Assembly: GCA_943736015.1 (NCBI GenBank)
Contig: OX031065.1
Span: 46,602,992 to 46,666,991 of the forward strand
Source: Tridacna crocea
Lineage: Eukaryota; Mollusca; Bivalvia; Cardiida; Cardiidae
Direction of reading: 5' to 3'
Length of the DNA stretch: 64,000 nucleotides
The position numbers and the translations under genes are program-made. Shown here piece by piece: positions 1 to 64,000 of the stretch. Numbering within the stretch: the first letter of the stretch is position 1; each line of letters begins with the position of its first letter. The notes below the pieces were generated by a model. That model searched no databases. It was not told the DNA's origin and was given only the letters and a program-made list of their open reading frames with translations.

Positions 1-251
1 CGCTTTCGTTCGTATGACATTCAACGTCATTTTCAACATCATCTCAGCTATATTGCGACTGCCAGTGCACCAATGTATGGCTCTCTTGAGTTTCTATTAC
101 TAGTGCTGGGCGCAAGTCTTTATTAGCTAATGGCTGCTTTTGCATGTAATCCTCTTTGATCAACAAAGATTTGCGGCGAGAAAGGAATGAATTCTGTCGT
201 AATGATTATCATCAATTCTCGGAAAGGAAAAAGCGCAGCTGAAATTTTGAA

Positions 252-425
252 GAGCTCCTAACCCTTTACCGCACAATCTTTACGTTTAACGCACAGCAAG
301 AAAATGCCTGGTAACTAGCATTTTCTTCTTTTTCCAGATTGCTTTCTTGCCTCCCCAAACAAAATTTAAATTAAGAAGTCACTTTTATTTCGTCGTCAGC
401 AAACGCTTTCTATTTGAACTATTCT
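252..425. mobile_element. Degenerate TTAA MITE copy
   Basis: CCTAACCCTTTACCGCACAA start, GCATTTTCTT core and TTTTATTTCGTCGTC tail match the MITE family, but the ends are eroded. Confidence 0.5.
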
Positions 426-589
426 AAAAAAAAAATCCGTATGGTAAATATACTTTTATATCTTCCTGTAAAAATGAGCTGGAACACCTACATTTGCTTG
501 TTTGTATTGGAGTTTAACGTTGCTTTAACAGCTTAGGTAATATCAAAGTGTCAAATGCACACATTCATTGTGTTTCCTGGCTTTCTCAT

Positions 590-592
590 ACA

Positions 593-626
<34 letters not shown>

Positions 627-940
627 CGGACAGAGAATGAGAGAGAGAGAGACGGACAGAGAGAGAGACATACAGAGAATGAGAGAGAGAGGCGGACAGA
701 GAATGAGAGAGAACAGAGAGACAGAGAGAGACGGACAGAGAATGAGAGAGAGAGAGACGGACACAGAGAGAGACAGACAGAATTTGAGAGAGAGAGAGAG
801 ACTGACAGAGAGAGAAAGAGAGAGAGAGACGGACAGAGAAAGACAGAGATAGGGACAGAGAATGACAGAGACAGACAGGGACAGAGAAAGAGAGAGACGG
901 ACAGAGAATGACAGAGAGAGAGAGAGAGAGAGAGAGAAAT
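590..940. repeat. GAGA/GACAGAGA microsatellite
   Basis: Long imperfect run of GAGAGACGGACAGAGAAT-type units. It creates long Arg/Glu or Ser/Leu ORFs on both strands that are not genes. Confidence 0.9.
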
Positions 941-991
941 CTAGAACCACAGCTAGGGGCAGGGGCAGGGCTTTTAAAAATATCGTTTTAA

Positions 992-1212
992 CTCTTTACC
1001 AAACAACAAAATTTTAGACTGGTCCAAATTGAAAGCACTTGCAGACGACAAAATGAATGTAACTCAAAAATTGAAATGTGTTTTCATCAGGGTTGAAAAC
1101 ATTGTGGGAAGAGGAGAAAATGCTGGTTACCAGCATTTTCTCCTTTTCCCACAATGTTTTCAAAAGGGTTCTATCTCAGGGTCGTAAAAACCAGGGATTG
1201 TTTGGGAAAGGT
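992..1212. mobile_element. TTAA-flanked palindromic MITE, 221 bp
   Basis: Ends CTCTTTACC... and ...GGGAAAGGT between TTAA 988-991 and 1213-1216. Central hairpin GAGAAAATGCTGGTTACCAG / CATTTTCTCC. Same length as the copy whose insertion is proven at 35789-36009. Confidence 0.85.
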
Positions 1213-1458
1213 TTAAAACATCGTGCAAAAAAGAAAAAAATACTACTTTCTTAGGTTTCAATTGCCTTTTTTCCTACAGACATTTTCCTTTTCCCGCAAT
1301 GAGTGCTTGTTTTTTTAAAGAAAGTACTATTACATGACAATTTTTGTTAATGAAGTGTTCTTTTACAAGAAGAAATATGAAGAAAGGAGCTACTGAAAGA
1401 AGTTTTTTTTTTCATCGATATCCGGTATGCACAGTGTTCACTTTTTTTTGTTGTTTAA

Positions 1459-1664
1459 ACCTTAACTAGACAACAAATTTTTAGCCCTTTTCAAATGGAA
1501 AGCATCTGCAGACGACAATTTTCATTCAGCTCAAAAGGTGCACTGTTTATAGATAAGATAGCAACAATGGGTAAAGGAGAAAATGCTGGTTACCAGCATT
1601 TTCTCCTTTTCCCACAATGCTTGCTTCTAAGGGTCGTCAAAAGTCGTCATTGTGTGGCAAAGGT
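1459..1664. mobile_element. TTAA-flanked palindromic MITE
   Basis: Flanked by TTAA 1455-1458 and 1665-1668, with the standard central hairpin around 1577-1618. Slightly shortened. Confidence 0.8.
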
Positions 1665-1669
1665 TTAAA

Positions 1670-2290
1670 CAGTTAGTACCCCCCGGGCTACGTCTATCAA
1701 CATGCCAATACGGGTTTCCAGGGCTTAGCGTTTTAATGCTATATATAGTTGTTTGGTGAATTACCTTTTCGTTTTGATTTTGAAACACAATTTAACTATT
1801 TGTTTGGTTTCAAGGACAGACAGGCGTATTTATCTTCTTTCTATATAATCGTTTAATTCAATCAATGTACTAGAGTAGATAAAGAAAAGCTGATGTACAG
1901 TTAAACATTTATTATTCTTGAATAACTGTTGAGGTGTCGATAAACCTCTGTTTCATTTTTAAAATGAACAAACCGTAGGGTCGTCTTGTAAATTGTGAAT
2001 AAAACCTGCACATTTTGCATACCTTTAAGCCTTATACTTGGCATAAAGTTGAGCTCCAAAGTGGTGTTCCTTTCATTTGACCAATGGCCCCCAGCCCTCC
2101 CCTCCCCTTCCCCCGAGAGAGAGAGAGAGAGAGAGATAGTCATCTTTGTCCATTAAAGGGCTAATCTTCCAAACACTGTTATTTCAAACATCCGGGACAG
2201 AATTTTTTGCTGAAAAAAATTCTGTTTACCAGGGTAAGATAATTTCCTTCTGTCAAATTGAAAGCAATTGCAGCAGACAAATATAGGCAA
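1670..2290. other. No gene seen
   Basis: AT-rich DNA with a short (GA)n run at 2114-2136 and a purine-poor GC patch at 2086-2112. Nothing else recognised. Confidence 0.6.
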
Positions 2291-2298
2291 TACCTTAA

Positions 2299-2472
2299 CT
2301 CATTACCAAACGACAATATTTTAGGCTTATAAATTCAAATTGAAAGCATTTGCAGACGACAAAGTAAAAGTGACTGAACATTTCAAATTTGTTCATTCTC
2401 CTTTTCTCACTATGTTTCCTAGGGCTTCTTTCACAGGGTCGTCAAGAGTAGGAATTGTGTTGTAATGGGTAA
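2299..2472. mobile_element. Degenerate TTAA MITE copy
   Basis: Left end after TTAA 2295-2298 with CTCATTACCAAACGACAA, and GCAGACGACAAA. The central hairpin is largely lost and the right TTAA is absent. Confidence 0.55.
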
Positions 2473-2479
2473 AAGGAAG

Positions 2480-3100
2480 TAAATAATGTTAAAAAGTAAT
2501 GAAAATATTTTGTCGAAAGGAAAAAAAGCTTACTACCAGCTTTTTCCCACATTGCCAACATGTTTCAACTTTCTCATGGTAAGAAAAACCCAGTTTTTTT
2601 TTCAAAACCAAAATTTTGACTTTGATATACTTGTGAAATTTGGCCAATCTCCCTCATTTTAATTTTCAGACACCAAAGTTTGATGTTGATTCAGAAGGTG
2701 AATTTTGGATATTCTTTAATTTCTCTTCTCCTGTTATTCTATAGGCTGTGATTTAATGTTGGTCTTTTTATGGCCTTTTTGGAGACATCTTGCTTACATA
2801 ACCTGACCTTTACAGCTACGACACTTGGCATTCTTGTAAAAATAATTCTGACTGTCACAACTAGCTTTACCACCCCTAAACCACTGTGTGAACACACTAT
2901 CATGGGCCCTTTGTTTCTGTTACTTCTGTCTCTACCAATTCCATACTTACAGCCACATCAACTGCCTGTTTCAAAGTCAACACTTCTTCTAGCAATAACG
3001 TTCTCTGAATAATGTTAAACGTTCTGTAACATTCATCCAAATTCATAACATAAATTTTGCAAGTAACAAAGTCTGGATTGTTTAAATGATGTTAACTTTC
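2480..3100. other. No gene seen
   Basis: A short ORF at 2770-3012 encodes a hydrophobic, low-complexity peptide with no recognisable motif. I see no splice or repeat structure. Confidence 0.5.
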
Positions 3101-3103
3101 AAG

Positions 3104-3453
3104 TGTTTCAGCTTTTTTTTCCTTTTCCACAATGTTTTCAAAAAGACTTCTATCTCAGGGTTGTAAAAAACGGGGTACGGACAAAAACCCCCTAGGACAA
3201 AAACCCCATGGACAAAACCCCCATACCCTTTATTGAAAAGTGGACAAAACCCCCATGGTTTTAAAATGATTCTTTTTGTTCAATCATGTTGAAGTTGAAT
3301 AAAATTTACTGCTTTAAATACTTGTGGGGGTTGTAAAAAGTTAAATTGATTTGATAAGAATTTTTTTTCTTAAAATTATGTGTGTTTTCTCAAATTTATA
3401 TGCTTTTTATATATGGTGGGGGTTTTGTCCTAGGGGGCTTTTCTCCTAAAGGG
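3104..3453. mobile_element. MITE right half interrupted by a phrase-repeat element
   Basis: 3110-3172 is the right arm of the TTAA MITE. It is broken at GGGGTAC by a 276-bp element (3175-3450) and resumes as TAAAGGGTTAA (3446-3456). Confidence 0.55.
3175..3450. mobile_element. Phrase-repeat element P1 (GGACAAAAACCCC), complete
   Basis: The left end is several imperfect copies of GGACAAAAACCCCCTA. The right end is the complement, GGGGGTTTTGTCCTAGGGGG. No ORF. A related, longer, inverted copy lies at ~4655-5050. Confidence 0.6.
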
Positions 3454-3829
3454 TTAAATGTCTAGAAGACATAATATGGAGAGGAACAGGGAAATATCCA
3501 CAAATCAGAATTGTAAAGATACATTTCATGATTTGTTCAAAATGATTGTAAGTTGTCAGATCATTTTTAAGAGTGAAATGTCGAAGAGAAGTAGTGTATG
3601 GGATAAAAGCTGTAACATGGGTTTACTGTCAGAAACAAACTTTACAGTGTAAAGGGGTGAGATATGCAAATGTTATGTAACCGAATGTAGGTAAAAATGT
3701 CAGAGGTAAAAATGCCATAGGTAAAAATGTCATAGGTAAAAATATCAGAGCCAAAGTGGTAAATATGCCATAGGTAAAAATGTCATAGGTAAAAATGTCA
3801 GATGTATTTATCGTAGTATAAATATATGG

Positions 3830-3885
3830 GTTAGCTCAGTTGGTCAAGGCTTAGCAAGTTCGAAATCTTGTCAGGGTTCACTATT
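3830..3885 (+). repeat. tRNA-like SINE head fragment
   Basis: GGTTAGCTCAGTTGGTCAAG resembles an A box and AAGTTCGAAATC a weak B box. Spacing and stems do not make a functional tRNA. Confidence 0.3.
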
Positions 3886-3994
3886 TCTGGCCTCTGAATA
3901 ATCTGAGATAGCAGTCAGTCAAAATCAAGATTGGTATATGGACTAACAGAAGAACTCAGATCACACATAATTGTCAAAGATACTTTTTCACAAA

Positions 3995-4167
3995 TGTTTT
4001 TACCAAGGTTTGCAATTAACTCAAAAATTGAAAGTTGTTTCCAACAGGGCAGAAACAGTGGGGGAAAAGGAGACCACGATGGTTACCAGCATTTTCTCAT
4101 TTTCCCACAATGTTTTTTCAGGCTCCTATCTTAGGGTCGTTAAAACCAGGGGTTGTTTGGTAAAGGG
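3995..4167. mobile_element. TTAA MITE copy, left end eroded
   Basis: Hairpin core 4060-4110, right end GGTAAAGGG then TTAA 4168-4171. It is nested inside phrase element P2. Confidence 0.65.
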
Positions 4168-4654
4168 TTAAATCAGCACCATGTAATGTTATCATTATTG
4201 AATAAAACAGAAAATTATTTCACAGTATAGCATGGATACAATAAAGATAAATAAATGAATAATACATAGAACCGTTTACTTCAATGGATCTGATAAGAGG
4301 CCAGAGCCACATGTTTTTTCATGTCATATACTTAGTATGTCTGACATTTTTACCTATGACATTTTTACCTATGGCATATTTACCACTTTGGCTCTGACAT
4401 TTTTACCTATGACATGTTTACCTATGGCATTTTTACCTCTGACATTTTTACCGCACACCATGTAACCATTTCCTCTATTGTTTCAACTGGTCGATGATGG
4501 ATTAACATTTATGACCATGACTAGGGGTAGCCAGATACTGACTTCACCCTTTACCATACAAACCCTAGATCTAGTTGTTGAGAAGGGATTAAGACACCTG
4601 ATTTGCAAGTTTACACCTGTCATATTCACTAGTGTTTAGTAGTAGATTTGAACA

Positions 4655-5050
4655 TATAAAAGCACCAAATAAGAAAAAAAATATATATAAACAATGTAAA
4701 TGAATTTATTATGAATGTATACAGAAAACAACACATTTTTGGTCATTAAGCACAATTTTAAGAAAAAAAAAAACACATTTTTGATCAAAGAGCACAATTT
4801 TAAGAAAAAAAATTCTTATCAAATCAATTTACATGTAACTTATACAAAAACATTATTTTTTACAACCCCCACAAGTATTTAAAGCAGTAAATTTTATTCA
4901 ACTTCAACATGATTGTACAAAAAGAATCATTTTAAAACCATGGGGGTTTTGTCCACTTTTCAGTTAAGGGTATGGAGGTTTTGTCCATGGGGTTTTTGTC
5001 CATTGGGTTTTTGTCCTAGGGGGGTTTTGTCCTAGGGGGGTTTTGTCCGT
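4655..5050. mobile_element. Phrase-repeat element P1, inverted copy
   Basis: 4850-5050 is the reverse complement of 3175-3340 (CAAGTATTTAAAGCAGTAAA; GGGGTTTTTGTCC arrays). It joins MITE sequence at the same GTACCCC junction as the copy at 3172. Confidence 0.6.
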
Positions 5051-5259
5051 ACCCCAGTTTTTACGACCCCGAAGACAGAAGACTTTTAAAAACATTGTAA
5101 GAAAAGGAGATAAAGCTAGTAACCAGCCTGTTCTTCTTTTAACACAGTGTTTTACTCTGCTGGAAATAAATTTCAATTTTTGAAATACATAACTTTATTT
5201 TGTGGTCTGCAAGCGATTTCAGTTTGGACCTGTTTAATACTTTGTCGTATGGTAAAGAG
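5051..5259. mobile_element. TTAA MITE, interrupted at its left end by P1
   Basis: Reads TTTTTACGACCCCGAAGA, a degraded hairpin, TTATTTTGTGGTCTGCAAG and GGTAAAGAG, then TTAA 5260-5263. A further decayed copy may follow to ~5500. Confidence 0.6.
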
Positions 5260-5948
5260 TTAAAAGTAGAAAATATTGTGGATAAAGGATCAATTGATAG
5301 TTACCAGCTGTATGTTTTTACAATGAATCTGAAATCGTCTGTACTGCAATTTGACCAGAATGTCAGTATTAACCGTTCAGTCCCTATTAGACCGAGTTGT
5401 GACTTACCTGAATTGAAACAATTTGCAGAAGACAAACAAGGACTGAACAAATTTACACTTTCCTTTCCCACGGCTTACAATTCAGAGTTTAAGACTTTCA
5501 CAGAGAAGCTCTTTATGGAACATACAATAATGTGTATGATAAATTTTTGCATGGAATGGATCATGTGTAAAAGGTAAACAGCGAAAAAGTATTTCACACA
5601 GGTAGATCCCCTCTACCTCTCTCTGATGTTCATGTATTTCTGTATCATGGTAAGAAATACTACTAAAATAGTTTTCAAAATAATTTTGAGAATTGTCTTA
5701 ATAATTTCGGAACATATTCTTTTATCAAATTTCACGCTTGTTAACAGCATTTCAAACTATTCTTATTCTCATGAAAATCGCGATTTATTGTGTAACCCTT
5801 CACCCATGAGAGAACAAATTTTGTACCTGTCAATATTTACAGAATTCTTTACAAGGTACAAATATAGGATCCAACAAATAGTCAGAACTAAACATCTCAC
5901 GATTATCAATCGTAAAAGTCAAGAAAAAGGTTATTTGACATGAAACTA

Positions 5949-6020
5949 AAGTGTCGGAGAAATGTCTTTAAAAGTGTCGGGGAACTGTCTAGTCGTGGAA
6001 CTGTCTTGAAACCGTCCTTT
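5949..6020. repeat. Phrase array GTGTCGGGGAACTGTCT (P3)
   Basis: About four imperfect copies of GTCGGGGAACTGTCTT. No inverted partner found nearby. Confidence 0.45.
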
Positions 6021-6118
6021 TTATTATAATTGTCAATTCCGCCAGTTAATCTACTGAAAACACTTCACGTGAAACAAAGCTTATGCCGTACACTCAATTT
6101 CATCATGTATAGAATAGG

Positions 6119-6562
6119 TTTAATCCCACTTGGTCTACTCCCATTTCGTCTACAGATTTTTTTGTGTAGTCAGTCCCATTTTGTCTACAGTCCCATTTCG
6201 TCTAATCTCATTTCGTCTACACCCATTTTGTCTACAGTATGTTTGAATGTTATGTATAAATTTGAAAATCAATTTGAATATCTCATTTAATTTTTTCGTA
6301 TGTTTTTTTTTTCTTATTTTGTGCTCTTACTTGTACAAATCTACAAATAAATAGAAATGTGTAGATACTGAATCATCTGAGTTATTATATTAAGTCATGA
6401 TATATATTACTCATACAAAAAGTAGAAATAAATAATTTATTAGTCAAAGACATCAAGAAAAAATAGAATGTAGACAAAATGGGACTACTGGGCAAAATAG
6501 GTGTAGACGAAATGGGACTGTTGCGCAAATTTGCAGACGAAATGGGAGTAGACCAACTGGAA
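6119..6562. mobile_element. Phrase-repeat element P4 (CCCATTTCGTCTAC)
   Basis: Left array 6119-6240 of TCCCATTTCGTCTACA phrases. Right array 6471-6562 is the complement, GTAGACGAAATGGGAC. The interior is AT-rich with no ORF. Confidence 0.65.
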
Positions 6563-7868
6563 TGTTATCATAGAATAATATTTCTGTAAGCGACGTTCGC
6601 CCCGTAGCCTAATACATATAGGCGTGATACTCAACACGCTGTTCAAAAGTCCGGCATAACATCGTTATTTTCGCCATTAGTGGGCGAAATTTTACTTTTA
6701 TCCTCATCATCAGAAACTACTAAGTTTCATTAAAAATCTGGTGGTACATGTACGGCCTTACCGACCGAGAATCGTGTATTTCTTCGTCTTAAATATCGCT
6801 CAGTTTACTATCTTAAACAAGGTCCATATTGAAACAAACGCTCCTATGACGTCACAGATCGAGGTGTGCTACAATAAGTAAGGGAGGTAAGAGATGCAAA
6901 AAAAATAAAACAATAAGCAAAAATATGAATAAAAAAAAAAAGCACTTTTACTATTTTTTTTTTAAATACAACATTACCAGGTTACCATTTGATAAATGTA
7001 GATTTGAAAATTAATCAAATCAGAAACTTGTTGATTTGCCCTTTTAAGCTTTTGAGGTGTAACAAACTTACGGAGCAGACTTAAGTCTTAGATCCACATG
7101 GAGATAATAAAAGAATCAGCTGTCATCATCATCGATGCTATTCGCTACATAAAACCACAGAGCTTAGATAAGCGTATTCTTCAGTGCAACTGTCAATGTA
7201 CGGTCGAAATTGTTGTATTTTACCCAGCCTTTCATATTTCAGGTTATATTTACCGTATACGGACGGTATATCGCTACTGTTTTAGCGTCCGAATAAAGCA
7301 GTAATCAGCAATTCAACTTAATTGATCATAATCGTTATCTACTTTCGGTTTCTATCCCAGAAACGTACGCCATATTATCTCCCGCTTGATGGCATTCTCA
7401 ATTAATCAAAGAACGTTAACTTCTTCGAACTTAAGGATATAAAAGACCTAAAATACTAAAATTGATAGCAAAAGTTCATGGCTGATTTCCATAAAATCGT
7501 GTATCTAAGTATTTCGCATGCAGTTTTAAATGTTAGAATTTTTTTTTTGAGGTGTAATGGCATAGTTTTGGGTAATTTTCTAGTGTTTTAGGGTGTGTTG
7601 GGGTATTTTTCAGTGGTTTTGGCTATTTTAGAGTGTTTCATCTGAGACGTACTTTACAAACTAGGTCAGGCCAAAGCTGCTGAACGAGTGACGAATTTTT
7701 AAATGTAGAGCGAGTTCTACAAGATTTAACTCTGAAATTCATTGTTTGTGTGAACGTGTGAATGGCATACATTGATCTTTAATCCGCATATTATTTGTAC
7801 ATATCAAATGATATAGAGGCGTCTGTTCATTGATCTTTGATCTTTTTTTCGAAACTGGGGTGTAATGC
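6563..7868. other. No gene seen
   Basis: Only short ORFs without motifs, e.g. 7098-7304. Poly-A/T runs at 6935-6965. 7555-7650 is a T/G-rich stretch with repeated TTTTAGGGTG-like words. Confidence 0.5.
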
Positions 7869-8123
7869 GTGCTCGTGTGGAAAACCCCTGTCGGATGGCA
7901 CAAGAAGGTGATGCCGAGTCATCACCTTCCAAAAACCGCTAGTTGCGCAGTATATCTCTTGCTAGGAACATCACCAATAGAAGCAGAACTTCATAGAAAA
8001 CAACTAAGTTTTCTTCACTCAATTCTTCGCGGAGAAAATAGGACGCTTTTGGATATCTTAGAGAGAAGAATTCTACCAATGAACTATAACCAGGAAAATT
8101 CTGCAAAATTCAAAACCTACTGA
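7869..8123 (+). mobile_element. LINE C-terminal fragment
   Basis: The frame reads LPKTASCAVYLLLGTSPIEA then ELHRKQLSFLHSIL, matching the post-RT region of invertebrate LINEs. Only about 250 bp is recognisable. Confidence 0.5.
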
Positions 8124-8381
8124 ATTCATACAATCTTCCAAATATACAAACACTCAAAATAGGGATGCCCACTAAATTGGAACCTAACTAGATCTAACTT
8201 AGAATGAAATTGACACACACTATATATGTGGATATAGCGCTAGTAGAATAAGTGATCTCCCCTTTGCCAGAGACTAAAAGTTTTAGCTGCTGTATAATTA
8301 TCATTTACGGGTAAGGCCCGGAAGTATCCCGGAGAAACGGCATCATTTTGAAATTGCTCTGTGGGGAAACATAGTATTTAA

Positions 8382-8516
8382 TCCTTTACCACAAAGTCCC
8401 GAGATTTAACCATCCTGGGATAGAAGGCTTTGAAAACATTTTGAGAAAAGGTGAAAATGCTGGTAAAATGCATTTAATCTTGGTCTCGCAATGTTTTTGA
8501 TCCCTTAAGAGGGAAA
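8382..8516. mobile_element. Truncated TTAA MITE
   Basis: After TTAA 8378-8381 reads TCCTTTACCACAAAG and GAGAAAAGGTGAAAATGC. It ends abruptly where phrase repeats of P1 type start (8517-8567: GGACAAAAGCCCACCGGGAC). Confidence 0.6.
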
Positions 8517-8567
8517 TGGACAAAAGCCCACCGGGACAATATCCCACTTGACAAAAGCCCACTATCT
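8517..8567. repeat. Phrase array GGACAAAAGCCCA (P5)
   Basis: Three imperfect phrases related to P1, again joined to a MITE fragment. Confidence 0.5.
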
Positions 8568-8998
8568 ATGTATCTTAGAATATAGATAAACGCCTGTGCT
8601 TGAGATTAAAAATCTTACATTTTGCGGCCCATCATGTATGCTTTGCACCCCTTTACTGTGGACCAGTCGATCGTTCAAAGAACAATCATTTTCCTTAACC
8701 CTCAGACCTTCTCATAGTCAGCATAAATATAGCTTATTTATTTCAATGGGAACGTAGTATCGAACACAAGAAACGTATATACATATGGGATATATACTTA
8801 TTATCTCTTGCTAGGTGGCATTCTACAAATACACGTAGATCTATTAATTTGGGCATCTTGGGTAAAGAACCGGACTACTTTTCTATGCGACAACCATTAC
8901 TTTTAATTTCAAACTAAAATAAACGTTTACTCAATAAAACGCAACGTGGTTCGATTCATTCAGCTATGGTCAGCAGTTTAGAGAAATCTGGAACTTAA

Positions 8999-9221
8999 CC
9001 CGTTACCACACAATCCCTACTTTTGACGCCCCTGAAAAAGAAGCCTTTTGAAAACACTATGGGAAAAGGAGAAAATGCTCTGGTAACCAGTATTTTCTCC
9101 CTTTCCCATAGTGTTTTCTATCCTTCCCAGAACAAATTTCTATTTTTTAGTCACATTTATTTTGTCGTCTGCAATTGCTTTCAATTTGGACCAGTCTAAA
9201 ATTTTCTCGTGTGGTAAAGGG
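8999..9221. mobile_element. TTAA-flanked palindromic MITE, 223 bp
   Basis: TTAA 8995-8998 and 9222-9225. The hairpin arms carry the private variant CACTATGGG / CCCATAGTG on both sides. Confidence 0.85.
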
Positions 9222-9225
9222 TTAA

Positions 9226-10166
9226 ACAGGCCTGACTATTCCTCAAACGTATTGATAAAAGCCATTTTCTCCATTGCTACTTTATAGCACGTATAACTAC
9301 ACCCCCCAATTATTAGGGGTCTGATGTGTCGTATAAGACAGTTCGAAATTTCGAAGAATATGACATGCGCAGACAACGGATATCGACTGAGCACGAGGTC
9401 TTTCCATACAAAGACTATTATACATGGATCCGTGGAAATCGATATTTGACCAATCAGGACATCGCATTTATTCTACCCGATGTCCTACCTTGGTTTCTGC
9501 TATTTCGGCTCACAAATAAACGACTGTTAACGTTGGAAGAATGCAATTCTCTTTATTTATGTTGTGTTTTTAACGTTTGATTTTAAAAAAAAAGCTTTAA
9601 AAATGTGCTTTGCGAACGTGTACTGATGACGTGAGATCACGCAGAGGCTATAGACAACTTTAAATTGTGATGATTACTGAAAATTTGAACTTATGCAAAG
9701 AGCTGATCAGCGCTGGATAATGGATTAATTCAAAGTATTCTATAATTTTTCCTCTCTGAAAGAGAAACTGGAAAACTGGAAAACAAAGGTAAAAATAGAC
9801 CTATATGAAGTATTAATAAAAGGAAAATACTTTTACTTGAATATCTGACCTTGTTCAATAACCTATGCACATTCAAAAAGTGGCCGCGTAAACTTGTCAC
9901 CAATGTTTCAATTTGACATTAATCTTAACCCATGGTGCATGAAGAATATGCTGAATGTGTACTGAGATCGTATATACGATCTCTGATGTGTAGATATAGA
10001 TCAGATTGCAAATTACTTGATAATTAGTCTTGGATTTAAAGAACCTGCTGATTACAACAAGCACTTTGACGTGTAGTTTTTCCTCACTAGGAGTATATTT
10101 CAGTTTTAAAAAAAGTCTAACTTCTGATCTGGTGGAACTTGGAAATTTTTCTCTTGACTTACCTTT
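9226..10166. other. No gene recognised
   Basis: An 84-codon ORF at 9326-9580 (MSYKTVRNFEEYDMRRQRIS) has mixed composition but no motif I know and no clear splice signals. The rest is AT-rich. Confidence 0.4.
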
Positions 10167-10170
10167 TTAA

Positions 10171-10383
10171 CCGTTTACCACATAATGGGTTTTAACGACC
10201 CGAAGAAAGTTTTTAAAAGCATTGCGGAGAAAGGAGAAAATGCTTGTAACATTCATTTTATCCTTTTCTCACTGTGTTTTGCGCTCTTTCAAAAACAAAT
10301 TTCAATTTTTGAATCATTTATTTCGTTGTCTGCAAATATTTGAGTTTGGATTGCTCTAAAAATTTTGTCATTTGGTGACGAGT
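10171..10383. mobile_element. TTAA-flanked MITE, diverged
   Basis: TTAA 10167-10170 and 10384-10387, CCGTTTACCACATAATG left end. Hairpin arms degraded. Confidence 0.75.
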
Positions 10384-10489
10384 TTAAATGGATTAGCACA
10401 TCAGCACATTAGCACAAAGGGTGTGTTGGTAAACTGTTAATTTGATAGGAAATGTGTTTGATTGCAAAGCAAGTTACCGCTCTAATCAA

Positions 10490-12391
10490 TAATGGTCTTA
10501 GTATCCTTCTCTAAATATGGTCTGCAGAAGATGATGGATATATGTTTTAATTATTCTGTAAAGTGGCGTTACATGTATAACCCATCCAAGTGTGCAGTTA
10601 TAGTCTTTAATGAACCCAAACATTTTATAGCTAATCGTTTATGGCGATTGGGCGATAGCGTTGTAAATGAAGTAGTGGATTACACTCACTTGGGCATAAT
10701 TTGTAATAAGTTCATGAAAAGTTCTGTCAGCATTGATGATTCCTGTCACAAGCTGAAATCTACTCTTTTAGGTTTATTAAATGTTGGAGTGCATGAAAAT
10801 GGTCTTCGTCCATTTACGTCCCTTAAACTGTACAAGTCTATTGTTCTACCAAAAGCACGCTATGGCTGTGAGCTGTGGTCAGAAATTAACAAAACGCAGT
10901 CAGCTCAGCTGGAAAGAGCACATAGATTCTGCGTCAAGTATATTCAGAATTTACCGGTGTATACTAAAACCGATGTTTGTCTCGGTCTAGCCGGTGTTTT
11001 ACCTATCGAATCTGATATCGATTATAGGAAACTTTTGTTTCTGGGCCAAAGTCGTGCCCCGAGTCTACACGCATGTAAAAAGTTGTTTAATTATAGGCTC
11101 TTTTCTTTTTTTATAAGTGGTAATTCCTTGAAGCTTGGGTTTATCCCAGATATTGTACGTATTTTACGCAAGTATTCGCTGGAAGATTACTGACAGCGTT
11201 ACTTGGCCACAGGTCTTTTTCCTACAAAAGTTCAATGGAAGAGAATTTCTCGTAATGTCATCAACGGACAAGCAAATACTACTTGGATAACCAGGGTTCA
11301 GACCGACAGTCATCTATCAAGTTTCTTATACATAAAACCACAATTACTTCTCCATAGTGAACTATGGGAATTAAGTAGGTCTATCTCCTCTCGAGTGATA
11401 GCCAAGCACTGCAACAATTGTGTTAAGATGATAGCTAAATTTTATAGCGACTCATTTACAAAATTCTGTCATTACTGCAAAAATCATTTTTCAGTATCGT
11501 TATGTGAACACGTTTTATTACAATGTCCTTCTACAGTGAGTTTGAGGATTGAATTATTTCATCGTATCTCAATGGAGACAAATGAATGCACCTATCAGAG
11601 GTTTAGAAGCCTGAGTAATAACGGTATTGTTGTAGCCTTATTCTCAGGTCTTCGAAACATATTGGAGGATAATGTTATTAACCATAGGCTCTTGCTAGTT
11701 ATTATACCTATCCTTGGAAAATTTTGGAATTTTTTCTTTGTGTAATAGCTCTATGATCTATGCACCACAGAGTTAATATATTATCTTAACTTCTTCAGCC
11801 CCATGCCCAACCAGCTGTGACATACATGTATCTGTTTTTGTTTTTTGCCTCTGTTGCCTCGATACAATACTGTATATTATTATTTATCTGCCGCTAACTC
11901 CAGCCAGCAATTTCTAGTCGATTGATTGAATGATTGTCCGGTTAATTCTTCTATAGATCTATCCGCTCATTCATTCAATCAATGGACTTATTCTAGGGGT
12001 CTGCTTCATTATTTAGTTCCTAAGTATTGTGTTGTTTTCCTAAATATTCTGTTGTCTGTGTTTGCCTTGTGTTTCGCTTTCGTTGCAAGGTCCCCTTACT
12101 TGATTCATGCTTTCCTTTTACCTATTTTTGTCTCGTTTCTCTTCTTTATTTTGTACTTTGAGTTTTAAGAATGTGCTCCCGCATTCTGACCAGGGAAAGG
12201 GCTTTTGCATTTTCGTCTTTTTATTGTAAGGGTCTTTTTCGGGTCGGAGTCTGGCCGTACATTGATTTTCTCTCTTTATGACATTTACCTACTTTCTTTT
12301 GTTTGTTATTTCATTCTTACTGTTTTCTTGTATTTTATTGTAAAATGCTCGCCATTTTGGCGGAAAAACAATAAAATAATAATAATAATCA
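10490..12391 (+). mobile_element. 5'-truncated non-LTR retrotransposon, near-intact RT C-terminus
   Basis: The open frame begins in the RT active-site block (MVLVS) and continues NPSKCAVIVFN, GCELWSEINKTQ, RAHRFCVKYIQNLP and IDYRKLLFLGQ. One in-frame TGA (11191-11193, probably from TGG) separates it from the same-frame continuation, which holds a Cys/His motif, FCHYCKNHF...CEHVLLQCP, and stops at 11745. About 640 bp of 3' UTR follows and ends in a (TAA)n-like tail near 12375-12391. Typical C-terminus of mollusc LINEs; truncated at the YADD box. Confidence 0.75.
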
Positions 12392-13375
12392 TATACTACC
12401 GTCAATGATATTAACAATTTTCTTAATTGACAACACACTTAACGCATTTTATAATCCATCAGACAACCCTTTTCCCCTTAACCTGATATTAAATTTTTTC
12501 ATTAACTTAAACCTCTCTGTAGAATCGGACATTATATAAACTTTTCGAAAAGTTTGTAATTCAGTGTTATTTAATTTGGTATGATGCTGAGATGACTTTA
12601 CTAGCCCAACGAAAGCAATAAGTATCGTTAATTCTATTATTCTGTGGCAAAACGAAGATCTGTTGATGTTTTTTATATGTTCAAATTTTTGTTTAAACAT
12701 GTAAATCTGTTACATTGTACGTCACCCCCGAAATTCGCCCTTTTAATACGTCTCCGTATGTATAAATTATTTAAGCATCTTTAAATTGCTTAATGAGAAT
12801 TTATCATCGATAGAAATTAATGATTAAAATACTTTTTCTGGAATTTTATTGAGAGAAACAGTCATGACAGCACGATTTAAGTAGCCTATCTGCTATACTG
12901 TAAATGTATTGACTACGTTTGTTTGTGAGACCTTGGCAACAGTAACTAAGGTAGTCGATTTATCTTATCACCACGGATCAATGTATTTAGCGAAAAACCA
13001 GAAAATTCGGCCCCATGAAGACTCGGCGTAAGGCAGACCACATTTTTTAAGAGCACAAGAACAGAAATAATTTGATATCTGTCGATTAGAACGATGAAAA
13101 GGGCGTTATTTTCCGTGTTACTCTCAGTTGTGATAGTTTTGAGAAGATTCGATTCTTAGTATTGACATGATACCTAGTTTTATTTCTGAATTTTAAAGTA
13201 ATATGATTTCTGATTATTGGTTAAATCAAACAATTCAGCAAATCAGATATTACGTTACTTTCTAAATGTAGAATAAGAGAAGTAATGTAAAATGCGTACA
13301 GATTTTCTGACAAAGAATGAGTCTCATAAATGCTTTATATAGATTTTCGGTGAAGTTCACTATCTGCTATATAGA
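12392..13375. other. No gene seen
   Basis: AT-rich DNA downstream of FMO-A. Short ORFs only (e.g. 12449-12700 minus), with no motif or repeat identified. Confidence 0.5.
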
Positions 13376-13490
13376 GTTTATTTCATCAGCTTGAGGTTAA
13401 TATGGGGAAATATTTGCCGAAAAAGGGAAAGGTATGCGAAAATGACGAGTGCCGAAAGGCACGAGTTATTTTCGCCACCTTTCCCTTTTG
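13376..13490. repeat. Palindromic repeat with GGCACGAG core, copy 1
   Basis: GCGAAAATGACGAGTGCC / GGCACGAGTTATTTTCGC hairpin, preceded by AGTTTATTTCATCAGCTTG. Second copy at 50549-50670. Confidence 0.7.
13377..13382 (-). promoter_or_regulatory. Possible poly(A) signal for FMO-A
   Basis: AATAAA on the minus strand, 238 nt past the FMO-A stop. It lies inside a palindromic repeat (13376-13490) also present at 50549-50670, so the repeat may supply the 3' end signal. Unproven. Confidence 0.3.
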
Positions 13491-13619
13491 AGAACTCACA
13501 GGTTTTAGAACCTCAACTGCCACTTTCTTTTGTCTTTCTAATTTTGTATTTAACCTGTGAAATATGAACATGATTTCTCCCGTACTAAATCTACTAATAT
13601 AGAAAAGAATATCGCTCGA

Positions 13620-13867
13620 TTAAAAAACGAAGTACAGAAATAATGCCAAAACAGCCACAGCTAGCGCGTAGATAAAGACACTTCCACTCTCTTCCGGTAT
13701 ATTGCATTTCCGGGTATCCAGTGAATAGTTCATCCTGTAGGTTGTGTTCAAAATCGCATCTCTTGCACCTTTCCACGCACCTGGTCCCATCAGGCGATAT
13801 TGATAGGCTGTGCATGGTCCGAAGAAACAGTGATAAGCCAGTTTGGGGTCTGTGAACATCAGTTTGA
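13620..13867 (-). CDS. FMO: FMO-A exon 5 (C-terminal domain and tail anchor)
   Basis: 248 nt, entered in phase 1 after a caacag acceptor. Encodes FTDPKLAYHCFFGPC, then GPGAWKGARDAI, then a final ~20-residue hydrophobic stretch (VFIYALAVAVLALFLYFVF) and stop. The hydrophobic end is the expected ER tail anchor. Confidence 0.9.
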
Positions 13868-16800
13868 CTGTTGAAAGTTCCAGAAGAAATAGACATTTAA
13901 AAAGTCTTCATACAGAAAATTATCTTGCATTCCGCATGGATGAGTGTTTCACATAGGACTTTGTTTGACATGGCGTTTAATTCATCGACTAAATGCCCTA
14001 TGTGGTTATCAAATCAATAAAAGTAAAAAATGCATACATAAAACAAATTTGAAATCAACAGACAAATCCAACACGTGCATTAGTAGGCCTAGGAAAAGTG
14101 AACCAAATTCGCTTGCTTCAGAGAGGAATGTGTTTTGATATTTGATACACGATCACTCATTCCCTTTCAGGACTGCTCTGAACAGAACATATTATCAAAC
14201 CTTTTGGCTCCAAAGAGTTAACTTTAACCCCCTTTAAATATTAAACAGATGAAATAATACAATTAAATTAAACTTAGTAGTGTATGAATATTCGTAATTG
14301 TAGCTTTTGTTTTTTAACCACATCTAGTGCAAGAAACTATCGTTATATTTCAGGACTAAGTAATTGGCTAAGAAAGTAATTGGTTAAACAGATGTAAATA
14401 ATACGATTGAATTAAACTTAGTACACGGCGGGGAATCACGTGACACAACAACAACAACAATGACCGTTATTTGAAAAAATTCCCCGACTTCAGGTAAGAA
14501 AATCTTCAATAATTCCGTTAATACATAACCGATTGGAATTTGGTTTAAAGCAGAGAAGGCGGAAGGACTCCAGGGATTTGCTTGATGTCTTAGATGTTTT
14601 AAACAACACCTGATAAAAAAGTTATTGACGAGCAAACAAATTTTTTACCCTGGATAATTTGTTTGCTCGTCAATAACTTTTTTATCAGGTGTTGTTTAAA
14701 AAATCTAACACATCAAGCAAATCCCCGGAGTCCTTCCGCCTTCTCTGCTTCAAACCAAATTCCAATCGGTCACGTATTAATGGAATTATTGAAGATTTTC
14801 TTACCTGAAGTTAGGGAATTTTTTCAAATAACGGTCATTGTTGTTGTTGTTGTGTCACGTGATTCCCCGCCGTGTTAGTAGTGGATGAATATTCGTATTT
14901 GTAGTTTTTGTTTTTGAAACACATCTAGTACAAGAAACTATCGTTATTTTTTAGGACTAAGTAATTGCCAAAGGAAGTATTTGGTTAACCTCAGAAATAA
15001 TCATGAAGAGAGTTTTGTTTACACTGATTTTCATGTTTTCACTCGAATTAGTGTTCTGTACTTTATTGTGTTTTCTAAGAAGATATCATCAATAGAAATT
15101 AGCTCAGTTACTTCTGTATCAATCTGTTTTGATAATATTATCATGACTGATACCAGCGAAGATATGGTTCTACAAAAGCGGGCAAGCAACAGATATTTGA
15201 AATTCATCACAAAATATTCAAACTGTATTACTGTCTATAACAATCTCCATGGCAGTAATTGATTAAATTTTAATTCATAGGTTAGTGCCATAGTTCTTTG
15301 CTGTCCTTTGTCAGGTGGTGTACATATATAAATCGTGATGAAACATATTGCTGTCTAGAAATAGAAACTTAAACAAGAAAGCCGGAATGCGGGTACGGTG
15401 ATGTTTGTGATCATCTTAAACAGCCCAATATTTGTCCTATACATTGCTTCCAAAGTGTTCTATGATTTTGACTATTAGTTCAATTGTTTGACTTGACGCC
15501 TAACTCTCATTATAAATGTACTCAAATTTTCTGATGTTTTCTGTATACCATGTGTGAGTGATGACATGCTCTTCTTTTCATAACTAATGTGCCTCAAACA
15601 CCGAGACACATTTATGCTGTACCCTACAGTAAAGGGGAGTAATCACATAATTGGTCTCAAACTTTGTGAATTCAATCAAAGCACGAGCGTATTATTGATT
15701 CTTACTAGGTCAATAGTTCATGATGTAGTATTAAATAACGGTTCCTAATTTAATAATGCATTTTAAACCTGTTTACACGCATCTGCATGGTCAGTCTTTG
15801 TGGTACATCTATAACTACCATGAATTGTAAGATTATATGAAAAGTTTACATTTTTCATCAAGATACTTAACACGGAGTTTGTGCTTAGAGCATCTTGCTG
15901 TTAAAAAATTGAAAGAAATCCACGGTTACCTAAATTTGGTTTACAGCCAGCGAGCACTGCAAGTTCATCCATGAAAGGTATGTAGTCCACTTGAATTGTG
16001 TGACGTGTTGAGTCTACGTATCTCTTTGACAGCATTTCCTGTTTCAACTGGATATCCGTCCACATATCGGAGCTCTTCGGCAGTGTAACATCTCCCTGTT
16101 TGTAAGATCGCATTATAAATCAGGTTTATACCGGTAGTCGTCTCAAACATTTTAAATGACTGGACTATAAACAATATCTCTTTTATCGCTCTATGAGAAA
16201 TTTCGTCGCTTTACTTCAAAAACCTCGTAACTACAGCTCTTTTGCAAGCTGTAGTTACGAGGTTTTTGAAGTAAAGAGACGATTTGGTTTTAAACACGGC
16301 CAAATGCTTCCCTATATGTAGTATTTTGCATTTCTTGGCGTTAAAACCCATGCCCCCAAGTGAGTGACCAGTCACAAAAGTTATCTGTTGTACGTTGTAA
16401 TATTGTAAAGTCTTCAATAGCATTTAAATCTGTATGAGTTTTAGTGCCATCTTCAAACAGCTTCACGACCGTGTCTGCAGTTTCTGGTAGATCATTAATA
16501 AAAATGAGGAAAAGAGTCGGACCTTGAGCTACTCCGCTTCTGACAATTAGGGTATCTGATTGTTTGTTATTGATGACAACTTCTATTTGTCAAGAGATCC
16601 TTTATCCAGGATGACATGTTACTACCAATGCCATAAGAATCTAATTTGTGTTTCAATTTGCAATATGATAAAATGTCGAAAGCTTTTTTTTTTAAATCGT
16701 AGATGACATCTATATCCGACCCGTTGTCAAGAAAATTTGTCCGATCTTCCAGTGATTCAAGAAGCTGTAGTTGGCATGATCTATCGTAGATAAATCCAAA

Positions 16801-19800
16801 TTGTTTGTTTGAAAATAAATTATTCGATGTCATGTGGTTGATAATTTTCTCTCTAATATTTTTTTTTCATTATGTTTTGGACTATATTGGACTTATGCTG
16901 ATTGGCTTACAGTTTTCAGGCAGGTGTTTATTTCTTGATTTAAAGATGTTTCCAAGCTCGGGATACAACCGAGCTGTTTAACGATTTGTTTTTAAAAAAT
17001 GCCATAGGTTTAGCCTAATGAAGTTTTTTGATGTATGCCATCTGGTCCAGCTAGTTTGTTGGGATTCATAGTTTTTATAGCTTTTAAAACACCATCTGTT
17101 TTAATTTCAAAGTCTTTCAATTGAGCTATTGTTCATTTTAGGAAATTTTGCAGATCCTTGTCATGCTCTGGTTTAAATACACTTCCAAACTTCCAAAATA
17201 TTTGTTGAGAATGTTGCTCTCTCACGTTCGTCATTACTTTGTTTCCCATTTGCGTCTTGAAGTGTTCCTACATTATTATTTGTTTAACTTATCGATCGGA
17301 TATATTTCCTTGAAATCCGACTGTTCTCTTTTATGTTACTCACTTTGTCCTTTTCATAATGGTATTTTAACTTTCTAATGTCTGATGTTGCCGTATTCCT
17401 TTTTTTGTGTTGTTGTTGTTGTTGTTGTAATTTTCATATTTGTCTGTTTTGCAATGGAGATATTTTGTCCAGGCTTGTTTTTTTCCTTCTTGTTAGCTTT
17501 ATTTGTCTCTGTATGTACATATGGTAAATTGTTTGGGCCTTCTTGGCACACTAGTATGTATTCTGTCACTAATTTTTGAGTATAACGGCAAAGAAGTTCC
17601 ATGATTAGTCAGCATTTCCATATCGCAAATTGTCCCATTTGACTTGGCTGAGATGATTTCTGATGTTTTCATAATCTCCCTTGAAGTAATTCCTTCTGTT
17701 ACGTTTGTTTTACACCCTCTCTGTGTAACAGATATATTCAAGCTCCAATATTATATGATGAGTTTTCCTAATCCGGGTTGATAAGAAAGGTTTTCAATAA
17801 TATTTTCTTCCTTTATGAGTACGAGATCAAGTAAGAATGGGATTGAGGATTGTCTGTACCCTGTTGGTTTGTAACATGTTGCGTTAAATAATTGTCTCTT
17901 ATTACTTCTAAGAACACACTTACTGGATGGTTTTTATTTACACAACTCTCATATTTCAACCAGTTTATTTCTTTGAAGTTGAAATCTCCTATAACTCATA
18001 AATGAGAACAGCTGCTTAAACAACATATTTTTATGAGTTGTTGAAGTTCGTATACTGAATTTATATCTAAATTTGAGCTTCTATATACGCAACAAAAGAG
18101 TAAGGTATCTCTGTCACTAATATTTATTTAGCCCAGACTGACTCTATTTCCCTCGATTCGATGTTAATTTTGGAGCAATTTAAATCTGATCTAATGAATA
18201 AAGCAACTTCTCGTCCATTTTGTTTCGTATTCTTCATAAAATCGTATCTTTTCATCAAGGGGTAAAAATTGATTTTTTGGATTTATTTCACAGATTGATA
18301 TAGTATCAACCTTCTTCTTCATAATAATAATTTTCAATTCTTCCATCTTGTTGGTAAAACATCCACATTTGTATATAATACATTTAAATTCTGCATGCGA
18401 TTGCATTTATTTGTTATACATGTATATATATTGTTAAGAAATAAAACTCGCCTCCTATGTGCGCTATTGTGATTTCTGGGTATAATACTGTATCATCTAT
18501 GTGGTTTGTCATTGTTCATCAAGCTGATGCATAAGTTGTTGGTAGTTTTTATCATCTTCATTTTCTTTGGGTTTGGGTTTGTTGCTCCTTGGTTGTTCGT
18601 AGTTTTGTTTGTTTTTATTCAGATCTAATATCTCATTTGGTATGATTTTTTTATTATCTCTTTAGCCCCTTTCTATATAAGCCTCGCCTTTTCAAGTTCC
18701 TGTACGAATGTCTTTCTTTCTTCTCTCTGGGCTGTCCAGAGTCATGTCAGCAGTGATTATGGTCGTTTGTAATTTGTCAGGTTATTTGCTTGAGATAGGA
18801 GATCTCTTCTATTCTTTTTATTCTCAAGAATGATTTTGAGAGGTCTTACTAGTATTTTATCTGTTGATCTTATTTCCATTCTATAACGTTTAAACTCATC
18901 CAATTTGACATCCAAACTTGAAGCAAGTTCATTAATAAGGTACTTGTCAAATCATTTCCTTTGGTCCGGGTCGTCGTTTTTTGATTCCGGAAGATTAAAT
19001 ATAATCAAGTTTTGACTACGTCTTTTACTGGCATCTATTTCTTTTACTTTTAAGTCTATTTTTTCATTCAATTCAGTAATCAATTTATCAGTGATTTCAT
19101 CTTTGAGACTGTCAATTTTTGCTTTTGTCTCTTCGCCAAATTTTTTCATCCATTCTAATGTCAATTTCTGTCATATTCAACTCTAGTTCGGTTAGTTTTT
19201 CATTGTTTGTCTTTTTATTTCTGCAACTAAGCCATCTAATAATAACAGAGTTGGTAGAGTATATTTGCATGTAGGACAAGTCGATGACAGGTCAGGGATT
19301 GTGATGAGTTAAAACTGTTCTTTAGTAATGTTAGCACAGTTCCTACAAAAATTCAGACCGCACTGTGCATAGACAAGGTATTCGGTTCCTTCGAGGGTTT
19401 GTATTTCACACTGTGGGCATAAATCACAGTCAGAACCGGGTCTCTATCTTTTTGGGGCATTTTTTGATGAGGTTGATTTGCTTTTGGGTGTACTTGTTTG
19501 TGTACCAAGAGTTAATATTTTTCTACAGTCATTTCTGCCTCCTTCAGCCATTTTGAAATGATCACACAAGCCAATTGATGGTTTTGAATTGTGGGGTTTG
19601 GTGTCCCTACCTTCCCTTATGCCTAAGTATTTTATTAAAGGTATGATCGGTAGTGGAGGTTGGACGCCCCCAACCTTCCAGTTATTGTTTTGTGTTTTTT
19701 TTACAATCTCAGGGTCCTAATTATCCGTAGTTTACTCTGTTCTGAATTTGGATGAATACCGTCCAGGAGCAATTTGAAATTCACAACTTTCCGTGTAGGT

Positions 19801-22339
19801 TTCTTCTTTTTATCCTTTCTACTAGTTTCTAAATCGAGTCCAAAGGGCAGTGAACACATATCAGAGTTTTCAGTATTAAACGTTCTAATAAGAGCATTCC
19901 CAACAACTATCTGCACTTTTCACGGATTTACGATAAATGTTTGTAGACAGACTCCTCAGATTTTTATTTTATATTCATACTCACGCGAAGAAGACGTCCA
20001 TTACACCCGTGCATGCGCAACTCCTCAGATTAAAAGTGTCTGCAGACGACAGATAAAATGTGAACTAAGAATATCCTTCATAGAAGGATAAAAAGAGCGT
20101 GGGAAAAGGAGAAAATGCTGATAGCCAGTACTTTCTCCTTTTCCCACAATGTTTTCAAAAGCCTCTTATCTCAGTCTCGTAAAAACCAGGGATTGTTTGG
20201 TAAAGGGTTAACTGTTACTCCGCCATGGCCAGCATCGGTGAGTTTTAGGATGTTGCGTAGACTATTTAGCCTTCGCTAGATGGTAGTATTTCAGATTGCT
20301 CCATACTGAAAGTAATTCAGATGGCAAATTAATGTGGCTAAAAATTGGAAAATGGATATATTTGTGAAAGGGAGAAAACAATCTAAGAAAAGTACATAAT
20401 TTGACAGACTCTCTTTGTTTCGTCAAGGCCTGCTTTAAACGTGACCCACCTCAGGCACTTTTGTGCCAGGCACAGACAATTGTCAGACTGCAAGTCAAAC
20501 CGTTTTTGATCTCTTGAAGTTTACCGATTAGAATAAGGGGAAGTTACATTTTAATATGAAGAGGTTAAACCAATTACTTACCTTAATAACCCTTGTTGCT
20601 AGTCTACACTGCATCTCACTTAATGGCATAATGGATCCCAACGGTTGAAAACATCCTATGATAGCCAGTGTATTTTTTCCAATATCTGGCGGGTACATGT
20701 ATTTGTAAAGATTCACCTTGTTGTCTTTTACTTCGGTAATGGATTTGTCCAAAAATGGAAATCCGAAAATGTACCCGGTCGCTGTTACCACCGCATCGAT
20801 TTGCTCGAATGTCCCATCCTCAAATACTACGCCAGTCTCAGTAAATTCCCGGATATTCGATTTGACGATCACGTTACCGGAAATAATGCGATTCGGAAGT
20901 TCATCATTGACTGTTGGATGCTGGGATAGCGGGCCGTGGTTGGGTTCCAGTGAGAATTTCTTGTGGTTGAATCGATTGTTGAGTTCCTTCTTCAAATTTC
21001 CTAAAGCACCAGGTACGTTTTCAAAAACAAACTTGTTGAATCGATTATTAAAGTCAGCATCAAACGGCCGGCCTTGTTCAGCCATTCGATTAAAGATCCA
21101 TGCACCTCGTCTTGTGCTGAGAAAAACCTACAATATAAAATGTAGAGAATACATCTGTGCCTGGATACAGACGAAATTCTAACTTTGAACGACATACCAA
21201 AGTTTTAAACAATTAGCTTTCCTTGCGCAAACTTGTCCCACTTGTCTTTAAATTTGTTATTGTAAGCTGTCTCTGTTTTAGCAAATCTATCCATGTATCG
21301 TCCGTTAAATTAAGATTTAAGCGTAAAAAATCGGTCACTTCCATTGAACTTCATGACTGATGTCTTTTTAAAAAAAAAAAAACAAGCTCGAGGTGATAGT
21401 TACCTGTGACGCAATTCGACTCAATTCTACTGTGACGTCACCACCCGAATTTCCAATCCCGACCACAACTACTCGCTTGTCTTCATAGCCCCTATGGTCC
21501 TTATAGTCGTGTGAGTGAACTACCTTGCCTTGAAATTTGTCCATCCCAGCGAACTTCGGTATTTTCTTGTCCGCATGATGACCAGTACAAACGAGTGCAC
21601 CGTCGAAGGTATGAACTTCCACTTTTTTCGATTTTAGGTTTTTCGTTGTCAGAAGCCATCGGCCCGTCTTGCTGTGATCGTCAGCCTTTTCAACTTTTTC
21701 AACCTGTGCAATTTCACAACATTTGATTTTCAGAATTGGAATTAGATAGTTCAAAAATGGAAATTTCAAAAGAAGCCAACGCTTTTCAAGCTTATTCTAA
21801 TACAAACAAATAAACGCGTTTAAGGAACATGCAGAAACAAACGGAAAATGTGAGGAAAATTTCATTTTGCTGAGAACTCTTTCGGTACAGAGCCAGCAAT
21901 TTTTTTCTCATCCTTAATATTTTCGCAACTTCTTCGTTGCATAGGTCATTAAAACATTAAAACACTGAATTAGTTGGTTAACAGGGCTAAATAAACAAAT
22001 CTTTCTTACCTCTGTGTTAAACTGAATATATTTCCGAAGATCGAACTCGTCCGCATACAGGTGAAAGTACTTCTCCACGTATCGATTATGCATGTATATA
22101 GAAAACTCCTTTGGTGCGGGAAAATCGCTGTAACTTGTCATTTCCTTGGATGTGTTTATAACAGTCGATTTCATGACACAAGCCTGACCTTCCTCCACTT
22201 CTGGGGTATAATGCCATAGTCCTCCAATATAGTCTGTCCGCTCGAAACAGACCGGCAGAAGCCCTTCATCCAAACAGCATTTGATAGCAGGAAGCCCACT
22301 CGCCCCAGCTCCAATAACGGCCACGGTTTTGGGAGACAT
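13620..22339 (-). CDS. FMO: FMO-A: flavin-containing monooxygenase, intact five-exon gene
   Basis: Coding exons (minus): 22339-22010, 21703-21404, 21127-20582, 16095-15930, 13867-13620; 1590 nt, 529 aa plus stop. All junctions are GT-AG and phases are 0,0,0,1, so the spliced frame stays open. Family knowledge: FMOs use FAD, NADPH and O2 to oxygenate N- and S-nucleophiles at the ER membrane. Seen in the sequence: FAD motif GAGASG at residues 10-15, E33/GGLW 39-42, FMO signature F167-x-G169-x3-H173-S-x2-Y177, NADP motif GIGNSGGD 192-199, ATGY 326-329, and a hydrophobic C-terminal tail like the membrane anchor of vertebrate FMOs. Length matches the usual ~530 aa. The start ATG at 22339 puts the FAD motif at the normal distance. 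Intron 3 is swollen by a LINE. The substrate cannot be told from sequence. Confidence 0.93.
14241..14988. repeat. Tandem duplication of a ~143-bp unit, second copy interrupted
   Basis: Unit 1 is 14241-14383. Unit 2 starts at 14384, is broken at 14423 by the fold-back, and resumes at 14875 to about 14988. Both contain GAATATTCGTA(A/T)TTGTAG. Confidence 0.7.
14424..14874. mobile_element. 451-bp fold-back element with TTAGTA target duplication
   Basis: Two ~215-bp arms (14424-14640, 14659-14874) are nearly perfect inverted copies with an ~18-bp spacer. The ends are CACGGCGGGGAATCACGTGA and its complement. TTAGTA flanks both ends (14418-14423, 14875-14880). The neighbouring tandem copy of the host sequence at 14241-14383 has a single TTAGTA with no insert, which proves the boundaries. 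No coding capacity. Confidence 0.85.
14989..15929. other. FMO-A intron 4 remainder, nothing recognised
   Basis: AT-rich intronic DNA; ORF 14981-15262 has no motif. Confidence 0.5.
15930..16095 (-). CDS. FMO: FMO-A exon 4
   Basis: 166 nt, in phase 0, out phase 1. Encodes GDVTLP, then [20 protein letters not shown] and CKPNL, matching the FMO segment with S-x-R-H-T-I-Q before the C-terminal domain. Acceptor aaacag/GGA, donor TTAG/gtaac. Confidence 0.9.
16204..16282. repeat. Near-perfect palindrome at LINE 3' boundary
   Basis: Arms of ~34 bp (CTTCAAAAACCTCGTAACTA and complement) around an 8-bp loop at ~16239-16246. The LINE similarity stops here. Confidence 0.7.
16260..19600 (-). mobile_element. 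Degenerate non-LTR retrotransposon (CR1-like) in FMO-A intron 3
   Basis: On the minus strand, in order: ORF1 start MAEGGRNDCRKILTLGTQT near 19552; a cysteine-rich PHD-like segment (CDLCPQC ... GLNFCRNCANI, ~19300-19430); a coiled coil plus NLIIFNLPES RNA-binding-like motif (18952-19164); an endonuclease-like start (18191-18406); RT blocks with FGFIYDRSCQLQLLESL (16567-16833), SGVAQGPTLFLIFINDLPE and KLFEDGT (~16440-16560), and a C-terminal NAKKCKILHIG. Frames are broken and the catalytic FADD is FEDG, so it is dead. The 3' end is truncated at a palindrome near 16260. Confidence 0.75.
20040..20207. mobile_element. TTAA MITE, left-truncated, in FMO-A intron 3
   Basis: Hairpin 20103-20149 and right end GGTAAAGGG before TTAA 20208-20211. 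The homologous place in FMO-B (~35449) has TTTAACTGTTACTCC without this element. Confidence 0.7.
20212..20581. repeat. Intron 3 segment shared with FMO-B (35453-36040)
   Basis: CTGTTACTCCGCCATGGCCA through to the exon 3 donor matches FMO-B intron 3 closely. It records the A/B tandem duplication and gives the empty site for the MITE at 35789. Confidence 0.85.
20582..21127 (-). CDS. FMO: FMO-A exon 3 (catalytic core with ATGY)
   Basis: 546 nt, 182 codons, phase 0. It begins [14 protein letters not shown], contains [15 protein letters not shown] and ATGYIFGFPFL, and ends CRLATRVIK before a gtaag donor. This is the exon that is frameshifted in FMO-B. Confidence 0.93.
21404..21703 (-). CDS. FMO: FMO-A exon 2 (FMO signature and NADP motif)
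   Basis: 100 codons, phase 0 at both ends, acceptor gcacag/GTT and donor CAG/gtaac. Carries LVCTGHH, the FMO-identifying motif FQGKVVHSHDY and the NADP-binding GIGNSGGD. The same 300-nt length is kept in all three paralogues. Confidence 0.93.
22010..22339 (-). CDS. FMO: FMO-A exon 1 (FAD-binding N-terminus)
   Basis: 110 codons from ATG (22337-22339) to a GAG/gtaag donor, phase 0. Contains the Rossmann motif GAGASG, the [10 protein letters not shown] segment that contacts FAD, and the conserved [10 protein letters not shown] and YSDFP stretch. It aligns without gaps to exon 1 of FMO-B. Confidence 0.93.
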
Positions 22340-22379
22340 TTCAGCGTATCTCTTTGCGTTTGAATTATGAACTTGTGGA

Positions 22380-22445
22380 TAGTGTCCTGCACACCGATGT
22401 TTTCACACTTGACTGTCGGTTATAGATAAGAAACTGTCCTTAAAT
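22380..22445 (-). promoter_or_regulatory. Candidate FMO-A promoter-proximal block
   Basis: About 85-105 bp upstream of the ATG, the motif AGATAA followed by TGTCCTTAA (22424-22442, plus-strand reading) is shared with the same position upstream of FMO-B (39526-39543). A GATA-like site is contained. No clear TATA box is seen for this copy. Conservation may be just shared ancestry. Confidence 0.25.
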
Positions 22446-23126
22446 CAACCTATTACAACCTATGATAATATATATGACAAACGCTTGTCATTGGCACATT
22501 CCTTCATAAGACTTTGACCTTTTTTTTATTCAATGTCAAATGTATGCCAAACTTGACCTTTTGAACACAGATGAACTCGCCTTTTACCCCATCAAATGTC
22601 TTGTCTCTGTTTCATGAAAAAAAGCGCTATATAACTCCTGGAATAGTCAACCAACTATAATAGAAATCAGCATACTAGGAAGTCTTTTGTTCAAATCTTA
22701 GCCAAGCTCCTTGAAAATGTTGAAGGAAAAGAGGATCCGAAAATGCATCATCAGACAGACATACAGAAACGTGACTGAGTCTTATTTTGAGTACACTCTC
22801 CTGATTTCGAACTGGAGATGTAAACAACAGGGTCTTGCACAATTAATGCATTCATTGCTCGCCGACATCAGTTGCAGTGCATATATTAATGTTTCTCTAA
22901 CTGTCCAAGAATTAAATTCGAAATCACCCTTCGGTGTTTGCAGCGTTATCTTATGAAATATTTTCATTACACAGATGGTATTTGACAAAAACATAGAATT
23001 TGCCGATTCTTTGTATACCTAATATTGTCTGCTTATATTATAATACTTTATTTGTGCCTCATTATTATTGTCGTTATTATTTCTCAAATATCCTGTATCC
23101 CTTGTTCAATACATATTTGGAATAAT
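22446..23126. other. No gene seen
   Basis: Upstream of FMO-A. ORFs 22711-22956 (+) and 22782-22994 (-) overlap and show no motif. Confidence 0.5.
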
Positions 23127-23130
23127 TTAA

Positions 23131-23350
23131 CCCTTTCCCAAACGACAAATTTTGGCTTCTTCCAAACCGAAAGAGTTTGCAGGCGACAAATTTAGATTTT
23201 GAGAAAATGTCAGAAAGTTCTCAAAAAGGATAGAAAACAATGTGGGAAAAGGAGAAATTGCTCGTTAAGAGCAATTTCTTCTTTTCCCACAGTGTTTTCA
23301 AAGGACTTTTACTGCAGACACGTAAAAACAAGGGCTTGTTTGGGAAAGGG
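23131..23350. mobile_element. TTAA-flanked MITE, 220 bp
   Basis: TTAA 23127-23130 and 23351-23354; hairpin GAGAAATTGCTCGTTAAGAG / GCAATTTCTTC is a variant core. Confidence 0.85.
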
Positions 23351-23393
23351 TTAAATGATAACCTGAAGAATGTCAATCTGTTTTCAACTTTTA

Positions 23394-24018
23394 AAGAGGC
23401 CATAATACTCATTTTAAGCCAGTTTTAACTCATTTTGTTTTTATTTTATCAAAATATAGTCATTCTTATATATCTGTGCCAAATATTGCGCCTGACGGTT
23501 GCAAGGTTGCTTAGATTACGCCTGATAGAAAATGCATTTCGCGGACTTGCGGCCTTCAATGTAAACAGACTGGTCGTTCCCGGATTTTGAATCGAAGATT
23601 TTCGATATCCGTTGTACACTCTGGTAGATTCGTATGATGATCATGCATTCTGTAACGTGACTATATTTGACCTTGGCCTTGATGCGGTAAATAAAGGAAA
23701 ATGGATGCTTTTCTGTTGCAGCCTCTATTTTTAGACGGAGATCGAGACCTATATGTAAGTTACACCGTATCCGACTCTAGGCGGAAACCAACGATAAATT
23801 TCCGTGAGTCACCGCCATTGTTTACAGCTTCGATCGTCAGCCAATTTTCTTCTGGCCAGTTTTCGGTTTTTTACACAAACCCCCGTGTTTCTTTTTTCAT
23901 TTACACGATATGTCAGTAATTTATCCTAGTGTACACAAAGGACAGATTTTTGTACCATTCTATTTTTCTTTTTGAAATTTAACAGCGGTTCTGCTCACCG
24001 GCTGTAGACAGGCATCTT
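23394..24018. mobile_element. 625-bp TA-flanked element, copy 1
   Basis: Starts AAGAGGCCATAATACTC, ends GACAGGCATCTT, with TA on both sides (23392-23393, 24019-24020). The second copy at 41921-42545 has exactly the same length and high identity. Only the last 8 bp (AAGAKGCC) are inverted. No ORF. Confidence 0.75.
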
Positions 24019-24074
24019 TAAAATGTTAATCCCAAGTAGCTTCCCGATTACCCGCTGTTCCCGCCTATTACCTT

Positions 24075-24400
24075 GAAGGCAATCGTTTTTTATCAGTTTT
24101 GCATGCCCGTATTAGGAATAAATGCAGTGGACCACATAGTGATTTGTTTCATAACTATTTTCGAAATAGTCAGCTCTGCATGTGCTCGGTAGAACCTGAA
24201 GACGCTGAGCACTATTTTTTCAGATGCAATCATAAATTTGTTATTCAGAGACACCACTTCTTTTATTCTATTCAGCACTTAAAACCATTAAACGTAAATG
24301 ATCTACTTTTTGGCATACCATCCTCAACAGAACCAGAACATTCAGAATTATTTGTATCAGACCGGGGGTATATTCAACAAAGTGGCCTATTTACTTAAAA
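24075..24400 (+). mobile_element. LINE C-terminal fragment with Cys/His motif
   Basis: The frame reads HARIRNKCSGPHSDLFHNYF, LCMCSVEPEDAEHYFFRCNH, then LLFGIPSSTEPEHSELF. The C-x-C...H-Y-F-F-x-C pattern is the usual C-terminal motif of many non-LTR elements. It directly follows the 625-bp TA-flanked element. Confidence 0.55.
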
Positions 24401-24466
24401 TAAGCATACTTTGGAATGTTCTGATGTTTCCTTTTTATTATGCTAAGTAAATGGACAAAATCTCGG

Positions 24467-24478
24467 TCGGTCGGTCTA

Positions 24479-24526
<48 letters not shown>
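24467..24526. repeat. (TCTG)n(TC)n microsatellite
   Basis: Run of GGTC/TCTG then TC dinucleotides. Confidence 0.9.
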
Positions 24527-24773
24527 GTGTATTATAATTAGTTGTGTGAGCAATTGTATATTTATTTACATTGTAGGGGGAGGGTCGATATCTTAAGTTG
24601 TTATAACTTGTGATCCAACTCCATTTCCAGGTAAACTTGAGGGAAAACAAATATGTTTAAACTAAACTATTATTGTCGTATTTAGTAAATAAGCATATTT
24701 CTATGGAAAATAAGTTAATTCTTGAGTTATAAGCTTAAGCGCGTCCTGCACCTGCGCAGGCGGTATCAGGATA

Positions 24774-24880
24774 AAACGTCCCACAGTCAAAACGTCCCAC
24801 TTATGGTTAAAACGTTCCCATTTCCATTCCAAACTGGTTAAAACACACCCCCCCCCCCTCTCCCTTAAAGCGTCCCCGTA
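24774..24880. repeat. Phrase array AAAACGTCCCA (P6)
   Basis: Four to five imperfect phrases (AAAACGTCCCACAGTC; AAAACGTCCCACTTATGG; AAAACGTTCCC), then a C-run. No inverted partner found. Confidence 0.5.
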
Positions 24881-25004
24881 CGTTTTATATAAGTTATTTT
24901 ATAAAATTCCCAGGAAACTCTGATTTATCGCGATAGCTTTCAAAACTTATCATAATAGCTATCTCGTGGCCGAAATATGCCACCATATGTATGTCAGCAA
25001 TGAC

Positions 25005-25450
25005 TAAATTTACGAGCTTTATTTCATGCTTTCCGGTAGGATATCGAGAAACAGCAGTGAAAATATTTTTCGATCTTACATTGGTACCACCAGTGAAAAT
25101 ACCGATTTTCACGTTCTTGTTGCCTAGGCAAATTGCGCGTGCCTAACAGCCAGATGGGAAATATGACGTCATATACCTTACATTTCTCGTTCTTGACGTA
25201 ACGTTGTTATGCGGGAGGGGTACGCCACGGGGAATAAGGGAAAAGAACTGTACTGAATTTTGATAAAGCTCCTCCAAGAAAGGGTCAAAAGCATAAAATA
25301 AATAGAAAATTTGTTGTTTTCGGTGAAAGATCGAAATTTATTTCATCTCGTGAACACCATCGGTAATATTTTCACTCGTGGCTGCGCTACTCGTGAAAAT
25401 ATTACCGATGGTGTCCACTCGATGAAATAAATTTCGATCTTTCACCGAAA
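25005..25450. mobile_element. Repeat with terminal palindrome, copy 1
   Basis: 25005-25300 matches 34740-35019 in reverse. 25321-25448 is a palindrome with arms GAAATTTATTTCATCTCGTG and complement around GTGGCTGCGC. Other copies: 33000-33265 and 34652-35019. Confidence 0.65.
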
Positions 25451-25544
25451 AAAACAAATATCCTCTATATCATTCAAGAGTGTAAGATATCACAAGTTGG
25501 CTTCTTTACAAAAAACGGGCAAAGAGATGTCAGCATCAATTTTT

Positions 25545-26018
25545 CCAAATAGTTTATCGCCTTCTAATTTCAATATATTTTGGTACATGTTAACAAACAG
25601 GTAAAAAGGCCGCCGCGTGGAAACCTCATATACTTTGCATGACGGTTATTTGAGATTCAAGTCACGTTTTCAAATCGCATGATCTTGTCCAGCGTGCTTC
25701 TCTCTCTTCTTGATGAAATTCTTTTCTTATTCTTCTGTTTGGATTTATTTGCTTAATGAAAAATTACAATAATCAGAGAGGTCATTTGCAGGCATGGCAA
25801 ATTTATATAAAAGATCTTTTTCTGAAATTCGTCATAATTATAAAAATAAACTACGTCTATCTCCTGTTTCGGTTTTTCTTTTTTATTTTGCTTCATTTGC
25901 AAAACCATGACGAAACAGACTGTGTATCAGAGAAAAATGGATCTAGACAGCTAATTCTGTGGCAGTCTGCCTTTTAAACTCACAACTGTTGGAGAGGTCT
26001 GATGGCCTCTCCAATGAT
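25545..26018. mobile_element. Interspersed repeat ending in GGAGAGGTCTGATGGCCTCT hairpin, copy 1
   Basis: Reverse-complement relative of 55548-55930, including CTGCCTTTTAAACTCAC and AATATATTTTGGTACATGT. The terminal palindrome is at 25990-26015. Confidence 0.6.
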
Positions 26019-26159
26019 TACACTGATAAAAAGACACGTCTAGGTCATAATCTTAGAGTTTTTGCTATGTGTACCCTTTTCTTTGACTAACAAAATTCAA
26101 TTTACTTAGCGAAGGAAATATTACATATGAGCACTGCTTTGCAAAAGGGAGGTTTATGT

Positions 26160-26232
26160 TTACAAAGAAAATCGACTCATACCAGCCTGCGCAGTTCGCG
26201 CAGGCTGATATGAGTTGATTTTCTTTGCGATT
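26160..26232. repeat. GC palindrome fragment
   Basis: CCAGCCTGCGCAGTTCGCGC / AGGCTG hairpin with outer arms AGAAAATCGACTCAT and complement. Confidence 0.6.
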
Positions 26233-26252
26233 ATTGAATTTTCTGCATTTAA

Positions 26253-26468
26253 CCCTTTACCCCATAAGGCATTTTTATGGTATCTCTAATTGACCCTAAA
26301 TAACAGCAAGGATGAAGCCGTTTCTTATGTGTATATGACACCTTTTGATAGCATAGAAAACATTGTGACAAAAGGTGAAATTGCACGAGCAATTTCACCT
26401 TTTGTCACAATGTTTTCAAAAGTCTCCTACAAGCAGTGTGTAGAAATGAGTCTCTATGGAGTAAAGGG
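26253..26468. mobile_element. TTAA-flanked MITE, subfamily 2
   Basis: TTAA 26249-26252 and 26469-26472. Core GTGACAAAAGGTGAAATTGC / CACCTTTTGTCAC with flank GGATGAAGCCGTTTC. Its sister copy is 40076-40296 (reverse orientation). Confidence 0.85.
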
Positions 26469-26472
26469 TTAA

Positions 26473-27015
26473 GAGGACCAATGTACCTCAGTATTCAGTA
26501 AGCTGGTAGACATAATTATGTAATGTCTCGCATTGTACAATGCATTGCGAAGATACTTTAAACCCCCTTTTCATAGAGTATGGTTCATATCTATGCAGTT
26601 CATTCACCTGGTGTCCCAAAAAATCTACTTTGGTATGAGTGTCTTCCGATAGGACACAGTCGAAAAGAAGGACTCAGTGGGTTATTGACCGAGATTCGTA
26701 TACACCAATAACCATTCTCACTTGTTTTTCGAAGTTTGGCGTTAGATTTAATTAGAAAGTAACCCGATATATAATTGGCTAAAACACTTTCTGAAACCAA
26801 CCGGAAATTTCGTTACTTTTTTATGTAAAAATTCTACAGAATTAGATACACAATGTCATTTAGGATGAATAATAAACATGAGTCAAGGATCACTAACTGC
26901 CGCATGACTTTTTTTTTTTGGGGGGGGGGAGGGGGTTTGCTTACTCAACTGTCAATTTTCGCTCGGATCATCACGCTGACGAAAGTCTGCACTGACCAGT
27001 ATGTACGAAATGGCC
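26473..27015. other. No gene seen
   Basis: Contains a G-run (26920-26935). ORFs lack motifs. Confidence 0.5.
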
Positions 27016-27272
27016 TGCAACACGCGAAAAGGTGCATTCGGACATTTGCGTAAAGTGTCGTCCCGGATTAGCCTGCGCAGTCCGCGCAGGCTAATCCGAG
27101 ACGGCACTTTACGACTAAATTAGATTTTGTGCTAGAGTAGACTTGCGTAAAACAGAAAATCACATAAAATCGGAAAGTGTCGTTTCGGATTAGCATGTGC
27201 AGACTGCACGCGCTGATAAGGGACGACACTTCACGCAAATGTCCGAACGACCCTTTTCGCGTGTTGCACTCC
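27016..27272. mobile_element. Double-hairpin GC MITE, copy 1
   Basis: TGCAACACGCGAAAAGG ends, two internal hairpins GCCTGCGCAGTCCGCGCAGG and a weaker one, separated by TAGATTTTGTGCTAGAGTAG. Confidence 0.8.
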
Positions 27273-27289
27273 AAATATAACGAAAGTAG

Positions 27290-27525
27290 ACAGTAGACAA
27301 AACGTTTCAATGCCATAAGAGCCGTTTTCGCTTGGCAGTGAGCATATGTGCTAGGTCTACTCGAAACTGGCATGACGCGGCTAATCTGCAGCCGAAACGA
27401 GGCGCTTCCTTTTTCTGAATAGTCGACTTCGACCCGCATGTAACGAGCATGACAGTCGACGTTGAGATCCATCGACGACGGACCATGAGTAGAAAAAGCC
27501 AGGCAAAATCGTGTGTTCCTTTTAC
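27290..27525 (-). other. Unrecognised GC-richer open reading segment (possible exon)
   Basis: Minus-strand frame open across the segment, reading MDLNVDCHARYMRVEVDYSE and then a Ser/Arg-rich stretch. Base composition is higher in GC than the neighbourhood. The C-x-A-x-Y-M-x-V pattern faintly recalls the start of a ZP domain, but this is not enough for a call. No convincing splice sites were fixed. The longer ORF around it runs into two repeats. Confidence 0.2.
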
Positions 27526-27899
27526 CACTGTATATCATCGTACACCGGATATACCGATTGTCCAATCGAGGGAAATGTTTACACAGTGAGATACACGGTC
27601 AGTATTTCTTTTATTATTTCTGTGTTTTATCGTATTTTGCTTGGAAGATATAGAGCTTACATCAATGATAGATTCGGGTATATCAATGAATATGTGAAAC
27701 AGTTAGGAAAAGTATTTCTGCACTAGAATTTAGGAGAATGACCTGCCCAATCACCGATGTTTTTCTTGACATTTAACAGGCCGACTCAAAATTTTCATAT
27801 TTCTCAATTTTATTGTTATTCAGGCCCGCAATTTGCTTTGATATAACTTCTTTGAGGTCCTAAGTACTTACAAACGAAGTTTTTCTTCCAATTTGCTCT

Positions 27900-28950
27900 C
27901 AGTTTTCCGAATATTTAGATTAAAAAAAATAGCCGGTGTACGGTCTATAGCAGGCAGTAGTCAAATTGGTGTATAAGTTATAGCAAAAACAGTGTACGGA
28001 CTATAGATGAGAAGAAAAGTTTATATTCTGACGTAAACGGGAGTTATATGTAAATTCAGATATCAATACGTGTGCATGCCTTTGTAGGGACATTGGCAAG
28101 TATCAAATAATTATCGTTTTCTTAGTTGTGTGCCGAAAACAGAAAAAATTGGAAATGCAAGTGATTAAAGCATGATTGTATTGAGGTTACAAATCATTGA
28201 CAGAACTCGAGCGAATCATTACACAATATTGTTTCATTGCATTAATGCTATACCTTGTTTGAGCTTATCTTACTGTTCTTAACTTAAAACAAGTTTAGGC
28301 TTTCTTAGAATGCAGCTAGTCTTCTGTAGGAAGGACACTTTATGTGACAACAAAGTGGTTCTTTACATGAAATTCACGGGCTGCATTTTGCTGCTTTTGC
28401 AGTTTAAATACTTGATTTTGAATCTCACATACTAAGGGCATTGGCAATTATACTGACATCTTGATAAGACGATCATATCATTTAGATGCCCTACCACCCT
28501 AGGTTTTTACATACAGCGTAACACTAGGATGTAAAGGGGTATAAAGTAATCTTTCTTTCTGTTTAAACATAGATTGTCGGTGTTCATTCTAACGTGTACC
28601 AATAGTCTTTAACAAAGACCTATTACACATGAAACGAAATGTCATTTTCGCAGCTGTTGAGAATTGAAGTGTATTGAATATGTACTGATGAAAAAAAATA
28701 TGATTCCTTGCTCTGTTATGGAGCGCTTAAGTCCTTTGCTTCACCAATTCGGTAGTCAGCTTTGTGAAAAGAAACATTGGCCACAATAAGCCTTTTCAAC
28801 CCATACGGAAACATGTCCATGTTAAACTCAGCAATTTTACAGCATTAAGATAAAGAATGTCAATTCGAAATTTTCGTTTATTTTTCTGTTTCTTTTTTCT
28901 GTTGTTGTTGTTGTTGTTGTTGTTGTTTTCCTTTTTTTCCAAATAGATTG
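27900..28950. other. Interior of the 3.36-kb element, no gene seen
   Basis: Holds two GTGTACGG(T/A)CTATAG motifs (27935, 27989) and a (GTT)n run at 28901-28927. No ORF of note. Confidence 0.5.
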
Positions 28951-29329
28951 TGGGTACGCGTTGGAACCGCCCATAAGGCTCTGACAGCTTCAAGGTTGGT
29001 ATACCTTCGCGATGTATAATATAGTTATCATTACGTTAACATACCTATGCAATATATTGCTATTTGACATGGTTTCAAAAGTGGCATTTTCCGGAAGAAA
29101 AACTGCGATTTTTTTTTTATTTTTGATCCAAACAGAGATTTTGGAGGGTCGTTGGAACCGCCTCATCGAGGAAGTTCTAATGAGTACCCAAAATCTGCAT
29201 TTCAAACAAAATTAAGAAAAATAATCCATACCCCTGTAACCCCCGCTTTTCACTATATAAAGTGGGGTTTACAGGGGATTAAACTGCAAAGGGCATGTTG
29301 ACGTATTGTGCTATACTTTTACTTTTCAG

Positions 29330-29539
29330 ATGGACGAATCTTTCGACATATCAGCTATAGAGGAGGCAACAGAGTTTCAATGTAAAAAATGTCCATACAG
29401 ATCCTGTATCAAACATAATGTAACAAGGCATGAAAAATTGCATATGAAAACCGGACCAAGAAGCAGCACTCCGTTGAAGCAAAGTGCACCAGTGCCTTCA
29501 TCACAATTTTCTGGAATTTTCAAAAACTCTATATATTAG
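29330..29539 (+). CDS. Small C2H2 zinc-finger terminal exon
   Basis: An open stretch of 69 codons begins with ATG immediately after a polypyrimidine tract and cag (29321-29329), so the ATG is probably preceded by a non-coding exon. Residues 15-38 hold one C2H2 finger, FQCKKCPYRSCIKHNVTRHE, of spacing C-x2-C-x12-H-x3-H. The remainder is a basic, Ser/Pro-rich tail. AATAAA follows 41 nt after the stop. Single-finger proteins of this sort can be DNA-binding cofactors or transposon-encoded. It lies inside a 3.36-kb element with inverted ends (27526-30882), so it may be element-borne cargo. No upstream exon could be firmly identified. Confidence 0.5.
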   Translation: MDESFDISAIEEATEFQCKKCPYRSCIKHNVTRHEKLHMKTGPRSSTPLKQSAPVPSSQFSGIFKNSIY

Positions 29540-29580
29540 ACTTCAAAGAATAATTATTTCGATAATCAAAACACTTTTGA

Positions 29581-29586
29581 AATAAA
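29581..29586 (+). promoter_or_regulatory. Poly(A) signal downstream of C2H2 exon
   Basis: AATAAA 41 nt after the stop of the zinc-finger ORF, supporting the view that this is a real 3' terminal exon. Confidence 0.4.
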
Positions 29587-29731
29587 ACTTGTGTGAAATA
29601 ATCATGACGGAAAAACTGAGTAATAAAAAATAATAATAGTTATTGCAGGATTCCTCTTTTCATCATAGGGCTAGGTGGTGATTGCTCATCTATGGTCGGT
29701 GTACACATGTACCTCCGGTTTCATTTTTCAA

Positions 29732-29933
29732 GCCCGGTGTCCTAGTGGCAAAGTCGGATTTTGGAGAGAGAGGTCCTGGGTTCGATCCTCATCAACGGCG
29801 TCACCGTGTTATGTCCTTGAGCAAGACACATTTGCTCCCCATAGTACTGCTTAAATACCCAGGAAGCGGCGGCTCCGTCCCGACATGACTAAAAAATTGT
29901 TGACTGGGACGTAAACTCAAACAAACAAACAAA
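29732..29933 (+). mobile_element. tRNA-derived SINE (V-SINE-like)
   Basis: A-box-like GTCCTAGTGGCAAAGTCGG, B box GGTTCGATCC, a central block GTGTTATGTCCTTGAGCAAG like the V-SINE domain, and a (CAAA)n tail (29917-29933). A molluscan V-SINE such as RUDI is the likely relative, from memory. Confidence 0.65.
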
Positions 29934-29975
29934 TATTTAAAAGTTTCACAGAAGGTTTTGGTCTTCATTTATTAA

Positions 29976-30194
29976 CCCTTTCCCAAACGACAAATTTAAC
30001 CTCTTCCAATTAGAAAGAGTGTGAAGACAAAACTTTTAAATTTGATGAGAATGGCGGAAATTTCTCCAAAAACATAGAAAAAAGTGTGTGAAAAGGAGAA
30101 ATTGCTTGTTATGAGCAATTTCTCCTTTTCCCACATTGTTTTCAAAAGACCTGTTCTCCAGATACGTAAAAACCAGGGCTTGTTTGGGAAAGAG
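29976..30194. mobile_element. TTAA-flanked MITE, 219 bp
   Basis: TTAA 29972-29975 and 30195-30198; hairpin GAGAAATTGCTTGTTATGAG variant. Confidence 0.85.
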
Positions 30195-30904
30195 TTAATA
30201 CGTTTTGTCATAGTTTGCGGCGTTACATGTATGTCCTGTATTCAGGGCAAAATAAAACAAAAGTAACGAAATTACAGTCATGATAATTCTAATAATTAAG
30301 GGACATGGTACGTTCGAATGACAAAAATGTATCCTCGAAGAGCAAACTCGTCTAATTCCAGCACTAGACAATGTATTTCACGACGATTTTTTCTCGCTAT
30401 CGACCGTACACTGCTAACAGAAGCTTTTGCTATATAACGTACACCATCCTCCTATAGACCGTACACCGTAGAGAAAAAACAAAGATGATTTTATCGGAAA
30501 ATGCAGTTTCAAAAAATAAGTCAGGAATTTTTCTAGTTATTCGCCATGATTAACTAGGCTATTTATCATTGATTTCAATATATGACAGATTAATATTTTA
30601 TCAAAAGAAACTTTAAAAGCAGCGTTTTCGTGACAGACAAGAGGAGATTATCAATGGTTAGGGGAGTATTTTTGTTATTCGTAGCTCTTGTGGATGTTTT
30701 CTAACCATTTGCAGTGGCAAGACAGCTACATTAATGTATAAGTAACGACTGTCAAATATACTTACAGTGAATTTTTACTTATTTCAACGAAAACATTGTA
30801 GAAGTACAGACCTTGTACTGCACTGTGTGAAATTTCCCTCGATTGGACAATCGCTATATCCGGTGTACGTTGATATACAGTGTTTACGACTGCCGCTTAA
30901 TTAA

Positions 30905-31128
30905 CCCTTTTGCAAACAATCTCTGGTTTTATCGATCCAGAGAAAGAAGACCTCTAGAAACATTGTGGGAAAAGGAGAAGATGCTGGTAATCAGCATTTA
31001 CTCCTTTTCCCACAATGTTTTCTTCTCTTATTAACTCAAGTTTCAAGTTTTTAGTCAGATTTATTTTGTCGTTTGCAAATGCTTTCAATTTGGACAAGTC
31101 TAAAATTGGTCCTTTGGTACACACTTTA
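30905..31128. mobile_element. TTAA MITE, right TTAA lost
   Basis: Starts after TTAA 30901-30904, hairpin 30969-31020, ends TTTGGTACACACTTT. Confidence 0.75.
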
Positions 31129-31289
31129 CTGATCTCAAACTATTTCAAAATGTCACTGATGTCAACAACCAATCGATCAAACCCTGAATACAAGACAAAC
31201 CCTTTCGATCCTAAGTCTAAAATTCTCAAATTCAGGCAAATATCTAGTCTAGTAAATTGCAATTTTTGACAAAATTAAAAAAAAAAAAC

Positions 31290-32600
31290 AAACAAGAGGG
31301 CCATTTGCCGTGGAGCGCTCACCTGAGACTATAGCATAATATCAACAAATTTGGTAGAGGTCCACTGGGAATTGCTACATGCCAAATATGAAAGCTTTAT
31401 GCCTTCTAGTTTTAGAGAAGAAGAATATTCAAGTTTTCATTCTTTGTTCCTATGCTCAAACTTGTGACCCCCGGAGCAGGGTCAATTTTCACCCCAGGGG
31501 CATCATATGAACAAACTTGGTAGAGGTCAACTAGGAGATGCTATATACCAAATATCAAAGCTCTACGGCATCAAGTTTTAGAGAACATTTTTTAAGTTTT
31601 CCTTCTTTGTTCGAACTTATGACTCCACGGGGCTGGGCCAGTTTTGACCTTAAGAGCATCATATGAACAAACTTGGTAGAGGTCCACTAGAAGATGCTAA
31701 ATACCAAATATCAAAGCTCTATGCCTTCAAGTTTGAGAGGAGAAGATTTTTAAAGTTTTAATTTCTTTGTTCCTGTGTTCGAACTTACGACTCCCCGGGG
31801 CTGGGCCAGTTTTGACCCCAAGGGCATCATATGAACAAACTTGGTATAGGCCTATTAGTAGATGCTACATACCAAATATAAAAGCTCTATGCCTTTTTTT
31901 TAGTTTTTGAGAAGAAGAATATTAAAGGTTTCATTCTTTGTTCCTATGTTTGAACTCGTAACCCCCGGGATGGCGCCGTTTTTAACCCCATGGGTATCCT
32001 GTGAGCAAACATGGTAGAGGTCCACTAGGAGATGCTACATACCAAATATCAAAGCTCCTGGCCTTCAAGTTGGAGAGGAGAAGATTTTTAAAGTTTTCCA
32101 TTATTGTTCCCATACTCAAACATGTGTCCCCCGGAGTGGGACCACTTTTGACCCCAGTGGCATTATTTGAACAGTGTTGGTAATGGTCCACTAGGAGATG
32201 CTATATACCAAATATCAAAGCTCTTTGCCTTTAAGTTTCAGAGGAGAAGACTTTTAAAGTTTTCATTCTTTGTGCCTGTGTTCGAACTTATGACTCCCCA
32301 GGGCTGGGCCAGTTTTGACCCCAGGGGCATCATATGAACAAACTTGGTAGAGGTCCACTAGGAGATGCTTCCTACCAAATATCAAAACTCTATGCCATTT
32401 AGTTTCAGAGGAGAAGACTTTTAAAGTTTTCACTCTTTGTTCCTATGCTCAAACTTGCGACCCCCGGGGCGGGGCCAGTTTTAGCCCCAGGGGCATCAAT
32501 TGAACAAACTCGGTAGAGGTCTTCCAGGAGATGCCACAGACCATATATAGAAGCTCTACGGTTTCTAGTTTCAGAGAGGAAATTTTTTAATTTAGCACAA
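31290..32600. repeat. Satellite-like tandem array, ~165-bp monomer x 8
   Basis: GAACAAACTTGGTAGAGGTC recurs at about 31349, 31508, 31667, 31830, 32001, 32170, 32335 and 32502 (159-171 bp spacing). Preceded by AACAAGAGGGCCATTTGCCG. Compatible with the ~160-bp bivalve satellite class (BIV160), not verified. Confidence 0.85.
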
Positions 32601-33000
32601 AAAAAGAATAACAACAAAGGTCTAATTCAAAGGATATATTTTACTGTTGTATCTCTGCAAAGTGGACGTTATACATGTAACATAACAATTAACCATTAAG
32701 TCACTTGTGATATGTCTTCTGAGCCTAGGAGTTACATGCGCACAGATAAGTCAGGATCAGAGACGGTTTTACTTCATGCTTTTCGATAGTTTATCGGAAA
32801 ACAATGGTGACTGATAAGATTTGATAATTCTTGGTTAAGACCAGCGAAATTACATGTAATTGTAAATGTTTCGGTAACTCTTCGAACTGAAGCCGGAAAC
32901 TGTAGTTCTCGTACATTTATTAGTTATATAGGAAAACAGTGCATGCAGTTCAAGCCAATGGAAATATGAAGAAATTTAAGTTTATTTACCTTACAGTTCT
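32600..33000. other. No gene seen
   Basis: AT-rich DNA between the tandem array and a repeat copy 3' of FMO-B. Confidence 0.5.
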
Positions 33001-33265
33001 CCCGCTTAACGTACTATTGTAACACGTTGTTATATCGTGGAGCTACTCTATGATGAATTACAGAAAACAGCTGTACTGGATTTTGATGAAATCCCAATAA
33101 AAAGGGCTTAGAATTAAAAAAAGGATATTTTTTCCAGCGAAAGTTTGAAATTTACTTCATCTCATTATTATAATCGGTAATATTTTCACTTGTGGCTGCA
33201 CCACTCGTGAAAATATTACCGATGATGTTTTCTCGCTGAAAGAAATTTCAGATTTTTGCCGAAAC
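33000..33265. mobile_element. Repeat with terminal palindrome, copy 2
   Basis: Contains GGTAATATTTTCACTTGTGG / CACTCGTGAAAATATTACC and GTACTGGATTTTGATGAAAT. Related to 25005-25450. Confidence 0.6.
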
Positions 33266-33432
33266 GAAAAATACTCTCTATATACGCTGGCATGAAGAGA
33301 CATTTAAAAGCAATATCAAGTCTGGAACTAATTGTTCAGAACTCAAAATGTTAGAACTTTCAATTCTTTCTGTTTAAACCGATGAACGTTTATGTTTCCA
33401 GTAGTCAGAGTCTAATGATTTCAGGAGCTTCA

Positions 33433-33680
33433 TTAAAGAGAGTAGTGTAACAGTATTGCCAAAACAGCTATTGAAAGGGCGTAGACAAAGACACTTCCAC
33501 TTTCTTCTGGTATATTGCACTTCCGGGTATCCAGTGAATAGTTCATCCTGTAGGTTGTGGTCAAAATCGCATCTCTTGCACCTTTCCACGCACCTGGTCC
33601 CATCAAGCGATATTGATAGGCTGTGCATGGTCCGAAGAAACAGTGATAAGCCAGTTTGGGGTCTGTGAACATCAGTTTGA
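33433..33680 (-). CDS. FMO: FMO-B exon 5
   Basis: 248 nt, open, nearly identical to FMO-A exon 5, ending in the hydrophobic tail VFVYALSIAVLAILLHYSL. Acceptor tttacag/TC. Reached in frame only if the exon 3 lesion is bypassed. Confidence 0.75.
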
Positions 33681-33689
33681 CTGTAAAAA

Positions 33690-34640
33690 TTTGAATTGTA
33701 AAATATATAAATAAGCTGTCATAATGTTTTTAAATCGTTTATCTATTGTTTTCCATGTGTTTTCCATTTCAAAAATAACTCGGAAATAAGCCACTTTTAT
33801 TTCTCTTCAGTATATCGTTGGGATGCAACTAAGATGAAAAACATTACAAACCCTTCATAATGTAACTTGTATTCCATCTTACTTCTGTTTATGGGCTACT
33901 CTTTGGCAAAAGGGGTTCAGTGCATCCTCGCAATGCGTTGTACTAAGTAAGTCTTCACATAATTATGAATCCACATGATTGTCACTTTAATCCAACATCC
34001 AGCTCAACCTGGATACATAATGGTCGTTTGAATTTTATAAAAATGACCAACGGCAAAACTATTTGGGGCAGCGCACTGCGCAGGCTATGGTTGATACTTT
34101 TTGCAGAAGAAAGTTTCATTAAGGCCTTTCCATGTCTTACACATCATAAACGATAAGTACCTTATGGATGACTAAATCGTAATAGTGCAATAGTTCAACT
34201 AGCCGCGTTGCCCTTAAAACAGCTGTCTTAAAAATTCATTCATCGAAAAAAAGAGTGGAGCCCGCTATTTGACCATCGAATACTTAAGAAAAAACCTCTT
34301 ATTCACAATATACCGGTTACAGCCAAAGTTAATGATATAAAGAATCTTAAGGGTAAACTCGTTAAATTATAAACTTGTAATTTTACCAACTAATTTCCAT
34401 TTTTATTTTCTGTATGCATTCAGAATTCCATATTTTTAAGAACATTTAAAGATAGCTTTCCATAGACCAAATCACTCAGAGTACATAGAGAATGATATAC
34501 TGAATTGCAAAAGAAACGTCTCAAACGATTACAGATTTTCAGACATGTATTTTGAAGTGGAAAAAAAAAAAAAAAATTCAATTCAATGTGCTTTACATCG
34601 TATGAAGGGAGGATTTATTGTATCTAAATTCTAAAGTCTT
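33690..34640. other. FMO-B intron 4, nothing recognised
   Basis: AT-rich with a poly-A run at 34561-34575. Confidence 0.5.
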
Positions 34641-34651
34641 ACTGAAATAGA

Positions 34652-35019
34652 GTGAAAATATTGCCGATGGTGTTCATGGGATGAAATAAATTTTGATCCT
34701 TCACCGAAAAAAACAAATATTATATTTATTTCATGCTGTTAACCCTTTCTGTAAGGAGTTTTATCAAAATCCAGTGCTGTTCTTTTCCGTTTTTCCCCGT
34801 GGCGTACCCCTCCCGCATAGCAACGTATTACAATATTACGTCAAGCGCGAGAAATGTAAGGTAAATGACGTCATATTTCCCATCTGCTTGTTAGGCACGC
34901 GCAATTTACCTAGGCAACAAGAACGAGAAAATCGGTATTTTTCACTGGTGGTACCAGTGTAAGATCGAAAAATATTTTCACTGCTATTTCTCGATATCCT
35001 ACCGGAAACCATGAAATAA
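34652..35019. mobile_element. Repeat with half palindrome, copy 3, abutting FMO-B exon 4
   Basis: Reverse-oriented match to 25005-25390 (CCCCGTGGCGTACCCCTCCC; GGCACGCGCAATTTACCTAG). It ends about 10 bp from the exon 4 splice donor at 35030. Confidence 0.65.
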
Positions 35020-35030
35020 ACTGGTGTTAC

Positions 35031-35196
35031 CTAGATTTGGTTTAGAGCCAGTGAGAACTGCTAGTTCATCCATAAAGGGTATGTAGTCCACTTGGATTGT
35101 GTGACGAGTGGACTGTACGTATCTGTTTGAAACCATTGCCTGTTTCAAACGAATATCCGCCCACATCTCGGGACTCTGCGGTAGTGTTACATCTCC
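35031..35196 (-). CDS. FMO: FMO-B exon 4
   Basis: 166 nt, open: GDVTLPQSPEMWADIRLKQ, then [20 protein letters not shown] and SKPNL, phase 1 out. The donor gtaac is followed only ~10 bp later by a repeat element ending near 35019. Confidence 0.75.
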
Positions 35197-35788
35197 CTAT
35201 ATATAAAATAGCATGTATTAATTTATCTTTCTGGGTAATTTTGTTTAAAACATGAAAGAGACAGTTACTTCTAAGTAAGCTAAACTCCAAACAATAATAA
35301 TTTCTTTTTTACACGAAGCTAAAAACTGAAAATGTATACACGTTTGTGTACTACGCAGTACCTCGCACTGTAGGAAGTTGGAAATTCCCTTCAGCTATAT
35401 ATTACGAATTGGTTTAACAAAATTGAGTGGCTATAGTATTAAGTGCCTTTAACTGTTACTCCGCCATGGCCAGCAACGATGAGTTTAGGATGTTGCGTAG
35501 ACTATTCAACCTTTGCAAGAAGGTAGTATTTCAGATTGCTCCATACTAATAGTAATTCAGATGACAAATTAAGGTGGCTAAAATTGAAAAATGGATATAT
35601 TTGTAAAAGGGGGAAAACAATCTAGAAAAAGTACATGACAGACTCTCTTCGTTTCGTCAATGCCTGCTTTAAACGTGACCCATCTCAGACACTTTTGTAT
35701 CAGGCACAGATAACTGTCTGACTGCAAGTCAAACAATTTTTGATCTCTTGAAGTTTACCGATTAGAATAAGGGGAAGTAACATTTTAA

Positions 35789-36009
35789 CTCTTTACCACA
35801 CAATTCCGACTTTTAACGACCCTGAGAAAGAAGCCTTTTGAAAACATTGTGGGAAAAGGAGAAAATGCTGGTAACCAGCATTTTCTCCTTTTCCCACGAT
35901 TTTTTCTATCCTTCACAAGGCAAATTTCAAATTTTTAGTCACCTTTAATTTGTCGTCTGCAAATGCTTTCAATTTGAACCAGTCTAAAATTTTGTCGTTT
36001 GGTAAAGAG
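35789..36009. mobile_element. TTAA-flanked palindromic MITE, 221 bp, insertion proven by paralogue
   Basis: FMO-A intron 3 reads CATTTTAATATGAAG. FMO-B has the same sequence with 221 bp plus a second TTAA inserted (TTAA 35785-35788 and 36010-36013). Ends CTCTTTACCA / TGGTAAAGAG. This defines the family boundaries. Confidence 0.95.
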
Positions 36010-36040
36010 TTAATATGAAGATGTTAAACCAATTATTTAC

Positions 36041-36578
36041 CTTGATAACCCTTGTTGCTAGTCTACACTGCATCTCACTTAATGGCATAATGGATCCCAA
36101 CGGTTGAAAACATCCTATGATAGCCAGTGTGTGCTTTTTCCGGATACATGTATTTGTAAAGATTCACCCTGTTGTCTTTTACCTCGGTAATGGATTTGTT
36201 CAAAAACGGAAATCCGAAAATGTACCCGGTCGCTGTCACTACAGCATCTACTTGCTCAAAAGTCCCGTCATCAAATACTACACCAGTTTCTGTGAATTCC
36301 CGGATGTCCGGTTTGACGATCACGTTGCCGGAAATGATACGATTCGGAAGTTCGTCATTGACTGTTGGATGCTGGGATAGCGGACTATGACTTGGTTGCA
36401 GCGAAAACTTTTTGTGGTTAAATCTATTGTTAAGTCTTTTCTTCAACTTTGCAGAAGCTCCAGGGATAGTTGTAGCCATAAATCTGTTGAATCTGTTGTT
36501 GAGAGCGATATCGCCAGGCTGACCTTGGTAACCAACACGATTAAAGATCCACGCACCTCGTCTTGTGCTCAGGTAAAC
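36041..36578 (-). pseudogene. FMO: FMO-B exon 3 with net 8-bp deletion
   Basis: 538 nt against 546 in FMO-A. Reads [14 protein letters not shown] to ATGYIFGFPFL normally, then changes frame at 36131-36144 and terminates at 36075. Downstream of the lesion the original frame still matches FMO-A up to the gtaaat donor, so the rest of the exon is preserved DNA. Confidence 0.85.
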
Positions 36579-36846
36579 CTTGACAGAAGATAAATGCACG
36601 AAATGTTTCTCTTTGTAGTAACAAATGAAAAGAGCGTTAAATAAAACTCTAAATTTAAAGATACAGTAACTGCAAAGCTGACCTCTTTTGGTTTTCAAAC
36701 TTTGCATAATATTGGTTTTAATATACATACAACTCTTCCATTCTTCAAGAAAATGAGATAATTAAGAGAGTGTGTGTGTGTGGTTTTTTTTTTTAAGATT
36801 CAATGGATGAATTAAATTTGACATTTTTACCCCGGCATATTGTTAC

Positions 36847-37146
36847 CTGTGAAGCAATTCGACTCAGTTCTACTGTGACGTCACCACCCGAATTTCCGAT
36901 CCCGACCACAACTACTCGCTTGTCCTCATACCCCTTATGGTCCTTATAGTCGTGTGAGTGAACTATCTTGCCTTGAAATTTGTCCATCCCAGCGAATTTC
37001 GGTATTTTCTTGTCCGCATGATGACCAGTACAAACGAGTACACCGTCGAAGGTATGAACTTCCGCTTTGTTCGATTTTAAGTTTTTCGTTGTCAGAAGCC
37101 ATCGTCCTGTCTTGCTATAATCGACAGCCTTGTCAACTTTGACAAC
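36847..37146 (-). CDS. FMO: FMO-B exon 2
   Basis: 300 nt, fully open. Begins VVKVDKAVDYSKTGRW and includes [24 protein letters not shown] and GIGNSGGD. Acceptor gcacag, donor CAG/gtaac. Confidence 0.8.
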
Positions 37147-37159
37147 CTGTGCAATGTCA

Positions 37160-37275
37160 TTATATTTAAGTCTTTACTAAATAATTCCAAGTCAGAATGA
37201 ACTTGAGTAGGTAGGCTTTTGAAAACATTGTAATAAGCATGTTTTCCTTTCTGAAAGATATTTTGTGCTCTTTCA
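37160..37275. mobile_element. Degenerate MITE fragment in FMO-B intron 1
   Basis: GGCTTTTGAAAACATTGTAA and TTTTGTGCTCTTTC recall the family; ends lost. Confidence 0.45.
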
Positions 37276-37689
37276 TATACATGTACATATCTTGTAGTTA
37301 GGAATATAGCTGATTAGCTTAACTATATGTTGTTTAGTGTAGAATTTACCATCGAAACAGGATTGACATGAAATCATCTGGCATAGGTAGACACATATAC
37401 GAGTACATTTCATTTAATATTTAAGCCACCGGCCCATAATGCAAAGGAATGACACACAAATAGTCAGACAGTGACAACTAAACTTCTCAAGAAAACTTGA
37501 GAAAAAAAATTTATTTGTCTTCTGAGAATAGAGTACATGCTCATGATCGTAAAATAACGAATAAGATCGACCCTTAGAACTTAAAAAAAAAAATTGGCGG
37601 ATCCAAGGACGATTCAAACTGCTGAAATATGAGATTTAAGATTGAAAATTTCAGCTTAGAAACGAGCCAATAAAAAATCCTAGACTTGA

Positions 37690-37895
37690 CACCTGCTACC
37701 CAAGTAACCTTCCCTTACTGGTAACCAAAAGGTCCTGAGTTCGATACCCGGGAGTGGGTGTCAACTCCTGTGATTTTTCATCGGACCACACGTTCAGCGC
37801 AAGTAGTGGTGTAGTTCCCAGGAAGCAGAATCGAGAGAGATTAGTATAAGTTGTAAGAACTTGTTTCTCAATCGATGTAAAATAAAGAATGTTTG
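37690..37895 (+). mobile_element. tRNA-derived SINE
   Basis: TACTGGTAACCAAAAGGTCC then B-box-like GAGTTCGATACCCGG and a non-tRNA body ending in AATAAAGAATG. Within FMO-B intron 1. Confidence 0.45.
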
Positions 37896-37995
37896 AACTA
37901 AGATTGAGGTTCCCATGTTGAATTAAAAGAGAAAAAAAAGGTTCACTGCATAAGGAAGCAGAGTTCTATTTCTAGGATAAAAAAGTATAATAATT

Positions 37996-38256
37996 GGAGT
38001 GCAACACGCGAAAAGGGTCATTCGGACATTTGCGTAAAGTGTCGTCTCTGATCAGCGTGTGCACTCCGCACAGGCTAATCCAAAACGACACTTTCCGATT
38101 TTATGTGATTTTCTGTTTTACGCAAGTCCACTGTAGCACAAAATCTAATGTAGTCGTAAAGTGCCGTCTCGGATTAGCCTGCGCGGACTGCGCAGGCTGA
38201 TCCGAGACGACACTTTACGCAAATGTCCGAATGCCCCTTTTCGCGTGTTGCACTCC
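37996..38256. mobile_element. Double-hairpin GC MITE, copy 2
   Basis: GGAGTGCAACACGCGAAAAG at both ends in inverted form. Second hairpin GCCTGCGCGGACTGCGCAGG near-perfect. Confidence 0.85.
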
Positions 38257-38259
38257 AAA

Positions 38260-39060
38260 TTATACTGTGTTGCCTGATCTAGATCCGAATAGCAAAAGAA
38301 AGCCGTGCTCTGCATCTGAAGTGATAACTTAACTCCTACAGAAGATCGTTTCTAAGCTGAAATGTTTTGAACAGATATCTAGAAATCTTTTGCAAAGCAG
38401 GTTGTGAATCACATAAAATGGAGTAAAAAGCATCTCAAGGTTCTGTTTTCTAGCCAATACCTATGAAAATATTCTTTCCTTAAATTTTCATTAAACTGCA
38501 TTAAAAATGAAATAAAATACACCTTCTATATCAAGAATACTTTGCTTCGGGCATTTTTGACACTTTTTATCAACATTCTTTACCAGTAGACAAACGCTTC
38601 CTCTTTCAATCATTCGATCTTGTGATGAGCATTTAAGATTCGCTATTGTGCTGTTTTTAGGTATGTGGCAAAAAAAATCTGGTTCTACGTCATGTAATAT
38701 CCATACATGACCGATACCAAATGCGCTTTACATAAAAGTTGACCCAGTTATGCCTCTCTACTTGATCCAATTGAAATAACGGATAGACCTTTACAGCACT
38801 TGATACAATTTGGCATGTAAATGGTGCAAAGTTGTAACCTTACAGCAAAAGTAGAAAAGTGTTAAGGTAATGTCGCACGAAGTCTGAAATTACATTGTAA
38901 TCTCAACGAACATATAAATACAACTGACAATAAAGAGAGATAAGTAGAAAAGGAAATTTCATTTCTGAATTATAACTGAAATATCTTCGGTAAAAGCAAA
39001 TTGTATACTGCAGGTAAAGAATAACTTTGCGAAGTCTTTTCAATTGATGTCCGCTATAGG
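38260..39060. other. FMO-B intron 1 remainder, nothing recognised
   Basis: AT-rich intronic DNA. Confidence 0.5.
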
Positions 39061-39119
39061 TAATAAAAACAGTATTTGTTCTCTTTAAAACTAAATAACT
39101 TTATAGAGAAAACCCTTAC

Positions 39120-39449
39120 CTCTGTATTAAACTGAATATATTTCCAAAGATCAAACTTGTCCGCATATAAGTGGAAGTATTTATCCACGTATCGATTATG
39201 CATATATATAGCAAACTCCTTTGGTGCGGGAAAATCGCTGTAACTTGTCATTTCCTTGGATGTGTTTATGACCGTCGACTTCATGACACAAGCCTGACCT
39301 TCCTCCACTTCTGGGGTATAATGCCATAGTCCTCCAATATAGTCTGTCCGCTCGAAACAAACCGGCAGAAGTCCTTCATCCAAACAGCATTTGATAGCAG
39401 GAAGCCCACTCGCCCCAGCTCCAATAACGGCCACGGTTTTGGAAGTCAT
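39120..39449 (-). CDS. FMO: FMO-B exon 1
   Basis: 330 nt, open, ATG at 39447-39449 aligned with FMO-A. An in-frame upstream ATG would add 20 residues, but homology begins at [15 protein letters not shown], so the internal ATG is chosen. Donor GAG/gtaag. Confidence 0.8.
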
Positions 39450-39495
39450 TTCAGTTTGTGTATTTGCAGGTGAAATTAATACGTACTTAATGTGT

Positions 39496-39545
39496 CCTAT
39501 ATAACTCACATTTGGCTGTTAGAGTCAGATAAATGCTGTCCTTAA
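39496..39545 (-). promoter_or_regulatory. Candidate FMO-B promoter-proximal block with TATA-like site
   Basis: A TATATA-like stretch (39499-39504) sits about 50 bp upstream of the ATG. Further out is the AGATAA...TGTCCTTAA block shared with FMO-A. Function is inferred only from position and paralogue conservation. Confidence 0.25.
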
Positions 39546-39549
39546 GGTG

Positions 39550-40040
39550 ACCCAGTTTAGATATGGCACGCGCTTGTCAATATTATGATCAAGGTACGTG
39601 TAACGAGCAATGTAAACCAGAAAAAATCAAAGGGCTGAAAGTACATTGGTTTTACTAGCACTTTAAATTTAAAAAAAAAAAAAGCTTTTTCTGGTCTAAA
39701 AATAAGAAAAACTTTTTAGATCGATTACATATATTTCTTTGTGTTTAATTTGAAAAAAAAAAAAAGTATTCAAGTTACGGGTATGAAACAGTTTTAAAAA
39801 AGTCACACGTTGCTATTATAAAAATAACACACCCGTAAGGCAGAAAGTTCTGTTCTTGATAACAAATGGGATTAGTGAATCGATGGCCAATCCCGGAGGA
39901 GCCACCATCCCAGCAACAAAGTTCGCAACAAAGGTACAAATTAGCAAATGTATGGCAGAAATACATCGAACGGGCATGATTCGATCTAGAACGCCCGGAC
40001 AAAAGGCCAACACTACGACCACTGACTTCAAGAGAAATCT
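39550..40040. other. No gene seen
   Basis: Opposite-strand ORFs at 39816-40047 overlap and have no motif. Confidence 0.4.
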
Positions 40041-40043
40041 TTT

Positions 40044-40370
40044 TTAGCTCAGTGGTTATGATATTGGTCTTTTAACCCTTTACTCCATAGATACTCATTT
40101 CTACGAATCGCTTGTAGGAGCCTTTGGAAAACATTGTGGCAAAAGGTGAAATTGCTCATGACGAGCAATTTCACCTTTTGCCACAATGTTTCCCACACTA
40201 TCAAAAGGTGTCATATACACGTATGAAACGGCTTCATCCTTGCTGTTATTTAGGGTCAAATAGAGATACCATAGAAATGCCTTATGGGGTAAAGGTTTAA
40301 ACCGCGATAAACGATGGTAGTTGTCCTCACGGGTTACGAATCCCGCCAGGTGCGGTTTGTTCTCGTATTT
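40044..40370 (+). mobile_element. tRNA-derived SINE head split by a MITE
   Basis: TTTAGCTCAGTGGTTATGAT (A-box side) lies left of the MITE 40076-40296, and GGGTTACGAATCCCGCC (B-box side) lies right. Joined across one TTAA they form a tRNA-like head. Confidence 0.5.
40076..40296. mobile_element. TTAA-flanked MITE, subfamily 2, 221 bp
   Basis: TTAA 40072-40075 and 40297-40300; core GTGGCAAAAGGTGAAATTGC / CACCTTTTGCCAC. Confidence 0.85.
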
Positions 40371-40609
40371 CAGAAATGCATTTGCTACGAACTTTCATGT
40401 TCGTAAGAAGACGAGAACGAATATTCAGCCAAAGCCAGAATTTACTATACGTTGTATTGGCATGTTATATTCTTCGAGGATTTGACCTGCCTCCCATGAT
40501 GCATCGCTATCCTGTACAGGATAAATATTAATACGCGGTGTGTAAACTAATACTCAGCGCTAATAAGTAGCAATGGAGGAGATGCTGTGAAAAAAAGTTT
40601 GTGTTTCGC

Positions 40610-40785
40610 TATTTTAGAATCGTTGTTGAAAGGTGAGCACTAAAATCACAGTATCTGTAAAAGCCGTATTTCCCCAAGTTCATAATCTGATTTTTAATTT
40701 AATCAGATAATGAACTTGGGGAAATACGGCTTTTACAGATACTGTGATTTTAGTGCTCACCTTTCAACAACGTTTCTAAAATAGA
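40610..40785. repeat. Long near-perfect hairpin
   Basis: Arms of ~85 bp (40610-40693, 40700-40785) including GGTGAGCACTAAAATCACAG and its complement, loop TTTAATTT-like. Only 1-3 mismatches by eye. Confidence 0.85.
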
Positions 40786-40799
40786 CTTTAAGGAAACCA

Positions 40800-41260
40800 G
40801 GATTTCAGCATTTTTCCCCACAGACTTATGAACAAGAAGTATCTGGACTTATAACGAAGTTATTGCCCAAGCCTGTAGGTGCTCTTTTTTATAAATGACA
40901 CAACGGTTGTTGTTTTGAAAAGTAGTTCAGTTGTGTACCCAGAATGCCCAGATCAGACAGGTTTAATCCTGAAAAATGTCAACTTGCGGAAGATAATGGA
41001 AACTACTATGCATTTGTAAATTTAAAAAGGGCGGGGGAAAAGATGGTGAACGGTAAGAATATAATGAGAAAAAGATTTCTTGTGTTATTATCCACTTCAT
41101 TTGATCTGATCCAGACCAAAACCATTTACATAAAATGATATTCTTTTATTACCCTCGGCATCGCTCGGCATTTTCCCGAATGGTCAGGGAAATATTTCCT
41201 ACGATATAGTCCGATCAACCTTCAACCCTTTCGCTGCTTATCGCGTCTCACGGACGTTTT
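40800..41260. other. No gene seen
   Basis: 64-codon ORF 40944-41138 without motif. Confidence 0.4.
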
Positions 41261-41267
41261 GCGGACA

Positions 41268-41345
41268 GCGTAGATCAAGATCAGACTGCACAGAACGTGC
41301 AGTCTGATCTTGGATCTACGCTGTCCGACCTGGAGAATTTTTTGT
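41268..41345. repeat. CAGACTGCAC palindrome, copy 1
   Basis: AGATCAGACTGCACAGAACG / TGCAGTCTGATCT. Related copies at 41540-41592, 59343-59390, 63640-63690. Confidence 0.7.
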
Positions 41346-41539
41346 CCAAAAGATCCCTTTGAAATAACAATTTTTTTGTGTTTTACTATCGAATTGAAAA
41401 TTTCATTTTTAGTTATTTAGCAGGATAAGACTTAACATGCTGGATAAGTTAATAAAATCTTTCCAGTCAATAGTTAAAATCAAATATTGTAAGTTAAGAG
41501 TTTCTTTACTTTTGGAAATATCTCCTTAACGGACAGTGT

Positions 41540-41592
41540 AGAACCAAGACCAGACTGCACGCAACGTGCAGTCTGGTCTTGATCTACTCTTA
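41540..41592. repeat. CAGACTGCAC palindrome, copy 2
   Basis: AAGACCAGACTGCACGCAAC / GTGCAGTCTGGTCTT, with matched C:G changes relative to copy 1. Confidence 0.7.
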
Positions 41593-41920
41593 CCGCAAAA
41601 GCGTCTTGAATGACGCTTTGTTGACAAACGATTCAACTCCCTTCCTGTGTATACCAGTGCCTTTCCGTCTATACATGATTTTCCAAATAACAGTTCTACT
41701 TATATGTCTGCTTATATATACAGCATAAAGATCAGGATCAGGTGAAATGAAGTAGGCAATTACAGTTCATTGCACCAAACTGTATATATATTAAATGAAT
41801 AAACATGTTTATATGGAACCAAACTGTGTTTGTATTAATGCATTACTCCATATATTGAACAAAAGAAGCATGGTATTGCTTCGGTTCATCAATATATTGA
41901 ACCAAACTATATGTGTATTA

Positions 41921-42545
41921 AAGAGGCAATAATACTCATTTTAAGCCAGTTTTAACTCATTTTGTTTTTATTTTATCAAAATATAGTCATTCTTATATAT
42001 CTATGCCAAATATTGCGCCTGACGATTGCAAGGTTGCTTAGATTACGCCTGATAGAAAATGCATTTCGCGGACTTGCGGCCTTCATTGTAAACAGACTGG
42101 TCGTTACCGAATTTTGAATCGGAGATTTTTGATATCCGTTATAACTCGGGTAGATTCGTATGATGATCATGCATACTGTAGCGTGACTATATTTGACCTT
42201 GGCCTTGATGCGGTAAATAAAGGAAAATGGATGCTTCTCTGTTGCAGCCTCTATTTTTAGACGGAGATCGAGGCCTATATGTAAATTACACCGTATCCGA
42301 CTCCAGGCGGAAACCAACGATAAATTTCCGTAAGTCACCGCCATTGTTTCCAGCTTCGATCGTCAGCCAGTTTTCTTCTGGCCAATTTTAGGTTTTTCAC
42401 ACAAACCCCGTGTTTCTTTTTTCATTTACACGATATATGTCAGTAATTTATCCTTGTGTACACAAAGGACAGATTTCTGTACCATTCTATTTTTCTCTTT
42501 GAAATTTAACAGCGTTTCTGCTCACCGGCTGTAGACAGGCATCTT
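41921..42545. mobile_element. 625-bp TA-flanked element, copy 2
   Basis: Inserted into a tandem unit: TA 41919-41920 and 42546-42547 flank it. Joining the flanks restores the repeat phrase. Confidence 0.8.
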
Positions 42546-43034
42546 TACTTCATTCGTCAAAATATGGAATCAAGGAAGTATGGTATTGTTTGGATTCATC
42601 AAATTGTTGAACCAAACTGTATTAATATCAATCCATTTGTCCAAAGAAGCATGGTATTGTTTTAATTCATCAAATTATGCAACCAAACTGTGTTTATATT
42701 AATGCATTTGTCTATATATTGAACCAAGGAAGCGTGGTATGGTTTGGATTCATCAAATTATTGAACCGAACTGTATTTGTGTTAATCATTTTTTTCTTAT
42801 ATTGAACCAAAGAACCATGATATACTTTCATTCAGACATAATATTTATCAAAAATTCCTTTTTATTATTCCAATCGAACTATTTATTGAACCAACTATTG
42901 TTATATCATACATAATTAAACATATATGGATCCAGCTCGACAACATATTATACGAAGTTTGCTTTGTGTTAAACCAATCGATAATGTATTACACCGCTCT
43001 ATCTTTATATTGATTCGCTCTACCTTTATATTGA

Positions 43035-43168
43035 TTCGTTTCGTTTCCCACAATGTTCTTTTTTTACCCCCTCAACCATTCAGATCAGCAATTAGTCTAC
43101 ATTTGATTCGTCATGTGCGAATGCTTTCCATTTGGACAAGTCTGAAATTTCATCATTTGGTACAGAGA
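43035..43168. mobile_element. TTAA MITE half copy
   Basis: TTCCCACAATG, then CATTTGATTCGTCATGTGCG and CATTTGGTACAGAG. Confidence 0.5.
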
Positions 43169-44365
43169 TGTGGGTTAGGCTGATTCTACATTCTTTGAAA
43201 GCACTGTAGGAGCAGTCGGCCAAGCCGATGTGTCGGCCAGAACGATTTGGCTGAGGACAATTTAGTCAGCCAAAAGCCTTCTGTGCAGTCTAATCTTGGA
43301 CCTTCACTGTCCGCGACTTTGGTACTCTTTTCGGCAATAGCAATATTTAAATGAAAATATTTGGATTTTCTGTTTTTTCTTCTTTTTTTAAGGAAAAGGG
43401 GCTGTTCAGTTATTTAGTGCTCTAAGGTTTAGGGGGGGGGGGGGGAATGCTTAATCATCATTTTCGGTCAAGCGCATCTTTTTTCCGGTGTTGGTATAAA
43501 AAAACGCCCCTGCTAGTAACGAGATAAAGACGAAACGAAGCAATATGTATACAGATTTGTTTAATATATAGATGAATCCAAACATTACCATGATTCTTTG
43601 GTTCAATATATGGACGCATGAAATAATGTAAAGACAGTTTGGTTTAATATAGTGATGAATCCAAGCAGTACCAGTCTTCTTTGGTTCAGTATATGAACGA
43701 ATGCATTAATATAAATACAGTTTGGTTCAATATATCGATGAACCAAAGCAATACCATGCTTCTTTCGTTCAGTATGTAGACGAATGCATCAATATCGTCT
43801 ATCGATATATTGATGAATTTAAGCAATACCATGCTTCTCTGGTTCAATATATGGACGAATGCATTGATATAAACACCGTTTGGTTCAATATATGGACGAA
43901 TGCATTGATATAAACCCAAGCAATACCATCACTCTTTGGTCCAATATATGGACGAATGGATGAATATAAATACAGTTTGGTTCCATATATTGATGAATTC
44001 AAGTAAAACCATGATTCTTTGGTCCAATATATGGACGAATGCTTTAATATAAATAGAGTTTGATTCAATATATTAATGATCCCAAGCAATACCATGCTTG
44101 TTTGGTTCAATATTTTGACAAATGCATTAATACATACACAGTTTGGTGCCATATAAACATGTTTCCATTTAATATATAGTTGTAATGAAACCATTTATTA
44201 CAACAACGCTGCAATGAATTGTGAAAGAACGATATAAGATAGCCATGGCTTTCCATATTGCGGGATATTTCTTTTTCTGTCATTCCTTTTATGTAACAAA
44301 CAGAATCTAACATTCGTGTTTATGTTTCATTATTTTTCTTAAACTCGTTGACTAAAATGAAAAAT

Positions 44366-44371
44366 TTTATT
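44366..44371 (-). promoter_or_regulatory. Poly(A) signal for FMO-C
   Basis: AATAAA on the minus strand, 92 nt after the FMO-C stop codon, a normal distance for a cleavage signal. Confidence 0.5.
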
Positions 44372-44463
44372 TCAGTCTGTTTGATAAAAATGATAATACA
44401 TGAACACTCAGGTAAGATCTTCTATTTCTGCTGAGGAAACAAGTATCACAGAAATGACTGGTG

Positions 44464-44720
44464 TCATTTGAAATTCAAAAGAACGTAAAATAGAATAGCC
44501 AACACAGCAATCAATACAATAAAAACAGGTCGACTGTTTTCTTCTTCCGGCATGTCACATGGTCTTGTATTCAAGGGAAAGTAGTACCTATCCCAAATCG
44601 TCAGGATTGCCTCCCTTGCTCCCTTCCATACTCCAGGACCGTTAAGTCTAAACTGATACGGTGAACATGGACCAAAAAAGCATTTCAGCGCTAGTTTTGG
44701 GTCTGTTATCATTAGATTTT
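44464..44720 (-). CDS. FMO: FMO-C exon 5
   Basis: 257 nt, acceptor tttttcag/AA. Encodes [32 protein letters not shown] and a hydrophobic tail ([17 protein letters not shown]) before TGA at 44464-44466. Confidence 0.9.
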
Positions 44721-47700
44721 CTGAAAAAGTATATAAAATTATAGTAAACTGCACGGTTCAAAGGTATTTTTAAAAATATGTCTGCGATACAACCAAAATA
44801 GTTAACCCTGTCCCAAACGACAAATTTTATACCAAAATGAGAGCATCCACAGACAACAAATTCAGAATTGGTACAAATTAACTTCAGGTATTTAATAGGG
44901 TAAAAAAATCACACACAGTTGAAAAAGGAGAAATTGTTAGTTACATGCAGTTTCTCCTTTCCCCACAATGTTTTCAAAAGCTTTTTTCTCAGGGCTGTGA
45001 AAACCAGGGAATGTTTTGTAAAGGATTAAAATTTATCTACCTATTTAAAACAAGCGACGGTGTAATCTTTGTTCTGGATCCATTTATGTATCATAAACAT
45101 GTATTATTCGCATTGTTTAATTGTACTGCAAAGAAATTTCTCGAGATCTGATAGGATTATATTGAACGTATATATCATGTACATTGGCAAAAGGCACCAA
45201 GCTGCACGTTTTAGCATTGATTATCAAGGTTTCAGTGACGTCAAATTTAATTGAATTGGGGCACTCAGAAGGGAAATTCTACTTCGTCAGGTTATTCATT
45301 TTTTTAAACAAAAAAAAAAAACACATTCCATCAACAAACGTTTGAATGGTAAAACTTTGCACTATGATAAATTCGTTGTTAGGTAAGGTGGCAGGGGACT
45401 TGGAAACTTGTTCACGGCTGTGATAAATCAGGTCGCCACCAAGCGAAATAGTGACATGATTTAACACAGCCGTGAACAAGTTTCCATGTCCCCTGCCACC
45501 TGACCGTACAACTAATCATATAGAACACAAAATACTTTATTACCATTTGAACTTGAACGCATAAGTTCTTCATTACAAACAATCAAAATTAAACTAAAAT
45601 GAGGAAATAGCGTTACTATGGAAAATGTGTTTTAATTCCTAAAATTATTTACCTAAATTTGTCTTTTTATGTTAGGGTTTTTGTAGAATATGCCAATTCC
45701 ATTAAGAATTTTATTGTTTGTAGAGTTCAAAGTTCTACCAATTTAGAAATGTTAAGTTTTTTTTATGAAAATGGTTTTTTAATGTACATTTCGTTTATTT
45801 CTTTATAAAAAGGCAAACTAAAAGAAAATGAAACTCGTCTTCAATTTCATTCAAATCGCAGAGTGTACATATTCTATTGTTACATTCTATATTTCTATGT
45901 CAATCTGTTGCAATTAATAAATGGTGTGATGTAAGACGTATTTTGGCAATTGCATTTTGATACGTTGGAATGTTAAATTCAACTAGATAAGAGGACAGTT
46001 CAAAGGTATCTTTGATGTTCATATACAAAGTTAAGGATGTGTTATTGTTTATTTCATTGTACCAATTATTAATGTGTTATGTAGATATGATACCCAGTGA
46101 CCTGTTTTCAGAATATGCTAAAAACATGAAGAACATGTATTGCTTTTTCCATTGTGGTATTTTTTATAATCAGGCTTTTTACTATTCAACGATGTCATCT
46201 TTTTAGAAAAGACTAATTAAGAATTTTCTTGGGGATTGTGAAGTAAACTTGCAGCCTAGAGGACACGGAATTTGTGAAAAGTATTGGATTTAACTTTAAG
46301 AGATTTAACATCTGTAAGGTGGAATAACTTTATTTTTGATAATGGTGGCTCATATCTATTTGCAAGTTGAAACTATTGTAAATTGAGGTTTTAGTAATCA
46401 GAAATTTGTAGTGTAAACATTGTTCTTAATGTTGAGGGACGTATTTTATTTCAACATTCTAAGATTAGAATTGACAAAATTTCATTCAACATAACTCCTA
46501 TTGTACTCTTCTGTCTTTGTTTATTAATCAATATTGTTAATTGTTAAAGGTTTGTAGATGGTTTCCTTTCTCGTTAAGATCTCGCTTGGATCGTAACAAA
46601 TGTAATCATCAATTAATCTTCTGCGAAAAAAAGAGCACAAGGCCTTTAGATTTACAGATGAAGGGAAAAACTAAACATCGCAAAAACCGTTCTTTTGTAA
46701 TAACAACTTCACTTTATCGAACCAGCCTTTTGAAATTATGTTCTCAGATGTATGTGCATTTGCTATTGTTTGAAAAATGCAGTTGCATTGTTTTCTGTAA
46801 ACAACTTTACGAAATACTTTATTATTCGAACTTTGATATTTATTCATAAAGGAAATCTTCCGAATTTGCCATACAGTGCCGAATTAAGCGTGGATGATTT
46901 CACGTTGATTAAACGTTTAGGAAATTTTCTGTAAAGTCTTTCAATAAAATCGCTTGTTAAAACCCCAAACTTCGCACGAATAATATATTATAGACGCGAT
47001 AAAGGCGTCGAATAATTCAAGCATAGCTTGTGTTGAAATTTCTTTATTTTGAGTTACGTTGAAAGGGTTATTCATTGCCTGGGTTTCTTTGCTTGTTGGT
47101 GTCTTAATAGCACTTTGGAGACTTCCATTATTTGTCAAGACAAGGCCTGAATAATTAAATGTGTATACTATTTTAATTGGCTCAAATTTGTATAAAAATT
47201 CGAAAGATTCGTTGGCCCTTCTGTTCTTTTGAAATATTTACCACTTTAATTTGCTTACATTAACCGTAAGCTTCCATTTCTCACTATATTTTTCAAACCT
47301 GTTTATCAAACTTTGGGGTCCTTCTGCACTTTCCGATATTAAGACTGAGTCTTCAGCAAACAAGATAAAAAAATATAGTAAGTATAATATTATTAGTATA
47401 AACTAATAATGTACATAGGATTTAAATGTAAACTGTTTTCATTATCTCTTTTACTCTATATATACAGAGTATTCTAGAAACATAAAGAACATTCATTTGG
47501 GCCTTCCATTGTAGTTATTTTTAGAAACAGGTTGTTAGTAAACAAGTTTACCAATCCATGTTGTCATCTTTCTAGAGAGGACTAATCAAGAATTTTCCAA
47601 GTTGATATAAATAGGAGTGACTTACTTACTTGGTTTGAATTTTGAAGTTAAAGGTGGGCATTTAGATTATTCACATCACACCAAATTAACCCATTAGCAC

Positions 47701-50700
47701 ACAATCCCTACTTTTGACGCCCCTGAGAAAGAAGCCTTTTGAAAACACTATGGGAAAAGGAGAAAATGCTGGTAACCAGCATTTTCTCCTTTTCTCACAC
47801 TGTTTTCTACCCTTCCCAGAACAAACTTCTATTTTTTAGTCACCTTCATTTTGTCGTCTGCAAATGCTTTCGATTTGGACCAGTCCGAAATTTTCTTGTG
47901 TGGTAAAGGGTTAAAAGATACAGTATATATATATATCCCTGAAATTTATACGTAGCCTCTTAAGCTATTTTTAGATTTCGCGCCAAAAATAAAAAATAGC
48001 ATCGTGGGAATGTCAAGTGACTGTCACGTGACAAATGATGCTTGAATTCCATAACGTAACAACTATGTTATCATTTTCCATAATGTCTTCTTCGTATGCT
48101 ATGTTTGAAGCTTTGTCTCTTATTTTCGATTTCCGATATGTAAATGAGCGAGTTTCTCATGTAAAAATAGACCATGTTTCCCGTCGGTGTTGACCTGGGC
48201 TATAGTAAATCTCTATTTCTCGGATGGTTTTCGAAAACTGGGGTTTTATTTATGAAAATAATAAGGCTTTGGGAGTATAAAATGATGATTTTTTTTTTCG
48301 TCTTTTTGTAAAATTTTCGTCCCAAAATCTGAAGGGCCACCTTAAGATTTGTGGCTATGGGGATACGGAATTAGTGAAAAGTGTTGGATTTAAATTGGAA
48401 TATAGATCTGTAAGTTGGTATAATTTATTTATTACATAAAGGTTGCTGATATCTATTTGCAAATTAAAACTATTGTTAATTCCGGTTTTTGGAACCAGAA
48501 AGTTTATACTTGTGTGGTCTAGACATAAATCTTAATTTTGAGGGACTTTTTCTGTTTCTTGATTTAAGATAAAATTTCATTCAAACTTAACTCTTATTGT
48601 ACTCTTTTTTCTTAATTCATTGATAAATATTGTTAATTATTGCTGGTTTTCTTTCTCTTTACGCTTGTTCCTTAACATTATGCAATACGATTGGTTGTAG
48701 GTCTCTATATTCAATATGCTATTCTGATTCAGGGTGGTTTTAAATAATGAATTCACTCCATCATTCATTCGTCCATCCAGCAATTCTTCCACTCATTTGT
48801 TCTTACAATAATTTCCATTCATATGTCAGGTTTTAACTTCCATTAGTATTTTCGTTCCTTTAGCTACCTATTATTGTCCTACATTTTAATTTCTACCTTC
48901 ATTAAATGATTCATCTAATCATCCATTTATCCTTTTACGTTGAAAGAGAAACAAAAGTCTTACGCAGGTTTGGCTTGCATCCTGTCAGTTCTGCCAATTC
49001 GTCCATATAAGGTATGTAGTCTACTTGTATCGTGTGACGTGTAGATTGGACGTACCGTAGAGACATCAGCTGTTGTTTTAAATGTATGTCCGTCCACATG
49101 TCCGTTTTACTGGGTAGCATCACGTCTCCCTACATATAATTATTTAAAAAACAGTATTTAAAAACTACAGGAATCGAGCCCTATTAAACTTACTCTAGTG
49201 GGATTGCCCTTTACTAGAAAATTCTGACTTTTAACAACTTTGGGGAAAAAACACATTTTCCCAAACAACAAAGTTTTAGCCTGGCCCAAATTGGATTCAG
49301 AACATAAGATTTGTCTGTCAAACGGTAGAAAACATTGCGGGAAAATAAAAAGAAATGCTGGTTACCATCATTTTATTCTGTTTCTAAAATTATTTTCAAA
49401 AGACCGCTGCCTCAGGTTCGTTACAACCCGGGATTGTTTGAGTAAAAGTTAAGATCCCTGTGGGAAAACGACAAAAGGATGGAGGCCAGCATTTTCTGCT
49501 TTTTACCATATTTTTTTTTCAAAAGCCTTCGCTATAAGGGTCAACAAAACTGAGGATTGTGTGGTAAAGGGTTAAAAGATATTTAACAGCTTAGCATTTA
49601 ACCCATTACCACACAATCCCTACTTTTGACGCCCCTGAGAAAGAAGCCTTTAGAAAACATTGTGGGAAAAGGAGAAAATGCTGGTAACCAGCATTTTCTC
49701 CTTTTCCCACAATGTTTTCTATCCTTCACAAAATAAATTTCAAATTTTCAGTCACTTTTATTTTGTCGTCTGCAAATGCTTTCAATTTGGACCAGACTAA
49801 AATATTGTCGTTTGGTAATGAGTTTATATAATGTTAAGCTTACCAGTGAATTTGTGGGGAAAAGAGCACTACATTGCAATAAACAGTTTCTCCATTCTCG
49901 TACGACGTTCCGTTAATAATAGTCAAGTTTTCTTTTTTCCTAGTTTTTTGCTGTAAATCATCCGGTCGCATAGTTATATTGTTTCAACGGTATCATGTGA
50001 GCTCGTTTGTTTTAGTGGTGTTTTACTACGCTTTCAACATTATTTCAGTAACACCACGGCGACAGCTCACATATTTATATAAGTCCTAGTTTCCACCAGC
50101 ACCAGACTAGAGCTTTGAAGCGTCTTGTCCAATGACACTTCCACGAAAAGCCCAAAGACTTCGATGAGGTTCAAACCTGAGACTTCCAGGTTACGAGCTG
50201 TATATCTTAAGCCTAAGCCATGCAGGACCCCTACTACTGAATTATAATATGAGCCATATTCTTTGAAAAGTGGGCACAATACATCTGCCAAAAGTATCAG
50301 CCCACGTCAACCTGGACCAAAACTTTTCGCTATTTATCAATTTTCTGTATGTCAGAGGACAGTCTACCTTATGAATCACCCAGTTTATAGACAAAAGTTG
50401 TTTTTTTTTTTTAACTTTTCGCTATTTATCAATTTTCTGTATGTCAGCGAACCAGTCTACTTTATGATTTATTCGGTCGATAGACAAAGTTGCTTTTTTA
50501 ATTTTTTGCTATTGATCAATTTTCTGTATGTCAAAGGACCAATCTATAGAGTTTATTTCATCAGCTTGTGGTTAATATGGGGAAATATTTGCTGAAAAAG
50601 GGAAAGGTATGCGAAAATAACGAGTGCCGTAAGGCACGAGTTATTTTCGCGGACCTTTCCCTTTTGATACTTTCCGATCGTGGGTGATTTTCTGTTTCAC

Positions 50701-53700
50701 GGAAGTCTACTGTGGGACTAATTCTAATGTTGACGAAAATTGCCATCTCGGATCAGCCTGCGCAGTTCGCGCAGGCTAATCCGAGACGACACTTTACGCA
50801 AATGTCCGAACGGCCCTTATGCCCCTTTCCGCAGGTTTCAAAGCCATATATGGAAACGGTTTGAGTAAAGTCCTTGCCTTTATCACTCTTGTTGCTAGAC
50901 GGCACTGCAGTTCACTGATAGGCATTATTGCACCCCAGGGTTGAATGCATCCTATAATCGCGAGTGTGTTTTGGGCAAGATCCGGTGGAAACATATACTT
51001 GTACAGTTGAACCTGGTTATCTTTGACCTCTGTTATACTTTTATCCAGAAACGGAAATCCGAAAACATATCCAGTTGCCATGATAACAGCGTCAATCGGT
51101 TCGTGTGTCCCGTCTTCAAAAACCACGCCTGTTTCCGTAAATTCCCGGATGTTAGGTTTGATGATGACGTTACCGGAAATGATACGATTGGGAAGTTCGT
51201 CATTGACTGTTGGGTGCTGACTGAATGGTTCGTGAATCGGCTGTAATGAGAACTTTTTATGGTCGAATCTGTTATTCAGCAGTTTTTTAAAGGATTTTCT
51301 TATCCATGGAAACGTCTGACTTGCCCACATGAAAAATCTGCTCACGTTAGCGTCAGCTGGCTTTCCTTGATCACCGACACGGTTAAAAATCCAGGCCCCT
51401 CTTCTTGTGCTTAAAAATACCTGCAGTTGAAATAAAAGGTTGAACTATGTAGACTATAATTATGATAGAGGGGGTGTCTCCTTTCTTTTTGTTTTAATTT
51501 ACTTTTGCTGACCCTCCCTTACAAAATGACCCGTGGATCATTTCACTACGTAGAGAAACGACCCGGGTCATTTTTCTACGTGGAGAAAAAACCCTCTGAG
51601 GTCATTTCTCTAAGTAGACTAATGACTCGGATCGTTTCTCTACGTAGTGAAATGACCAATGGTTCAATTTTTAGGGAGGGTCATTTCTCTGCATTACAAC
51701 GGCGTAATTTAAAACAGAGCACGTTTCGTAATATCTTACCGCCTAACAAATAATTCTTTATAATATAGTGTTTCTTTTTCCGAACTAAGTACCTCCTGTA
51801 ACAAATTCATAGCCCTAGGTTTTGGAAAGTTTCTAAACGGTAAAATTCAACTAAAGGCAGATACACTGATACACAGTATTTCTTTTTACTGCAATGTTTC
51901 CTCCAATACTAAAAAGAAACTCTATCATTTCAATACTCGCACTGTTACCTTGTTACGCCTTCAAATGAAAGATCTAAAGGTTTATGGTATGTCAAGGAGG
52001 CCATGCTATAATATCAGAAAAGTATTCAAACTAGAAAAAAAAATCTGAAACAACTAGCAATTTGAAAAGGAGCATTCCATGAATAAAATCACTTTTCTAC
52101 ACAAACTTGATCTATCTGGGACAGTATACTGAAGCCGCGCATCAGTTCAAAAAACAAACAAACATGAGCTATACGCTGACAAAAGGAGGCTTAATGATAC
52201 TCAGCAAGTCATCACATAAATTACGGATCCGTAATGTCCATTTTGTCTTAAATTCGACTGAATCATGAGGTACGCTCATCTTTCGACATGCACGAAAGTA
52301 ACAAAAAGCTAAAAGTTTCGACCCAGGTCAGCCTGCCCGGACTGCGCAGGCTGACCTGGTTCGAAATTTTTAGCAGATATTTTAAGCCCCCTTTTCAGAC
52401 AACATAGGTTATGTAATATTTTCGCTTCATTACATGTTTCTACAACGCATAGGAATATCTTCGAAATTTACCTGGGAAGAAATACGACTCAGTTCCACGG
52501 CAACATCTCCCCCAGAGTTTCCAATACCAACAACAACAACTCGTTTGTCCTCGTAACCATGGAAATCTTTATAGTCATGTGAATGCACAATTTTCCCCGT
52601 AAACTTATCCATACGTTTAAACTGTGCCATTTTCTTTTCAGCATGATGTCCCGTACAAACGAGTACGCCGTCGTAAATAAGTGTTTCCTCTGCGTTCGTT
52701 TTTAGGTTTCGAATCTTTATCTCCCATTGTCCTGTTTGTTCAAATGTATCGGCTGGACGAACTGACAGTACCTGCAAATGTAAGTCGGGTATTTAGAACA
52801 ACTTTTGAAAATTCAAAGCATGAAACATCTATCAGAAAGATAGACAGCGTAAATTTGCCGATGTAATGCACAAAAATGACCCCCATTACAAAATGACCCA
52901 CGGTCATTTCTCGACGTAGAGGAATGACCGTGGGTAATGACCGTGGGTCATTTCTCGACGTAGAATAATGACCCGGGTCATTTTTCTACGTCGAGAAATG
53001 ACCCATGGGTCATTCCTCTACGTCGAGAAATGACCCGTGGGTTATTTTGTATTGGGGGCCATTTATCTGCATTACACCGGCAGATGGGCATGGGACCTTG
53101 CAATAAACATGTCTAGATTTTTCACCAATCACAAATTTCTTTCAATTCATTTTGATATCAATATTTAAAATAAGGTCAAAAGTCAGCACATTTAGTAACG
53201 CCGAAAAACATTCGAAGACATTCAATTGTTCTATTTACGGTAGAATATTTTATATAAATAGAATGTTTATTATGTAAAGAGAACCGTGAGAGAAAAAAAT
53301 ATGTGAGAAGTTTGGCCGTTATTGGCCGTTATATTCCAAACAGCCTAATGGCGAACAAATTCTCAGCAAGAAACAAGTTACAATAACAATATGCAGTACG
53401 ATTGGTTGTAGGCCTCTATATTCAATATGCCATTCTGATCCAGTGTAGTTTTAAATAATGAATTCACTCCATCATTCATTCGTTCATCCAGCAATTCTTC
53501 AACTCATTTGTTCTTACAATAATTTCCATTCATATGTCAGTTTTTAACTTCCATTAGTATTTTTGTTCCTTTAGCTACCTATTATTGTCCTACAACTTAA
53601 TTTCTACCTTCATTAAATGATTCATCTAATCGTCCATTTATCCTTTTACGTTGAAAGAGAAACAAAAGTCTTACGCAGGTTTGGCTTGCATCCTGGAAGT

Positions 53701-56700
53701 GATATCTTTTTGAAAATATATAAGCACAAAGCTCTAGAAAAAGGGGCCTTAATGTAGGCTATCTGCAACAGTATCGACACAGGTCAGCCAGGCTGACCTG
53801 TTCCGAAACTTTTTCATTTGGTACAATTTTCTGTATATCCAAGGACCATTCTACCGTAAAATTCAGTTGGTTGTCGAACAAAATTGATTCTATCGATCCA
53901 TAGTTATGGGATGACCTCCATTCGATAGGTGAGTGCAACACTATTCTAAGTGCTTGTACAATGATGAGACCTCTGTTGTTCGTCATTCTTACATATATCC
54001 AGCCATGTCTAAATTCCTCCCCATGGCGCTGCATTATCCAGAACTTGTACTGTGGTTGGTCAGTTTTAGTCACATGGTCACTGGTCAACTAAAGAATCGG
54101 CTCAAGCAAAGTCAACACGTCCCCAGCCACACTTGAGGGTCATGCAACTTAGTTTTGCTGATGTTAAAAAAACCTGACTTTAAGTAGATAAAAATTACAT
54201 TCTAATGAACTTTTCTAAAGCTGATAAGGCTGAAAGATATATCTACTGCTCCATATTTGTTTTCCAGACAGATGTCTTAAAATGCATTTTTGTCGGTATT
54301 AAGACTAAGATACACGGTAACGGATTCAGATTTGAAACGAAAGACAACTCTTGTTTGAAATCTACGTTTTCTTGTACTCGAGTGGTTTCCTTTCACTCAT
54401 TTTACACCTTGCAATGAAAAACGGGGGAAATTTGAAACTGTGAGTGAACCACTCTCTTGCAATCCGGATCATTCACATTCACCTCTGTAGTGGGCTCAGA
54501 AAGTAGTCCGTCATTACGTGATTTATCGTCACATGACCAGGGCTCAAAATGGCGACACAAACGCCGGTGAAAGAAAGACCAATATCGATTACTTTGTGTG
54601 CTGTTCAAACAGCATACGGCCAATCAGACTAAGTGGTAGGAAATGTGAAAAAGAGGGATTTTCTGAAAAGCTTAAATATCTTTTAAAGGACCATAACTTG
54701 CTTTTTAATCTTATAAACCAAGATCCATCGGTGTGCAGCCATTTTTGTTAAAATTGGCGTAAGATTCTGATCAGTAGAGAAGCTCGACAAAAAATAGTTC
54801 CATTGTATACAGGTAAATTCATTCGTTTGAATGCATCTATAATGTATCCAGGATCATATTTCCTTTGTCTTCTTTATAATGTTACACATGAAACAGTTAA
54901 ACAGTAACAAAACATCTTTTCCTCGGTTTGACAAGATTCTTGTCATTAAGCCCATTGCAGAGATGTATGGTGAGAGCAACGAACGACAACTCTGCTCGGA
55001 GATTGGGAGTGAACTTGAGAGGAATCTGAATGTTTTGCGCCAGGAAGAAAGTTGGGAGGGAATTTGGGAGGTTTGCATCCTAATTTTACCCCTACTATTG
55101 TTCTAGTATCGAAATTCTTTTTCTGCCATTGCCTAGAACTTTTACAGTTTGCACCTTTACTTATCGTGCAAGGCATATAATCACCATATTTTTACGCAGT
55201 AAAAATTAAATTTATTTTTTTTAATAAAAACAGGATTTTTTTATTCAGTTGGACTTTACTGAGACTTTAAAACAGATTCCCTTTCTACAATTCTATACAA
55301 TTTAAAAGCTAAAGGGTGAGGATGTATGATTAGATAAAATTTTATATTTTACCATATCTATCGCTTTTAAACCATGAAGAAGGCCGCTGAAGAAGTATAT
55401 ATGGGTTATCAGCAAGTTTTACCTTTTCATACTATTTTTTCCACCCTCTAAAAAATATTCTCATTATTAAGCCACATATAAACTTTGGTCTGAAGATGCT
55501 ATCAATTTGTACCACTTTAAAATGTTTCCATGAGGTGGAATACTAGTATTAATTGGAGAGGTCATCAGACCTCTCCAACAGTGGTGAGTTTAAAAGGCAG
55601 GCTGTCACAGAATTTGCTGATTTTTTTTTGCGAAATTGTTCTGGTACATAGTCTATTTCGACATGTTTTTGTAAATAAAGCGAATTTAAAAATAAAAACG
55701 AAACAAGAAATAGACGTGGTATATTTTTATATGACAAATTTCTAGGCAGCCTGAAGCAAAAATATGAAGAATTTCGGTTAAGAAAAAAGAGAAAGAACAC
55801 CGCTGGAAAAGCTCATGCGACTTGAAAACGCGACAAGAAGGTTAAATTATTTACTTGTTTGATGACATGTACCAAAATACATGTTTATTGAAATTAAAAG
55901 CTAATAAACTATTTGAAATCTGCTGACCTTTCCAGGCTCCTTTTGTAAATAAGCCAACTTGGAATAGTAGACTTTAGGCCTACTGTTCACAAACGTAGAA
56001 CTTTTACGAGTCAGAAAATTTCAAAACTTCAGACGGAGATATATACCAGACGTATGTAACAAACAAAACTTGGACGTAAAAATACTGTTAGAGAACATGA
56101 TGACAATAGCAGAAATTTCTCAAACAATTTATCCATTGGTTGCCACGTTTAGCAAGACATTCGTCTGAATCTATAATGTGTACCCAATACGACGAAAAAG
56201 AAAGCATACGCCGAATTTAAAAGTATTAGCATATGATTGAATGTTGTTAAACTGATTCGATTTGTCTCTGAAAAGGTAGTATTAGTTGTACGGTCAGGCG
56301 ACAGGGGACTTGGATACTTGTTCATGGCTGTGGTTAATCATGTCGCCCCGAGCCGAAGGCGAGTCGGCGACATGATTCACTACAGCCGTGAACAAGTTTC
56401 CAAGTCCCCTGCCGAAGGCGAGGTGGCGACATGATTCACCACAGCCGTGAACAAGTTTCCAAGTCCCCTGCCACCTGACCGTACAACAAATTTATTATAC
56501 TGCAAAGTTTACCCTTTCATAGCGCGTTAAGCGGAATTTTCCTGTTTTATAATTTCATGAATCAAGTCTGCTGGAGAAATAGAAAATCCCTTCTGTGTGC
56601 CCCAATTCAATGAAAACTGACGTCACTGGTAACTGACGTCACTAAAACGTGCAGTTTGGTGCATAAATGTGCACAATCTCCGAGCAGAGTTGTCGTTCGT

Positions 56701-58554
56701 TACTCTCACCATACATCTCTGCGATGGGCTAAATGACAAGAATCTTGTCAAACCGAGGAAAAATGTTTTGATACTGTTTAACTGTTTCATGTCTAGAATT
56801 ATACGGTAGACAAAGGAAATATGATTCTGGATACATTATAGGTGCGTTCAAACTGATGAATTTACCTGTATACAATGGAACTATTTTTTCGAGCCTCTTT
56901 ACCGATTAGAATCTTACGCCAATTTTAACAAAAATGGCTGCGCCCATGAATGATGACAACAGTTTTGATACACCGATAAATCTTAGATTATAAGATTAAA
57001 AAACAAGTTATGGTCCTTTAAAAGACATTTAAGCTTTTCAGAAAATCCTTCTTTTTCTCATTTCCTACCACTTAGTCTGATTGGCTATATGCTATTTGAA
57101 CAGCACACAAAGTAATCGATAATGGTCTTTCTTTCACCGGCGTTTGTGTCGCCATTTTGAGTTCTGGTCATGTGACGAAAGTATCACGTAATGACGGACA
57201 ACTTTCTGAGCCCACTACAGAGGTGAATGTGAATGATCCGGAGTGCAAGAGAGTGAAATGTGCAATCTGGTGATCGATCGACGCCGCCATTTCGGATGAT
57301 GTATTGCACATGTAGTGATGTTTACGGGGCACCCAAAAGGGAAACTGGTTTTACGTGGTTTTTACTAGGGAACATGATATTTTATTATACTGCAAAGAAT
57401 TTTCTGGTGATCTGATTGGTTAATATGCCGGGAACATAATATCATGTTCCCTGGCAAAAACCAGTTTCCCTTTTGAGTGCCCCGTAAACATCACTACACG
57501 TGCAATACATCATGCAAAATGGCGGCGCCGATCGATCACCAGACTGCACATTTATTCACCAAACTGCACGTTTTAGTGACATCAGTTTCCAGTGATGTCA
57601 GATTTCATTGAATTGGGGCACACAGAAGGGAATTTCTGTTTCGTCAGCATACTCGATTCGTGAAATTATAAAACAGGAAAATTTCGCTTAACACGCTTTG
57701 AAAGGGTAAAACTTTGCAGTATAATAAATTCGTTGTACGGTCAGGTGGCAGGGGACTTGGAAACTTGTTCACGGATGTGGTGAATCATGTCGCCACCTCG
57801 CCTTCGGCTCGGGGCGACATGATTAACCACAGCCGTGAACAAGTTTCCAAGTCCCCTTCCACCTGACCGTACAACTAATAATGTTCCCGGCATGTTAACC
57901 AATCAAATCACGAGAAATTTCTTTGCAGTATAATAAAAAGCATTGTCTTTGTCAGGAACGTTAAATCCTGGATCGTTTTTGTAACTGTTAACCCTTTACC
58001 AAAGGACAAAATTTTAGACTTGTTCAAATTGAAAACATTTGCAGACGACAAAATAAAGGTGTCTCAAAATTGAAATTTGATTAGAAGAATAGAAAACATA
58101 GTGGGAAAAGGAGAAAATGCTGGGTACCAGCATTTTCTCCTTTTCCCACAATGTTTTCAAAATCCTTCTTTATCAGGATCTTTGAAATCTTGGATTGTTT
58201 TGGTAAATGTTAATACGATGGACTTACCTCGGTATTGAATCGAATATGTTTCTTTAAGCCAAAGTTATCTGCATAGAGATGAAAGTATTTCTCCACGTAT
58301 TTATTATGCATAAAAACTGCGAACTCCTTTGGTATAGGAAAATCACTATAACACATCATTTCTTTCGAAGTATTTATCACCGTAGACTTCATCACACAAG
58401 CTTGGCCATTTTCTATCTCTGGTGTATAGTGCCAAAGACCACCAATGTAGTCCGTCCGCTCGAAACATTCGGGCTTCAAGCCTTCGTCCAAACAGCACTT
58501 AATGGCTGCCAGACCGCTTGCTCCGGCCCCGATCACAGCAACTTTCTTCTCCAT
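44464..58554 (-). CDS. FMO: FMO-C: flavin-containing monooxygenase, intact diverged paralogue
   Basis: Exons (minus): 58554-58228, 52771-52472, 51420-50878, 49129-48964, 44720-44464; 1593 nt, 530 aa plus stop, open throughout. Motifs: GAGASG near the N-terminus, [58 protein letters not shown] and a hydrophobic C-terminal tail. Intron phases match FMO-A and B. The exon 3 donor is AAG/gcaagg, a GC-AG intron; no GT suits the paralogue alignment. Introns are large (intron 1 ~5.5 kb, intron 4 ~4.2 kb) and filled with repeats. It is more diverged from A and B than they are from each other, so it descends from the earlier duplication. Expected role: ER NADPH-dependent oxygenation of N/S compounds; substrate unknown. 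Confidence 0.92.
44806..45025. mobile_element. TTAA-flanked MITE, 220 bp, in FMO-C intron 4
   Basis: TTAA 44802-44805 and 45026-45029; hairpin GAGAAATTGTTAGTTACATG degraded. Confidence 0.8.
45200..45515. mobile_element. Inverted-repeat element fragment (GTGGCAGGGGACTTGG), copy 1
   Basis: 45225-45375 matches 57570-57735. 45378-45510 is a palindrome with GGCAGGGGACTTGGAAACTT and complement. Confidence 0.7.
45590..47390 (-). mobile_element. Degenerate non-LTR retrotransposon in FMO-C intron 4
   Basis: Minus strand: [15 protein letters not shown] (~47290-47370; active-site FADD changed to FAED), [35 protein letters not shown] (~47000-47080), SCEVWGF, then after frame breaks [30 protein letters not shown] (~45830-45960). 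This is the usual RT-thumb to C-terminal order. An unrelated block (46140-46530) seems inserted. Confidence 0.7.
46140..46570. repeat. Interspersed repeat copy 1
   Basis: Shares direct similarity with 47490-47620 plus 48340-48680, for example GAATT(T/A)GTGAAAAG(T/C)(A/G)TTGG at 46271 and 48370. Nature unknown. Confidence 0.4.
47490..48680. repeat. Interspersed repeat copy 2, split by a MITE and ~430 bp of unrelated DNA
   Basis: Ends 47490-47620 and 48340-48680 match consecutive parts of 46140-46570. The middle contains the MITE 47690-47910 and sequence I do not recognise. Confidence 0.4.
47690..47910. mobile_element. TTAA-flanked MITE, 221 bp
   Basis: TTAA 47686-47689 and 47911-47914; very similar to 8999-9221. 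Confidence 0.88.
48964..49129 (-). CDS. FMO: FMO-C exon 4
   Basis: 166 nt, same length and phases as in A/B. Encodes [39 protein letters not shown] and CKPNL, with donor CTGC/gtaag. The last ~20 nt plus intron are duplicated at 53392-53697. Confidence 0.88.
49211..49448. mobile_element. TTAA MITE, first of a cluster of three in FMO-C intron 3
   Basis: GCCCTTTACTAGAAAATTC start, second internal start CCCAAACAACAAAG, right TTAA 49449-49452. Looks like two overlapping insertions. Confidence 0.55.
49453..49571. mobile_element. TTAA MITE half, second of cluster
   Basis: Starts inside the hairpin, ends GGTAAAGGG before TTAA 49572-49575. Confidence 0.6.
49602..49825. mobile_element. TTAA MITE, third of cluster
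   Basis: TTAA 49598-49601 at left; perfect hairpin 49663-49713; right site TTTA instead of TTAA. Confidence 0.8.
50045..50255 (-). mobile_element. tRNA-derived SINE (V-SINE-like), minus strand
   Basis: Minus strand: CATGGCTTAGGCTTAAGATA, B box AGGTTTGAACCTC, then GTGTCATTGGACAAGACGCT, a V-domain-like block. Confidence 0.5.
50327..50545. repeat. Three tandem ~85-bp units
   Basis: TATTTATCAATTTTCTGTAT recurs three times with GTCTA(C/T)..TATGA. The ORF across it is repeat-derived. Confidence 0.7.
50549..50670. repeat. Palindromic repeat with GGCACGAG core, copy 2
   Basis: Same as 13376-13490; arms GCGAAAATAACGAGTGCC / GGCACGAGTTATTTTCGC are fully matched here. Confidence 0.75.
50671..50836. 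mobile_element. Double-hairpin GC MITE, right half
   Basis: TTTTCTGTTTCACGGAAG, then hairpin CAGCCTGCGCAGTTCGCGCA at 50755-50790, joined to the preceding palindrome. Confidence 0.7.
50878..51420 (-). CDS. FMO: FMO-C exon 3 with GC splice donor
   Basis: 543 nt, 181 codons, phase 0. Begins [14 protein letters not shown] after a ctgcag acceptor and ends CRLATRVIK at AAG/gcaagg. Half of a GC-rich palindromic repeat begins ~40 bp downstream of the donor (50671-50836). Confidence 0.9.
51512..51703. mobile_element. Phrase-repeat palindrome element P7, copy 1
   Basis: Alternating TGACCCG / CGGGTCA and CTACGTAGAGAAA phrases; right end GGGTCATTTCTCTGCATTAC. In FMO-C intron 2. Confidence 0.65.
52310..52372. 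repeat. GC palindrome fragment
   Basis: CCAGGTCAGCCTGCCCGGAC / TGCGCAGGCTGACCTGG with arms TTTCGA. Confidence 0.6.
52472..52771 (-). CDS. FMO: FMO-C exon 2
   Basis: 300 nt, phase 0, acceptor tttgcag/GTA, donor CAG/gtaaat. Encodes [44 protein letters not shown] and [15 protein letters not shown]. It sits between two palindromic phrase-repeat elements (51512-51703 and 52863-53083). Confidence 0.92.
52863..53083. mobile_element. Phrase-repeat palindrome element P7, copy 2
   Basis: TGTAATGCACAAAAATGACC to its complement TCTGCATTACA, filled with TGACCCGGGTCATTT and CTACGTCGAGAAATGACC phrases. In FMO-C intron 1. Confidence 0.7.
53392..53697. repeat. Duplicated FMO-C intron 4 / exon 4 tail
   Basis: Nearly identical to 48680-48983, including the last ~20 nt of exon 4 (TACGCAGGTTTGGCTTGCAT) and its splice donor. 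It lies in intron 1. Confidence 0.8.
53700..54430. other. FMO-C intron 1, no exon seen
   Basis: Short GGTCAGCCAGGCTGACC palindrome at 53779-53796. Nothing else recognised. Confidence 0.5.
54435..55015. repeat. ~575-bp inverted repeat, left arm
   Basis: Reverse complement of 56680-57255, e.g. AAAATGGCGACACAAACGCC and GAGAGCAACGAACGACAACT. Spacer ~1.67 kb. Confidence 0.75.
55016..55547. other. No gene seen
   Basis: AT-rich spacer within FMO-C intron 1. Confidence 0.5.
55548..55930. mobile_element. Interspersed repeat ending in GGAGAGGTCATCAGACCTCT hairpin, copy 2
   Basis: Inverted relative of 25545-26018. Confidence 0.6.
56287..57880. mobile_element. 1.6-kb nested inverted-repeat element
   Basis: Outer arms TTGTACGGTCAGG(T/C)G and complement (56287-56490, 57733-57880), next arms 56490-56680 / 57545-57735, and an inner palindrome 57260-57380 / 57440-57560. 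The right arm of the 575-bp inverted repeat (56680-57255) is included. Confidence 0.7.
57992..58209. mobile_element. TTAA-flanked MITE next to FMO-C exon 1
   Basis: TTAA 57988-57991 and 58210-58213; hairpin core GCTGGGTACCAGC. Confidence 0.85.
58228..58554 (-). CDS. FMO: FMO-C exon 1
   Basis: 327 nt, one codon shorter than in A/B (starts [15 protein letters not shown]). Donor GAG/gtaag. A TTAA-flanked MITE (57992-58209) lies in intron 1 only ~14 bp beyond the splice donor. Confidence 0.92.
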
Positions 58555-58879
58555 TTTGAATTATTTCATAAGATAATTTTGCAAGCATTTAAACTACCGA
58601 AGCTGATCGATTTAGAGTCTAGAAGCATTGATGTGCAACTGTTTATGATTGTAATATTTACATTAAAAAAACAAGACGTAATAGTGTTTATTAAAACGTT
58701 CTCATATTTAACTGTAAACAACTTTAATTCACTACGTGATCGTCTACACAAACTTGTTATCAGGAAAGTAAAACCTCGAGTACATCAAGACGATAAAAAT
58801 TTTAGGCTTGCCCGAAAAGGAAGCATTATCTGTATATACTATAATTTATGTGTAACTCAAAAAAAAAAGAATCTGAATA

Positions 58880-59208
58880 GGTAGAAATCATTGTGGGACA
58901 AAGAGAAAATGCTATTTACCAGCATTTGGTCATCAAAATTTGTAATTGTTTTGTAATTCATTAAAATATCGAAATTTTAACCCTTATGTTGCTAATAAGA
59001 GGTAGAAAACATTGTGGGACAAGAAAAAATACTGCATAGGGTTACCGACATTTTCTCACTCACCTCTGCTGAAGCATGTGAGAAAAGTAGTCGGTGACTT
59101 TGGAAAGTAAAGTAAGTACCGGTGTGAGAAAGCCAGGAAACGCATGTGCGTCACCGACCGCCATGATATGACCTTAGGCGTTAAACCCCAATACAACCAA
59201 CCAACTAC
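58880..59208. mobile_element. Decayed MITE plus SINE 3' tail
   Basis: Two imperfect hairpin remnants (58888-58930, 59006-59060) and a tail with GGCGTTAAACCCCAATACAA typical of SINE ends. Confidence 0.4.
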
Positions 59209-59342
59209 CGATATTTTCTCTTTCCTCACGATGTTTTTGATACCTTTCTATCAAAAGTCGTTAAAACTTGTGAATATTTTGTAATTTATTGAAATAAACT
59301 AAATCACAACCGCTAATCGTGACTCACTGACCTTTTGCGCCG

Positions 59343-59390
59343 ACATAGATCAAGACCAGACTGCACAGAACGTGCAGTCTGGTCTTTACA
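59343..59390. repeat. CAGACTGCAC palindrome, copy 3
   Basis: AAGACCAGACTGCACAGAAC / GTGCAGTCTGGTCTT. Confidence 0.7.
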
Positions 59391-59481
59391 CTGGATTTAC
59401 ATTGTCCAATGAGGAGATATTTTTCTCCAAAAAAATGAATTTGGGTCTATTTTTTCGGCTTAAGATTTGTATTTCATATAT

Positions 59482-59742
59482 GGAGTGCAACACGCGAAAA
59501 GGTGCATTCGGACATTTGCGTAAAGTGTCGTCCCGGATTAGCCTGCGCAGTCCGCGCAGGCTAATCCGGGACGGCACTTTACGACTACGTTAGATTTTGT
59601 GCTACAGTAGACTTGCGTAAAACAGAAAATCACATAAAATCGGAAAGTGTCGTTTCGGATTAGCCTGTGCGGACTGCACACGCTGATCAGAGACGACACT
59701 TTACGCAAATGTCCGAATGACCCTTTTCGCGTGTTGCACTCC
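59482..59742. mobile_element. Double-hairpin GC MITE, copy 3
   Basis: 261 bp, GGAGTGCAACACGCGAAAAG ends; first hairpin CGGATTAGCCTGCGCAGTCC perfect. Confidence 0.88.
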
Positions 59743-59745
59743 AAT

Positions 59746-60003
59746 TATGGCTTTTAACAAGCGAAAAGGGACAGTCGGAGATTTGCGGAGAGTGTTGTCT
59801 CGGATCAGCCTGCGCAGTCCGCGCAGGCTAGTCCGAAATTACACTTTCCGTTTTTATGTAATTTTCCGTTTTGCACAAGTTTACTGTAGCACAATTTGTA
59901 ATTAAGTCGTAAAGTGCTGTCTCGGATCAGCCTGCGCGGACTGCGCAGGCTGATCCGAGACGACACTTTACGCAAATGTCAGAATGCCCCTTTTCGCGTG
60001 TTG
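59746..60003. mobile_element. Double-hairpin GC MITE, copy 4, adjacent
   Basis: Directly follows copy 3; second hairpin CAGCCTGCGCGGACTGCGCA perfect, outer ends eroded. Confidence 0.8.
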
Positions 60004-60171
60004 AAAGACATTTTTAGCATTGAAAAGGTTCAAAAGGGTTGTATTAAATGTTTGGCTACCACAAGTATAACATTATTTCGTGTACAACTAAACAAGCCTC
60101 ATTTGCTTTACCCAATATTCTTGTCACGTGGACTGTATTCAATATAAAGTCACGTGACTTGTATAGACTGC

Positions 60172-60643
60172 GGGCGTATTCCTTTCGCCTGTTCTGGCAC
60201 AGTGTTCTGTGTTCTGGAATGCTGTTCTGGAATGTGTGAAACGAATATTTCAGAACACAGTACACTGTTCCGGAAGTATGTTTTGAATGGAACCTTGTTC
60301 TAAACCATATTGAAACGAAAGTACATTGGCACGATGGCTGTTGCAAGAGCTACTGTCATAGCTGTGTTAGTTAATGAAATGATTAGCTGCAAAGAGAGAG
60401 AGTAGAGACGGGTCTACTATGCCCCTATTTATGGCATTCATGTCGTAAAAAAAAAATAGCCATGACGAATTGTCCGTCTTTCAGCCATCTTGCATCACCT
60501 AGCAACCGTTCAACAGGTGTGCTACACCTCGATTAGATTAGAACAGTCAGAACATGTTCTGAAGAACACGGCAAGGTGTTCCTAAATGCTCCATTGTCCT
60601 AGAACATGTTCGGAGTGTTCGGAGTAGCGAAAGGAATACGCTC
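60172..60643. mobile_element. ~470-bp MITE with GCGTATTCCTTTCGC ends
   Basis: Left GGGCGTATTCCTTTCGCCTG and right complement GCGAAAGGAATACGCTC; many GTTCTG words inside. No ORF. Confidence 0.6.
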
Positions 60644-61188
60644 TTTCAGTTAAAAAGGTTGACAATAATTCTAAATAATCAGTCGGTTACAGACAAAAAA
60701 AACACAATTGTATTCAACAAGTATTCATTTTAGAAATGTCTATACATTAACGCCGACTGTTGCAACAAGGTGCAGGGAAACTTTCGCATGATATGCGATT
60801 TTTTTAGTCATTCAATTAATACTGTAAATCAAGCGCATACCGGTAACCAGCATTTATTAAGATATGTCCCGTTGGCTTATATTTTTTTCCGATGCATACA
60901 AGTAGCATACATTTCAGTTTATTGATTATTGAAAGCCCCTGTAAACTCCAAAAATATGTATTTTACACCGTTTATAACTCAAAAATATATCGGATAAGCC
61001 ATCAAAACACACATATATAAGATCGGAGAAAATCTCGAACGTGTCAGTTACTGTGTGTGAAAATACATGGATAAGCTCGTCGGTTTCAGGGACGCCATTG
61101 ATCGAGATAACCTTCGTTATCGTTCGTGTATATTCAAACGTCACGTGATAACATTACATCTCATCAGTGCTATGACGTAGTAGACAGG

Positions 61189-61553
61189 ACTACTGTTTAC
61201 ACTTCCAATCATGTGTCATCGGACAGTAAGATTGCTCGTTCTGAACCTGTTTTCTTATTTAGATGAAATAAACTCTTCCTGTATTGATGATAAATGAATA
61301 AACGATGATCAGCCTGTGTGGTCGTTCTGTTGTCAATGTAGAGAAACTTGTGTTTTTCAAACCTAGAATTGTTTCAACGCCTTGAATGATCACGCATTAT
61401 CGACATTGTAAACAAAACGACTACACAGGCTGATCATCGCTTATTCATTCATCATCAATACAGGAAGAGTTAACTTACATCTAAATAAGAAAACAGGTTC
61501 AGTATGAGCAATCTTACTGTCCGATGATATACTACTGGAATGTAAACAGTAGT
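61189..61553. mobile_element. Fold-back element nested in the left arm
   Basis: ACTACTGTTTACA and complement at the ends; arms ~150 bp including GATGATCAGCCTGTGTGGTC. Confidence 0.65.
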
Positions 61554-62052
61554 TTTGTGTACATCTTCGCTAGCCAAGGGTTACGATCCACTACGCTAAC
61601 CTACCCTTGGCGGATTGAGCTTGATTTTGACAATCATACGATACGCATTTTCATTGGTTGCAGCCAGCTCTAAATGCACCAGATCAAATCGCTCAAAGCA
61701 TTTCATCTTAGATAAAAGCAGAACACGGTCGCGATAAAAATAGAAGGTAAACATGAATACCTCCGTGGATGTGTGCAGGATCTGTAATGATTTATTACCG
61801 AAGAAAACATAGACGAACAATATTTCCATAAAGTTTCAATGTGACCGATCAATTATCAGATGTTTTAGGCTATATCCCAGCACCTGACCATGGAATGTTG
61901 AAGTACGTTAATGGTTATTGCTTCATGTTGAATTATTGTATTCGTAAGCGATTTGTAAAACGACATTTCATTGGCTAGAAGAAATATGATGTAAAGGGAG
62001 ATAACAAGCAGCATCCAATAGGGGGCGTATTGCGGGAATGTCGAAATCGGGC

Positions 62053-62235
62053 TCAATCCGCAAAGGTAAGATCCATGTAGTGATCGTAACCTTGGCTCGC
62101 GAAGATGTCCTGTGTAGCACAAGTGAGATGCAATGGTATCACGTGACGTTCTCGAAGGCCTAGTTCGAATATACACGAACGATAACGAAGGTTGTCTCGA
62201 TCAATTGCGTCCCTGAAACCGACGGGCTCCTCCAT
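62053..62235 (-). other. 60-codon ORF in the right arm (conserved peptide)
   Basis: Begins MEEPVGFRDAIDRDNLRYRS. The left-arm copy (61070-61180, plus) keeps the core VGFRDAIDRDNLRYRSCIF with two changes, both synonymous, and a 15-nt in-frame deletion. Function unknown. Confidence 0.35.
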
Positions 62236-62423
62236 GAATGTTCACTGACGTAGGCCTATATTAGGGTAACAAATGAAGTACATGTAAGTGACACGTTCGA
62301 GTATTGTCCGATTTTATAAATGTGTTATTTTAGCGTTATAAACAGTGAAAATTACCTATTTTTGGACTTGACAGGGGCTTTAAATAACGATGAATTACTT
62401 TCCTTCATCCCGTGCACAGTACG

Positions 62424-62683
62424 GCCTGCAACACGCGAAAAGGGGCATGCGAACATTTGCGTAAACTGTCGTTTCTAATCAGCCTGCGTAGTCCATGCAG
62501 GCTTATCTGAAACGAAATTTTCCGATTTTATGCAATTTTCTGCTTTGTGCAAGTCTACTGTAGCACAAAATCTAATGTAGTCGTAAAGTGTCGTCTCGGA
62601 TCAGCCTGCGCGGAATGCGCAGGCTGATCCGAGACGACACTTTACGCAAATGTCCGAATGCCCTCTTTCGCGTATTGCAAGCC
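62424..62683. mobile_element. Double-hairpin GC MITE, copy 5
   Basis: CTGCAACACGCGAAAAGG left end, hairpin CAGCCTGCGCGGAATGCGCA, right end CGCGTATTGCA. Confidence 0.85.
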
Positions 62684-62688
62684 AATTA

Positions 62689-62694
62689 TTTATT
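62689..62694 (-). promoter_or_regulatory. Poly(A) signal for the cadherin-like gene
   Basis: AATAAA on the minus strand 123 nt past the stop at 62817, just before a GC-rich MITE. Confidence 0.45.
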
Positions 62695-62816
62695 TATCGA
62701 TTATTGACCCGTGTCTACACGGTTGATCAATATCTGAGCATTTATACAGACTATAAAGTTTTAAATGTGTTTTTTCTCCCTGGCTGTAGAAATATATCAT
62801 TAAATACAGAAAATGC

Positions 62817-63305
62817 TCAGACAAAAAATAGGAATAAAAAAGTCAGTGTTAGTGACATCAGGACGTATTCTAACATGACCGAGGTACTCCCATTACAGAC
62901 CCCTATCACAAGTGTCGTGGTGCCGGTTCTCGGGGGAAGTCCGCTATCTGCTGCCTCGATCGTCAGTGCATATGCACTGGTTATTGTGCTGTTTAGTATA
63001 CTTCCGGCGGAAACGGAAATGACGCCACTGATTTGGTTGATAGCAAAGTCTCCATCTTCGTTGCCATCTAGAAGAATGAGAAAAAAGTAATTACAAATTC
63101 AAAAACTTAAAATTTAAAAGTTAATCAAAGTCAAAATAGATGAATATTACAAATTCTTTTTTTTTTTTAATATAAGAGAGAGACAGAGAGACAGAGAGAC
63201 AGAGAGACAGACAGACAGACAGACAGAGATACGTACCTGTGATAGTATATTTGATATCAGTGGTCAAATCCGGGTCAATAGCCTGCAGTATAGTCACTAT
63301 TTCAC
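62817..63305 (-). CDS. Cadherin-repeat protein, last two exons (5' part beyond the window)
   Basis: Two minus-strand exons, 63305-63237 (69 nt) and 63067-62817 (251 nt, with stop), join through a split GAT codon with gtacg donor and ttctag acceptor. Joined they read ILQAIDPDL, YTITDGNEDGDFAINQISG, then DSGLPPRTGTTTLVIGV: the A-x-D-x-D calcium motif, the G-x-F-x-I core and the D-x-G-x-P motif of a cadherin repeat. After this repeat the protein ends in a serine/glycine stretch and ~20 hydrophobic residues (MLEYVLMSLTLTFLFLFFV) directly before TGA, with no cytoplasmic domain. That suggests a GPI-anchor signal or a bare membrane anchor. Cadherins mediate calcium-dependent adhesion. Upstream exons must lie past 64000; none is seen in 63306-64000. 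Confidence 0.72.
63171..63232. repeat. (GACAGA)n microsatellite
   Basis: GAGACAGA/GACA run immediately next to the cadherin exon donor at 63236. Confidence 0.9.
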
Positions 63306-63354
63306 CTGGAATAAACAATCTCAATACATTTAACCATTTAATTGTTTCGCCGCT

Positions 63355-63580
63355 TACCCCATTCCCAAACGGCAAATTTTGGACCAGACCAAATTGAAAG
63401 CATTTTGCAGATGGCAAATTAACAGTTGCTAAAAATATGATTTATCTATATGATAGGGTAGAAAACATTGTGGGAAAAGGAGAAAATGCTGGTTACCAGC
63501 ATTTTCTCCTTTTCCCACAATGTTTTCAAAATGTTTCTATTTTCCTGACCCGTAAAAAACAAGTATTGTTTTGAAAAGGG
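63355..63580. mobile_element. TTAA MITE, left end eroded
   Basis: CCCATTCCCAAACGGCAAA, perfect hairpin 63474-63520, right TTAA 63581-63584. Confidence 0.8.
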
Positions 63581-63639
63581 TTAACTTGTTAAAGAATAGA
63601 AATAAAACTTTCAAGGCGATCGTAAAACCCATGATTTTG

Positions 63640-63690
63640 CTATCCAGGATCAGACTGCACAATCTCTGCAGTCTGATCTTGACCTAATCT
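63640..63690. repeat. CAGACTGCA palindrome, copy 4
   Basis: GGATCAGACTGCACAATCTC / TGCAGTCTGATCT. Another partial copy at 63788-63822. Confidence 0.6.
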
Positions 63691-64000
63691 GTTCGCAAAA
63701 AGTCTTTGAACCGCTCTTGGCAGCATAAGGGTTCACATATTATACTGATTGTAAGAGCGGTGCTACAACAAATTGTGTTGCTCTGGTAGATCAAAATCAG
63801 ACTGCAAAGACCATCTGATCTTAGACCTACGTTGTCCACTTTCCCGTATTTTGGCAAAAGAAAAAAAAAACACTAAAATTGCTTTGTTTGGACTGTTTTT
63901 TCCTGATTGAAAATATCTTTCTCGGGGATGGCATTAAACTGGATTTTTTTTAAAAAGTAGGTATCTAGAATTTTCACATCACACCAAATTGAAAAATATA

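What the first reader, a model, noticed from the sequence alone, without database searches (positions are those of the whole stretch)
35785..36013. Filled/empty-site pair proves a 221-bp TTAA-targeting MITE family
FMO-A intron 3 has CATTTTAATATGAAG. FMO-B intron 3 has the same flanks with 221 bp inserted and TTAA duplicated. More than twenty further copies share the ends (CYCTTTACC...GGTAAAGRG), a length of 216-223 bp and TTAA flanks. TTAA targeting points to piggyBac-, Kolobok- or Sola3-type transposases (established knowledge). The insertion post-dates the FMO-A/B duplication.
Basis: partly seen in the sequence, partly recalled or inferred. Interest (0 to 1): 0.7.

Follow-up and report, generated by a model that had tools for sequence, protein, structure and literature searches.

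The report
Tiny transposon fills quarter of genome
A 221-letter piece of jumping DNA sits in one gene copy and not in its twin; sampling suggests that its relatives make up roughly a quarter of this genome, and their ends resemble cut-and-paste transposons found in the same genome.

Summary
The filled/empty pair is real: FMO-B has 221 bp plus a duplicated TTAA where FMO-A has one TTAA.

It is a piggyBac-type MITE. Its terminal repeat and, on the left, the next 26 bp resemble full-length piggyBac elements of the same genome: 23/26 for Y2, 18/26 for Y, reached by 0-1 of 2000 shuffles. That motif is the 35-bp repeat at those elements' left ends. The right end matches none of five families beyond the terminal repeat.

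New: (1) scale: 24% of 85 kb drawn at random (bootstrap 18-31%), about 1.5 million pieces, controls zero; (2) end variants are coupled: 363 mixed CTTTCCC/CATTACC copies against 13,272 expected; CATTACC is Y's terminal repeat, CTTTCCC is Y2's, but the subterminal part does not sort by partner; (3) a central 67-bp palindrome, better conserved than the terminal repeats, with paired changes in both arms.

Species, palindrome function and actual mobilisation are unproven. Coral CMITEs are the nearest published parallel seen.

The parts
35785..36013 (+). the MITE copy in the FMO-B intron, with TTAA on both sides (221 bp inside)
   Evidence: FMO-A/FMO-B alignment; profile model 1-229, E 2.8e-71
35785..35788 (.). 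left TTAA of the target-site duplication
36010..36013 (.). right TTAA of the target-site duplication
35789..35797 (+). left terminal repeat CTCTTTACC
   Evidence: inverted repeat I2, 35785-35801 with 35997-36013, 94%
36001..36009 (-). right terminal repeat (CTCTTTACC read on the minus strand)
35798..35823 (+). left subterminal motif; resembles the first unit of the 35-bp repeat at the left end of piggyBac elements Y2 (23/26) and Y (18/26); proposed transposase-binding site (inferred)
35840..35906 (.). central palindrome, 33-bp arms and one central base
   Evidence: conservation; paired changes
35949..35959 (-). 11-bp direct repeat in the right part, copy 1
35991..36001 (-). 11-bp direct repeat in the right part, copy 2 (91%)
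20547..20561 (.). empty site in FMO-A, CATTTTAATATGAAG
988..1216 (-). full-length copy
1455..1668 (-). full-length copy, 206 bp inside
8995..9225 (+). full-length copy
23127..23354 (-). full-length copy with TTAACCCTTTCCC ends
26249..26472 (-). full-length copy of the subfamily with ends TTAACCCTTTACTCCATA; palindrome changed in both arms
29972..30198 (-). full-length copy with CTTTCCC ends
40072..40300 (+). full-length copy of the same subfamily as 26249-26472
44802..45029 (-). full-length copy
47686..47914 (+). full-length copy
49598..49826 (+). nearly full-length copy (model 1-227) with CATTACC ends
63354..63584 (-). full-length copy

Best explanation
It is a non-autonomous, cut-and-paste MITE of the piggyBac superfamily. 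A transposase of the Y group (Y, 7.2 kb; Y2, 6.4 kb; or extinct relatives) recognises the terminal repeat plus one copy of the 35-bp subterminal repeat on the left, cuts the element out and pastes it into TTAA, duplicating the TTAA. The lineage keeps a 67-bp palindromic core and has split into subfamilies whose two ends carry the same terminal variant (CTTTACC, CTTTCCC, CATTACC), as expected if one enzyme must read both ends. Repeated bursts left about 1.5 million pieces. Shown: the TTAA duplication, the shared end sequences, the coupled end variants, the abundance in random samples, the conserved self-complementary core. Inferred: mobilisation in trans by the Y group, the bursts, and that the core matters for transposition.
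For: Clean filled/empty site with TTAA. Left positions 14-39 match Y2 at 23/26 (0 of 2000 shuffles, window copy and consensus) and Y at 18/26 (1 and 0 of 2000); none of the other comparisons, with Y3, X and L017 and with all right ends, is reached by fewer than 256 of 2000. The matched motif is tandemly repeated at the left ends of Y and Y2 (period 35, 3.6 and 3.7 units). Y encodes an intact 492-aa PF13843 protein related to solved piggyBat and piggyBac transposases, in seven copies at 96-100% protein identity, one with two stops and one covering residues 1-452. Matched end pairs 4,952, 14,548 and 11,895, reversed patterns 0; mixed ends 2,690 against 8,535 expected and 363 against 13,272. Random sample 24.3%.
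Against: The MITE's right end matches none of five piggyBac families beyond the terminal repeat, nor the one right end seen among eight further Y-like loci. CTTTACC has no autonomous partner here. The subterminal part does not sort by partner: left ends of all three variants are nearer to Y2 than to Y, CATTACC ones included (0.86 against 0.67), and only 5 of 11 CTTTCCC left ends in the window and random set have Y2's letters at positions 31 and 35. The C9 copy of Y lacks TTAA on its right. Two extra insertion sites do not read TTAA in the empty relatives. Shared ancestry of copies alone couples their ends. No transposition was tested. The window copy begins CTCT, not CC[C/T]T.
Confidence: 0.8

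Rival explanations
1. The MITE is moved by a different piggyBac of this genome, such as the young 2.77-kb family X (ends CCCTTTATATAC), and the likeness to Y and Y2 is only old ancestry.
For: X has near-identical copies (for example 99.9% between L012 and L013) and shares CCCTTTA; piggyBac enzymes may tolerate varied ends (suggested for coral CMITEs, PMC2872659, Discussion read).
Against: Subterminal positions 14-39 of the MITE match X no better than shuffles (256-1259 of 2000 reach it).
Confidence: 0.1
2. The MITE belongs to another TTAA-targeting superfamily (Kolobok or Sola3).
Against: Left terminal and subterminal match to piggyBac elements of the same genome.
Confidence: 0.05
3. The palindrome has no function: it arose at the birth of the MITE and looks conserved because a few source copies seeded all the others.
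For: Within-copy pairing (0.904) is below pairing with the nearest relative (0.920), so nothing maintains it after insertion; the number of pairs with two-sided changes (8) is close to shuffles (mean 5.0, 27 of 500 reach it) and to slid controls (6-9); in the closest pairs arms diverge at 0.62 of the flank rate.
Against: Arms differ from consensus by 7% against 21% elsewhere; 31 two-sided cells against 7.2, 0 of 500 shuffles; subfamilies swap G-C to C-G and A-T to T-A in both arms.
Confidence: 0.4
4. The abundance is overestimated: matches are weak, or the random stretches are unrepresentative.
For: Only 38 stretches; the two samples differ (29.4% and 18.6%), 9 of 38 have none, the window has 9.4%, and coverage falls to 12% at E 1e-40.
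Against: Reversed and dinucleotide-shuffled controls give 0 matches; 22% remains at E 1e-10; exact matched-end pairs of three variants alone sum to 31,395.
Confidence: 0.1

Closest known systems
CMITE families of Acropora corals (PMC2872659; abstract, first part of Results, Discussion and passages read)
   Same: TTAA duplication, ends CCCTTT..., a piggyBac-like element sharing the ends of one family, an internal region more conserved than the terminal repeats, adjoining copies in tandem.
   Different: About 100 bp and an estimated 1,600 copies in A. millepora; the parts read do not describe the 75-base core as a palindrome ('hairpin' occurs 0 times). Here 221 bp, a palindromic core, and about 1.5 million pieces by sampling.
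piggyBac and piggyBat transposons (passages of PMC11707139; PDB matches)
   Same: TTAA; repeated subterminal motifs bound by the transposase; related enzyme (E 9.3e-40 and 3.3e-36).
   Different: Their palindromes are short and near the tips; here the palindrome is 67 bp and central. They encode their own enzyme.
Unclassified DNA elements of the giant clam Tridacna crocea (PMC10858879, section 7 read)
   Same: 2,578,864 elements, 34.9% of the genome, in a library that included MITE-Hunter output: similar scale.
   Different: No sequence or target site is given there, and the species of this window is unknown; a lead only.
Human Alu (recalled)
   Same: Copy number of order one million.
   Different: Alu is a retroelement; this is a cut-and-paste element.

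Membership tests
piggyBac-superfamily MITE | TTAA target-site duplication | tested here: met
   FMO filled/empty site; 50 of 74 full-length copies have TTAA at both ends. Two other sites are not clean.
piggyBac-superfamily MITE | CC[C/T]T at the tips (as given in PMC2872659) | tested here: inconclusive
   Consensus CCCT meets it (left end); the window copy starts CTCT on both sides.
piggyBac-superfamily MITE | Terminal repeat shared with an autonomous piggyBac of the genome | tested here: met
   7-8 of 9 positions with Y and Y2 ends.
piggyBac-superfamily MITE | Subterminal sequence shared at both ends | tested here: not met
   Met on the left (23/26 with Y2), not on the right. Not every MITE must have it; it lowers the claim of a simple internal-deletion origin.
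piggyBac-superfamily MITE | Partner encodes a PF13843 transposase | tested here: met
   Y: E 2.7e-88 over 349 of 349 positions.
piggyBac-superfamily MITE | Short, uniform, high copy, no transposase of its own | tested here: met
   Median 221 bp inside in 74 copies; 24% of random sample. At 221 bp it is too short for a transposase.
piggyBac-superfamily MITE | Mobilised by that transposase | not testable with these tools
   Needs an excision or integration assay.
Kolobok or Sola3 MITE | Ends shared with a Kolobok or Sola3 element | not tested
   No search for these transposases was made.

The most novel reading that the evidence does not exclude
The palindromic core is a selected, portable module: it lets one MITE lineage be taken over by successive piggyBac transposases, changing both ends together each time while keeping the self-complementary middle, and this is how a single lineage could fill about a quarter of a 1-Gb genome. 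MITE success would then depend on an internal structure and not only on its ends.
Probability: 0.2. Interest if true: 0.8.

Novelty: new variant of a known kind. Interest (0 to 1): 0.6.

Why it matters
If the estimate holds, one gene-less cut-and-paste lineage has reached copy numbers comparable to human Alu, far above the 1,600 estimated for the coral CMITEs. The coupled ends give a large natural record of how a MITE's two ends change together, with candidate autonomous elements still present. The conserved core with paired changes makes a question raised for coral CMITEs (does the middle of a MITE matter for transposition?) directly testable.

Tried and rejected
Autonomous partner: family X was set aside on subterminal sequence; Y3 on C1 (ends TTAACCCTATCCTCCAC) is too different; L016 and L017 families have other ends. 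Right-end source: downstream stretches of eight further Y-like loci (L081-L088) were fetched; of these only L081 aligned to a Y or Y2 right end outside MITE-like parts, with an end TTAACCCATTACCCTACAGG that lacks the MITE's right subterminal part. Repair of one palindrome arm by the other after insertion: not supported. A known structured RNA: no Rfam match at the gathering threshold in the window. Whether MITE-like units in the 3' parts of Y and Y2 share an origin: alignment too loose to decide. A clean partner for each end variant: weakened. Species: paper searches by chromosome number, assembly size, chromosome lengths and giant clams did not identify it. Prior reports of this family: searches gave none that I recognised from the listings; TTAACCCTTTACC occurred in one unrelated paper. 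Papers beyond PMC2872659, PMC11707139, PMC10294476, PMC10858879 and PMC11490831 were seen as listings only; PMC10294476, PMC11707139 and PMC11490831 as passages. The held library lacks most subscription papers, and Repbase and Dfam were not searched.

Full report
The observation. FMO-A carries CATTTTAATATGAAG at 20547-20561, the only window match with up to one mismatch. FMO-B has the same flanks with 221 bp and a second TTAA between them (35785-36013). With the insert left out in a script the two align without a break there (score 637; maximum 74.5 in 100 letter shuffles). Flanks: 189 matches, 17 mismatches, 23 gap columns on the left; 117, 3 and 1 on the right. All seven FMO exons tested match Pfam FMO-like. 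The insert starts 27 bp into the intron from the splice donor.

Anatomy. Next to TTAA the element has a 9-bp terminal repeat, then a left subterminal motif, a central 67-bp palindrome (33-bp arms, one central base, 94% complementary in this copy) and a right part with an 11-bp direct repeat. As single-stranded DNA it folds far better than shuffles (z -9.3); the core as RNA gives -47.9 kcal/mol, z -11.8.

Partner. PF13843 gives 118 matches, all on contigs C1-C18; 30 loci were fetched. Two Y copies on C5 and C9 share 7,203 bp at 99.9% with different left flanks, left end TTAACCCATTACC and right end GGTAATGAG; the C5 copy has TTAA on both sides, the C9 copy not on the right. The 492-aa frame is a PF13843 transposase related to piggyBat and piggyBac; seven copies have 96-100% protein identity. 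Y2 on C7 (80% to Y) is 6,376 bp, with TTAACTCTTTCCCACACA at both ends. Both have a 35-bp tandem repeat, 3.6 and 3.7 units, from element position 16-17 at the left end. MITE positions 14-39 match Y2's first unit at 23/26 and Y's at 18/26, reached by 0, 0, 0 and 1 of 2000 shuffles (window copy and consensus); no other comparison is reached by fewer than 256. The shuffles were of single letters in short stretches.

Scale. Thirty-eight stretches at random coordinates (18 of 2.5 kb, 20 of 2 kb; 85 kb) give 24.3% coverage, bootstrap 17.6-31.1%, 121 merged matches in 29 of 38 stretches; scaled up, 1.49 million pieces (1.09-1.90 million), of which about 0.56 million full-length. The two samples give 29.4% and 18.6%. 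Reversed sequence gives 0, five dinucleotide shuffles give 0. Coverage is 22% at E 1e-10 and 12% at 1e-40. Only C1-C18 were sampled; the first sample kept to the first 59 Mb of C1-C9 and the first 34 Mb of C10-C18, the second used approximate contig lengths. Of 14 adjoining pairs listed, 7 overlap by exactly one shared TTAA, as expected if a copy's own TTAA serves as a new target; TTAA occurs 8.1 times per kb in the sample.

End subfamilies. Exact matched-end pairs genome-wide: CTTTACC 4,952, CTTTCCC 14,548, CATTACC 11,895; the reversed pattern gives 0 each time. Mixed ends are scarce: CATTACC/CTTTACC 2,690 against 8,535 under independence, CTTTCCC/CATTACC 363 against 13,272. Among 74 full-length copies the ends agree at position 8 (p 7e-5) and position 11 (p 7e-6), and in the 50 from window and random stretches (p 0.015 and 3.5e-4). 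Position 8 also goes with positions 31 and 35 (74 copies: p 1.3e-7 and 1.4e-5; 50 copies: 3.7e-5 and 9e-4). Relatedness is not removed in these tests. Against a simple matching of subfamily to element: CATTACC has Y's terminal repeat, and 8 of its 12 left ends in the 50-copy set have Y's letters at 31 and 35, but over positions 14-38 these ends are nearer to Y2 (0.86) than to Y (0.67); CTTTCCC has Y2's terminal repeat but only 5 of 11 left ends have Y2's letters at 31 and 35, and by eye the CTTTCCC copies listed usually read ACGGGTC or ACGTGTC, not Y2's ACGACCC. CATTACC copies are the least diverged from their own consensus (median 0.082; CTTTCCC 0.136; CTTTACC 0.175; 12, 6 and 26 copies; 30 of 74 fell in no group; the set includes copies from transposase loci).

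The core. Over 74 copies the arms differ from consensus by 7.1% and 7.5%, the rest by 21%. Mean conservation: arms 0.91 and 0.92, terminal repeats 0.86 and 0.86, subterminal parts 0.77 and 0.77; the TTAA is as conserved (0.93 and 0.91). The arms/flank ratio is 0.62 in the 20 closest disjoint pairs, 0.38-0.47 in bins with flank divergence of 0.10 or more, and 0.19 in the lowest bin (2 pairs). On 45 copies (42 distinct) from window and random stretches, 93.1% of cells pair; 31 cells have changes on both sides against 7.2 shuffled (0 of 500) and 7-12 in slid controls; but the number of such pairs, 8, is reached by 27 of 500 shuffles and lies within the slid range 6-9. Three of the 48 copies listed were left out of that alignment, and two more had been dropped there. 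A separate count on 74 copies gave 52 compensating cells against a mean of 11 and a maximum of 20 in 500 shuffles. Subfamilies swap G-C to C-G and A-T to T-A in both arms. Pairing within a copy (0.904) exceeds that between random copies (0.866) but not that with the nearest relative (0.920), so the pattern fits change in the moving lineages and not repair after insertion.

Reading. piggyBac membership is well supported on the left end and the terminal repeats; the source of the right end is unknown. The direction of the FMO event is open, because piggyBac excision is seamless (recalled) and FMO-C does not align there. The nearest published case seen is the coral CMITE group. A giant clam paper lists 34.9% unclassified DNA elements, which may or may not be the same kind of thing; the species here is unknown.

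Noticed in passing
window 36075-36761 (-): The FMO-B exon next to the insert differs from FMO-A by a 10-bp deletion and a 2-bp insertion that shift its frame after LYKYMYP; FMO-B may be a pseudogene, or the assembly may have slipped.
   Followed up: partly
window 26249-26472 (-) and 40072-40300 (+): A sister subfamily with ends TTAACCCTTTACTCCATA and a different interior keeps the central palindrome, with matching changes in both arms.
   Followed up: partly
L012 868-3632 and relatives L009-L011, L013-L015, L019: A 2.77-kb piggyBac family (X) with ends TTAACCCTTTATATAC and near-identical copies, some 99.9% alike, so probably recently active.
   Followed up: partly
L023 (+), Y element: The piggyBac element Y itself carries several inserted MITE-like copies, one full-length at L023 3597-3826.
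   Followed up: no
window 49257-49826: Several MITE copies and pieces lie side by side, in both orientations.
   Followed up: no
window 543-995: Low-complexity stretch read as arginine/glutamate-rich or serine/leucine-rich frames.
   Followed up: no
window 10486-11745 (+): Two long adjoining frames; the first has no Pfam match at E 0.001.
   Followed up: no
window 62817-63098 (-): A cadherin-domain exon.
   Followed up: no
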